Assembly: GCA_033964015.1 (NCBI GenBank)
Contig: CM066914.1
Coordinates: 10,469,831 to 10,533,830, forward strand
Length of the DNA stretch: 64,000 bases
Origin: Scolanthus callimorphus
Taxonomy: Eukaryota > Cnidaria > Anthozoa > Actiniaria > Edwardsiidae
Direction of reading: 5' to 3'
Below are positions 1 through 64,000 of this stretch, one piece after another. Position 1 is the stretch's first letter. Each line of letters starts with the position of its first letter. A program made the position numbers and the translations under genes. The notes under the pieces are model-generated. The model saw nothing but the letters and a program-made list of their open reading frames with translations, did not search any database and was not told where the DNA came from.

Positions 1-1751
1 AACGTGATGGATACCCATTGTGTTCGCTTTTAAAGCTCAAGTGATATCAACCTTTGCACCTGAAACCTAATTAGGTGAATTCTGTTTGCGAAGATACGTT
101 GTGCTCTGCCCTTGGTCAGTCATTTGTTAGAGGAGTCGGGCGCCAGAGCATGTATTCCGTCTGTAATGTAAACTCTGTGCCCTAGCCTGACGGACTATTT
201 CTAATGGTCTAGTAAGTGGAAACTCATTACTCGTTCTATCATGAAAGGCATCAGATATGTGCCCCAATTCACGTCTATTTACTGTTTTAGATAAATCGTT
301 CTGATTGGTCGAGATCTAAGTCGTATTTTGTCGTCAACGTATTGAAAGCGCACGCACGTGGCACGTGAAATCCAAGCGCACAGTTTTGAAATTTTCAAAG
401 AGTTTTGCAAAGAGCTAATGATATTGGGTTGTGGCTACAATGAAACATCTGGTATAACGTAAACTGTACTCCATTCCAAATAAGATCTAATAATTTAGGC
501 CTAACAGGTTCGGATTCAGAGGATCGTGGGTTCCATGGGGCCCCCTTTTATTTTATGGGACCCCTTTTTTGCGAGGATGATTGTCAGAAAGACCTAGACA
601 ATATACCACAGGCAGTAGGTGAATTGAAAGTTTGGATTCTAGTGTTTGCGATCCCTGTATCCGATCCAACTTCACCTGCACATGCATAACAACAAAAGAT
701 TCTCTGCTTCTCTATGCAAGGAATTCTATGACATGCGCGCCTTTCTGCAAGCCGCATTAACGCTAAGCAATGTGTCTTGTTATCAGGCTGGAGGGCGTGG
801 TCTCCGTGGTCCCCTTGTACCCATAGTTGTTCTGGTGGATCCCAATGGCGGACAAGACAATGCAGCAAAAAACCGTGTGAAGGGAACAATCGCGAGCGCA
901 GGAGGTGTAACTTCTTCAAATGCTATGGTAAGCTATTTTCAACGCAATAATCTTTCAAAACCATTTCATTTATTCTATTTCTTTTCTACGACAAAAAGAC
1001 TTTGTTAACATGGAGAATGTTCTCCAGGGACGAAGGGTTAACTCGCCTCGGCTAAGTTAGCTATCCCTGGCACCCGAGACAACCCTTCATCTCGGGACGT
1101 CATGTAAACGGTTTATTGTATTTTATACAGAAATGTTTGAAAACATATAACATAGATTATATATATGGGATATGTCACTCGCGTTGCCGGACAATAAAAT
1201 CAAATGCTGCGCCTTTTTCTAACTAGTGACACAACCAAGTATTTTCCCTGGAAACGCGTGCCTGGAAACTAAGTGCGAGTCTCGTGCATTTTCATCCGAA
1301 AATCTTAGTAAACAGGGCTTTTGGGCCACGGTGCTCTACATGCGCAAATGTTTGGGTGGAGAGGTGTAATTTTTAGCATGGACATGATTATCTATATCCA
1401 CCCAAGAGTGGATTACCAAGAGTTTCCATATTCACTATGTACGCCCGAATCACAGTCAGAAAAGTGTCTATTTTTAGAACTAGGATTCCCGCGAAAATTC
1501 GTCATCCACAGGGTTCCCATTTTCTCGCCACGCAAACAGTTGTGAGATCCAGCCTAAAATTAAATCGCAGATCAATCAAAAAAACCTTTAAAGTCGCAAA
1601 GATAAGGCAGGATATTCTCTATTGTTGTGTATTGGGTATACGAGCATTCGAACCTGAGCATTCGAATACTTTTGCGCGCGAAATTCAAATCTAAAAATAG
1701 ACACTTTTCTGACTGTGATGTGGACTCCACTCTTGATCCACCTCATTTCAG
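1..1751. other. Upstream region of the TSPN/EGF gene, no confident exon
   Basis: No convincing coding exon was found here. The thrombospondin-N exon starting at 1752 needs an upstream exon ending in phase 1, with start codon and signal peptide, which should lie here or before the window. An open stretch at about 646-927 ends at a plausible donor (ATG then GTAAGC), but it ends in phase 0 and has no recognisable domain, so it is not called. The 3' part (1449-1719) is a short inverted-repeat element. Confidence 0.4.
1449..1719. repeat. MITE-like element with 30-bp perfect inverted repeats
   Basis: The 30 bases at 1449-1478 are the exact reverse complement of 1690-1719. The arms continue imperfectly inward and outward. 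There is no coding capacity. It ends about 30 bp before the splice acceptor of the TSPN exon, so it probably sits at the 3' end of an intron. Confidence 0.75.
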
Positions 1752-4700
1752 GCATCAAAAATGTAGGCCAGTACTTCAGTCCGTCGCATCCAAACAGAGT
1801 CAGCTCCGCCGTTCGATCAGGCCGAGCACGGCACGTGTGGCTTCGAGGTCCCAAGCCCCTCTCACTACAAACACCACAGGTCTTCCAATACTACTTCCCC
1901 GAGGAATACTCCGTCGCGCTCACATTCCGCGCGGTCAAATATTCCGATGTCTACCTTCTTGTGTTATACGACTACGCACATAAGTTACAGTTTGGGTTAC
2001 GAATCGCGCATGATATGGTCACTCTTGAGCTGGAAAAGAACACTGATTACACTCATCGTGAGTGGTCTATGGACTTCGATGTGTTTGTGTCTCTTGACAA
2101 GTGGCATAGCGTGACTCTGAGCTTGAAAGCGAGGCAGGTCACGCTCTACTGGGATTGCGAGAAGGCTGGGACCAAGAGTCTGCCTGGGAGATTTTCATTC
2201 GCGCCAGACCCAATGGGGTCGATTACACTTGGGAAGTCGTACGCGAAAGGCCACAATAAACACCTTAAACAAGATAAGCAGGTAAGAAAAACGAGTTAGA
2301 TAACTGACACTAGAAAGCACTACTAAGTCAAACTCACGGCGGACTTTACATATTTTGTGAATTCCAAAAGTAAGTCAGTTCTGTTAGGTCCGTTATAGTT
2401 TTATGCGATACAAAAAAAGAGCCCAACGCAGTATTCTCCTAGTCCTTTTCGCCAACTGGCATCTTTCGCTCGGTCTGTTATCAAAAAATGTTTGATATTT
2501 TGTTAAAATTCTTCTGCGTTTTTCATAATCTTCAAATCCAGTCTCATTTCATAGATGTTTTCTTCCAGATCGAGATCCGTGAGCTTTATTTCATCCCTGA
2601 TGTCCATGCAGCTAGACAACAATGCCAAGGATTCAAGGTGTCCAGCTCGGTAAAGCGACGAACGCGCACGCTTAAATGCCATGTTCATTATTCTGCAAAC
2701 GTCCACTTTCCATTTACGAACGTCCATCAACGTCCGTCCATCGTTTCGTTTGCATTTTATGGTGAATTAAAGCCTATGCAGTCCTTATTAGTCCAAAGAC
2801 CCTCTCAAAGCCTGCGTGAAATCACCCACAACTATTCACTAGTTTGATTGACAGAAGTCAAACCGCGGTTTGTTAGTTGGCGTAGAATTCGCAGAATGAT
2901 GGAAATGGCAGTACTTCCCTCTTGGTGTAACTCAAAGATTTCATCGATAGTCATAACGAATTAAGAAAGATCTTGTAGTTGTCCCGCTGCACGTATGATA
3001 AGTTTGTATCTGCGTTGTCAAGTGTAAGTTAGGTGATATCGGACAAATAGATAGTCTAATGGGCTTAATCCGAGCTTTTTATCAGTTATCTAGAAGCTGT
3101 GTGGATCCCAGAGTTCACCAAGTGGAATAGTGTCCCTTGGAACAGTCACTTGACAGAGACGTGTTTTATCATCTTCGTACTTGTTTACAGTGCACCTTTA
3201 GTGAAACATCTCATCTCTCTTTGTCTTGCCCTATAGTCGATACAATACAGCAGTTCAGTCGGTAGCGGTGTCGGAATGAGTGATGGGGAAGGATCAGGAC
3301 GAACTACGTGGACGATCCAAACCAAGGTATCGTGCTAGCACTGTCACAAGTAGTTTAGCTATTAAGCTCAATAGACATTTTCCGCTTGACCGGGGCTCCT
3401 GTGGTTTGTTCCCCAACTCAACCGGAAAAGGTCCTATTTTACGCGGATATTGAAATGCGATAAATATTGAAACCCATAATAAGTCACATGCCTCTTGCAT
3501 TGACCTCTTTTATGGGCTAAAGACTACAACCACTAGAAACCACTGTGCAGCCCTTAGCGTAACATACCCGAGTTCGAGTCAAATCCCCGCTCTGTCTCCT
3601 CGACCACTTGTTGTACATAGTCGACTCAGCCGACAAAGCCTCCGGCTGATTTCAGTGGTTAGAAGCTACAAGCAGAACACTAACGTCACGCCCATATGCA
3701 TACCTGTTAATGCTGCTATACAGTCCCTTTCAGAAAGCCAGGAACACCCCAAACATTATGGACCCGTGATCAATTAATCGCACACGACATTCACGTTTCT
3801 TTCGATCTTCTCCTCTACAGTTGAGATGGAATGGTCGTCCTGGTCCCCGTGCTCGCGAACATGTGACAAGGGCGTGCGTAGACGAGTCATGATGTGTGTG
3901 AACTTGGACGATAAACCACCGAGTAAAGAGTGCCTCAAAGCGCTACAGACCTCAGAACAGAAGGCGTGTAACCTTAAAAATTGCCCAGGTAATATAAAGG
4001 CTACTGCACTAAGGGCCAGCCTGTGAACGCGCGGAGCTCTCCTGTTGAGCAAGAAAAGTCCTAGAATTGTATTTTCCTGAGCGCTTCCGCTGGCCAGACG
4101 ACGAGAGGCTTTGGGGACGAGATTGCTATTGAAATAGCTGTAATTACGTTCTGATCCACTTTGCTGCACATCTAGTTTTAGTATAATTACTCAAGCGATT
4201 CCGCGCGCTGATTGGTCGAGACGTTCGGAATATTTCGCTATTCACCTATAGGTGAATATAACATTGAAAGCATTGGGGATCGCGCGCGCACTTTCTTACG
4301 GAACTAAAAAATAAAACCCTAACCCGAATGTTTTTGTCAAACATCTTAAAGTCGCTTGAGTAATTATACTAAAACAATTAGTCGCCTCAGGCTCCGTAAA
4401 TATCGGCGAATAGTCACCTCGACTTCGTCTCGGTGACTATTCGCGGATATTTACGTCGCCTTCGACGACTAATTGTTAAATATCCCCATGAAATATACGC
4501 GGATCTCAGAGTTTCAAATGAAGTTTAAGTAAAAATCTAGTGAAAGTAACGCATATTATGTGCTATTGTAATTAATGATTATTTTTCTTCCTCAGCACGA
4601 TGTTATGAGCCTTGTCTGAATGGAGGCTACTGCGCAAGTCGCAATACGTGCAAATGCAAAAGTGGTTACCATGGTAACAGATGCGAGAAGGGTAAGTCAT

Positions 4701-7133
4701 GTCAGCGTACTACAGAACCATTGCGCACGCGCAAACTCAATATTGATGATTATGTTATCAATTTTTAAACAGTGACCTGCAGATTGAAATGCTACAACGG
4801 AGGCAAATGTGTTGGTCCAGAATCGTGTCATTGCCCGCAAGGGTACACGGGAAGGCAATGCAAAATACGTAAGTGGAAAGGTGTTATTTTGTAGCAACCT
4901 CCGCACAGGAGAGACCAATCGTCAGGCTCGAATTCGATAACAGCAGAGCTTAGAACACGTAGAAATCACTTACAATCTTCTCTGTTATCGGATATAACCT
5001 CTACTTATTCTTACTGACCCGGAATATTTTTCTCCTGCCATAGCGGTGTGCAAGACTCGCTGTCTAAACGGGGGAATGTGTGTCCGGCCGGGAATCTGTC
5101 AATGTCCACCTGGATATCGACAACCAAACTGCAAAGGTATAGAATTCTTTCATAGTATACCCTTCATGTATGTCTCATAGTATCGCTTCAGGAATATCTC
5201 ACGGTATCCCTTCAACTTGGGCATCTTCTCCGTTATTGATTAAAAAACAGTAGGATAGCAAGGAACGTAGTGGGCCAAGGCAAGTTCTGAGGAACCCCAC
5301 ATTCCAAGTTGAAATTCTCTGATGGATTTCGAGTGATTCATAGAATATCACATTTCGCTCTCTCTTTGTCTATCTCGCGTACGCTGACGCATGATTTGTG
5401 TGCCTGGAATAAGTCATGGTATGGCCAACAGAAAATCAACCAAACATGTATTCCTTGTTTCTTGCAGCATCATGTTCTCCCGCATGCAGTAACGGAGGCA
5501 AGTGTGTCGGACCTGACACTTGTCTATGTTCAAGAGGATATCATGGCTCACACTGTCACAAGCGTAAGTGAAGGTCCAGTCGCGACGTCTTTTCCCTGCG
5601 TTACCTCATCTTCCTCTGTCTAAAATGTGGCGAAGGACATCCGTGTTTCTCCTCAATTTACTCAGACTCTTCAAGGATGAGGATTTACTTCGCGCTGTAC
5701 AATAACGATACGCGCATTAAATCCAGACTTCCGGTTGATGGCATTTCAACCAACAGGCTTTATCGTCATTGCTTCGCAGGCACAATCACTGTGATACTCA
5801 GTTCCTTTTTGTTGTTCTCCCTAACAGCTACATGCAGACGTTCCTGTCAAAATGGAGGCCGTTGTTACGCGCCCGACAAGTGTTCATGCCCCTATGGATG
5901 GTATGGTGTGACTTGTCACAAAGGTACGCCTTGGTTTAACGACACACGTGAACGCAATGTGATTCTTCGTGCGTAGAAATTAACTAGCATGTTTTATGAT
6001 CTGATCTACATAACCCGTATTCACATTATCTCCCATGTTCATTATCACTATCTCAATGTGTTCTTTTCAGCTCGTTGTCACCCGAAGTGCCACAAAAATG
6101 GAGGAAGATGTGTACGGCCCAACTTGTGTTTGTGCCCAAGAGGGACTTATGGGTTTTTCTGTCAGTACGGTGAGTAGCATGGGTTGTTTGATCGCTCTCA
6201 ATTTATACTGCGTGACTACGGACTACGATGAGACTACCTCGTGGGATATCTCACGTCTACAATCTTGACAAAATTGTTGTCACAAACGCCTATGGACTGG
6301 TTCTATCGCCTAAAATGTATCCCCCCTGTGGTCCTTCAAACGAATTTATGCTGAAAGGACCAACATTGATTGGGGGGAGGGGGAGAAATGTCTGCTTATA
6401 GCTCTTGTACGGCAACGAGAGTGAATTCACAATAGGTGCTAAATGTTGTCAACACATTTTGTCCAAGATTGTAGTTATTCCGTGGGATATCTCAAACCAT
6501 TGTGCGCACTGTCTTGCGTTTGAACCCCGGATCGGCTAACCATAAGAGAAAGAGGGTAAAGCGGTGCACCTTGTCAGCCCGGCCAAGGCTGTTACGAGTT
6601 ATTGACGTGAAATAAGGAGCTGTTCGGGTCTCCGTCGAAATTGGTTCATATTGTGAGTTGAACGTTGTTCTACTGTGTTTCACGTCTTTCGGATGAGATA
6701 ATAAACCGAGGTCCCGTCTCGCCTTCCTACCGTTCCCAGTTTCAGGGGGACGTTAAAGAACCACTGGGAGGTAATAAACCCTCTGGCAGTGACCACCCTC
6801 AGTGTCTGTGCTTATGACCGCTTGGCTGCCAGTGGCGCCGTTGAGACTCAGCGTAATTCAGCTTACGAGCTGCAAGTTCTGGGGAGTCAGTCGCTATATT
6901 ATAATAGGATTATTCAAAGCTTCAGGAGGCTAGATTCCGCTAGTGCTATTTTCGGCGGAGTCTACCGACTGAACGCTTTGAATAGACTTGAATCCTATGA
7001 TATCTCGTCCTCAATTTAGACAAAAAAGAGGTATCATTGGATTCTATTTATTATTCACCTGCTGCGGTACATGATCCTTTGTCACGACAATAATCGATTT
7101 CCTTCTTGATTCACTACAGGCTCACGATATTAA
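1752..7133 (+). CDS. Secreted TSPN - TSP type 1 - six WIF1-like EGF protein (5' end missing)
   Basis: Likely extracellular matrix or ligand-binding protein. Exons placed: 1752-2281 (thrombospondin-N/laminin-G-like domain), 2569-2637 (its tail, [11 protein letters not shown], like the end of collagen TSPN domains), possibly 3237-3326 (Ser/Gly-rich linker, open in phase 0), 3821-3988 (TSP1, with [11 protein letters not shown] and CNLKNCPG), then EGF exons 4596-4691, 4773-4868, 5044-5136, 5468-5563, 5828-5923 and 6071-6169. Each EGF exon is symmetric phase 1-1 and encodes one six-cysteine module of pattern C-x3-C-x-NGG-x-C-x4-C-x-C-x2-G-x4-C, most like the EGF repeats of WIF1/Shifted. All have AG and GT borders. 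A terminal exon from 7120 would add only GSRY and stop at 7131-7133; this is tentative. The first exon(s) and the link between the linker exon and TSP1 (phase 0 versus 1) are unresolved. The domain order was inferred by eye; the precise ortholog is not known to me. Confidence 0.8.
4176..4374. repeat. Short inverted-repeat element (MITE) in intron
   Basis: Bases 4176-4200 (core GTATAATTACTCAAGCG) recur inverted at 4349-4374 with one or two differences. Non-coding; lies in the intron between the TSP1 and first EGF exons. Confidence 0.75.
4373..4477. repeat. Hairpin MITE abutting the previous one
   Basis: A near-palindrome with arms starting AACAATTAGTCG at 4373 and ending in its complement at 4477, and a short loop near 4421-4433. 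It shares its left edge with the right end of the element at 4176-4374, so one probably inserted at the end of the other. Confidence 0.75.
6170..7119. other. Likely 3' intron of the EGF gene with repeats
   Basis: No coding exon seen. The words GTGGGATATCTCA recur at 6241 and 6482. The segment 6895-6990 folds back on itself (ATTCAAAGC against GCTTTGAAT) and contains AGCTTCAGGAGGCTAGATTCC, which recurs inverted in the 39.4-39.8 kb duplication, so it belongs to a dispersed repeat family. Confidence 0.5.
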
Positions 7134-7377
7134 CAAGTTCTACCGCACGAGTTGGTCTACTGGAGTCGGAGAGGATATTAACAAGTTCTACCGCACGAGT
7201 TGGTCTACTGGAGTCGGAGAGGATATTAACAAGTTCTACCGCACGAGTTGGTCTACTTGAGTCGGAGAGGATATTCACAAGTTCTACCGCACGAGTTGGT
7301 CTACTGGAGTCGGAGAGGATATTAACAAGTTCTACCGCACGAGTTGGTCTACTGGAGTCGGAGAGGATATTAACAAG
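7126..7377 (+). repeat. 48-bp tandem repeat, 5.25 copies
   Basis: Five nearly identical 48-bp units at 7126-7173, 7174-7221, 7222-7269, 7270-7317 and 7318-7365, plus 12 bp of a sixth. The period is a multiple of three, and one frame reads through all copies and on to a stop at 7448-7450 (unit [16 protein letters not shown]). The splice phase of the last EGF exon would not enter that frame with the acceptor at 7119, so the repeat is more likely 3' UTR or intergenic than protein. Confidence 0.85.
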
Positions 7378-8879
7378 AAGAGCAGCGATGATAGAGAAAA
7401 GGTTAAGAGAGGCTGTACATGCTATTCATGGAGGACAGAAAAAGCTGTAGGATTGCAAATAAGGAGTGAACCCATTTCTGAACAAGAAATCCAAAGTCAT
7501 ATTTGAACACTTATTTTTCTAATGCATTGTACACTCAAAAGGCCAAATCACTAAAAGCAGAATTATTGTACGCTTTTACATCATATAAGTGATACAGGAG
7601 GGTCGCCCGTAGACGCGAAACACACGTGATTTTGAGGTCGTACGTATAGAAAGAGACGCGTCGGTTTTGGGAAATACAAATATAAAAAATTATTTATTAT
7701 ATCGCACTTACCGGTATTCGGTCATAGCCCGCTATAAGACGGTTGGTAATCAAACAAATTATGTAATAAGAACATTATTATCAAACACTGATGTAAAATA
7801 TCAAGTGTAATAAAATATATCACAATGTTGAAAACAATTAGTGCTGCCGCTCAAGTTCCCCCCACCTCCCCCCGAGATCCCCCCCCCCCCCCGGAGATGC
7901 CTTGCCGGCCACTTGAACCGTGAAGTCATGTTCTAGCACTTCACATAACCTCACAGAACACTGCTTGCATTTCACACTTCCACCTCACACGATACAAGCT
8001 GCATTTCCTTTTGACGAGTGAATATGCGAAGATAGATATGAGTATAGTATTGGAGAGATACGATGTCCCCCCCACCCCACCCCCATGAGGTCTGGAAGTT
8101 TGGTTGGACCGGCTGTTAGGGGAATGTTTCTTTGTCACTATCAAGAGGGGTTATCATAGAGATATCTGGGGCGTGGCACTGGGCCGTATCATGCAATGGG
8201 CGTTGTTGACCACACCTTTCAACCTGTCCTTGGGCACCACCCTGAAACTTCACACTGCTGTAGAATTTACGATACAGAAATACCACACTGACAACATAGC
8301 GTCACAATTGTACAAACCTTTGTTTATTTAAATTATGGTTTGTGATTCCCTCCAAGAGGCCCTGTCACAATTTTTAACTTACAATGTTTTCAGTTCACAC
8401 TTGCACTGGCACAGGTATACCAAATCATCTCGGTCTCTAAGCTCGACTTTCAGCCAATTAGTAGGCTGGGGTCTCACGCTGAAAGATGTTAATCGAGTCT
8501 ATGCGAGTCTATTCACTCTTTCGAGTGGGGTAGATTCCTGTTGCAGCCATAATTCTTTCGAGTTGGGGAGAAATGGGTTCTTAAAGAAACGTTAGGAACA
8601 CGAGGAAGCATGTCAAAGAAAGGCATTCATAGTTTGTCCCTCTTATCTGCGCAGTATAACAGCAAACAAGAAGAACATTCTCTCTCGCAAAAAAGAAACT
8701 AGTACTGATCTCTGAGAAAATAGTTAGTATGAAAATAAGGTTACGCTACGAATAAAGGCTCTGTTTGTCCTGTTTTGTGAAGCAACTATTGTAGCGTCTG
8801 ATTGGTTTGCTCAAGTTGTGATCAGTGTGATCAGTCATCCACTCCTGTTCGAATCTACTGTAATGTATATATATATATC

Positions 8880-9018
8880 TTATTAGACATTTTAATGTAC
8901 AATATCGTTGGATATTTTTTCGAGTCTGGAGTATTTTGTCGAGCCTGTCTTCGGGCGAGACAAAATACAAAGACGAGAAAAAATGTTCAGAGATATTGTA
9001 CATTAAAATGTATAATAA
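8880..9018. repeat. Hairpin MITE
   Basis: TTTTAATGTACAATATC at about 8890-8906 is mirrored by GATATTGTACATTAAAA at 8992-9008, with further pairing outward (TTATTA/TAATAA) and an inner GTCGAGCCTGTCTTCGGGCGAGAC stem written here only in part as GTCGAGCC. The same TACAATATC end word occurs again at 9097. Confidence 0.75.
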
Positions 9019-9345
9019 GTTGCTTATTATCTGACATTCTATTGTCCGCTGTTTTGAAGTGAGAATGGACGAACTTAGTGAAAATAGTTTGGAAGTGTAC
9101 AATATCGCGGGATATTCGCACTCGCCCCAGTCTCACTCCTGCGATATTTCTATTCCTCTCGTTGCAGTTGGATAATAAATACATGCCATATATATTTAAA
9201 ACAACGTTGTCGGAACCGTACGCGCCCAGACTGCATAGATGTCTGGGTAGGAAGTCTTGAATCGGCTCACTGTTTGAGTACGCGAGTTCGCTACTGGACA
9301 TCACTAGCTTGTAACAAAGCACTGTTTTGTAGAATTTAGCAGCCT

Positions 9346-9482
9346 GGGCCGGTTCCTAGAAAGTCAGTTAAGAGTTATCTGTAGATAAACGCTTATCCAA
9401 CCGATAAATCCTGAACAAATCCTATACAACAGATAACTTTTATCCATGGATAACTTTATCCAACCTTTCAGGAACCGGCCCC
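9346..9482 (+). repeat. Dispersed GGCCGGTTCCT repeat, copy 1
   Basis: Inverted-repeat ends GGGGCCGGTTCCT-like at both sides, and inner words ATAAATCCTGAACAAATCC and GATAACTTTATCCAACCTTTC. The same sequence is found in the opposite orientation at 35297-35389 inside the DUF229 gene's first intron, which establishes a mobile family. Confidence 0.75.
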
Positions 9483-9608
9483 AGATCAGTGAGTTATCAT
9501 CAAAATAGGATGTTTTGTTTCTTCCCATACTGCTCTTCGGTCTGGACGCGTAGGCTGGAGTCCTCACAAGACCGACAACGTTTATTGAAATAGCTGTATA
9601 CTTACATT

Positions 9609-9692
9609 AACAATTATTCCTCGCGCCCGAATGAGCTCTGAGACAATAGCCCATGAAGCCAGAACTCATGAGGGCGGGAGGAATAATTGTTT
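9609..9692. repeat. Short inverted repeat with GAATAATTGTT ends
   Basis: AACAATTATTCCTCGCGCCC at 9609-9628 pairs with GGGCGGGAGGAATAATTGTT at 9673-9692. Non-coding miniature element. Confidence 0.65.
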
Positions 9693-10357
9693 AGTCAAAT
9701 CACACTGCACGTAGGTCAATTTGTATAGCTAAAAACGTTTTCTACTCTGGTCATTTGCCATTTTCTTGCTTTCAAATCCGACACTTTTCGCTACTAGTAT
9801 TATAACCTACTAGTAGCTCAACCAATCAGAACGCAGCATTGACAAGAGATCACTAGTGTGATTTGCCCGGTGATTTGACTTTATTAGTGGAACCAATTGG
9901 TGTCTACTGACCCGGTTAGTGATGAATAAGAGATACGCATCTCCCGCCATAGATTTAAAGATTCACATCAACAGAACAGGAATGGAAGGCTGATAGTCAT
10001 GCTAGGGTTTCAGCCAAAAGTTGAGATATCTTTCTTCAGTAAGACTTCCAAAGTTTCCTTGCCTCCAAACAGGATGAAAAGAGTAGTCCTTATTCACTAC
10101 CAATTATGGTAACAAAATTGGATGAATTAATCTGGCGTAAAATTTCCCAGGTCACCAAAATGGTGCCTGTCAGTAATTTCCCTAGTCTTGGCGATCACGC
10201 CTATTTCATTTTGTTTCTTTTTTTTTTACAAGAATGAATATTTCGCTTAAAGATTCTGTACATTAGAGCATAAAATATTGAAAAACACATTGGCTATAAC
10301 AGTATGTACCTAATATAATTATCTATAATACAATATATAATAAATTTAGTACCAATA

Positions 10358-16668
<6,311 letters not shown>

Positions 16669-19559
16669 CCCAGCAGACCGGGTACAAGCAGCTTCCGCCA
16701 GTTTTACGATCTAACAAGGAATCAAGTTTGAAATCACATTATGCCAATCAACCATTCTGAGTTACTAGTAAATATATATTCTGCAGAGATGTCAATGCTC
16801 CCACTTTTAGCGGGAGACTTACGCTTTTCATCACACAAGAAAAAAAAGACTCTGAGTCAAAGAAACAAAAAAACGAGATTCCAAAACTCTGGTGTTTCAA
16901 GCAAATTGACCCCCTACCTCTTTGAAATTTCCAATCCCTTCCATTTGGGAGGTATGATATTTTCTGGAAACACACCATATAACAATAACTGAGAATCTGT
17001 AAACAAATGGGCCCCACCAAGCAAAAAGGGGCAGACATTGGGCCATGTTTTGCCAAATTTCTGTTTTGAAGAGTTTTAGGAAGTTTAACTTAATGTATCT
17101 AAACAATAAGCATATTGCTCATCCAAATGGGAGATTTTGCAATCTAATCTTCAATTTTATAATGCATTTATATGGGGATTCTGAACTTCTTTTGCATTTT
17201 TCTCAAAAGTATGAAATTCTGTATTTGCTAGGAGTTTGCTTGGTGGGGCTCAAATATCTGAGATGTTTGACAAGTTCAAGGTAACAAGATTGTAATAAGG
17301 ACTACGGCCTGATATATCATCTTCAGTGTTAATTTAGAAGTTGACTTTGTGCACATATAATAGTAAAAAAAGCCTGTTGAATTTGAACTTTAATGCCCTG
17401 ATCTTTGGATGCAAGAGGTAACTGAATTCTGTAACTATATTAATAAAATAATCAAGCTTCAAACAAATATTTTCCCACAGTCATTTATTAAATGTTTTGC
17501 ATTCATTTTAACTTACCAGGGAAAAGACAAAGCGACTGGTCTAAGAGTCTATGGCCAGCCATAATTTCCTCTGTTTTGAAGTCAAACAATAATCTTTTGA
17601 CAATCCCAACCCAAAGAACTCAAATAATATAGTATCCCACTGGGGGATTTTGCCACGAATATTATCATACTGTTCAAAGTTTAAAAAACTTCAAACCTCT
17701 CCATAGCTGGTAAATGTGATACTTTTAGCGATAAGGTGTATAATGTCTGTAACAAAATTAAACGAAATAGGTCAGGAAGCTTTTTACAAACCCATTTTCA
17801 CCCCACTCCCCAGGAGTACAAATTTAACCAATAACCAAAATGTTTTGAAGGAGCTAGAAAATCTAATTTATGTTCTTAGAACAAAACTGGGAGACTTTGG
17901 CTTCCTGTCTTTTTTAAAGAGTTCTTGTAGTTGTACTGTAGTGTGATAAAATGTGCTTAACAAAATATGCATGATGCTGAGTGGCTCGAGATTTTCGAGG
18001 ACCTGTGGATTGGGCAGGTTTCGCTCTCGGTACAAAAGATCCAGCAATCGTGGACATGCAAGCGAATGGGTCGGCCTTTGGTGGGCGAAATTTTGCAAAT
18101 AAAATAAATTTTCAGGGTTTTTAGCATACACAGAGCTAAGCGCAGACATGGGAACCATTCGGTGACGCAAGCAGGTTAAACTTTTAAGCGAGGTGGGTTT
18201 CTTTTTTCGACCGCATGACAAAGGCGATGCGCTAGTCGTAGGTGGCCCCTTTTAGCCGCTTTTGGCCGGCGACCCGTGAAAATATGGTTCTGTAAGTGAA
18301 AGTCTCGCTCCAAGGATATTTGAAAACGAAATTGCTCCGTTTTGTCCGCTCTGAAATAAAAATCAAAACGAAACTCGATCCTCCCCAAGCGAACCCCAGC
18401 CCCCAGGCCCGAGGTGTGGGAGCGAAAACCAAAACGTGGAGCGGAAAGTAACCAAACAATGACCGAAACGAAATTCCAATAACATCAGATCGATCGCGCG
18501 CTGCTAGCGAACGCTGTTTTCAACTACCCCGAGAAAACTTCTTGAAACGGGTCTTATCTCAAGTTTTGGACGTAAGGACAAAACTCTTCCGGATTTTTTT
18601 CGTCGCTCATTCAGTTCGGCTTAGAGAATGATAATTTTGCCGAGGCAGCCAATTATAAGAAGTTGGTCTTGTACGACGTACCGGAACTCGTTGTACGGCG
18701 AACTCCATCGAGTGAGTGTGGACTCAGCAATTCACATCTACAAAATCGCGGCGTATTTCGCTACATACCTTGTTGTAACCGCCTTGACAAAGGGTAGGAA
18801 GAGTCTCCGAAGAGACTTCGTGTCCGAACAAGGGCTTCAAAACACGAAAAATCCTTGGTATCGGAGCCCAGTTGAGCTACAGAATTGAATTTTGTTGCCT
18901 GTGTTTATATAACTCTGAATGGAGGGCTCTGATTGGTTAATTTGTCACTGAACCTGACGCGATGCAAGATTGTCTCGGATTGGTGAAACGGCCCAAGATA
19001 CAACGGGCTCTCTGATTGGATAAGAAAAATAAAATAATAATTTGAGTCGGAAAGTTTGCTTGTAGAAATAAAGCGGAAAATTTTGCAGCTTTCAGAAAAC
19101 GTATCCAAAATATCCTCTTGGTTTGCTATTTCAATATTATTCAAATCTCCATCCATAAAACTAAAGTGAGCTGAGTGAAGAAAATATTTATTTGTTTGTA
19201 CCTGATCAGGGAGGACTTGAATTGCATTTATAAATAAAAAGTTGGGTAAGTATTTTTCTTATGAGACAGACTTGCATGGGATCTCCACTTCTTTTCATCT
19301 CACTTCTTCTCTTTTAGTTATTGAATTGGGATACCTGTGTTAATTATACATCCTATAATGTGATTGGCCAAACGGGTTTCTATTTCTAAAACCGATTCTG
19401 ATTGGTGTAAACCTTGTCGAACGCAAAGGCGATGATGTCACAACTTTTGATCAGGAGCCATGTTGAAACAGACAACACCAAGAACCATGTGAACCATGAG
19501 GAGAGCGCCGTTCAAATTCTTTACCTCACAAGATTTTAGTTTAGCAAGCTCTTAACAAC
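16669..19559. promoter_or_regulatory. Divergent intergenic/promoter region between SPOP and tetraspanin
   Basis: Start codons of the two divergent genes are 2.9 kb apart. No coding exon was recognised. 18180-18680 is richer in CpG words than its surroundings and is the best candidate for the shared promoter or SPOP non-coding first exon. 16741-17300 and 17400-17950 are AT-rich without clear structure. The location of transcription starts is inferred, not seen. Confidence 0.35.
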
Positions 19560-22500
19560 ATGGTTCGTCCGTGGGCAGGGTCAGGATGTGCATTTAACTG
19601 CTACAGACAAGCTTTAATCGCTCTTAACGCGATGTACATAGTAAGTAACACAGACTGCGATCTGGTTGTGTCATGTTCTATTTCTGCAACTGCAAGTCGC
19701 TGATGCATCATTTTGAAGAATCTAGATTAAAATGCGTTTATTTTTTGTAAAAATAGTTTAGTTTCTTTTTGTTCAGTGTTACTTTTGAATAGATTGATCT
19801 TTACTGGAAAACAATCAATATCATGGGAGTTTTGCAAAGTCAACGATTGTGTTATGCACAGATTTGAGTTTCCGGCATGTTTCTCCCTTTAGGTAGGCCA
19901 CAGTTTGATTATTTTAGCTAATTTCAATCGAACAAATAGATTTGAGATCTATTCTATTAACTGTTTTATGAATTAGATATATAGATATACGGATTTCATA
20001 AAAGAATAGGTCAAGGCAAATATCTTTGTATGGCTTTCCATCAACCAATGACAGGTTGCTGTCTTTTGCTTGACACAGGTGGAATATGGCCTGTCCTTAG
20101 GGGTGGACCATTAGAAGTTGGGGAGGGGGGGTGGCAATTCCCAAAAAAAAAATCTCGCAAGGCCAGTCCTTCAAAAAAAATAATCTTGCAGAGATTCAAG
20201 CTAGAAAAAAAAATCCTACAAAGTCATGGCTTGGGCTCTCATTAAAATGATGTCTGAGGCTGTATATTTACTTGAGAATGAAAGCAGTTATTTTTCTACT
20301 TCACTTCACTCAATGCTTAATAAAAATTTCGGTGCGCTTCGCATGCACAAACAATAACATCTGATATAGTCTGTGACAACTCGCGCAATGAAGACCTGCC
20401 CTTGGGCCATTTACAAGTACAACTGTACCTTACCGTATCAAACTCCCCCGAAAATGCCTTGCAGTGATAGGCCCGACAGGCACACTATGTTCGAAAGAAT
20501 ACCACTTACGTAAGCGTGAGTTCGACGTTACAAGCATAGAAATTCATCATTTGGACCGCTTTATGCAAATGAATGAATGAGTAATAATAATTTCGTCATT
20601 TGCGGCGAGCAGTTGTGCACGTAAATAGTAAAACTTGTTAACTGTACACAGAAAAGCAGAATGTTCGTCTACCCTTTCTCTGAGGCTTGATAAAATGCGT
20701 TTATCAAAATTCTGATGTGTTATCGCGCAAAGATGTGTTATCGTTCAACAAAAGAAAAATTCGATACCCTCTATCTGTAAAATGTCAAAAGGAAATGGCA
20801 AAAGGATTTTCTTATTCCATTTCTGTGGGAACGGAATGCCACAGGAACAGGTTTTGCTTGATGCGCAGGTCTAACCTCCTCATGGTTTTATCCTTTACCA
20901 CTGGGCAAATTTCGGCATGTATGTATAACGTGTATTACGTTATACCAATTTCTAATGGTCCACCCCTTAGGCGATCTGATTGTGACGTTTTCTTTTGATA
21001 ATGAACTAAGCTCTATTTGTGAATCTGCATACAACCTTACTGATGAATATGTAACTAAAATGGAAAATGTGAGAATCGATGAGTAAAAAGTACAATGAAT
21101 TCCAGAAAAGATCCAAACCTATTTTCAATGAAATACCATAACCAATGCTCTTGTGGTGTTAATTCAGTTAGTTCAGGTTTGGAATGTTTCAGCTCGCTTG
21201 ATAGGATATCTCTTCTTCAGAGACTAGTGCAATAAAGGGCAGTTGCTTATAATTTTGTGCTATATGTTTTTACCAATTCAATCATGCCCCACTGTTTTTG
21301 ATAGAGTAAAGACAACCCTGGGCTTATCCCCATTAAATGCATAAAACAGTTATTTCAAAGTAATATTAGCACTCGTCCAATTCATATGAAGCAGCAAAAC
21401 TCAAAGAAGTCAACCAGTCAGTTTGTGAAGTAGCTGCATATAACTCTCATACATGGTATGAGACGAAGTAAGGACTTGTAATGTAGCAAACTAAACTATA
21501 CTGCACACAGAGACTCTCAGAAAATATCTGAGTAACAATTCACATTCTGTTTGGCTGTTGAAACAAAGCTTGATTAACTTTACAGCCATCCAAAATTTTC
21601 TAACCAGCTAATAGATTTTTTTCAAGGTCATGTTTGTTGTCTCTTCTCACCAGGTTGTTGGTTTGGTTCTTATCATTGTGCCTCTATATTCCAAAGTCAG
21701 TGCTGTGTTTACAAGCTGGCCCATAGTTGGAGGGACCATATCTTGTGGGGTATTTATCATACTGGTTGCACTGGCTGGACTCTATGGTTCCTGTCGACAC
21801 CACCAAATTATTCTTTTCTTTGTATCCTTTAGCAAATTGAATGGAACTATTTCTGAATGTCAAGAGAAAACCAGCTAGTATGCTCTTGTTGCTCAAGAAT
21901 GCATGTAAAATACCTAATGTTGGTATCCACTTTTTGCCATACCAGAGGGATAAACAATGATAATTTATAACAAAAATAACTTATATCCTATAAATTGCAA
22001 AGCCACTGGTCCAAATCGTAAAGGCCCATTACACCTTTCCATGATGTATTGCTAGCTGTGGTGTTTATGTTTTGGTTTTGATAACGAAAAAAAAAAATAT
22101 ACAAACAAAAATAACTGTTCAAAAGCTTAAATCAACCTATCAATTGGCCTCTCAATCTCTTTTTTTAGTTGAGATGTCAAGGATATAAACTAAAATTGGC
22201 AGAAAATAATTCATTCTATTGTAGAATGCAACAATTTGACACATCTGTCAAATAATGCAAAATGTTGCTCTCTATTTTTGAGCTTGTATTCTTGGTGTTA
22301 GTTTTTTTCCTTGACACCTTGCACAGTATATGGCAGTTCTAGTCCTGATCTTTATAATACTGTTCTCAGTATCAATCGCAGCATTGTCAATTAGCTCAGC
22401 ACAAGAGAAAATTCTATTGGAGAATGGATGGACAAGTCTAAGCAGTAAAAGCAAGACTGAAGTTCAAAGATGGGGAGACTGCTGTGGATTTGAAGATATG

Positions 22501-23726
22501 AATAAAACTAACTATGTTCACCCCTCTTGCCAAGATGTAAGCTTAAAAATGACTTCATAATAGACCTCCTCGGCTTGGGCGTAATGTTTTCCCATTTCAG
22601 ATCACATGGCATTCCCATGAGTATTCTCTCTTTCTTTTTCTGCTACGCACCAAAGGATAGAACAAACAAAGAGAGAATACTCATGGGAATGCCACATGAT
22701 CTGAAATGGGCAAAACATTACGCCCAAGCCGAGGAGGTCTATTGATGCACAAACATCACAAGGGGATTGTCACACAAATGTCCAAACATTTGAGTGCTTA
22801 ATGGGTGGCTTCTTTCATTAAATTGACAAGGCAAATGGCGAGGAGGTGCATTGTATTTAAGAGGGTTTTTATTTCTTGAAGTGTGGGTAAACATGAGCAT
22901 ACAAAGTGTGTATCCCTTTCTCGGCTTGGTAAAAGTCAAATTTTAGTAACTACTTCAGGTAGATGTTTTCTACCAGCATACATGTTAACAAGAAGAAAAT
23001 ATTGCCATGATTGAATTTCCAACCATTTTCCTCTTTACAGTTGCCTTGTTGTATATCTCTAAAGACTTACAGCTGTCCTAAAGTGTGTAATACCTGTTTC
23101 ATTGCCTTAAAAAACAATGGGCTCAAGGAACTCAAAAATGCTGTTGGTGGTGTTGGATTATTTTTCAGCTTTACATTGGTAAGTCACATTGCAGGAACAT
23201 TTCCCTCCAGAAATGGAAAATTACAGAACACTGCCCATTCATGTTTTCACCCTTGGGTACTTTTTAAATCCAGCCAAATTCCAATTAATTGATTTTATAA
23301 CCTTAAAACCATTTATGGGAATTCCTCAATATCCATCTTTATTTGGGCATCAACTCAAAGGAAATCCATGGGATTGTTGGGAAGTGTTCTGTTTTTCCAT
23401 AATTAAAATGTTTTTACTGTGTTTTGGACCTTTCATATTTTTAACTAATCAAAGAAAAGGAAAGTAGTCTTACCTAAAAAATCATATTTTATGCAGACTA
23501 ACCATTCCCTCTCCCCACAGAGCTCCATAGTTTGTTAGTTCTCTAAAGTTTTTATTTTGTAATTCAATGCAAAAAGTAAAACAAAGAAACACTCAGTCTA
23601 CATGTTTTTGAATGTATTCTATTACTGATTTGGATTTAATACTACATTTAGTTTTTAGGTGTGTATACAGCATTTAAATACAGACATCTAAAGGACCCCA
23701 GAGCAAACCCAAGTGCCTTCTTGTGA
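19560..23726 (+). CDS. TSPAN31: Tetraspanin-13/31 family protein
   Basis: Four-pass membrane protein that organises tetraspanin microdomains. Exons 19560-19640, 21654-21821, 22327-22536, 23041-23178 and 23652-23726 sum to 672 nt, 223 residues; human TSPAN13 and TSPAN31 have 204 and 210. All introns are phase 0 with GT-AG. TM1 spans the exon 1-2 junction (ALIALNAMYI|VVGLVLIIV), TM2 is WPIVGGTISCGVFIILVALAG followed by RHHQIILFF, and TM3 is MAVLVLIFIILFSVSIA. The large loop carries the tetraspanin CCG motif (GDCCGF) and further cysteines (PCC, SCPKVCNTC). TM4 is GGVGLFFSFTLFLGVYTAF. The C-terminus KDPRANPSAFL is the signature of the TSPAN13/31 subfamily. The start is fixed by MVRPWAGSGCAFNCYRQAL aligning with the family N-terminus (ATG at 19560). 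Which of the vertebrate pair it matches cannot be decided; it probably predates their split. Confidence 0.95.
20100..20966 (+). mobile_element. Non-autonomous PIF/Harbinger-like DNA transposon, copy 1
   Basis: 867 bp with inverted ends GGGGTGGACCATTAGAA (20100) and TTCTAATGGTCCACCCC (ending 20966), bordered by a TTA target duplication at 20097-20099 and 20967-20969. The 3-bp TWA duplication and G-rich ends suit PIF/Harbinger. There is no transposase. A second copy lies inverted at 37772-38772. It is inserted in tetraspanin intron 1. Confidence 0.8.
22561..22741. repeat. Near-perfect hairpin MITE in tetraspanin intron 3
   Basis: About 80-bp arms: TAGACCTCCTCGGCTTGGGC at 22561 and its complement ending at 22741, nearly identical along the whole length, with a loop around 22643-22660. 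It starts only 25 bp after the donor at 22537. The high arm identity suggests it is young. Confidence 0.9.
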
Positions 23727-24819
23727 AGATCTCAAAGAATGTGATGCCACAGAAACTGCCTTTGGCCATCCATTCACAAGGACGCTTGCCCGAAGTAGGC
23801 CATTCATCATACGTTACTTACGGGTAGCCATCTTATTAAAATATGATCAGAACATATGATGCTGTGGTTTTCATCATTCTGCAAACTCCTTGATCGATTT
23901 CCAGCCAGTAAACTGCATCTACTTCTGACTGTCGCAAATCAGACTTTGGGTGTAAACATCTCTCGGATGGTGGTCAGACAGTTATCCAAGCTTTGACTTT
24001 GAACCTCAACCAACACGCATGCAGGATGTTTGGAAGTTGATTTTGAGAGCTAAATGAATTATGAAAAATGCAGTAAAGGAGACTCGACTGTACATTTGTG
24101 TAAGTAGTGTGGGTATCAAATAGGAGGGAACAAACTTGTATAGCATTTCAGGCTTTGTATAGATTTTTAAGTTAAAGCTACTAAACAAAAGTTATGTATA
24201 TGGACATAACTGGAACATTTCAATGGGGTACAAATAGGAGAATTCTGCAAGAGGGTCCTTGAAATCCAATGCCACTAGTAAGAGTACACAACTTCCTGGG
24301 GTGCTTTCCATTCACCAAACATTTCCAGTTTGAGTTTCAGGAAGTTGAACTTTCCATTTACCACACATTTTCGGTAAAAAAAATAGAAGGCGTCATTCTC
24401 AGAAAACACCCAGGAATGTTGCCAAATGGAAAGTTTATTCCCAATCCAGTTTCTTGGGCAAGATAAAAAGATTGTCCCAAATTTCCAAAAACCTTTCCCA
24501 TGAATATAATGACACTTTCCTACCAGTTTTAACGAAAACTTGTGGTAAATGGAAATATGGGATATTTATGTTTTACTATTCCCTCAATTCTTGTGCTATC
24601 CAAGTTTGAAAGAAAATATAGTAATTCAACGTGGAATGTGTTTACAAACATTTGCATGGGATTTTCCTTTTTGTTGACAAACTTTTGTAAAATCAAGATA
24701 CAAACTGCACAAGCGCTCAGTTTATCATGTTCGAACTTGTCAGTTTTACTAATTTTAGGGTGCGTATTCCAATAGCATAGATGGAAACCAAAAATTTAGG
24801 GATCGGAAAATTTTGATCT

Positions 24820-24870
24820 TCCCTGCTAGCAGAGGCCTCTGCAGAGAAAAGAGGCCTCTGCTAGCAGGGA
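24820..24870. repeat. Perfect 21-bp hairpin (GCTAGCAGAGGCC)
   Basis: TCCCTGCTAGCAGAGGCCTC (24820) and its complement (ending 24870) flank a 9-bp loop. It may be a remnant of a palindromic element. Confidence 0.75.
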
Positions 24871-25808
24871 AATTTTGATCCAAAGATTGCCTTTCTCCAA
24901 GTCGCATTGTTGCAGTAAATTCTGGCAATTCACAGTTCAGCGAAAATTACTTTTGCATCAACTAAAAGCTGGGAATTTCAGGCTGTTTTACTTGATGAGT
25001 GGGAACATTGCATATCTCCAGCAGTTTTTAATTCATTTCTCTCAATAGACATTATACGCGGTTATGTTATGTTGGAACGTAATATTTTCTTATTAAGTAG
25101 GGGTTGTCGATTTTGTCTTTAAGTCCTTGTACAAAACAAAGCCTCGCTCAGAATAGTTGTCTAAAACCAGAGAAAATCATAATTACCGGCGTTCTACCGC
25201 CAACGGAGACTCGCCTTTTCGTAGGTTGTGTTTTTACTCAATGAGGCGAATGAAAACATGTCCGTTTTTTATCCCGCATCAGAGTGAACAGAATGCATTC
25301 ATGCTATCTTCCTCAAAACATTTTGAAATTTTTGTTATCCAAAAACGTCATACGACAACCGATGCAAATCTAGACTTTTTCAGCCATCTTTTCTCACTAC
25401 ATTGAAAAATTCAGGCTAATACAAATGTTATAACAAAAATCACTGGAACACTATCTAAATAGCAATGTTGCAGGACTTAGGCACACGCATGGGAAGTGAT
25501 CGGAATTTACACGGATAGCCATGGGAAATCCGAACACTTCCCACTCTTCTACCATGGGAAATTCAGCTTTTCCCATGGATGTGTTAATGCAGAAATTCCC
25601 AGTGATGTTTGCACGGAAAAGTGGAATTGACCTTGGAAAGTGGTATACCCAGTTTGGAACTTTGAGTAATTTTTATATCTGAAACCCTGAAAAAATGGAA
25701 AAGTAAAATAAATGGAGCAGCATTATTCAAATTGGCACTTTCCGGCGGATGGTCGATGCATTTAATAACTTCGTATCAAAAACTCTAAGGCGACGTTTAA
25801 ACAGAAAC

Positions 25809-26054
25809 ATAGAGCGGATTTCACATGACTGTCGTGTTTGCAATTGGTTTGCTTTCTCATTGGCTGCTTATTTCTATCAACCAATCAAATTGCGAACTAA
25901 TTACAAGCAAGGAATTACTAGCCAATTGGTTCGGCTCCTGATTGGCTGGGCTGGAAACCATTCAGCAGTAAGTTGTAATTACTCTTGTTTCTGATTGGCT
26001 AGTGATTGAACAATTGCGTTTACTTTCACGATGGTCATGTGAAATCCGCTCTAT
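25809..26054. repeat. MITE family with TAGAGCGGATTTCA ends, copy 1
   Basis: ATAGAGCGGATTTCACATGA near 25809 and TCATGTGAAATCCGCTCTAT near 26054 form the inverted ends. A second copy with the same ends is at 44149-44281. The interior carries several GATTGGCT (CCAAT-box-like) words. Confidence 0.85.
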
Positions 26055-26073
26055 AACTTAGTCATATAAATTA

Positions 26074-26394
26074 GGCTAGTTTTAGACGTCGAACTTAATT
26101 CTTGCCGCACTAAATGTCAATTTCCCATTGTTTAGTTAGTTAGAGCTATTGTCTCGAGCTCATTTGCATTAGGAACGGCACTATCTGCCGTGCCAACGCT
26201 GCGCTACTGCCGTGCAAAATTACAACTTTGAATCCTTCCAGCGCTCATAAAATCAGGGCTGAGATCTTCTCCATTGGCCAGACAGATTATATTAACCTCA
26301 TAAAATCACTTATATCGAAATAACTTGTTTTCACTGGCTAATAAACCCAGTCAATTTAGTGCGACAGAATTAAGTTCGACGTCTAAAACTAGCC
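26074..26394 (+). mobile_element. Harbinger-type MITE, first of an inverted pair
   Basis: 321 bp between GGCTAGTTTTAGACGTCGAA (26074) and its complement (ending 26394), flanked by TTA on both sides (26071-26073, 26395-26397). Its sequence matches 26409-26733 in the opposite orientation. Confidence 0.85.
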
Positions 26395-26408
26395 TTAGAA
26401 ACATATAA

Positions 26409-26733
26409 GGCTAGTTTTAGACGTCGAACTTAATTCTGTCACACTAAATTGACTGGGTTTATTAGCCAGTGAAAACAAGTTATTTCGATATGAGTGATTT
26501 TATGAGATCAATATAATCCGTCTGGCCAATGGAGACGATCTCAGCCCTGTTTTTTTTTATGAGCGCTGGAAGGATTCAAAATTATAATTTAGCACGGCAG
26601 TAGCGCGGCGTTGGCACGGCAGATAGTGCCGTTCCTAATGCAAATGAGCTCAAGACAATAGCTCTAACTAACTAAACAATGGGAAATTGACATTTAGTGC
26701 GACAACAATTAAGTTCGACGTCTAAAACTAGCC
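26409..26733 (-). mobile_element. Harbinger-type MITE, second of an inverted pair
   Basis: 325 bp with the same ends, flanked by TAA at 26406-26408 and 26734-26736. Only 14 bp separates it from the first copy, so each has its own target duplication and they are independent insertions rather than one palindromic element. A related end (GGCCTGTTTCAAACGTCGA) is seen at 13545. Confidence 0.85.
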
Positions 26734-27312
26734 TAACTTAGTTATGTTTCTGTTGTCAATTAGTGAGACAAATGAAAGCTCTTTAAAACTGTTTAAAAGA
26801 TGTAATATAAATAATATAGCTCTATTTTCACAGGTAATGTGTTGAAATCGTGCAATTCACAGGGTTATAAATATATAAGGAACTATTGCAAGTTTTCAAT
26901 AAAGCTATATGACGTGCTATTGAAATGACTGCCAATATGTGCTGTGCCTATATTACAACTCGCTTATATGTTTCTGATATTACCTAACAACTTGTCTTCG
27001 TCATTTGCAGTACTTTCGCAGGGTTTCGTGTATATTTTGGATACATGCTGGCTGAGAGCCTTACAAGTGTCAATATTTAAACCTAATAACTCATTCTCGT
27101 ACACAGCTCCAGGCTCGTCTCCTCGCGAGAGAGGCTCTGGTGACAGCCATTGACGCATGCGCGAGATTTGATACAGAGCCGTTGAGAGAATAATTATCTG
27201 CGCATGCCCAAAAGTTCAAAATCAGCCAATATCAGCGACAACCCTCGAATGGATGTCCCAAGAGCGAAGTATTTGTATGGCTGAGTGTATACATACTGGC
27301 TCAGTACATTCG

Positions 27313-30300
27313 TCATTTGCAGTAGCAGTACTTCCGTAGCGCTGGTAACTTATCCGTGATGCACGCAGACTGGGATCCATACTTATTGATGCGGCTAACT
27401 GTCCCATATACGATAGCTTCCCCACTAAATATCATCCTAATGATCGCCTCAAACCGCGCGTCACCAGGAATGGTTTCAAACTGTACTTGATACGTGCACT
27501 CGTCCTCCTGATGTTTCGATCCTTGTATTAGATGCGTCATCTTTTGAACGGCGCTGATAATTCTCTTCAGCCTAATCGTAAGACAGAGCTTTGCCGAGAT
27601 ATCATGCCGAGCCAGCATGTCGTTCAGATATCGAACAGCGGCCTGCGCTCCTTTCTTAATATGCGCATGCGTGATATTAATTTCCCTCCATGCTAAACAG
27701 GGGCACCATTCATCGGAGATTCCCGCCTCACCACACGTACGGTTGACCGGGAAAGGCGTAAAAAAACTTAACCCATGAGGGCTCTTGTGTTGCTTGGCTC
27801 CTTTCTTAGAAAACTCGAGTAGATGAAGAAGTGTCGCGTGAAGATCGAAAGGCGAGCTTATGACCTCGGAGTTTCTTCTAAAATTCTCCATCTCCTCGGG
27901 GAATTTCTTTTTGAACCATTGTGGCAGTACTACAGAGAGAAGGGGCAGTCTTTCTTCAAGCCGACCCTGATTAGTGTCTCTTATCTCGCCGAACCTCGCG
28001 CCGTGATCGGCCATCATAACTAGCATGGTAGTGTTAAGCAGATTGTCGCTTTGAATACTCCTTAACCACGTGACAATCTCTTCGTCCGCAACACTAATAA
28101 AGTTCAGTGTTTGGTGCGTGAGTTCACATAGAAACGTCTTGCCGAATTTTCTCCTATCCGGGTAGGATTTCATGAAGCTTTTCAGATAGTCGAGCTGTAC
28201 AGTGGTTTGGGGTTTCTCTCCGATGCAGTATCCTCCTGCACGCTGCCAGAGTGGTCTGCCATAGTGGTCAGTTGGTTGCTCTTTGAATCCGTTCATACGT
28301 AAGGTGAAGGCACCTGAATAAACACATATAGTGGGGCGTGTTATTAAATGTCTGGTCCCTACCCTTGGGGGTTTACAAACGAACGCAAGCGCAGAACGCA
28401 AGCTCTGTGTGTGCTTGCGCTTACGTTCGCTTGATTTACACAAAAGCCCGGTGCACACTAGCGACATAAGGACGTTATGTTTAAACGAAAAAAGCACGGG
28501 AAAATAATTGAAATAATCAATATTTTCCATGGATCACCATTAGATTACTTCACCAAAGCAATCTTCTGTTATTTGTTGTGGACTTCAACGTTTTGAAACC
28601 ACTACATTTTGATCGCGTGATATGTTAAGCGCAAGGGAACGCAACGTCTCATTTTCTTGTGCTTTTGACTGCTTTGCGTTCTAGTGCAAACCATGCAATC
28701 AGTCAATCAATGCAAAGGAAATGTGCGAGATTGATATCCTTTCGCTTGCGTTTGTGTAAGCCAGCACTTAGACATGCAATGGTGCTGTACGATTAGGTAT
28801 ATTTAAGCTAGGGCTGGTTTACGAACGAACGCAAGGCGCAACGCAAGTATTTCTGGGTGTAAACACGAGACCTTTAGGCGAGGTGACCAATATTCCATGG
28901 TCCGATATTTCATGGTGTACCACGAGAAAGCACTGTATATTAACTATTTATATTTATACCCTAAAAACAGTAACCGAGTGCTCGCGCCCTACTAATACGT
29001 TCAATGTGTTTAAAGTTAGTCACAATTCTCAACCAATCAATACGCGGAATGCCCTATAGACCTAGTCACATAAGAGATTATATTGATGGCCAATAAAATG
29101 GTGAATTCCTATGAAGAATCAATTCTCACCAATCATTTCATAATCCTCGCTCCAAAAGGTACCGAACCCGTGCTTCTTGAAGTCTTTGAAGATGAATGGC
29201 CATTTGTCTACCGTCCCCGATCCCTTCTTTCCCCTCCTCGCCTCCTGTATCTTTGCATTCTCCTCTATGGTGTTTCCTGTTAACATGGCACTCAGGTTAG
29301 GGGTCGTTGCATCCCCCACTACCGAATACCCCTTGACCATAAGCGCCTCAAGGTCCTCAGTTAAGAACTTGTAGGTTTGCGGAAGCATGCGTTCAAAATG
29401 GGCAGTAGATGTTCCATCGAACATTACAATCATTATATCAAGCGGTGACTTAGAATGCGTACTCCTGCGCTGTAAAACTTCTGGTTTCTCGATAATCGAC
29501 ATATGGTAGTTCTCACGCCGCTTTTTGTCTTTCATAAACGTTGTTACCACCCACAAATCATCTTGTACTGGAAAACTTTTGTTGAGTGCGTTAAGATACT
29601 TCTTAGGCCCTAAGGTGTGATGAAAATCTGAATCTTTCGCACGAAGAATCGGCTGGGCTACAATGAAATCCAACTTATCCAGATTCATTCCCTCTCGGAT
29701 TTTCAGGGTGTTGTTTTCGAGGATGGTGAAGAGAAAGCTTCGATCGCATTTCACGGGTTGTTTTCTTTGCGTGAGGTGCACGATCTCCTTGTAAAATGGA
29801 TCGAGTTTGGGAAGTTTGCAACCTTGGCTGGCAGTCGAGCCCATAAAACGCTTGAAGGGGATTGCGCACATCAAATTCTCGGTCAGGCCTGAAAACAAGA
29901 AGGCAAGGAATAATCAAGTAACACTATGTTCAACTCATGGATGTCAAGGTGATGTGGAAATTGTTTTCAATGATGTCCCCACTTTGGCCAAAGTGCAGGT
30001 CTTTTCGAGATATAATGACGCCACTACGTATGACGTCACACCACGTGCGACCACACGTTGAGCTTTCCAGATGTAAGCATTAGCGCACAACTTACTATGA
30101 CTTTATCGGCGCAATAGAGCCCGCGTGATGTTGGGAGAGACACGAGAACGTCGGCTCGTTTCGAGTGTCTCTCCCAACATCACAAGTGCTCTATTTGCTG
30201 ATAAAGTCATCGAAAGCTGTGCTCTAATGCTCTAATCCCCGATTATTATCTAGAACATGCTTCTAAGAAGGCGTCGATAGGCGAATTTGGGGGGGGGGAG

Positions 30301-33300
30301 GGACCATTGGGCAGTCGCAAAAAAAATCGCATATCAAGATAGTTCCCTCGAAAAAGTGTCGACTTTCTTCAACTTCCTTATAAGGAAACATCTGCATACC
30401 ATATTTGGAATCCCAGTAAGTTTTTCATTATTTTTATTGACCTAAGCTTAAAACTCAACCAGAACTCAGATACACTTGAGAAAAGATGCTATGTGCATTT
30501 TCCACTGTGTTTTTCACTGTCAAGAACCTGGAAACAAGGTAGACAAGACACCACAGGAAACCCACTCGATCTCTAAAAAGACCCCCCTCCCTGTTGAGGA
30601 CCCTCAGCTATTTTTTCAAATTGAACCACCCACCCTGGAATTCCAGTGATTTTCTCATGACCACCCTGGAAATTGGGCTTACCCACGGCCTGGAATTTCG
30701 TATTTTAAGGGTGCCTACCCTGGAATTCCAAGCTCCACTTCGACCACCACCCACCCTGGAAATCCAGAGAGGTCCTCAACAGAGGGGATGTGCGATGTTT
30801 TTTTGCGACTGCCCATTACATACCACAGTCTCGTACCTCTTGAGTGTTGAGTTCTCTATCAAAATTGTATTGGAGGCGTAGGGATTGAGAATGAGTACTG
30901 TGACACGGCGTGCAATTAATTGTGGGACAGGCGCATATCCCATAACTCTCTGAGCGCCCTGTTAAAACTATCCCACAAATCTTTGCGCGCCCTAAAAAAG
31001 ACTGCTGACCCATATTGAATTTTTTTGAACAAGGACGTACCTTTTATAAACAGGTCCACGTGCTCTCTTTTTATGTACAAATGAGTTGATGCTGAATACG
31101 TCGGAATACCAAATGAATACTTGATAACAGCCGTTGTTCCCGCTGCACTTGCATTCAACCCGAACAAGAATGCGCGGCATGTCACATTCATTCCGTTGCA
31201 CTTGTGAGCTGCGTCCGATATGTTATGAGGGACTTTGTAGCTTTGCCCCACGTCTCCAATCCCATACAAGTCCGCAAAAGGGACCTAGGAGGACAGGGAA
31301 GAATGTAATGCAGTGGTGATAGAAGAAGGGAGAGGCATGGAAGCCGACTCGACCCCCTTTTTACAGTAATGAAACCCCTTTCCAAATTTGAAATAAAAAA
31401 CTTCCCACATTTCTCACTCTGACATGATCACTTCCAGCACTCTTTGTGTCTGAATCATCGCTTGCAGTTTTATTCAGCTAAAACGTTGCGATCTGGTAAC
31501 CGTTGCCTAAATTTCTTCAACAATCTGGTAAGTTTGTCCACAAATAGACACTAAGTCATGCATGCAACTGCGACTGAATATTGAGCTTCATCTTTCTGAC
31601 ACTTTTTTCTCGCATTTACACGTTATTGTAGAATCTCCACATTTGATAGCTGGGAGTACTAGGGATATTGACTCACCAAATTTATCTAGTAGGAGTTATC
31701 TAGGATCGAGGGAGGCTTATCGATGATGTCCTGAACTTAAGTTACTCGAGCTGAGAAAGGTTGAAGTTTTTGTCAAAAGTTGCCTGACACTCTCACCTGC
31801 CAGTAGCCATCGATGAAGTCCACCGCCCGTGGTACAAATTTTCTAAGAGAGGGGGGTACTGTGGGGCGAGGCATTGTCATATGTTCCGCATCGAGGGCTG
31901 GCTGAGGAAGTAACCAAAATATAATTGGCCACTTTCACTATGACGTCATATCAAAACAGTCTATTGTTTTAGCGCTATGAATCATGGTCGCCAGAGGGGA
32001 CAGCAGCATTTAGAAATGACCAAAACATAAGGAATTGCGAATGTAAACAAACCATGACGTCATAGTGATATAGGGCATAAAAAGACCAAATAGTACAACT
32101 TTTCGTGTTTTGTGCGACATTTTCGAGGTGAAACGTCACCACATGAGACAGAATTGCTATGTAAATTGTACAAATTTATTCATACTGTTCCACGGTGTAC
32201 TGTTGAACTAATCGAAACCCACCAGTTCCCCTGGCAACGGGCTAGGCAGATCAGGGAACGCTGTGGTTTAATTGCAATTAGCATTGGCTTCGTTCCGTCA
32301 CCTGACATTATCAAATAAACGAGAAAAAATCCTATTTTATTGCAAGAGATCACCTCGCTTCTGCAGAAAAGTCACACAGCCAGAAAATACTGGATTATAT
32401 TGATCTGACTTTTGTCATGTAGAAAAGTATCAGATTTTTTACAAAACGCAATTCCGCCTCACGTATGCCATGTATTTCCTATCTTTAATAAAATATCTAT
32501 CTTCATGCCTTTGTCGGGAGTGTCTGTAGGAATCGTCATTACCACTGCATGGCCAGATTACTACATAGTAGACCTAGAATTGTGGTCTTGTAGGTTCTTA
32601 TTTGATTTAGAAATGCAAGGAAATATGGGGAATGGCGGACAGTTTTAGCCTAACAGGTTCTTAAAATCCAGTTTCGCGGTTTTTTTTATTAAGCATTGAC
32701 CCTTACCATTGTTTTCATTCGCCCATTTCCAGTTTGTTTTCCTTTTGCAGGAGGTAATTTCAAATATACGCACTGAGATCCCTTACCTCAAAGTACTGAC
32801 CATATTTCATATAAAAGAAAACAAATAGAAGCTTCAAGGCTGGTTCCCATAAAACAAAATTTGATTCAGACGAGCGTGAAAGGACCCGTCGTCTCGTGTA
32901 TCACATGAGGGTTTCATATGCTCATCCGAGTCGCATGAAAAATTTTAATACGACTATGAAAACAAGCCTTAGACAGTGTAGGGTCAGACACATTATGCCG
33001 GCATAATTTTGAGCATAATGGCATAGTCAGAGCATCAAGCATAATGCTGGCATAATGGTCAAATTTTCAACATAATTTTAGCATAATGCTACAAACTTAA
33101 TATTTTCCCTATTTTTGATTGAAAATGTAAGGGAAAAAATATATCGATTTTGGCTTTGAATTTGACTCTGCCTGATTATTCTGGTCTTTCTAAGGTTAGT
33201 TCTTCGCCAAGAGGCTTGGGTAATTCTTCTAGACATGTTAGATCACCGGCCCGGCCTTTTGCCTTTTGTGAGTTAAAAAAGTAAAAATGTTGCGTTTTAA

Positions 33301-35646
33301 GCTTTGAGGACTCGTTTGGGTGGGGTCAAAGGATAATTTTTTACCAGCATCACACGAGCACAATGGTCCGACACGGGCATAATTTTCGGCATAATGGAAG
33401 GTTTTTAGGGTGACGCTAAAAAGCATAATGGTCAAATTTCCGAGCATAATGTGTCTGACCCTATTAGACAGCCTGACTTAAGGTCTCTGTAAACCCGTGA
33501 TAGTCCGGCGGATTAGAGCAAATTTCGAGGAAATTGCGAATTTTAGGCTAAAGCTCCAATTTTTTGCCAGGTGATAGTTTTCAATGTATTTTTAAATCGT
33601 AGATATGGAGGCACGCTAGAATTCTTTCGTAGCGAAAGCTAGAGAGGTTTTAGAGTGAAGTATTGTTTATGTTTAGCTCAATAGCAGCCGGCCATTTTGA
33701 ATGCTTTGTTATTCAAATGAGGTTTAGAACTTAGCTTTGTGAACATTCAAGTTGTTCTCTAGACTGCACAGCCATAGCAGCTCAACATTTGCTAATTCTG
33801 AACTATGGATTGGTTTCACTGACTTTGGTTGAACGTCTCCTTAGAGTTTTGGGCGATTATTACTGTGCGACTACGTCAACCGGGCCATTTTGTAAGAAGT
33901 TAGCCAATCAGAAAGCGAGGTCAGAACAAAGGATCTCGACTTTCTTGAGATCTGAGACACCGAAATAACGCTTTTCTCGTAAAAATTGTGGAAATTATGG
34001 ACAGAAATAACTTCAAAACACTTAATTACTCATCGTCAGATGTATTGCAGGTATTAAATTTGCTTAAAATGGTTTGAATCTCTAAATGACAAACTTTTTA
34101 CGGGATGGCCCGGTTGACGTAGTCGCACAGTAAATGTCACGACCAGTTTATTGGGAATGTTTATAATTTATATTGTAAAACAATAGCCTGACTGAGATTT
34201 GATAAAATGTTTCAAGAATGACCAACAAATTCTAAAAAATATCAAGATAATTGGTACCATGTGTCGAGCATGTAAAAAGCTTGTCTCTGAAATTTTCACA
34301 TGATATTTTCTACCTATACTGTGCTATACTCCATAAACACGGACTATAGAAGATTTCACTAAGTGCCGCAGAGCTCATGAATAACAAAGGATTCAAAGAT
34401 GGCTGCCAATGGCAAAACAATAATTCACATTAAAACTGTTCTAGCTTTCGCTACGAATAAAATTTAGCGTGCCTCCATATCTTATCTTCAATAAACTACT
34501 AAAAACTATTGACATGCAAAGTTTGGTGTCTTTAGCCAAAAGTGCGCAATTTTTACGCTAATCCTCCGGACTATGAGGGGTGACTCTTCGAAAAAAAAAA
34601 ATCTCGTCGCGTCGCAATTTATGCTATGATATTCAGCTATATATCATTTTAAAGCTAAAATATTGCTCTATCTTATAAAATTGTTTAGCTTATCGAAGTT
34701 TAATTTTTTTTTGTATTTTTAAGACCCCGAACTAAAAACTATCTTGTTTACTTGAGAAGCTCCAGATCCCTGGCGGTTTGTTGCACAACTTCACTTTTAA
34801 TCTCGGAGAAATGAACTGCAAAACCGTGTCAGCGATTTTCGATATTTTGCATATTTACGAAAATATTAGGTCGCGAAGTTGAAAGTCGCTTTTTTTTACA
34901 GTTTGTGGCCGCAAAATTTATCATAAAATATTTTTCAAGTAAAAAATAAAAATTCCCTCACACGGTTTTTTTGTTGTGATCATTTTCTAACGACACAGAA
35001 AATTTGAGGCCGATGATATCTTAAATCGTGCGGGGTCAGGAGCTTCGCGAAGGTGAAAATTGGACCTAAAATTAAAGTGCTAGAAAAAGCGTGTAAAGTT
35101 AATAAATAATACCGAAAATAACTGGCGGGCAATATAAAAGAATGGGCAATGGAAGCCTAGGAAAACAGTTGACACGTCATTTGAGGTTTTAGAAATATAC
35201 TTTAGGACTGTATCAAATGAATTTCGGGGAAAAAGTCATTTTATGAATTTTTTACATTTTTTTTCTTTCACGAGACCTTTTAGAGAAAAAGAGACCCGGG
35301 GACCGGTTGCTGAAAGGTTGGATAAAGTTATCCGTTGTATAGGATTTGTTCAGGATTTATCCGTTGGATAAGAGGTTGAACCGGCCCCCGATCCTCAGGG
35401 GTGGATCCAGGAATTGAATGAGTGATTTGTTTACGGTTCTGCTATACGTGAGTCCTCCCAAACTAAAACGAAAATCGACCTCACCTCGGCATATTGTTGA
35501 TAGTATTCACTGATCTGGAAACGCCTTGTCGTATTGTTCTTGTAAAACATCCACAGATAGACGAGCAGCAATAAACAGCAAAAGAGACCCTGTACTCTTT
35601 TAGAATATACCAACCAGCAAACACGTAATAAGCTTATTCTCGCCAT
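27313..35646 (-). CDS. DUF229 / sulfatase-like type II membrane protein
   Basis: Member of the DUF229 family within the alkaline phosphatase/sulfatase fold; its substrate is unknown. Exons: 35485-35646, 31797-31901, 31041-31284, 29130-29888, 27313-28313; total 2271 nt, 756 residues, with all phases matching. The first exon begins MARISLLRV and carries a single hydrophobic anchor (GLFCCLLLLVYLWMFY), indicating a type II Golgi/ER or cell-surface protein with a lumenal catalytic-like domain. The domain shows SPLDIMIVMFDGTSTAHFER (candidate metal/nucleophile region), GDATTPNLSAMLTGNT, TFWSEDYEMIGAF, MLVMMADHGARFGEIRDTNQ (the ADHG metal-binding motif) and GRLEERLPLLSVVLP. The C-terminal part has many cysteines (NRTCGEAG, DEWCPC). 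The start is the first ATG, 12 residues before the anchor. Family assignment is firm; enzymatic activity is an inference from retained Asp/His motifs. Confidence 0.93.
30077..30230. repeat. Hairpin MITE in DUF229 intron
   Basis: Arms GCATTAGCGCACA / TGTGCTCTAATGC outside and TGATGTTGGGAGAGACAC / GTGTCTCTCCCAACATCA inside, with a small loop near 30146-30163. Nearly the whole element is a stem. Confidence 0.85.
30300..30820. repeat. Non-autonomous element with TGGGCAGTCGCAAAAA ends
   Basis: GGGCAGTCGCAAAAAAAATC (from 30309) is mirrored at 30790-30815 (GATGTTTTTTTGCGACTGCC). The interior has several CACCCTGGAATTCCA words in loose tandem. No coding capacity. Confidence 0.75.
31932..32069. repeat. 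Short inverted repeat with CACTATGACGTCAT ends
   Basis: CACTATGACGTCAT at about 31937 and ATGACGTCATAGTG at about 32054. It may be a decayed MITE; the TGACGTCA word also equals a CRE site, which is probably coincidental. Confidence 0.45.
32979..33463. repeat. MITE with AGGGTCAGACACATTATG ends and GCATAATGG repeats
   Basis: AGGGTCAGACACATTATG at 32980-32997 and its exact complement at 33445-33462. The interior contains many GCATAATGG/GGCATAAT words. It is bordered by TA on both sides. Confidence 0.85.
33494..34580. repeat. 1.1-kb long-inverted-repeat element with nested MITE
   Basis: GTGATAGTCCGGCGGATTAG (33497) faces CTAATCCTCCGGACTATGAG (34558), and a second pair, GATATGGAGGCACGCTA (33603) and TAGCGTGCCTCCATATC (34466), lies inside. 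Nested within is 33860-34132, whose ends TACTGTGCGACTACGTCAAC and its complement are perfect. So a young MITE appears to have landed in an older, more diverged foldback. Confidence 0.8.
34581..35484. other. AT-rich remainder of DUF229 intron 1
   Basis: No exon recognised. AT-rich with several T/A homopolymers; contains copy 2 of the GGCCGGTT repeat at 35297-35389. Confidence 0.5.
35297..35389 (-). repeat. Dispersed GGCCGGTT repeat, copy 2
   Basis: Inverted relative to 9346-9482: GAAAGGTTGGATAAAGTTATC and GGATTTGTTCAGGATTTAT match copy 1 in complement. Confidence 0.75.
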
Positions 35647-36218
35647 TGAAATTTGACAGACTCAATGAAATTTGTTCCTTCGGGAGCTCTCACAAAATTT
35701 ATTTACGAGGTCTCGTTTTCTTTATCTTTTATATTGGTAATACTAACTTGCAATTCTAGTGGAATAAACCGTTGGGCATGCTTGCGAAGACTTTTTCACT
35801 GGTAGCTTAGCAACTGGTACTAATACCAAGAGAACAGAGGGTACCGACTTCCAAATTGACTTAGTAACACGTTTTTTACTGTTATGGATAAGTATTAGGG
35901 GGTTTTAGGAGAACGGAAAAAGTAGATAACGAAATGAAATAAATACTATGGATGCGTAATATAGATGTTGGGGACTACAAAAGTAAAAGCGGGATTCCTG
36001 AATCTAGCACACTTTTTTATTACGAACTTAACAGATATTCTTCTATTTGACATGGTGCACTGAACTCTTACTATCTCTTTAAAATTAAGATCGGTTGTAA
36101 ATCTTCTCCTGCTTGTCTATCCTTCAGAAACAATAGCAATGTAATATAATCTAGGGTTGACAATGGTATGACTAGTTTTACGGGAAACTAGGTGGTCTGC
36201 GTCGGCGGAGACGTGAAC

Positions 36219-36443
36219 ATGAACAACAACAACCAAAGGTTGAGATTTATGTTAAACGCCGAGGAGAAATGGTGTTTTGCTGACGTTTCGAGCGTTAGCC
36301 CTTCGTCTTTGTGTTTTGCTGACGTTTCGAGCGTTAGCCCTTCGTCGGAGCAAAGACGAAGGGCTAACGCTCGAAACGTCAGCAAAACACCATTTCTCCA
36401 CGGCGTTTAACATAAATCTCAACCTTTGGTTGTTGTTGTTCAT
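36219..36443 (-). repeat. Palindrome with 92-bp arms carrying hammerhead-like motifs
   Basis: 36219-36310 and 36352-36443 are reverse complements with one visible mismatch. The sequence GACGAAGGGCTAACGCTCGA followed by AACGTCAGC occurs three times: twice on the minus strand (about 36278-36306 and 36318-36346) and once on the plus strand (about 36356-36382). The motif has the hammerhead 3' core (stem GGGC-UAAC-GCUC, GAAA, then CGUC), but the CUGAUGA half is degenerate (CCGACGA or AAGACGA). It is probably the end of a retroelement or retrozyme that was duplicated in inverted form. Confidence 0.7.
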
Positions 36444-37311
36444 AATCTAGGGTTGTGCGGAACGAACAAAATTGTTGTCGTTGTTGTTATTACGATGTCA
36501 AGTCATAGCTTTGTTATTGTTTTCGTTCGATTTAGGTGTAGAAATCTCTATATCAACTTCTTTAAACATAGGTTTGAGATATGATTTACACAAAATAAAT
36601 CGAGAACATTAACTCTTTATTCTAAATCAGCCGATGGAAATGGATGCTTTCTCCGACTTGGTATGTTGCTATGCTTGTCGTTATACTGTCAGTCATATCC
36701 ACGAAGAATCCTTTTCATGACTATATAATCGGAAGATCAATTGACAGACTATTGTATTGATATTATTTGCTATTCGTGAAAAGGTATTTTCAATTACTTG
36801 CATTACTGTACCAGTGTCGGTGTTTTTGCGAAAATCACCTTTTGTACAGACCCTGACGTACAAACCCTGAACGAAAGTCAACTTCAACTTCTATACTTTA
36901 TTATCTCCTAAAAAAGATTTTTTACAATGGCACACCACCTGGAAAAAGCATGGCTAGTCTAGGCAGGCGGCGTGGGGACACAGAAGTATAAGAGAAAAAA
37001 GGTTTAGGGGCAAGAAAAAAGCGAATCATAAAAAAGAAAAAAATGTAAACCGTTTTAAGTTTCAGGAATAGGAAAAGCTACATCTTAAAAATAAAATAAA
37101 ATTTGGAGTACTCTTTCTTGATCGAAATTTCTCGTCAATTTGCATGTTTATTTCACTGGGAAAGGCATGAGCCACCTTTAGTGCCATTTTCAACTCCCAA
37201 TCCAGTGTCAAAAATTCCACATTCTTAGCCCTTCCCTACCATTTACTAATTCTCTTGACAACAGTGCTGTCAGTTTCTTCTTGCCTTTTCCTCACAAGCA
37301 TATCATACTCA

Positions 37312-37472
37312 GTGGTGGATCCAGGACTTTTTCAAAGGGGGGGTTGCAGCACTAAGTTGGACTGGTTATGACCTGTATTGAGTTCAAATAACTACTAATC
37401 TATCACTCTCATAGGGGGGGGGGGGGGGGGGGGTTCAACCCCTACAACCCACGCCCTAGATCCCCCTGATAC
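37312..37472 (+). repeat. Dispersed repeat (GATCCAGGA ... GATCCCCC), copy 2
   Basis: Shares GGGGTTGCAGCACTAAG, GGACTGGTTAT and TCACTCTCATA in the same order as 15545-15715. It contains a G homopolymer of about 17. Confidence 0.65.
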
Positions 37473-37771
37473 TTGACCCCTTAGATGTAATTTTCACCAT
37501 CTCAAGACTTTGACTGTTTGGTCATTGCAACTCTTTTCTCTTGGATCTTAGTCACTGGGAGTTTTCTGCTTCTTTCCACTTTTTATCAATTTCTCCTCTC
37601 TCTTTTATTTTCTTTGCAAGTATATCTAAAAGGAAGGCATATATTATCATACATTAATCACCAGATTGACTGGTTTACAGTACAAAGGGCGCTATTCAAT
37701 CTATGGCTGGCAAACAAATAAAATGGCAAATGTTGATAAACAGTGAATAGTTATCTGACAAAGATGAGTAA

Positions 37772-38772
37772 GGGGTGGACCATTAGAAATTGGGGGAGGG
37801 GGAGTTGCAATATTTTTGGGTATGAATTTTTTTCGGGGATCAGTTTGTGCAGGAATTTTTTTTCGGACTCGAAGGCCATGTACGAACTTTTTTTCCGCAG
37901 ACACACACACACAAAAGTGGAAAAGGATAAACCCAGTAGGGGTATCTTGCGCATCGAGCACTACCTGTTCCCGTGGCGTTCCGTTCCCTGTACAGGCCGT
38001 CCAAAGCCGCATCAACAAAATTTTCTTATACTATATTGGTTCAGAAATGGATTAAGAAAATCTTGTTGCTGTATGTATAGATACAACAATTTTTATTGGT
38101 TGCCGTTAAAAAAGAATGAAGCTGTTAAACGTTTTCGCCATCCCCCGGCCCCTATTTGACATGGTAGAGGTCTTTTTCTTCCGTTGCGCGCGAAGCGCGC
38201 TCGAATTTTTATAAACGCATTTCATTAAGCCTCAGAAAAAGGGTAGACGAACGTTCCCTTTTTGTGTAAAGTAAAAATGCCTGTAGGTTTTATTATTGAT
38301 GCCGCAAATTACGAAATTATTTTTATCCATTTGTGTGAAACGGTCCACATGACTTTAACGTTGAATTCACGCTTACCTAAGTGGTCTTCTTTCGAACATA
38401 GTGCCTGCCTGCCAGGCCTATCACTGCAGGGCATTTTTTGGGAGAGTTTGTTTTTCCTCGGCAAGATACACTTGTTCTGGTAAACGGCGCGAGGGCAGTG
38501 TCTTCGGTGCGTGAGTTCTCACCGACTATATATTTGATGGTATTTTTAATGCTTTAATATTTATTAATTGAAGTAGAAAAATGCAAAAGAAAAGTTGCTG
38601 GAATAACTAATTAAGACATCTTTTTAATGAGAGCCCAAGCCATGTCTTTGTAGGATTTGTATTTCCTAGCTTGAATCTCTGCAAGATTTTTTTGGGGGAA
38701 GGATTGGCCTTGTGTGAATTTTTTTTTGGGAATTGCCACCCCCCCCCCCCCCAACTTTTAATGGTCCACCCC
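37772..38772 (-). mobile_element. Non-autonomous PIF/Harbinger-like transposon, copy 2
   Basis: 1001 bp with ends GGGGTGGACCATTAGAA and TTTAATGGTCCACCCC, bordered by TAA at 37769-37771 and 38773-38775. The interior matches 20100-20966 in the opposite orientation (for example the words around GGCCTATCACTGCAGGGCAT). It contains the near-palindrome GCGCGCGAAGCGCGC at about 38186. Confidence 0.8.
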
Positions 38773-39408
38773 TAAGTTACACTTGAAATGTCAGCACAAA
38801 AACATTTTTAATAAATGTCAACCTCTGGTTGTTGTCCTGCTGACTCGATGTCTACTATGCTAAAGTTGGCAAGCACCTGATTGGCTCAGTTGGTTAGAGT
38901 GATGAAGACAATCAAGCATGGGACTTGACAGCATGGTTTTGCTTGTAAATATTCTTACTTATGGACAGAAAAGGTTTAAAATTAGTGACTCATGGGTTTC
39001 AAGCATGAGTTGCTAAATTGAAAATTGTTCCATCGATAATTCTTACTTTTATATTTACTAGTTGTCTGCTGCTGATCAGCCATAAAGAATATGGTTCCTT
39101 GCTTGTTATACACACTCTGCAGGAAAACAGAAGAAAATAGAATCAGCTGATTAAAGCTGCTCAATGTCATGTTAGTGGCTGAAAGACCCCACATCTCATA
39201 TCCAGAGCTCCCCGTAGTCATGGGGAGGGGGGGGGATTGAAGATTTGGGCAGAGCTGCTGAGAGAAAGACCTTTCTGCACATGCCCCGATCTTAAAAGTC
39301 AGCCAATCAGTGAAGGCCCTCAAATGGCTGCCATCAGAGCTCTTGGTGCAAGAATAAATCAACTGTAGAATGACAGAACATTGCTGCACAATTTCTGCGA
39401 TATTGCTA

Positions 39409-39820
39409 TTTACAAGCCTTTTTCTTAGTGGAATCTAGCCTCCTGAAGCTTTTAATTCTCCTATAATATCATGAATATCTTATTCTGAATTTCGGATATT
39501 CGATATCCCATTGATACAGTAAAAAGTGAAGTGATATAACACCTCTAAGTCAAGGTTGTAGTGTTTAAGTGGGAAGGGGGGGATTTAGACTATTGCAACT
39601 GTAGCAAATGCTACAGTCTTTTTACAAGCCTTTTTCTTAGAGGAATCTAGCCTCCCTAAGCTTTTAATTCTCCTATAATATCTTATTCTGAATTTCAGAT
39701 ATTTGATATCCCATTGATACAGCAAAAAGTGAAGTGATATAACACCTCTAAGTCAAGGCTGTAGTGTTTAAGTGGACAGGGGGGATTTAGACAATTGCAA
39801 CTGTAGCAAATGCTACAGTC
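39409..39820 (+). repeat. Tandem duplication of about 212 bp
   Basis: Copy 1 39409-39620 and copy 2 39621-39820, both running from TTTACAAGCCTTTTTCTTAG to AGCAAATGCTACAGTC, with a dozen-base deletion and a few substitutions in copy 2. The word GGAATCTAGCCTCCTGAAGC recurs inverted near 6910. Confidence 0.9.
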
Positions 39821-40351
39821 AGATTTCAGGAAGTTTTTTTCTCGGGGGGGGGGACTCCCCAATTTTTTTGGCGGGTTGCTTGTTGCGGGTTGCTTGCTTT
39901 TAAAATTCGAAAACTTGCAATTTTTTTCCAGATAGCTACTTCTTAGGCATGGACGTCAATCAAGATTTTTCACTTCATCACCCGAGAAAAATCAAGATGA
40001 CTGCCATATATTTACTGTATTTCTCCCAGAAGAATTGCAGGAAATTTCACCATTTCAAGGCGGTATCCAGATTTTTGAAGTACTGAGATTGACATTTCTG
40101 TCTTAGGGGTTTGTTTTAGCAAATAAAGCAACAAAGGTTAAAATCAACTAAGCGACATCCTTTTGGTACCTTTTAGGGGTAAAATCGAAAGTCCCCGACG
40201 AGCACCCCCCCCAAAAATAGGGAAGTCCCCCTCCAGGTATTTTTGTGTCATTTATTGAACTAATGTTCACTAATGTTACAGTCACAACTAAACATTCAGA
40301 AAAGTTTCCATTTCTAAAAAATATCTTTAAAGTTAAAAATGTCATGCCTAA

Positions 40352-40656
40352 GGCTGGTTTTCATATGTCGGGACTGTTGGGAATGATCAGCGATGGCTTG
40401 TTTCCCATCCATCCCAGTCAGTTCCCGACATATGAAAACACGGCTTCGCGGATGATCGGCGACATCAGCGATCGTCTGGGATGGGATCGGGAAAATAGAA
40501 ACCGTTTCTATTTTCCCGATCGCATCCCAGTCAATCGCTGATGTCGCCGACAACTCCCGATATGCGTTTTCATAAGACTGGGATTGACGGGGATGGTCGG
40601 AAAACCACGGATCCCCGATCGTTCCCGACGGTTCCCGACATATGAAAACCAGTCTT
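40352..40656. repeat. Palindromic MITE with GGCTGGTTTTCATATGTCGG ends
   Basis: Outer ends AAGGCTGGTTTTCATATG (40351) and CATATGAAAACCAGTCTT (ending about 40656); an inner stem GGGAAAATAGAAAC / GTTTCTATTTTCCC is centred near 40502. The internal TCCCGACATATGAAAAC words are repeated at 40425. Confidence 0.85.
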
Positions 40657-40734
40657 TACACTCCCAAACGATTGCCAGGTAGAGAATATTCGTGGCGAAA
40701 GAGTACAGCAGTGTAGTATACTCTAAACGCAAAC

Positions 40735-41205
40735 CCCGGGGAGGGGGGGGGGGGGACTCCCATATTTTTTGGTCGGGGATGATCATCGTATCTTTTAGGG
40801 GTTAAAATCACGTTGGTTTGGTCTCTTTTAGGGGTGATCTTGATCTTCAATAAATTTTAGGCAGATTGGTATCTTTTAGGGCCAAAACTGTGTCCAAATT
40901 GCTTTTTCTCATGATGGTGCTTTTAAAACCATGTAAGAAAGAGAGATTATTCGATGAGAAGACGATGAATTAGAAACAAACACAGAAATGTCTTCATGGG
41001 TATTTTTCCTCTGTTACCTGTGTCCTTCGCACCTACTTGGTACATAAGACCTCATCTTTTAGGGTATCTTTTAGTGTAATATTTTTTTTGAGCCACGCTA
41101 TGGCCCGCCAAGTTTGGTATCTTTTAGGGGTGAAACTGAAAATTTCCGACGACCATCCCCGACAAAAAAATATGGGAGTCCCCCCCCCCCCCCTGGGGGC
41201 GCAAA
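40735..41205. repeat. Inverted-repeat element with ACTCCCATATTTTTT ends
   Basis: GGGGACTCCCATATTTTTTG (from about 40752) is mirrored by AAAAAAATATGGGAGTCCCC (41164). The interior repeats TATCTTTTAGGGG several times on both strands. A related half-element is at about 40155-40235. Confidence 0.8.
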
Positions 41206-41496
41206 CCCCAGTTTACTCACTTTATTAGGCCGCAGTGTCTTTAGTTCCGAATTTATCACCTCTAATTCAGCAATCTATGGAGAAATTTGGGAGGGTCACA
41301 TTCAAGTCTTCCAAAGAAAATATTTCAAAAACTGACCTCGCTGGTTAGACGGTTGTATTTCTGGAAAAGAGAAGCCTTTGAATCTCGTCTGCTGGCCGCC
41401 ATTTTGTACTTCTCAATCGGCCCAGGCCCTTTTTGTACATATCGCTTCCACAGGTAACCCATTCATGGACAAATAGCAAAGAATCGGTGAGGTCGT

Positions 41497-41546
41497 AGTC
41501 TCCCTCGCAGCCCGTTCGACGCAAAGAACGGGCTGCGAGGGAGACT
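41497..41546. repeat. Perfect 21-bp hairpin
   Basis: AGTCTCCCTCGCAGCCCGTT (41497) and its complement (to 41546) with an 8-bp loop. Confidence 0.8.
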
Positions 41547-41562
41547 AGTGAGGTCGTCGTTA

Positions 41563-41806
41563 GGGCCTGGCTAAACTGGAACAAATGAAGTGCGCGAAAA
41601 TGTAGCCGGAAACCGATAAGTGTTTCCTTTTTCCCGGTTTAGAAGCGCGAAAATATTGTCACGCGCAGCAAATTTTATGACACAAAAAATGTTTCTTTGC
41701 ATTAAGACAAGAAACATATGTCCGAGACACGTGCGAGTTCGATGTGTCATGTTTATACACGCAGGGTACAATGCTGCACGCATATGTGTCCTAGTTTAGC
41801 CAGCCC
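41563..41806. repeat. MITE family with GGCTAAACTAGGACACAT ends, copy 1
   Basis: TAGGGCCTGGCTAAACT at 41561 and AGTTTAGCCAGCCCTA ending 41808. The same ends occur at 47461-47706 and a third, partial one (TTCTAATTTAACCAGGCTC) at about 48434. Confidence 0.8.
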
Positions 41807-41870
41807 TAATGTGGTTTCCAGCAGTACTGGGTGTCCCTTAGCACGCACCGACACCCACCACGTCTGACTT

Positions 41871-42055
41871 AGACCCCGTCCACACTACACCGTTTTCAAA
41901 CGAAAACGGATACCTTTTGCTCCGGATACGGCTATCGTCCACACTACAACGCCGAAAACGATCACCGAAAACGGCGAAAACAATACGAAAACGATAAGTG
42001 TGGACGCAAATCTTTTTGAAAACGGAGCAAAAAGTATCCGTGTGGACAGGGTCTT
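41871..42055. repeat. MITE family with AGACCCCGTCCACACT ends, copy 1
   Basis: AGACCCCGTCCACACTACAC at 41871 and GTGTGGACAGGGTCTTA at the right end; the interior is rich in GAAAACG/CGTTTTC. Copies 2 and 3 are at 51161-51535 and 52145-52583. Confidence 0.85.
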
Positions 42056-42513
42056 ATAGAAAGTGGTGCTTGGTGGTTGTCAAATTGACGGAAATGGCAA
42101 ACGGGATAGGAATTTCCATAAGAGCGGAAACTTCCTGTTTATATAAACCAAATTTCAAATTCTTTTTCTTTTCAGAACTAATCAGTTTCTGTATTTTGGC
42201 TTTAAATACGGCATCTGTTCTATCTAGGAAGTGAGCCGAGTGTGTGTAGTCGGATTTCTTGTATTTATGAGCCAAATTTCCCACACGAAACGAAAAGTTC
42301 CCTTTGGAAAAATAAACAGTACAGTACCAAAAAGTTGCCATGTTTGAGGGAGAGAATCAGTTCCCCCTCATCCAAATATATAGGCCCCCATTGTTTAGAA
42401 ACAGAAAGCATACAATAAGTTATAAGCACCCCCCTGAATATAGGCCCATGCGTGTATTTTGTCTTGATTTTTGCTACCAAAAACACCTTATTGAGAGGAA
42501 AACTACACTTTTC

Positions 42514-43621
42514 ACAGGGTGGGGAAGGGGGGGTAGCGATCACGAATCACGGACCGATTTTTCGTTATTTCACGGATCACGGAGTTATGAAAACGCTTTT
42601 CACGAATCACGGAAGTAAAATTTTAAAAACGATTATGCAAGTTGTGTTTCAAGTAAATATAGTGATATAAGTACTGTGCACGATCTTTTTTACTGATATT
42701 TCTTTTGATGGTGTGAGATTTCACTTAAATTATATCGCCACAAGAGTACATAAATAAGAGTGCACAACATGACAATAGGGCGTGAGAGAACCTTTAGACA
42801 CACCTAGTTATTTTTAGATTGGCACTTAGTCTTCTCTATACATCCCCTAAGGCCACGCACAGAGAAATTGATTTGCTCATAGCATCCAGATCAGAATTTT
42901 CGTTACTATGAAGATGGTTCGGATCAGTACCGAGCCTTGCTTGTATGTTTCTGGATGCGCGCGAAGCGCGCTGCGATTTTGAACATCAATCTACGCGGTT
43001 AACGAAATTCTTATTTCTGAGACATATAAATCACGCTGAAGAAATGGAGTCACGGAAAAAACATAATAGAAATTTTCGAAAATCAAAAAAAAACTGCGAT
43101 GCTTTAGTTTCTAAATGCTACACCAAAGTATCCTCTTTATGCGCGCGAAGCGCGCTGCAAATTTTGGACATATAAGTTGAAAGAATGGGGAAAGTCCAGG
43201 AGTAAATGAGAACTTGATGTTTAACAAATGCGCTTCCTGACATTGCTGCACCTTTATTTACTGTTTGCTGATAGTAAATTTACTCAATTTTTAAAAATAC
43301 ATTTTGATGTTGTACATGGCGAGCGCGCAGCGCGAGCCGACAAAAAAATATATTTTTAAGGACGTCAGGTTCCCTAAAAAGCAGTCAGGAGAGAATGAGC
43401 CTACTCGATATTGGTCCAAATGGTCCGTCTCTAATGACCAGCGTTCACGTTTCACGAATCTCTAGGCCTGTAATCACGAGTCACGTAAGAGAAATTCGTA
43501 AAATCACGGGTCACGAGGGCATGAGATTTCACGGATCACGGCAATAATTTTCCTGTTTTCACGAGTCACGGAGCAAATTTGGGGTGAATCACGGATCACG
43601 GAGAACCCCTTCCCCACCCTG
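42514..43621. mobile_element. 1.1-kb non-autonomous DNA transposon with CAGGGTGGGGAAGGGG ends
   Basis: CAGGGTGGGGAAGGGG at 42514 and CCCCTTCCCCACCCTG ending 43621, with a possible TTTTCA duplication on both sides. Subterminal ATCACGAATCACGGA-type words are repeated many times at both ends. It contains GCGCGCGAAGCGCGC at 42958 and 43141. CAGGG ends recall hAT elements, but no transposase is present and the flank duplication is not the usual 8 bp. Confidence 0.8.
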
Positions 43622-44148
43622 TTTTCAGTGTAATAATGTCAATAACAATAAGGACAAAGTGAGTTGTTACGCTGCATTCTCAATATGAATGTTCTCATTA
43701 AACTTTCAAAAGTCCAAGAAATCATTATTTTTCCCGTGCCAAAGGCTTGCTATAACACATCAGTTGTCAGTTTGAGTGTTTCACTGTTCTTATTACATGA
43801 TTGACACGGTTTCCATTGTGTTTTTGAGGTCTCCAACTAACGTACATACCTCGCAAGTAACTTAAAGCCGGGAAGGGATTTGAAATTCTCTAGGGAAGAG
43901 AGGGGCTGATGAAAAGAATTGAATAGCTGTAAGTGGAACGTCCCGGGTATATACAGAGTTAAATACCTCATTAAATAAACATTAGGTATTTAACTCAGTT
44001 AAATACATGGACATTCTACTTACCGCTACCCAATCTAGTCACCCCCAAACTCTTTTCCTAGTGAATTCAAATCCATACACTTATCCCGAGAAAAAAACAC
44101 CAATAATCTCAGTTTATGCATCTATACGACTATCTGTCTAATTGTTAA

Positions 44149-44281
44149 ATAGAGCGGATTTCATATGACTGTAGTGGAGACCAATCGCAACGTGATTACA
44201 GCAATTCTGAATAAAACTTATAGGAGTAATTACAAAGTAATTGCGAATAACTCACGACAGTCATCTGAAATTCGCTCTATT
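44149..44281. repeat. MITE family with TAGAGCGGATTTCA ends, copy 2
   Basis: AATAGAGCGGATTTCATATG at 44149 and its near-complement ending at 44281; the same family as 25809-26054 but about half as long. Confidence 0.85.
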
Positions 44282-44952
44282 TGCTCCTGCATGATTATCC
44301 TTTATGCGCGAATCCCGTTGAACGCCACAAAACACCATATCCGAGAAACGCCTTCACTTGAACCGACTTGAACAATAAAGCGTTTGTCCAGCCTACTTGC
44401 TTGGTTTCCTGGCCCATAGAGTGTGTTCAAGCAGGTAAACCTGAAAATACAGATGAAATCGTTTACATATCTTATCTTAGAGAACAACCAACGAGTGCAA
44501 AATACTTGAAACTTGCCTTCAGTTACTCCAGCTTGAAGCAGTTCCGATCCATGTTGTTGCTCAGCGTTATGCAAATTGACTTGTAGCAGTCAGTGCGTGG
44601 TACAAACGAAAATAGCGTTTGAATGAGTCGCGCTTTTACAAAAAGCCACTCGATTGACTGGCCTGGCTGTTTTGTTCCAAAACAAAAGACATAATTCGTG
44701 TTCTGCTAACAAATGAATGCACTCAAGCTGTATATTTTTTGTTTGGACCTTTGTCAATCATGGTTGAATAAAACCTGTCATTCATTTTCTCTGGGGAACG
44801 TACTTCTATGAAAACAGCTAACTAACAAACAATGGTTCCTATCGGAATGCGCTACCCTTTTCAATTGTAAACTATACTCCTTGTCAAAACTTTGAAATTC
44901 AATAAGAAGAATGCATTTCATTTGTTCCTGTTTTCTGAAAACCTTGCCAATC

Positions 44953-45072
44953 ATGTAATAAGCCAGTTAATTACCTCGGATGAGGTCAATACGCTTTACA
45001 TTCCCTCGGGCCTAACGGCCCTCGGTACTGTAAATCGCGTATTGACCCCATCCTCGGTAATTAACTCTTACA
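44953..45072. repeat. Hairpin MITE with ATGTAATAAGCCAGTTAA ends, copy 1
   Basis: Left arm GTAATAAGCCAGTTAATTAC, right arm GTAATTAACTCTTAC; the inner stem is GGGCCTAACGGCCC. A related copy is at 57970-58090. Confidence 0.8.
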
Positions 45073-45225
45073 TAATTTAAACTTGACGAATGGACGAATC
45101 TCAGCTTGACTTTCAAAATTAGCGTGCGCACACCTAATGTCCGTACAGTCCACAGCGCAGATAGCGGGTTGAAGGGCCGAGAGAAACATTTTTCCTAGAG
45201 TTTCTCGGGAACCCATGGCGTCTCG

Positions 45226-45743
45226 ATAGGCCTTATCACGGTTTCCGACGCCATTTTGTTCGGTAGGCAAGATGTGCAAAATCCCACATAAACTCTGTAA
45301 ACGCGAAGTGAAATCGTTGCGAAAATATCAAACATATCGGTAAAATATGAATCGTAGCATTGAGAGAGTGACTGAAACTGTTTACCTTAAAAGTTTGGAG
45401 GTTATAGCTGCTGTATGAATCCAGTGATTACGTTTTTAATTCTTCATACAAACGCCTGTAAAATCTGTGTGCATCGATGCGTAAAAAGTCTGTCAAAATA
45501 CATTTTTCCACAAGGGTAGATGTGGAAAAATATAAACTACAATTGCTCGCTTTATAGAGAGCGTAGGAAGCTTAAATTTGATAGAGTGATTGTTTGGCCA
45601 AGTAGAATGATTTTACGCTAAGTACTTTGTTGATATCTGCAATATTTTCGCAACGATTTCACTTCGCGTTTACAGAGTTTATGTGGGATTTTGCACATCT
45701 TGCCTACCGAACAAAATGGTGGCGGAAACCGTGATAAGGCCTA
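45226..45743. mobile_element. Element with about 104-bp terminal inverted repeats
   Basis: 45226-45329 and 45642-45743 are near-identical in complement (ends TAGGCCTTATCACGGTTTCC and its complement). The 312-bp middle has no coding content. The long TIRs are unlike the neighbouring MITEs. Confidence 0.85.
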
Positions 45744-45812
45744 TTGGCGGACGGTTCCATGCTAAGGAGATAAGGACCTCACAGAATTTTAACCTTGGCT
45801 GCTCAACAATCG

Positions 45813-46249
45813 TCACGAAAACGTTTTGTTGCGCGGTGGCACCAAAGGCAACTGCCTTCTTTTCGCACAAGACGATGTTTGCCCCCCACAACTAACTCGT
45901 CCATCTTCTGCTCCTTCACTCTGTTGCTGGATATTTTGAAACTTCCCTTGCAAATCAAATGAGCCTCCCTTCATTGCCATGAGCTGCCCTCCATCCCCCG
46001 CCGTTTTCTCTCTAGTCGCACTTGTAACATTGCTTTCCCTAGTTTGAGAAGTCTTGCGATGAATCGGTGTTGGTTTAGAAGGTTTACTCTCTTTGAGCTT
46101 TTGTAAATTACTGAATATTTCATTCATTGCTTTTGTCATTGCTTCCTCATAATCATCTTCCTGAGTCGTCATTATGTGCTCCGTTAGACGTAATAATAGC
46201 AAAATGCGCTCATCCACAAGTCTCCAAAATTTCTCTTTTCACGGGCAAG
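45813..46249 (-). CDS. Unrecognised open reading frame, possible exon
   Basis: Open from about 46249 to the stop at 45813-45815. It reads EKFWRLVDERILLLLRLTEH, then an acidic/helical stretch, a Lys/Ser/Thr-rich linker and a basic end. The composition looks protein-like (heptad-like Leu pattern near the start, no low-complexity artefact), but there is no ATG at the front and no domain I recognise. It may be a terminal exon whose upstream exon is not visible, or a fragment of an element linked to the adjoining long-TIR repeat. Confidence 0.3.
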
Positions 46250-47460
46250 TCCCAGCGTAAATCGCAGATGTAGAATTGATAAACCCATGCATTCGTAGGT
46301 TTGTATTGCCTTAGGATCTGTTGAATACAAACTGAATTCTGTTCCTTTTCCTGATATTTAGAATGCCTCAGCACTCATTAAACTGTCAGTCAGATATTTG
46401 CGGCGAAACCCAGTTGACCTCAAATGTCGAAAAATAGCCAAACAGTGCACAAATTTTTTGTTGATTTTACGTAAGATTTCGAAATGGATGGCATTTTCGT
46501 GCCTATACTCGCACCGCTTAAGGCATAGCGTGCGTTGTAATGCAAATTGCAGTAGGCGCAAAATCAGTCCAATAATATTTCTGCAGCGCACGCTTCTTTG
46601 CTAAAACATCACGTACTCAAGAAAAGACCGTTGAACCGCGATAAATTCAAGTCAACTTGGACGTTTGAAACAAAACAGTCTATAGCTGTCCATTACAATA
46701 CCTCCGTAGGAGAATAATTTTTCGTGACCTTGTCAAAACAAATACCCATTCATCGAGCCACAATCTCTCAAGGACTGTCTCACACACACCGCAAAACGTC
46801 CGATAAGATTATTCATGCATGATTCATTTCTCGTTTATAAGTTTTCCCAGCGCCATAAGATAAAGGGTCAGCAAGGGTCGCACTAATATGGTATCATCGA
46901 TACAAGTTGCTTTCACCACAGGGACCCCATTAGTTTGCTCAAACCCGAGCTTTCGGGAGAGTGGAACCACCAACCGCGCAACAGAGTTTTCAATTTTCAT
47001 AAATCATGTTTATCTCGTTCCCAGAAGGTTTCTGAGAGCGAGATTAGAGGCTAGGCTTTACTCAAGTTCTACCTCTAATTCATGCAGTAGACATGCAGTA
47101 TGTACACACAATCTATGGATTGTCTGTATACGATGCATATCATGTCTCCGACCTTTCCTTGATACAAAATTTTCTAGATCGATGTTTAATAAAAAGAAAT
47201 GCTGTGGTATAGTATTTAGAGAAAACAGATAGAAATATTTATAGGAAATGTATTGAAGATTAAAAAAAAACCCTACCATGTGCGCTATTCTAGAAGAATA
47301 CAACCTGCGGAAATACAGTACATACTTCTAAAGATAAATCCCTACGCAAATAGACTATTATTTAACTTAAATAAATTATAGTAGATTTTTATTGTAAATT
47401 TTGCACCCACTTTCTTTTTATTGCACGCATTTTGATGAAGATCATTATTATTATAGCAAC

Positions 47461-47706
47461 GACTAAACTAGGACACATGTAGCGCGCAACATTTGTGTCC
47501 TGCTAAACTAGGAAACATCACACGCGCGTCTCGGACACATGCAATTTTTTTTGTCTCGCGAAGAAACATTTCTTTGTGTCCCGGCTACAAAATGTGTCGC
47601 GCGCAACTCGTGTGTTTCTCGTGTGGCTAAGTTGGGAAACATGGAGGAAACATGTGTCCACCTAGAATGTTGCGCGCTACATGTGTCCTAGTTTAGCCAG
47701 GGCTTA
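47461..47706. repeat. MITE family with GGCTAAACTAGGACACAT ends, copy 2
   Basis: CTAAACTAGGACACATGTAG at 47463 and CTACATGTGTCCTAGTTTAG ending about 47696 are perfect complements. The interior repeats GAAACAT and GCGCGC words. Confidence 0.85.
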
Positions 47707-48720
47707 TCCCTGCGTTGTGGCTATAAACTAAGAAACATCGAACTCAGTGTCTCACGAAGAAACATTTGTATCACGGCTACATTTGTTGCCCGTGATCCAG
47801 AACTACAAATTTATATTTATCGTTATGCCATAGGTGCTGACCTTGCCGGTAATTCAGGGGTTCCCCTGCAAAGGGTGTGGCAATAAATATATTATTATTA
47901 TTTATTATATCGACTTCGTCTCGTGCTTCATGATATGCTCTCGAATTCTCCCAAACAACGCCTCGGTTTAAGGCACAGAAAAAGTGTTTTATTTCTTTTA
48001 TAAAATAATTTCTAAAGCGAGAACAATAAAAATCCGCCATTTTCAAGCAATTTGTCGCCCGATTTGCCGCGTTATGGCGTCATTTCTATGACCTTCATAG
48101 AGTTTTGAAACACAGCTCTCGACCTGTTTTACAAATGATTTCTACCACTGAGAAATTTCGTATCTCAGCACACGTGAAAAGACGATATTTTTCACAGTGA
48201 AATTAAAACTTTGCATGTCTGACGTTTTCCCTGATAACATCCCATTATTTTAAAAAATACAGTGTTGTGGTTTATGTAATAAACCAGAGTGCACTCACTC
48301 GTGAGATATTAAATTGAACACTCGAAGATAAAATCCGTATCTCGCGCGCCCCCATGTATTGTTTCCCGCGCGTAAAAACCGATAAAGTCCGGTAAACACG
48401 AAACATGTTTCAGGCTATTTGCGCGCTACACGTGTTCTAATTTAACCAGGCTCTTAGGGTATAACTTTTATTTTTGGGATTTCTCTTCTGCTTGTTTGCT
48501 TGTTGGGTTAAAATTTTAGCAACGCAATAAAATCAAGTGATTGACATTAAAATTCCTCGCTCAGTTGAGTATGGCAATCACTAGAACAGCCAGCAACCCG
48601 GAACACAAAACCAAGTCACGCAAAACAGTCACATGATTTCCACGATTGTGTACTGAAATGATTCCTATTCAAGCATGTTAAAATATAAGACACTGCGGGT
48701 TCTTAGAGAAGGCCACTGTA

Positions 48721-50681
48721 ATGCCAGAAGCGAAAATCCGGAGAATACCTACAGCTTTTAGCTGGAAATCTTCCGACAATCCAACAAAGGTGGATTTACT
48801 AATAAGCAAGGCCGCCGGTATATACAAGGACAATTTCAACGACGAAAATGCGTCAAAATTGACTAGCAAACAGCTTGATTGTACATCATCTTCGCGACAG
48901 ACCTCGTATTTAACATCCATTGACCTTGAAACAGGAATTTATCATTTTCTTTTTCGGGTTTTTCATGAAAATAATAGCAAAGGAGAGCTGAGGACTTCAG
49001 AGTTTTATGATAAAACATGGCTCGCGTCGGGGAGAGAGGTGAATTATATTGAAGTACAAAGTGTCGACATGGTGGAAGGGAAACTTTCAAGGTCAAGAAT
49101 GAATAAGTATTCAGTCAACACAACATGTAAGTATTAAACAGAACGTGAAAATTATATACAATATATAATTATCTGGCTTAAAATTACGACTTCACATCAA
49201 GGCTGGTTTTATACAGTAGCAAAGTTAGTAATATTATTAAAATTTGGTTGTCAATTAATAACTGCTATGAGATCTCTTAGTCAATGTTTTTCAATTAAAA
49301 ATTAAATCACACACTTGCCTTGCACTTCCCTGAATAAACCTAATGCCTTTAAATGACAAATATAGCAGAGGTTTATAAATCAGACGGTTTGAATCAAATT
49401 CGTAAAAGCTCACAAAAATCGTTCCTAGTTGATAGACACCTGGATTTAGTTTATACAAAAGTATCCGCATCTGATAAAATATTTATAAGAGATAATATGC
49501 GGTTAGTTCTGGTCCCAAGAGGAAAGCCATGTGCCAAAACTAAAAAATCAGCGTTGTTAATTAGCTCACAAATTGTAATTCCTTTGTGCTATTTGTTCAT
49601 AGAACAAAGAGCAATATTCACTACTCGCTCCTTAGACTATAATAGCATACTTCCACAAACGATACACAGCAACTGAGCTACAATCATACATACATACATA
49701 CATACATACATACAATTTTATTTAGGCACAGTGGCCTCACACAACAAGTACAGTAATTTACCTAATACTGTAAACGCTGGTTTCCAGGGGGGCTGTGCTT
49801 ATTAAAAAACTGTATTATAATACTGGATTAAGAATCACTGATTGCAGACACCTTTAAAAAAGAGTCAGCATGTCTCCGTGGAAGAGGTCAAGTCAATCAG
49901 GCACTTGAATTCCTTAATTGAATTTGCCTTCTTGGCAGTTGTTGGTAGGCTGTTCCATAGCATTGCACCACTGTACTTAAAGCTACGTTTAAGGAAATTC
50001 GTGTTCGGCCTTGGGAGCACTAGGTCAGTTTCACGGCTTCTCAGGATATATTTTATCCCTGTATCCTGTAGCCTCGTAAAGCTTTCCCTTAGGTTAGGTG
50101 CGGAGTGCCCGTTTAATATTTTAAAAATATATGTACCCTTAGACTTTACATGTCTCCTATCAAGTTTCTCCCATTCAAGTTTTTCAAGGATCATTTGAGA
50201 TGGGGAATCGTAATTTGCACCCGTTATGACTCGTGCGGCCCGGTTCTGCAGTCTCTGAAGCTTGTCCTTAAGAGTTTTACCACAATAGTTGTCTTACTTA
50301 TTAGTATTTCAGTGATAACTGCACGTGGGAACATTTCACTTGTTGATTATTGACATCGCAAATAATTGGCAGGTCAATTTTTTCAAATGATTGAAAGTTG
50401 TCGTCAAGCACTACTGGGAAAATCTGCAAAAATGCATATAACTAACTTACAAGTTCTTGAAAATATTTTAGCGGCCCAAACATGTCTGGGGTTATTTATA
50501 ATAAAATGAAACCAGCAAGCAGGCTAAGTATTTGTTCGTTATCGAGTTTTTTAATTATTAATTTTTTTTCATTCGATCAACAGCTGAAGATGTTATCCCC
50601 GAGGATTATGGGAAGACTGATGTTTCCGAGCCTCTACTTGAAGACGAGGATGATCAAGGATGTAAATGCACATTGTTATGA
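48721..50681 (+). CDS. Unrecognised two-exon gene ending in a CaaX-like motif
   Basis: Exons 48721-49126 and 50584-50681 join in phase 1 with GT-AG borders and give 504 nt, 167 residues. The start ATG (MPEAKIRRIPTAF) is the first Met of the long frame; the frame is open further upstream, so earlier exons or a longer N-terminus are possible. The middle part (SIDLETGIYHFLFRVFHENN) looks like a beta-rich globular domain. The second exon is strongly acidic (EDVIPEDYG, LLEDEDDQ) and ends GCKCTLL then stop. The terminal CTLL fits a CaaX box (Leu last, so geranylgeranylation is expected), with a second Cys two residues upstream. There is no signal peptide or membrane segment. I cannot name the family. 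The intron carries an antisense LINE 3' fragment. Confidence 0.6.
49690..50290 (-). mobile_element. 3' end of a non-LTR retrotransposon (LINE)
   Basis: The minus frame reads RLQNRAARVITGANYDSPSQ, then LEWEKLDRRH, and ends with PRPNTNFLKRSFKYSGAMLW and NSLPTTAKKANSIKEFK, the familiar C-terminus of L2/CR1/Jockey-like reverse transcriptase ORFs in invertebrates. After the stop comes a (TGTA)n tail, seen on the plus strand as (TACA)n at 49687-49712. It is 5'-truncated and inserted in the intron of the preceding gene. Confidence 0.85.
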
Positions 50682-51130
50682 GATAAGAAGACGAGGGTTT
50701 AAATTATGCAAGGCGTTTTTGAACGACGAACGGCAAGCGGCCGTGTTGCTCCATCCCAATGAAGATAAATGTAAATTTTATCTACGGGCTTCCCCACAGA
50801 CAAGTTCTTTTGCTTTCTGGTTGCTCAAAAACGTCGTTGCTTAAGCTCCCTCGAGAGCTCCCTTAAGGTCGGAAAGGGGCAGCAGTTAAGAAGAAATACA
50901 TTTTTGGCAAATATATATCACCTAAAACTGGTTACAAAAAATATTTATAAAAAAAGAAATGCAACAATAAAAATTTAGAATTTTTTGGTTTAATAAAAAG
51001 ATGGTTTAAGAATCAAGAAGGAGAGAAAGCAGGAAAAAGTAAAGAACGTTCATCCAGCATAAAATGTAACTTTCTTTAAAATAATTAATCAACTTAGAAA
51101 GAATGGAATACATTCCACAGACTAAAATAA

Positions 51131-51565
51131 TAAGACATGAACAGCATAGGTCCTATTTAAGGCCTTGTCCAAACTAACGCGTTTTCAAAAGTATTCGTTT
51201 TCAAACTTATACGGATTCGCAGCGTGTTAGTGTGGACGGGAGATTCGGAAAATTAGCTACACAAAAGGCGATCAGTTTTTATTTGATGTTGACGAGTGCA
51301 AGGATTGAGTCTCAAATTAGTGGTACAGTTGACGTCATCGTTTTCATTTTAATTCGGATTCAACCGTCCACACTAAAACGATATGTATGCGGATTCGTTT
51401 TTATTCACTTTCGAGAGCGTTTTCAAACTTATACGGATTCGATGAAAACGATCAGCGTGTTAATGTGGACGGAAGGTCTAAACGTATCAAAACGTATACG
51501 GATTCAAACGAAAACGCGTTAGTGTGGACGGGGTCTAAGACATGAACAGCATAGGTCCTATTTAA
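51131..51565. repeat. MITE (AGACCCCGTCCACACT family, copy 2) between 30-bp direct repeats
   Basis: The element at about 51161-51535 has ends CCTTGTCCAAACTAACGCG and CGCGTTAGTGTGGACGGGGT and an interior of GTTTTC/GAAAACG words. It is bordered by two identical 30-bp copies (51131-51160 and 51536-51565, starting TAAGACATGAACAGC). It lies between the preceding gene and the 3' end of the ACBP gene. Confidence 0.85.
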
Positions 51566-51686
51566 CAGATCACTCAGATGTCAGATGTAAGTTAAAATTT
51601 GAGATAAAAAAATATGAAATAAAGATGCAGAAGAAGTAAAATGACAGTTATTTTTTTTTTTGCATGTTATGTTCTCATTAGCATTC

Positions 51687-54600
51687 TTAATTGTCTTTCC
51701 TTATGCCTTCTTGTCTTGGCTTTAATTTTTCAACTTTCTTAATATAAGCTTCCTCAGCAGCATCCTTTGTCGTTCCTGGAACATACGCAAAATCTGTTTT
51801 AAACTCTACCCCAAAAAAGAGTTGACAAACAGAAGACGGCCAGCCATTTTCATATCCTTGTGCTTTGAAGTTTTGGTGAATGGAGTTATTTTACTCTTTA
51901 AATCTCAACACAGCTCAATCTTTATAATAGACATCCCGTCAGCAGCCTCACTGCAGGCACCCCTTGAAAGGTTTACTTTGCAGCATGCCCTAACCATACT
52001 CTAGTGGCATTGTATCACCATTTACACAGAAAGCCCAACCAGAACACCCTTAGGCTGACCACTATGGACAACACATTTGGTTTTTCAGCAGATGAAACAC
52101 ACAAGTATTTAAGCCAGGGATGCATGATTAGTGCATGTCTTAATTAGACCCCGTCCACACTACTCCGTTTTCAAACGAAAACGGATACTTTTTGCTCCGG
52201 ATACGGCTATCGTCCACACTAAAACGCCGAAAACAATCACCAAAAACGGATCAATCCGAAAACGCTCTCCAGAGTGGAGCGATTTGAAAAAGGAGCTGTT
52301 TGAAAACGATGTTTTCTAGTGTGGACGGGCGAAAACGATGCTATCCGAAAACGATGACGTCAGCACAGCAAACCCGAACAATTTCGCGGGCCGAAAGATC
52401 GAAATGCGCATGCGTTGAACTTGTTTGAGCATGCCCGCTGAATGCACAAGAGCGTTTTCGTACGAATACGCGTTGTAGTGTGGACGGGCGAAACTAACGA
52501 TAAGTGTGGACGCAAATCGTTTTGAAAACGGAGCCAAAAGTATCCGTTTTCGTTTGAAAACGGTGTAGTGTGGACAGGGTGTGTAAGGCATGTTTAATAC
52601 CTTTCTTTCCATTCCATGCATCCCATTTCGCCTTGCCTGTGAAATCAAGTATTCCTGGTCGTTCTGAAACAAGAGAACAAAAATATTTCATTACCCATAT
52701 ATTTATCTCATTTTCATTGTGGAACACAGAAGAACAATCAAAGGGCCAGAAGTTTCAAAACAAAACATTTCACTTCCAACCTGAAGAAGTATCAACAAGT
52801 CACAGCAGCGGCGTAGCCAGGAATTTCTGAAGGGGGGCCGGATAGTGAAAACATGGGACGAAAATGCGCAAATTTTCTACAGCAAATACAGTAAATGTGT
52901 GGGAAAATTTCCGAGAAAGGGGGGGCCCGGGCCCCCACTGGACCCCCCCTGGCTACGCCCCTGCACAGTACCAAAACTGTATTTTAGTAATCAACATCAT
53001 TCTGCAAATCAGTTATGTGAAATCACCCAGCAAGTGCCATTGGTTAATGTTGTGAATGACCAAGGACATAACCCGTGGTTCATCCAGGTTTCTGCTGGCA
53101 GGTCGCGGAAAAAAACCCGACAAATTTCGCGGAATTTTTAGGTTCAAATTCGCGGGAAAAAAAATGTTTATTCTCTCTTTTTGTAGCTTCAATTGAGCAG
53201 CTAAATTACAAGAGAGGGCAGCACTTTAAATATACGAATATATAGGAATATGAATAAATAATATATAGGAATATGAATAAATACAAATAAATAGTAAATA
53301 TTTACAATAATTCAGCGTGACGAAACGATCTGTTCGCGGAAAACGGTCGATTTCTTAGGTTCAAATTGGTGGGAAAAAAAACGACAATCGCGTGGGAATT
53401 CGGAGAAAATGTTCGCGTGATAGATTTTAAATTTAATTAACGCTTCTTTCATCTTGGCTAGTATCCAGTTTTCGCGTAATTTAGAGCACCTGGTTGTTTT
53501 GAATGTTGTTGTACTCGTGTCAGTGGCGAAAGATGCGAGCTTTATTTGCAGGTTTACCTTGTTTTTATGGCAAGAAGAAAAGCCGAAACGAGTTTCAAAT
53601 GTGCTGTGTCATTTATATCGTTCTTTATGATTTATAGCAAATTAATACGGATTTTGCGGGATTTCGCGTGCTTTGGTATATTTCGCGGGATTTCGCGGAT
53701 TTACCCAAATTTCGCGTGTCCGCGACCGCGCGAAATACCAGAAGCCCTGTTCATCAGCCAATCACACTGTGCAGAAATGACAGCAAAAGGAAAAGGCAGG
53801 GGAGATGGGACATTCCCCATGTCCGCTCCCTTTGTTGTTCACCAGAGTACTCTCTCCCCTCTCCCTTTAGTATCTTATCCATCAAGTCTTCGACCCTCGT
53901 CAGTTAAAATCTTACAGTATGACTAAAAATTAACATACAACTTACTTATACTAATATTAAAACAATAGTTTAAAAATGCAGGGTGAAAAGGAGACTAATT
54001 ACAAAGTTCAACTCCATTCAGAAAATGATTTTGACATGCCGCAAATGTTAGGAATTTACTCTAGCTAACATGTAGTCTATTTTTCGATTTAAATTCTTTC
54101 CTTTTGTTTAGCCCGTAGGGTTGAAGAGTGTGAAGTTGCGTCATCCAATACGCTTCTCGAGCGAGAAGCTTTTTTTCAATTTCACTGTTATCATGTCATA
54201 CAAAGAATGCATGCTCTCATTAAAGTGGATCGCAACTTCACACATTTTCTTGTTTGTCTTCATGGACGATTTGTGATTTCTAAAGCTTACTTTGAATGGA
54301 CGTACTGTAATTGGCACTTACTACAACAGGCCAGATAAATAACATTCAAGCTAGAACACATGATTTTTTTTTATTGCATAATTCTCTTTGTTGCAAAACT
54401 ACTGAAGCTATTTCCCTCTTCTAGATAGTTCTTACATAGATCGCTTTTTTTTGGATTTGAAGCAGCCTGCAGCATGCTGTGGTGTTGTGGTGGTTTTTAA
54501 TTTTGAGGGTTCCAAAAGCTCTTTTAAATTTTTAGTCCTTCTAAATGCTGGTATTATAGAATTAGTGGAAAGAATATGTGGTACCGCCTCTAGAAGTGAG

Positions 54601-57600
54601 AGATGCCTCCGCAGGACCTTAGAAACATCAGGGAGCCTAGGAATATAGTCGAGGGCAAAACCTTTGACTTGTCCTTGGCCCTAGGTTTTAAGAGATTCTC
54701 CCTTTCAATTTCAAAAGCCTTAGAAAATTTGCCTTCTATAAGGCGTGCAGGATATCCCTGGAAGTAAATACCACTTATGTTCCTCACTGCGCTTGTCGGG
54801 CGATTCCTGGGACAAGCAATTTCTATTTAGTCTCAACGCAACTCCATAAGGAACTGCCTGCTTGTAGTGCCAGGAATGGGAGCTGTCGTGGGGTAAATAG
54901 ATATGGCTGTCCGTCGGTTTGGCATAGATATCAGTAGTAATAAAACCATCTTTTAAATTTAGGGTCAGATCTAGTACATTAAGGGTGTGGTCAGAATACA
55001 CCAATTTGAATTTAATGGTGGGGTACAGGGAATTAATGTACTCAGTAAATTACATAAGCTTAGTGTCTTGGGATGTAGTGGCCATGTTCCCAAATATCGA
55101 TAATGAATTAGGTATCTCTGCCATTACTAAAGCGCTAAACACTAGGAATAATACAATTCCATCTACGGAAACGCTTGCAGTTATGCAGATTTAGCAATGG
55201 GGGAAATCGATCGAAAGGCTACTAATGGGGGACCCGCCAAGCCGAATCTATGGTGGCGGTACAGAGATGACATAGTCGAGGTTTGGACCCATGGGTTGCC
55301 TAAGCTTATGGAATTTACCGAGTACATTAATTCCCTGTTCCCCACCATTAAATAGACAGTTTTCACGATGTTGCGCACGCAGCATAAATGGGATGAGAAC
55401 AATGCTTGTCTGTTTTGAATAGCAAAAGCCGTCTTCACCAGAACGAGTCGGAACGGTTCAAGGGTATTGTTCTCGCAACATCGTGAAAACGGTCAATTCG
55501 CATCTTCATTATTTACTCTTCATATACATATATATATATATATATATAATTATCACAAGCAAGCTGAAACCAGCCAGAGAAGGAAATATACACAAACACA
55601 AAGAATATAAAGAAAAATGCTGTCCCGAGTGGGAATCGAACCCACATACTCTGGATTCATAGCCAGACGTGCTAACCACTACACCATCGAGACATCCACG
55701 CGTGAACGCAGATTAATTTATGGGGCAGATAGTTTCGTAGGTAGACTAGATACACTTTTCTATCAACTACTCTCTGGGTTGTAATACTAAAAATGTTATA
55801 TATCTTATAACCTGTAAGACATGCGGACTACAGTACGTAGGTTCTACTAGTACCAAATTTTGCTTGCGGTTGAACAACCATAAAAGTCGCATCAATACAC
55901 ATAACAATAAGAGTGCTAGCAAGCAGGAAGAAGATGATTGGATCTACAAGCATTTCAACTCTGAAGGACATAACGGAATGTAGGATGTTAGTGTTCAACT
56001 GATAGATCGGGTAAATAGATCAGAGGACCTCTTAAACAAGGAAGGAGAGTGGGCATACAAACTGAAGACAGTAAGACCCCACAGACTAAACGAGAGTGAC
56101 TTTTTTTCAGCCAGAACCATCAGACACACAATCGATTTATCTCCTAGTTGTAAAGTACTTTTTATTTATCAATGAGTGTATTCTCTAGCGTGTGCATATC
56201 GGTTTGTATGTAAATATCTTATAGTTTTAAGCGCGCGCGACTTGTTTGATGTTGTGTATAACGGTTTGATCTTCATTCACCCTGATGAAGATCTTTTTAC
56301 AAGATCGAAATATAGGTGATCAGCAAAAAACATTGTTTATTCTTCTTTTGTGACAGTATATATGAGAGAGAGAGAGAGAGTATAGATAGGTCCAAGTCCA
56401 GCCAACTACCAATGAGAACGATGAGGATCACATAGTCGGATTCACAGGATGACATCCACAGAGGAGAATTTATAGTAGATTATTACATGATTGACACCTT
56501 TTCTATTGTTATTCAAGACCCTTTATTTTACTTAAATCCCTATGAATTAATTACATTCTTAAAGAACGGGGAGGGTTTGAAGTTTCAGCAGGGAAGATTG
56601 GGGCTATTATTGAATAATTAGTCATAAATGACCCGCATTATAAATGCGCGGGTCTTTATTGAACAATTGATTCTCATAAATGACCCGTCGCATTTATAAC
56701 GAGGAGCAATTATGACTAATTAGACAAATAAAGCCCCACCCTTCCGATGCTGAAACACATTTACAGCTAAATGATATATACTACAAAATTGTTTGCTAGG
56801 TTAAATTGAAAATAAATATATATTTGAACAAAAAAAATGTATTTACTAGCTTTAACTGAATAGTGTGTCTCTAAATTGCAAATTGGCGATTCTTTCTACT
56901 TTACTACTAAATTTAACTATAATTAATATAGAATTAGTAGATGTTATATGTAACCTTGCTAGCCGGTTCCATTTCTGCTTCACGCTCAAACAAACTGTGA
57001 AAGAAATAGAAATAAACATAATTTAGAACATTGAGCTCATAACAATACATTTGCACAACACATTTTAAATTTCTTTCGTCAATACATTTTACCAGTTTGT
57101 CAAATTTAGGATGGACCTCGTACGTCGCAGCATCAACGGCACACAGGTCTAATACGTTCAAGTTAGTCATGCAATTTAAATTCACCAGACCGGTCTATTT
57201 CAACTGTTATAATAAAACGAATTACTATAAATAAGAACTTTAGTTTAACTTACCATGTCGTTCTCAATCGCCAACTACAGGACACTTTGAAATGTATTAT
57301 CTCTTGAACAGCTTAAAACCACACAGTGAGTGCCGAGTTCTTCACGCGCATAATGCACCCTTTTAGTCTTGAGACCTCAAGCGTTGTTTTTTCCTCCGAA
57401 ACTCGTTCTCAGTCGCCAACTTAGAACTACTAGTTCAGCACTCAAGCACTGACTCCTACAAAATGACGACCTAAAATCGCGAAAAACAGGTGTTTTGATT
57501 TCTTTTGTTGTTTGGTACAAAAAGAAGTACTTCCATTGGTCGTTTAAAATGAATGCATGAAAGCTAAAGGAACAATAGCCCCACACTTCTGTTTGTAGTC

Positions 57601-59167
57601 TCCCAACCACTCTAGGGATATATTCTTTAATTTAATGAAACGGGGGCTTTAGAATGCAAACAAATCTATTGTGAAAGGCACCTTCTCTGCAGTAAAATTG
57701 CCACGCAAAATACACGTTATTATGAGAAGTTGAAAAGAAAAAAGACATTCAAGGCATCACAGATTTCCCAGCCAACACTGACGACAATAGCTTTCAAAAC
57801 ATTTTTCATCCTTTTGTTCCGATACGACTTAAACCTCAGGGGATATCCCTCTACTGGAAAAAATAAAGATCCCTGGTTGATTTATATGGTTAAAAATCGC
57901 TTATTTGACGAAGTATTTTCGATTCTTTAATTGAAATGCGCTCCACCCGATCGTAAAATCACCTTAGATCATGTAATAAGTCAGTTAAATACCTCGGTCT
58001 TCGGCAATATGGCATATAAATACCTCGGGCCTATGGCCCTCGGTATTTATATGTCATATTGCCTCAGCCCTCGGTATTTAACTCTTACGTATAGAAGGTA
58101 CGGAGTCACACCAACTCGAAGTTCTTGAGCCATCAGCAGGATCAAAGGAAAAGAGAAAAATATATATTGCCTCGAATGGGACTCGAACCCACGGCTTTCG
58201 AATTTCGGTTTGGATGTATTAAGCACTACACCACCGAGGACAACCACGCTGGCAACGCAGCAATTCTCGGTAGTTCACAGTAAACACCTGTAGGGGTCCC
58301 AGGCTTTTTCTCTTTTCCAGAAACTGATTCACAGGGGACTTGGTAGAGACATATGTAGAGAGAATAGATAGGTCCAAGTCCAGCCAACTACCAATGAGGC
58401 CTAGGACCCCTACGGCTTATGAAGCCAAATTTTTCCTTTGAAGCAAAAAAAACGACAATAACGATCCATCAAAGTAACGTTGCATAGAAATATACCACTT
58501 AGTAAGTAAGGCCCTTCCATAAGCTTTAAAACAATACATAAATGGCCCTTGTAGCAAATAATGATGCAACAGTGATTTTTTTCGCGAAAAATTGACATCC
58601 CTCGCACAAAGGTATACTCATACCTTAAAACACTGTTTCAAATAAGGATTACTCGCGGGCCACCTTAAAACTCTTGTTTTGGCGGCACCCAAAAGCATGC
58701 TCAGTAAACATTTAGTAAACGCTTAAATCGAGTGAATTTACTTGAACTTAGCCCACATGTTTTAAGAAGTGACTACCTTGATTCATGATTTCATTTGATT
58801 TGGGTAGATCCATTCAAAATTCAAGACATTCAAGTTTTTACATTGCCATGTGGGTCAAAAGATCGACCTTTGCGAGTTCCATGCCACAGTTTCAACATAT
58901 TGTGTTAGAGTAATTGCTGCATAAATGGTTACTTATACTATAAGGAGCTCGGTTTTCTATAGAACTGTACCTGTGTTGCAATCTCCAACCGTAACTTGCT
59001 TGTAGTATGAATACAACTCCAACATGTCTGCTTCACTCGGCTTAGTCGGCAGTTTTTTGGCCTCCTCGGCTGCTTTCAGAAATGCCTAAAGAAAATAAAC
59101 AATTTTCAAGCAACTCACAGAGTCAAAAATTACAATCACCGTATAAAAGCTGTTTTACCTCAGACAT
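51687..59167 (-). CDS. DBI: Acyl-CoA-binding protein (ACBP/DBI)
   Basis: Small cytosolic four-helix carrier that binds medium- and long-chain acyl-CoA esters and supplies them to lipid metabolism. Exons 59159-59167 (M-S-E only), 58971-59085, 52601-52663 and 51687-51775; total 276 nt, 91 residues, against 87 in human DBI. All introns are GT-AG with matching phases (0, 1, 1). Family signatures: [20 protein letters not shown], then [16 protein letters not shown] with the ligand-contact Tyr and Lys, [13 protein letters not shown] with the conserved Lys and Trp, and [10 protein letters not shown] near the end. The nine-base first exon is supported by its donor, by phase and by the usual MSE/MSQ start. 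The second intron is 6.3 kb and full of mobile elements. The donor of exon 3 lies about 20 bp from a MITE end. Confidence 0.96.
52145..52583. repeat. MITE family with AGACCCCGTCCACACT ends, copy 3
   Basis: AGACCCCGTCCACACTACTC at 52145 and GTGTAGTGTGGACAGGGTGT near 52580. The interior repeats GTGTGGACGGGCGAAA twice, so it may be composite. It ends about 20 bp from the ACBP exon 3 splice donor at 52601, within the last ACBP intron. Confidence 0.8.
52807..52973. repeat. Short element with GGCGTAGCCAGG ends
   Basis: GCGGCGTAGCCAGGAATTTC at 52809 and CCCCCTGGCTACGCCCCTGC ending about 52974 form the inverted ends; there are G and C homopolymers inside each end. In ACBP intron 2. Confidence 0.75.
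53091..53745. repeat. Region of TTTCGCGGAA-type words, probable element
   Basis: Words such as AATTTCGCGG, TCGCGGAAAA and TTCGCGTGTCCGCGACC are repeated throughout, and the two edges (GGTTTCTGCTGGCAGGTCGC and GCGAAATACCAGAAGCCC) are loosely inverted. Probably an old non-autonomous transposon; the boundaries are approximate. Confidence 0.5.
53746..54070. other. ACBP intron 2, unassigned
   Basis: No feature recognised between the TCGCGG-rich element and the Penelope fragment. Confidence 0.4.
54075..55055 (-). mobile_element. Penelope-like element fragment (RT end and GIY-YIG), decayed
   Basis: Reading leftward from about 55050: [17 protein letters not shown] words, then [20 protein letters not shown] and [20 protein letters not shown] (reverse transcriptase C-terminal part), [20 protein letters not shown], and after a gap a GIY-YIG endonuclease remnant at about 54340-54080 with [24 protein letters not shown] and [20 protein letters not shown]. 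Several frame changes show it is dead. Penelope elements encode exactly this RT plus GIY-YIG pair. Confidence 0.85.
55056..55354 (+). mobile_element. Penelope-like RT fragment, opposite strand
   Basis: Open segments encode [20 protein letters not shown] (RT motif region), then, past a stop and frame change, [20 protein letters not shown] with the catalytic YRDD motif and [15 protein letters not shown]. It starts back-to-back with the minus-strand fragment at about 55056 and is cut by a hairpin element at 55354. Confidence 0.85.
55354..55494. repeat. Hairpin element ending the RT fragment
   Basis: AGACAGTTTTCACGATGTTG (about 55354) and its near-complement CAACATCGTGAAAACGGTC (ending 55494). 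It interrupts the Penelope reading frame directly after FPTIK. A (TA)n run follows at 55522-55546. Confidence 0.7.
55621..55693 (-). ncRNA. tRNA-like head of a SINE
   Basis: The 73-nt complement folds as a tRNA: acceptor GTCTCGA/TCGGGAC, D arm GTG...CAC with TAGTGGTTAG, a TCTGG/CCAGA anticodon stem, T arm GTGGG-TTCGATT-CCCAC and discriminator A. The anticodon loop has 8 bases (CTATGAAT) rather than 7, so it is probably not a working tRNA. A-box (TGGTGTAGTGGTTAGC) and B-box (GGTTCGATTCC) promoters are intact. Compare 58168-58241. Confidence 0.65.
55735..56335 (+). mobile_element. Penelope-like GIY-YIG endonuclease fragment with 3' end
   Basis: Frame from about 55735: [38 protein letters not shown], then [14 protein letters not shown], one in-frame stop, and [35 protein letters not shown]. 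This is the GIY-YIG nuclease domain (YLI...QYVGST, R, NHKS, E) of a Penelope-like element. It is 5'-truncated and better preserved than the minus copy at 54.1-55.0 kb. The non-coding tail contains the hammerhead-like motif. Confidence 0.88.
56276..56320 (+). ncRNA. Hammerhead-ribozyme-like motif in Penelope 3' end
   Basis: CTGATGA at 56282-56288, helix II GATCTT/AAGATC (loop TTTAC) and GAAA at 56307-56310 form the hammerhead core in order. The following TATA gives a two-base-pair helix III (A-U, U-A) and an AUA cleavage triplet ending at 56314. Helix I is TCACC (56277-56281) with GGTGA (56315-56319). One extra A (56289) lies between CTGATGA and helix II. Minimal type I hammerheads with very short helix III are known from Penelope-like elements; activity here is inferred. 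Confidence 0.7.
56336..56410 (-). repeat. Distal part of the SINE split by the Penelope insertion
   Basis: After a (GA)n run, ATAGATAGGTCCAAGTCCAG and CCAACTACCAATGAG match 58360-58400 exactly. This suggests that the tRNA-like unit at 55621-55693 and this tail were one SINE before the GIY-YIG fragment inserted. Confidence 0.65.
56411..57969. other. ACBP intron 2, mostly unassigned
   Basis: A short foldback with ATAATTAGTCATAAATGACC / CGTCGCATTTATAACG-like ends occurs at about 56616-56724. A minus-strand open stretch at 56934-57185 ([20 protein letters not shown]) is bordered by splice-like signals but has no recognised domain, so it is not called as a gene. Confidence 0.4.
57970..58090. repeat. 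Hairpin MITE with ATGTAATAAGTCAGTTAA ends, copy 2
   Basis: The same architecture as 44953-45072: ATGTAATAAGTCAGTTAAAT left, ATTTAACTCTTACGTAT right, and inner arms ATAAATACCTCGGGCC / GGCCCTCGGTATTTAT written here in separated halves. Confidence 0.8.
58130..58420 (-). mobile_element. tRNA-derived SINE, uninterrupted copy
   Basis: The tRNA-like unit at 58168-58241 (complement) has A-box GGTGGTGTAGTGCTTAATAC and B-box GGGTTCGAGTCCC, but a weaker cloverleaf than 55621-55693. The distal part (58340-58400) contains ATAGATAGGTCCAAGTCCAG and CCAACTACCAATGAG, shared with 56370-56405. It was probably transcribed by RNA polymerase III when mobile. A TAGGGGTCC / GGACCCCTA pair (58291, 58403) hints at inverted ends. 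Confidence 0.65.
58421..58970. other. ACBP intron 2, proximal part
   Basis: No feature recognised. Confidence 0.4.
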
Positions 59168-59564
59168 TTTGAAGAAAATAAACGTAAACGTATAAGATTA
59201 AATGCGAGAACTAGAGGTGTGTGTGCCGTGGACCGAGGGAGGCTACCGAGGCCATGTGACCGATAACCACAGGCAACCCGATATAAATAATTTTGGAAAC
59301 AAAAAAGAGAAATAAAAGAGAATAAGTAATTCAAGGTATGTTTGGTACGTGCGCAGTGTTGTGCCCCTTTACACAGCTACCAGACCATAATTTTACATTG
59401 TTATACATTTGCATTGTAGTTTGCCGACCTTTCATCATAGCGAGCGGTGTATTTTTGTGTTATTTTTCATTAAACAGTCTAGAAAAAAATTGAAGTATAA
59501 ACAAGATTTCTAAACCTGGTATTTTCCAAAGGTGTTTCTGGATCTTTTTGTCGTTTCATACACA

Positions 59565-59660
59565 TGAATAATAATAATAATAACTTTATTTCATGAGGGT
59601 AGCACATTACAGTCAAGACTGATAAACTTGTGGCCCTCTCTAAAGGGACTTTTCATGTTG
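59565..59660 (-). repeat. Retroelement 3' tail with (AAT)n
   Basis: AATAATAATAATAATAACTT followed by TATTTCATGAGGG; read on the minus strand this is an AAATAAAGTTATT(ATT)n end, typical of LINE/SINE 3' termini. Only the tail is visible. Confidence 0.45.
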
Positions 59661-59878
59661 TGTTGGTTTAGTGTGATGAAATAAGGTTGACATAAGTATG
59701 TTTACCTGTTGGAAGCCTGCACTCCGTGTCATACTTGACCACAAGCTGTAAGACCTACTTGTTCGGCCCAGATAGTCTTATCCAAGTTTGCTAATCACCT
59801 ATTTACTAACTGAGATTAGTAGCCCCCTTCCCCTCCCCCCCTGAAATTTCCAATCCCTTCTGTGAGTGTGTGTGAAAA

Positions 59879-60293
59879 TCCCGGGGAGTACTCCACTGAT
59901 TTTTTGGTAGGGGTGTGCCGTCGAGGTCTCGAAAACCTAACCCTATCAGAGACCAAAATCCTCGTTTTGTATACCCTACCGTAGACCTAAGGTCAAAATT
60001 GTATACCATACCCCAGACCTGAAGTTAGTCACCAGGGTGGTCCAACTGGTTGCTGTCAAAGCGGTATTTTGTTAATCATGAAAAGGTTTTGAAATAAACT
60101 GTCTTTCCACTAATTGCGGCACAACTTTGATTGAAATTTGTATTTGGGTAGCCATACTAACATACCCTATTAGAGACAAACAAGCAAAAAAAAAAAACGA
60201 TACCCTACCGGAGAACTCAGGAGCCCAAAAAACGTACCGTAACGGCGGCACACACCCAAACACCTTATCTGAGGGAGTACTCCCCCCCCCGGG
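59879..60293. repeat. Element with CCCGGGGAGTACTCC ends
   Basis: CCCGGGGAGTACTCC at 59879 and GGAGTACTCCCCCCCCCGGG at the right end, near 60293. The interior repeats ATACCCTACCGTAGACC-type words. Non-coding. Confidence 0.8.
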
Positions 60294-60584
60294 TGAAAAT
60301 AGACTTCACAAAAATGTATAGTTTTAGGGAAAATATACTCATGTATGCTGACTAAAGCTACTTCGGTACCCTAATTATGTCTATGTCTCAAAAATTTAAT
60401 GTCAGAGATCAACGCTTTCATTTTATTGATTCAGGGTGTCAATAAAATAGCACCCGTCAACAAATAGCTAAGTACATATGGGAATGCTTTGAACTTTTTT
60501 TTCTTTTTAATGTAATCTATTTGGGCTATCACTGATGTACTGTAATCTTGTATATGGTGCCAAATAAAAAGTATGTATTAAGTA

Positions 60585-60632
60585 TATTGTATGTATGTAT
60601 GTGTGTGTGTGTTTGGGGGGGGGGGGGGGGAG
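60585..60632 (+). repeat. Compound microsatellite (GTAT)n(GT)n(G)n
   Basis: GTATGTATGTATGTG, then GTGTGTGTGT, then a G run of about 17 from 60615. Confidence 0.9.
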
Positions 60633-60681
60633 GGGAAGGATAATTTCTGGAACCACACCATAGCATAAAACATACTATAGC

Positions 60682-60782
60682 TAGCCTGCGTAGCAAGCGC
60701 AAAAGGGAAAGGGAGGGGGTGCAGATTCCCTTGCATCCGCTCCTCAGCGCCCCTCTCCGTTTTGCGCTTGCTACGCAGGCTA
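60682..60782. repeat. Hairpin element with TAGCCTGCGTAGCAAGCGC ends
   Basis: TAGCCTGCGTAGCAAGCGCA (60682) and TGCGCTTGCTACGCAGGCTA (ending 60782) are perfect complements; the loop is rich in GGGAGGGG. TATAG flanks both ends. Confidence 0.85.
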
Positions 60783-62093
60783 TACTATAGCATGAACCTT
60801 TGTACACCAAAATCACATAGCTTTTCCATTTTCATTTATTTATTTTTGTGACTGTTGTTATGGGGGGGGGGGGAAGGGTAAAATACTAATATTAATTTAT
60901 TTTCCAAAACAAAGACATTTTTAGCTTTGATGTCACATCTCTGTTTTTGTCTTACTGGATGAGATTTCAATGGACTATCTGTCAGACAAAAACAAATCAG
61001 ATGAAACTTTTTCGTGGAATGACTTGCTTAGCAAATGATGTTTGTTCCCTAGGACGCAAAATATTTTGAAAATGTAAGAAAAAATGGAGCACTAGGAAAA
61101 TGCAAAAATAAAAAGGAAAATGTATAAATCCAATTCATTTTAAGGTGTTAAAACAGTCTGAAATATTAATAACATTACAATTGCTATCAGGGTTTTCATT
61201 TTCAGTTTTAATATTCATTTCCGCCCTTTTCATCACAAAGGATTTTCCTACATGCTATGAATGAATTAATATTATCTGACATCTTAACTCTATTTCCTAT
61301 TTAAATATTCACCCTATATATTATTTTCCATGTTGGTTTTATAATTTACACCTTCTGTTGTATTTGTGTGACATCACACACTACTAAAAAACTAAAAAGG
61401 GTTTGTAGAATTGATTTGATTTGCAGATTATCAAACAAAGGCAAAGGCCTGGGGGCCACAAATTGCATATCTTCATCACACCTCTGATCTTATTGTGGCA
61501 GATGGTTAGGTCAAAATCAGCCAATAGACAACCTGGGTAATATAACATGCTTAAATACATTTTCATGAAAGGCAGAGATACAAACACTAAACTATACACA
61601 CATATTATAAATAGAATGTCTCTATAAAACATGAAATGTTATGACAGTAGGTGACTTGTTAGAGGTTTGGCAAGTAACCAGACCCTAAGCAAATTCAAAA
61701 TAACTGTTTAAAAAGTCAATTTTCTTTATGTAAATTGAGAAATAGGAAAGTCTATTTACAGAGATGGAAAACTGTTGTCAGAGAAATATGGTAAAATGAT
61801 ATAATAATCTCCCACCAAAGCATTATTGTTTCTTAAAACATTATTCCCTATTTGAAACTATAGTTTTGTATGCAATAACAGTTATATTATTTGCCAGTGA
61901 GTCAAAACAGAATACAATAACTCCTGAAACAGTACAGAGACCTCTCAATAACAAACATAGAAAAGAACATATCACTAGGCCAGTAAATACTCTTATTTTA
62001 GAAAATAACAACTCCCTATCTTTTTTCAATAGATGCTATTACAATTTTTCCCTATTCTATTGAATCACTAATACACATATTTCTGTGGAAATT

Positions 62094-64000
62094 TTAACTC
62101 AAAGTCTCATCACCTGGAATTGAAGAAATACTTATTGTAGAAATACTAAGGGCACTTCCTGTGAGAGGAGTTGCGGGAACTTCTAACACATTGTCGAGTC
62201 TATTGTGAAACTCCTCTAGCTGATATGAAGCTATTTCAGCTATCTCATTGAAGCTTGATTCACTAAACTGGAATTGTGATCCTGAGGTTTGGCCATTCTG
62301 CATTGGCTTGTCTGAGATAATGTCCTTCAGTGTTTGGAAAGTGATATGTTCCTTTGGAGTAGATGGACGTGTGCCGCCGTGTGAAGGATGGGCATCATTT
62401 CATTTGTTACTGAAGTAACAAGACTTTCTGGTGATGAGGTACGCGCTAGTACCCCTGAGAGTTCTTGGTGCTCATAAGGTGCTCTGAGAGCTTTCGAATC
62501 AAAGCCAGCCTTTTTGAACATTTCACACACTTTGCCAAGTTCGAAAAGCAAGTGACTTTGAAAATTGAAACTCGACAGTTGGATTTTCTCAGTAGAAAGA
62601 GCTTTCTCAGGAACCAAATAACTAGCCTCCTTCTCACGATTGTGAATCACTTCCATCACATGATCTGCAAGCTCCTCAATTCTCAGCAGTTGTGCTGCAA
62701 GGTGCAAATATGCTGCAGTAACTGCATGAAACGCACAGCGATTAGCTGATGGCATTTTGGATTCTTCTTTAAGGGCAGTGTTTTGGAATCCAAAGATAAG
62801 GGGTATAATTTGTGCAATAACTTCAGATTCATTCATCTCTGTACTGAGTGTAGCAAGGGTTAGATAGATGGCTAGAATGTTGCTAACGTTGTTAGTCCTC
62901 ATACATGCGCCCTCATAGAGGTACCACATGATCTGGTCATGATGCTTCTTAAAAAACACCAAATCTTGCTTAGAACACCGCTGAACTTTAAGCTGAATTT
63001 CCTGACCTTTTCTGAGCATCCCTTTCAGTCCCAATTTCTCACTGTTACCATGGCGATCAATAAGAGCATATACTACTTCTTGGGCCAATTGACGAACCTC
63101 TGGGTTCTCAACAATGGTGGCTTTAAATATTGCATCCATGAATGAAGGAGAAAAGGCTGCTGATAGTGACACAGGATTGTAGCTCACTGACACTTTACGC
63201 AGACTGTAAAGAAGCATTTTCTGTAGTGCTACATCACTTTCTGGATTTCTGATCATAGATCTTCTGGTTGACTGACTGATTGGAAGTGGAAATTTATCCA
63301 TTATAAAAAGCATTACATCCGTTTTTTGGAAATCAGGCAGTAAAGCTGCAAATGCTCCAATAGTATCAACAAGAGATTCTTCAAAACCCTTGTCATCGTC
63401 AATACTTGTCCTTGCATCTGCTGGTTTGTTATTGAACCGGGTATCAACAGACTGTCTCAAGTGGCGCAATAATGTGTGAAACACCTCTAACACAGCTGGG
63501 CCAATAGAAGAACCTGTGGCAAGCCCTACACACTCAGCCAAAACACCAACAATTCCTGCTTTTTTCTTTGCAGACTCCTTTGAGCTTAAATCAAGATAAT
63601 TCAACAGCATTTGAATAACAACGTAGTTGTACTGGTTCTGCACAGAATACATAATGATCTTGAAGACTTTTAGGGCAAAGTCATTTGGGACCCACAAGTC
63701 ACTCACATTGAGGTGATTCAAGGCTGGGTTGATGACAGATTTGATGTTTCCAAAGCTCGCACGGCTCATTATTTCTCGCAGACAAGATTCTGCAAGGTGA
63801 GCTGGATCCTCTTCAGAACTCTCTCGGCTGCTTGAGTGCTCTGCCGAATCGCCCTTCTTGTCTCGCTCCTCGAGAATAAACAACAAAGAGGGTATGATTT
63901 TCCCCATATGTGCATTGTCCCACAGATTGACTTGCAAATCGTCGGAAACAGTCTTTCGAACAACACCTTGCAATCCCCTTAGCCCTGCAGTTCTAATCTG
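62094..64000 (-). CDS. EFR3: EFR3 homolog, 3' part, intronless with a C-terminal frameshift
   Basis: EFR3 is the palmitoylated plasma-membrane anchor that, with TTC7 and FAM126, recruits phosphatidylinositol 4-kinase III alpha. The frame is already open at the window edge (IRTAGLRGLQGVVRKTV, matching the family) and runs without intron to a stop at 62327-62329. It contains HEAT-repeat-like helices (ALKVFKIIMYSVQNQYNYVV, IGPAVLEVFHTLLRHLRQSV, EVRQLAQEVVYALIDRHGNS) and AYLHLAAQLLRIEELADHVM. The family-typical C-terminus, HITFQTLKDIISDKP and FNEIAEIASYQLEEFHNRLD, is in another frame and ends at 62094. The shift must fall in 62330-62399, where the second frame opens. Causes could be a sequencing indel, a tiny unrecognised intron or a retrocopy. 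The lack of introns over 1.9 kb is unlike the other genes here. The N-terminal third, with the palmitoylated cysteines, lies beyond the window. Confidence 0.88.

Follow-up and report, generated by a model that had tools for sequence, protein, structure and literature searches.

The stretch of Scolanthus callimorphus DNA analysed here (the window, 64,000 nucleotides) carries the 3′ end of a Penelope-like element (PLE) on its forward strand. This 5′-truncated copy covers 606 bp (55758-56363), with limits drawn from homology to other genomic loci: among 29 other loci fetched, some of which overlap, homology to the window copy begins at 55758 in 17 and stops at most 2 bases from 56363 in 28. Within it lies the remnant of a GIY-YIG endonuclease (55756-56115, +), identified by Pfam PF01541 (E 2.3e-7) and by tblastn, whose ten best relatives are 58-63% identical. 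The remnant has an in-frame TAG stop at 55981-55983, and its frame ends at 56173-56175. About 100 bp further on, as an earlier note on this DNA had described, begins a hammerhead-like motif, with helix I starting at 56277.

No reverse transcriptase (RT) is present in the 606-bp copy. An RT fragment does occur upstream, at 55060-55352 (+, tblastn), and the inverted remainder of the same element, that is, the C-terminal part of the RT, a linker and a GIY-YIG domain, occupies 54070-55061 (-, tblastn). This other PLE is nearer to a different protein group (P0058 type) and has been broken by an inversion with a 54-bp inverted overlap. Reading the RT and the hammerhead of the window as one element was therefore rejected, as the RT pieces belong to this second, inverted PLE, which has its own GIY-YIG. 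Thus, the link between ribozyme, endonuclease and RT that the earlier note drew holds in the window copy for the first two; all three are joined in longer copies elsewhere (such as L071, L075 and L083), where RT and GIY-YIG lie in one unit upstream of the motif, some of them with shifted frames.

Some further features surround the two elements. A short stretch of inverted repeats lies between them at about 55351-55498, and a decayed hammerhead of the second PLE, of its own type, is seen at about 53887-53906 (-), which resembles L078 until helix II and is divergent before GAAACGTT. There are also two tRNA-like sequences with similar flanks, one between both PLEs (55621-55693) and the other at 58168-58240 (-), with Rfam tRNA scores of 57.8 and 36 bits, respectively. 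In addition, a 53-bp stretch is common to 56364-56416 and 58346-58398 (89% identical). Perhaps the two tRNA-like sequences and the common stretch are a tRNA-derived repeat that was split by a PLE insertion.

All the named elements of the motif can be read directly from the letters of the plus strand, in the expected order, between 56277 and 56319. The 5′ strand of helix I, TCACC (56277-56281), is followed by the catalytic core CTGATGA (56282-56288), an extra core nucleotide, A, between A9 and helix II (56289), and helix II itself (56290-56306), in which GATCTT (56290-56295) pairs with AAGATC (56301-56306) around the loop TTTAC. Then come the core GAAA (56307-56310), the sequence TATA (56311-56314), the end of which is the AUA triplet, and the 3′ strand of helix I, GGTGA (56315-56319). 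By homology to known hammerheads, cleavage is predicted after A56314 (H17), between 56314 and 56315, and an insertion that began exactly at this site would be expected to start with GGTGATCAGC. The motif has the CUGANGA...GAAA core of a type I hammerhead, helices I and II in type I order, and AUA as an NUH cleavage triplet. Helix III, by contrast, is missing. The two-base-pair helix III that had been proposed would be made of A56310-T56313 and T56311-A56312, four contiguous bases without a loop, and therefore it cannot close in cis. In consequence, a lone copy is not expected to be cleaved after 56314. In the place of helix III there is an AUAU palindrome (56310-56313, +) that could pair with a second copy. 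As in the minimal hammerheads of PLEs, neither the window motif nor its relatives have helix III nucleotides beyond the core pairs.

There are many related copies in the assembly of the window (597 Mb). A 121-base query found 44 close matches, including the window, that are 95-100% identical (73 candidates, 40 of them scored). A wider pattern, CCTGATGAAG..CGAAAYRT, i.e. CCTGATGAAGN{8,24}CGAAAYRT, which itself fixes the first pair of helix II and one base of helix I, gave 667 matches and its reversed control none. In genome contig and viral contig collections, no PLE DNA relative was confirmed. From roughly 100 places among the matches listed, 40 relatives were fetched, chosen to cover distinct strings. 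A helix II of at least 4 bp is found in 34 of them and in 87 of 100 among the matches listed, largely the same places, and in none of 38 viral contig stretches, many near-identical, that have a similar primary DNA pattern and were used as decoys. A helix I of at least 3 bp is present in just 26 of the 40 fetched; helix I is short, and this counts against the reading as a minimal hammerhead.

Helix I varies between subfamilies with its pairing kept (CACC/GGTG, TGCC/GGCA, TTTCC/GGAAA). A sister subfamily (L120 and L121, for example) shares helix I and AUAU with the window and has GGCTAG/CTAGCC in helix II, as opposed to GATCTT/AAGATC. Covariation was scored in 22 representatives selected as largely intact, namely 19 from the 40 relatives and the longer loci, minus those that looked broken, plus the window and the sister. 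Helix II is paired in 100% and helix I in 61.8% of cells. The covariation score is 0.528, against a shuffled mean of 0.177, with none of 500 shuffles as high, and it falls to 0.11 or less when the partner strand is slid. Ten of the 12 pairs have changed on both sides, and as many are seen in 17 of 500 shuffles. Across subfamilies, helices I and II thus show the compensatory changes that the earlier note had made a condition for its reading.

The motif can hardly have arisen by CTGATGA, a hairpin and GAAA coming together by chance within A+T-rich DNA. It is true that the loose pattern CTGANGA...GAAA is by itself not clearly above chance in the window (9 matches versus 5.3 expected; 12 of 100 shuffles reach 9), and that a scan of the motif with Rfam 15 gave no hammerhead match, even at E 10. 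Nevertheless, a strict descriptor (core, helix II of at least 4 bp, closing A-U pair, non-G H17, helix I of at least 4 bp, 0 or 1 extra base allowed), although drawn up once the motif was known, has a single match on both strands of the 64-kb window and is present in only 3 of 300 dinucleotide shuffles of it (mean 0.01); its 4-nt palindromic form is in none of the 300. The 44 close genomic matches also speak against chance, and the covariation and the reversed-pattern control of 0 refute it. Regarding Rfam, its hammerhead families also missed all 20 relatives that were scanned at E 1 (out of the 40 fetched with flanks), and so the absence of a match does not count against the window motif. Curated covariance models can evidently miss the minimal hammerhead class of PLEs. 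A model built from 23 sequences, with the window subfamily and its sister excluded, matches the window at 56274-56322 with 33.8 bits (E 1e-7). The covariance search proposed earlier hence failed with Rfam and succeeded with a model from other subfamilies. This model is not fully specific: contigs used as decoys on account of a similar primary pattern have scores of about 13-22 bits, and one of the 38 reaches 31.8. That one, a viral contig stretch (L015, 11820-11869, -) with flanks that look coding by eye, probably owes its score to chance among preselected stretches.

Comparison of sequences thus confirms the window motif as a real, conserved, minimal (helix-III-less) type I PLE hammerhead, of a kind already known, and the earlier note was right to place such a motif where a PLE has its 3′ end.

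The extra nucleotide after A9 had been regarded as a possible variant of one family. It is indeed a feature of the family, but not special to it, as it is nearly universal in the pattern class of this genome. With A as the extra base there are 667 genome matches (control 0), with C, G or T 121 (control 8) and without any extra base 3 (control 3). Among 100 listed matches with a base other than A, 96 have T, 2 have C and 2 have G; both G cases can be read as having no insertion, and they are two of the three matches just mentioned. Matches of this pattern class in the genome hence hardly ever lack the extra base, and it is almost invariably A or U. A 2001 paper in J Biol Chem reportedly found, for the extra nucleotide in the hammerhead of Chrysanthemum chlorotic mottle viroid (CChMVd), that A is tolerated, U is better, and C and G are worse. 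No statement of the rule was found in the literature searched, outside which lay the primary papers of Cervera and De la Pena (2014) and Lunse (2017), and it is not claimed as new to the literature.

The bases at the place of helix III follow a rule as well. A pattern with any bases at 15.2/16.2, the last letter of which happens to exclude the window subfamily, has 724 genome matches (control 2). Among 100 matches listed, these positions are CG in 70, AT in 14, TA in 8 and others in 8. In other words, the palindrome is ACGU, AAUU or AUAU in 92 of the 100, and AUAU, the one in the window, is the least common of the three with 8, a count from which the window subfamily is excluded. Positions 15.2 and 16.2 are complementary in 92 of the 100 listed, compared with 57 expected under independence, although these counts come from related copies and are not independent events. 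The 100 matches comprise 52 distinct strings, 45 of them complementary and 40 with a helix II of at least 4 bp. H17 is G in 3 of the 100 listed and another base in 97. Three different palindromes fit a dimer that would share a 4-bp stem III. This agrees with what is reported in parts of PMC6155905 and PMC7761336, namely that helix III is usually absent from PLE hammerheads, and that these may cut themselves as dimers. In the coral Acropora millepora, over 6000 type I motifs are described, most of them similar to minimal PLE variants (PMC7229834, in part).

Longer copies show how the motif is placed within its element. In L083, it occurs twice, at 2020 and 5396, flanking the coding region, and the two occurrences are 3,376 nt apart. 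The motif thus sits in a PLE at the repeated ends of the unit (the pLTR), with GIY-YIG upstream. Of 10 longer stretches, three (one from the sister subfamily) have GIY-YIG/PLE coding that ends 130-153 nt before the motif; in the remaining 7, no such coding was found within about 900 nt upstream, as would be expected if they are truncated or are non-autonomous kin. In the window, the 49 nt that follow the predicted cut (56315-56363, +) match the stretch after the upstream hammerhead of L083; that is, this tail is the start of the leader of the next tandem unit, and it ends in TATAT.

The 3′ ends of inserted copies fall into two groups. In 33 distinct copies (identical ones merged, segments under 200 nt excluded), the end lies past the predicted cut by 49 nt in 16, 48 nt in 1, 39 nt in 1, 99 nt in 3 and 103 nt in 10, while 2 continue on. 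Except for the one at 39 nt, these ends fall in TATAT or an A+T stretch like it, and many adjoin (AT)n. Three observed 5′-truncated tails start at about 56294 or 56306, and none at the cut site, 56315, which speaks against activity. Four loci (L139, L140, L141 and L088, identified by locus label) are small insertions that consist of two PLE tails in head-to-head inverted arrangement.

The motif is very probably a minimal, helix-III-less type I PLE hammerhead at the junction of units, which would cut as a dimer after H17 and would be left uncut downstream in the RNA that serves as template. It follows the GIY-YIG end of one copy and directly precedes the leader of the copy behind it. When copies arranged head to tail are transcribed together, a pair of motifs could join through the palindromic AUAU (ACGU or AAUU elsewhere among the subfamilies) into a double hammerhead, whose cuts after H17 would release a unit-length RNA of about 3.4 kb. 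Inserted copies have their 3′ ends 49 or 99-103 nt past the cut site, at TATAT in the next leader, and an RNA that templates a new insertion would therefore have to be uncut at its downstream hammerhead. The motif, its relatives, the compensatory changes, the tandem place and the two groups of 3′ ends are observed, whereas catalysis, the dimer and its role are inferred. PLE hammerheads are common and their role is unsettled (it is called unknown in a passage of PMC7761336), and this genome offers hundreds of natural variants with a clear rule: an extra A or U, three palindromes, and an H17 that is rarely G. In addition, the geometry sets cutting against use as a template, which makes the timing of ribozyme action directly testable.

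Several known systems can be compared with this one. The PLE minimal hammerheads of Lunse et al. 2017, as presented in parts of PMC6155905, PMC7761336 and PMC7229834, are like the window motif in their location in PLEs at repeated unit ends, lack of helix III, possible dimer and many copies per genome. Compared through these papers, the differences are the three palindromes and the A or U that almost always follows A9, both of them counted here. What this analysis adds is the count behind the extra-base rule, the occurrence of three palindromes, two groups of 3′ ends at TATAT and, for the window subfamily, a competing hairpin. PAc, a Poseidon element of Anolis carolinensis, similarly has, where pLTR and ORF meet, a hammerhead with stems I and II, as well as a 3′ tail and AT-rich targets, according to excerpts of PMC11167929. 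By contrast, the start site of PAc lies in an AC-rich stem-loop and is described there as not homologous to the cleaved DNA, whereas here the 3′ ends are at two TATAT sites, many beside (AT)n, so that microhomology is possible. The plus-strand hammerhead of CChMVd also has an unpaired extra A right after A9 (PMC3705267, in part), although it belongs to an infectious circular RNA that is unrelated to PLEs, and U is also found as the extra base here. Canonical type I hammerheads (Rfam RF00163) and metazoan retrozymes (PMC7229834, in part) share the CUGANGA...GAAA core, helices I and II and the NUH site. They differ from the motif described here, which has no helix III loop and no Rfam match and belongs to a coding unit of about 3.4 kb in place of a short non-coding repeat. 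An assignment to the metazoan retrozymes was rejected, given that a coding PLE unit of 3,376 nt is not a short non-coding tandem repeat with a canonical type I hammerhead; the copies that follow each other at about 400 nt on C15 correspond to the truncated end of the PLE.

Whether the window subfamily is still active is doubtful, because RNA folding in context predicts a competing hairpin over part of the core (56268-56293, +), in which 56268-56277 pairs with 56284-56293. With the natural 5′ flank included, the predicted pair probability is at least 0.98 for 8 of its 10 pairs and 0.83 and 0.60 for the two adjacent to the loop, while that of helix II is near 0. Without the upstream flank, helices I and II of the hammerhead are the predicted minimum fold. 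An upstream complementary arm was rejected as a general feature, as only two of 14 stretches stood out: the window subfamily, for which 1% of 300 single-base shuffles are as strong, and one T7 copy with an inverted neighbour. The PAc hammerhead, for its part, is reported not to cleave without protein and to be dispensable for insertion in vitro (PMC11167929), which also counts against activity here.

Three other readings were weighed. One of them takes the upstream arm, GAUCUUCAUU, as a built-in lock that pairs with the core and the 5′ strand of helix II, takes shape first as the RNA is transcribed, and holds the hammerhead inactive until the protein of the element or a second copy opens it. 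Such a lock is quite unlikely. If it existed, the RNA would remain uncut while it serves as template, because the 3′ start site is 49 nt beyond the cut, and, together with the A or U extra base, it would make PLE hammerheads a regulated variant of the core and not a decayed one.

The motif might well be an inactive relic instead, although we lean slightly against it. The sequence would then be kept just because the copies are young, the hairpin would already have silenced the ribozyme, and the dead hammerhead would spread. The dominance of the competing hairpin in the predicted ensemble of the window subfamily favours this. So does another very abundant motif of the genome (892 matches), for which 98 of the 100 matches listed carry C at core position 4, and thus spread seems not to need a consensus core. 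Furthermore, hammerhead mutants are reported, in excerpts of PMC11167929, to have no effect on PAc insertion in vitro. The core, the non-G H17 and the palindrome, which are intact in the window motif and largely kept across subfamilies, nevertheless speak against a relic.

It is very unlikely that the motif is a conserved structural hairpin, binding a protein or forming part of the start signal of reverse transcription, with a hammerhead likeness due to common ancestry only. Its position 49 nt before a 3′ terminus would suit such a role. In PAc, moreover, insertion in vitro does not depend on cleavage (PMC11167929, in part). However, a structural hairpin has no need for CTGANGA and GAAA, for a non-G H17 (97 of 100 matches listed), for an A-U closing pair, for a palindrome or for an extra base that is A or U in nearly every match. 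In addition, excerpts of the same paper state that PAc templates shortened from the 5′ end to ORF position +20 still worked, and thus the region around the hammerhead is not required in PAc.

The abundant motif with C at core position 4 was counted with YYGACGAAGGGCTAACGCTCGAAACGTCAGC, whose 892 genome matches contrast with a control of 0. Among 100 matches listed, 95 start with CC, 3 with TC and 2 with CT, and 98 have C, not U, at core position 4; it is a very abundant family with a deviant core. In the window, this other hammerhead-like motif, CCGACGAAGGGCTAACGCTCGAAACGTCAGC (model E 8e-8), forms a palindromic array at 36282-36380, with one full and one partial copy on the minus strand and one partial copy on the plus strand.
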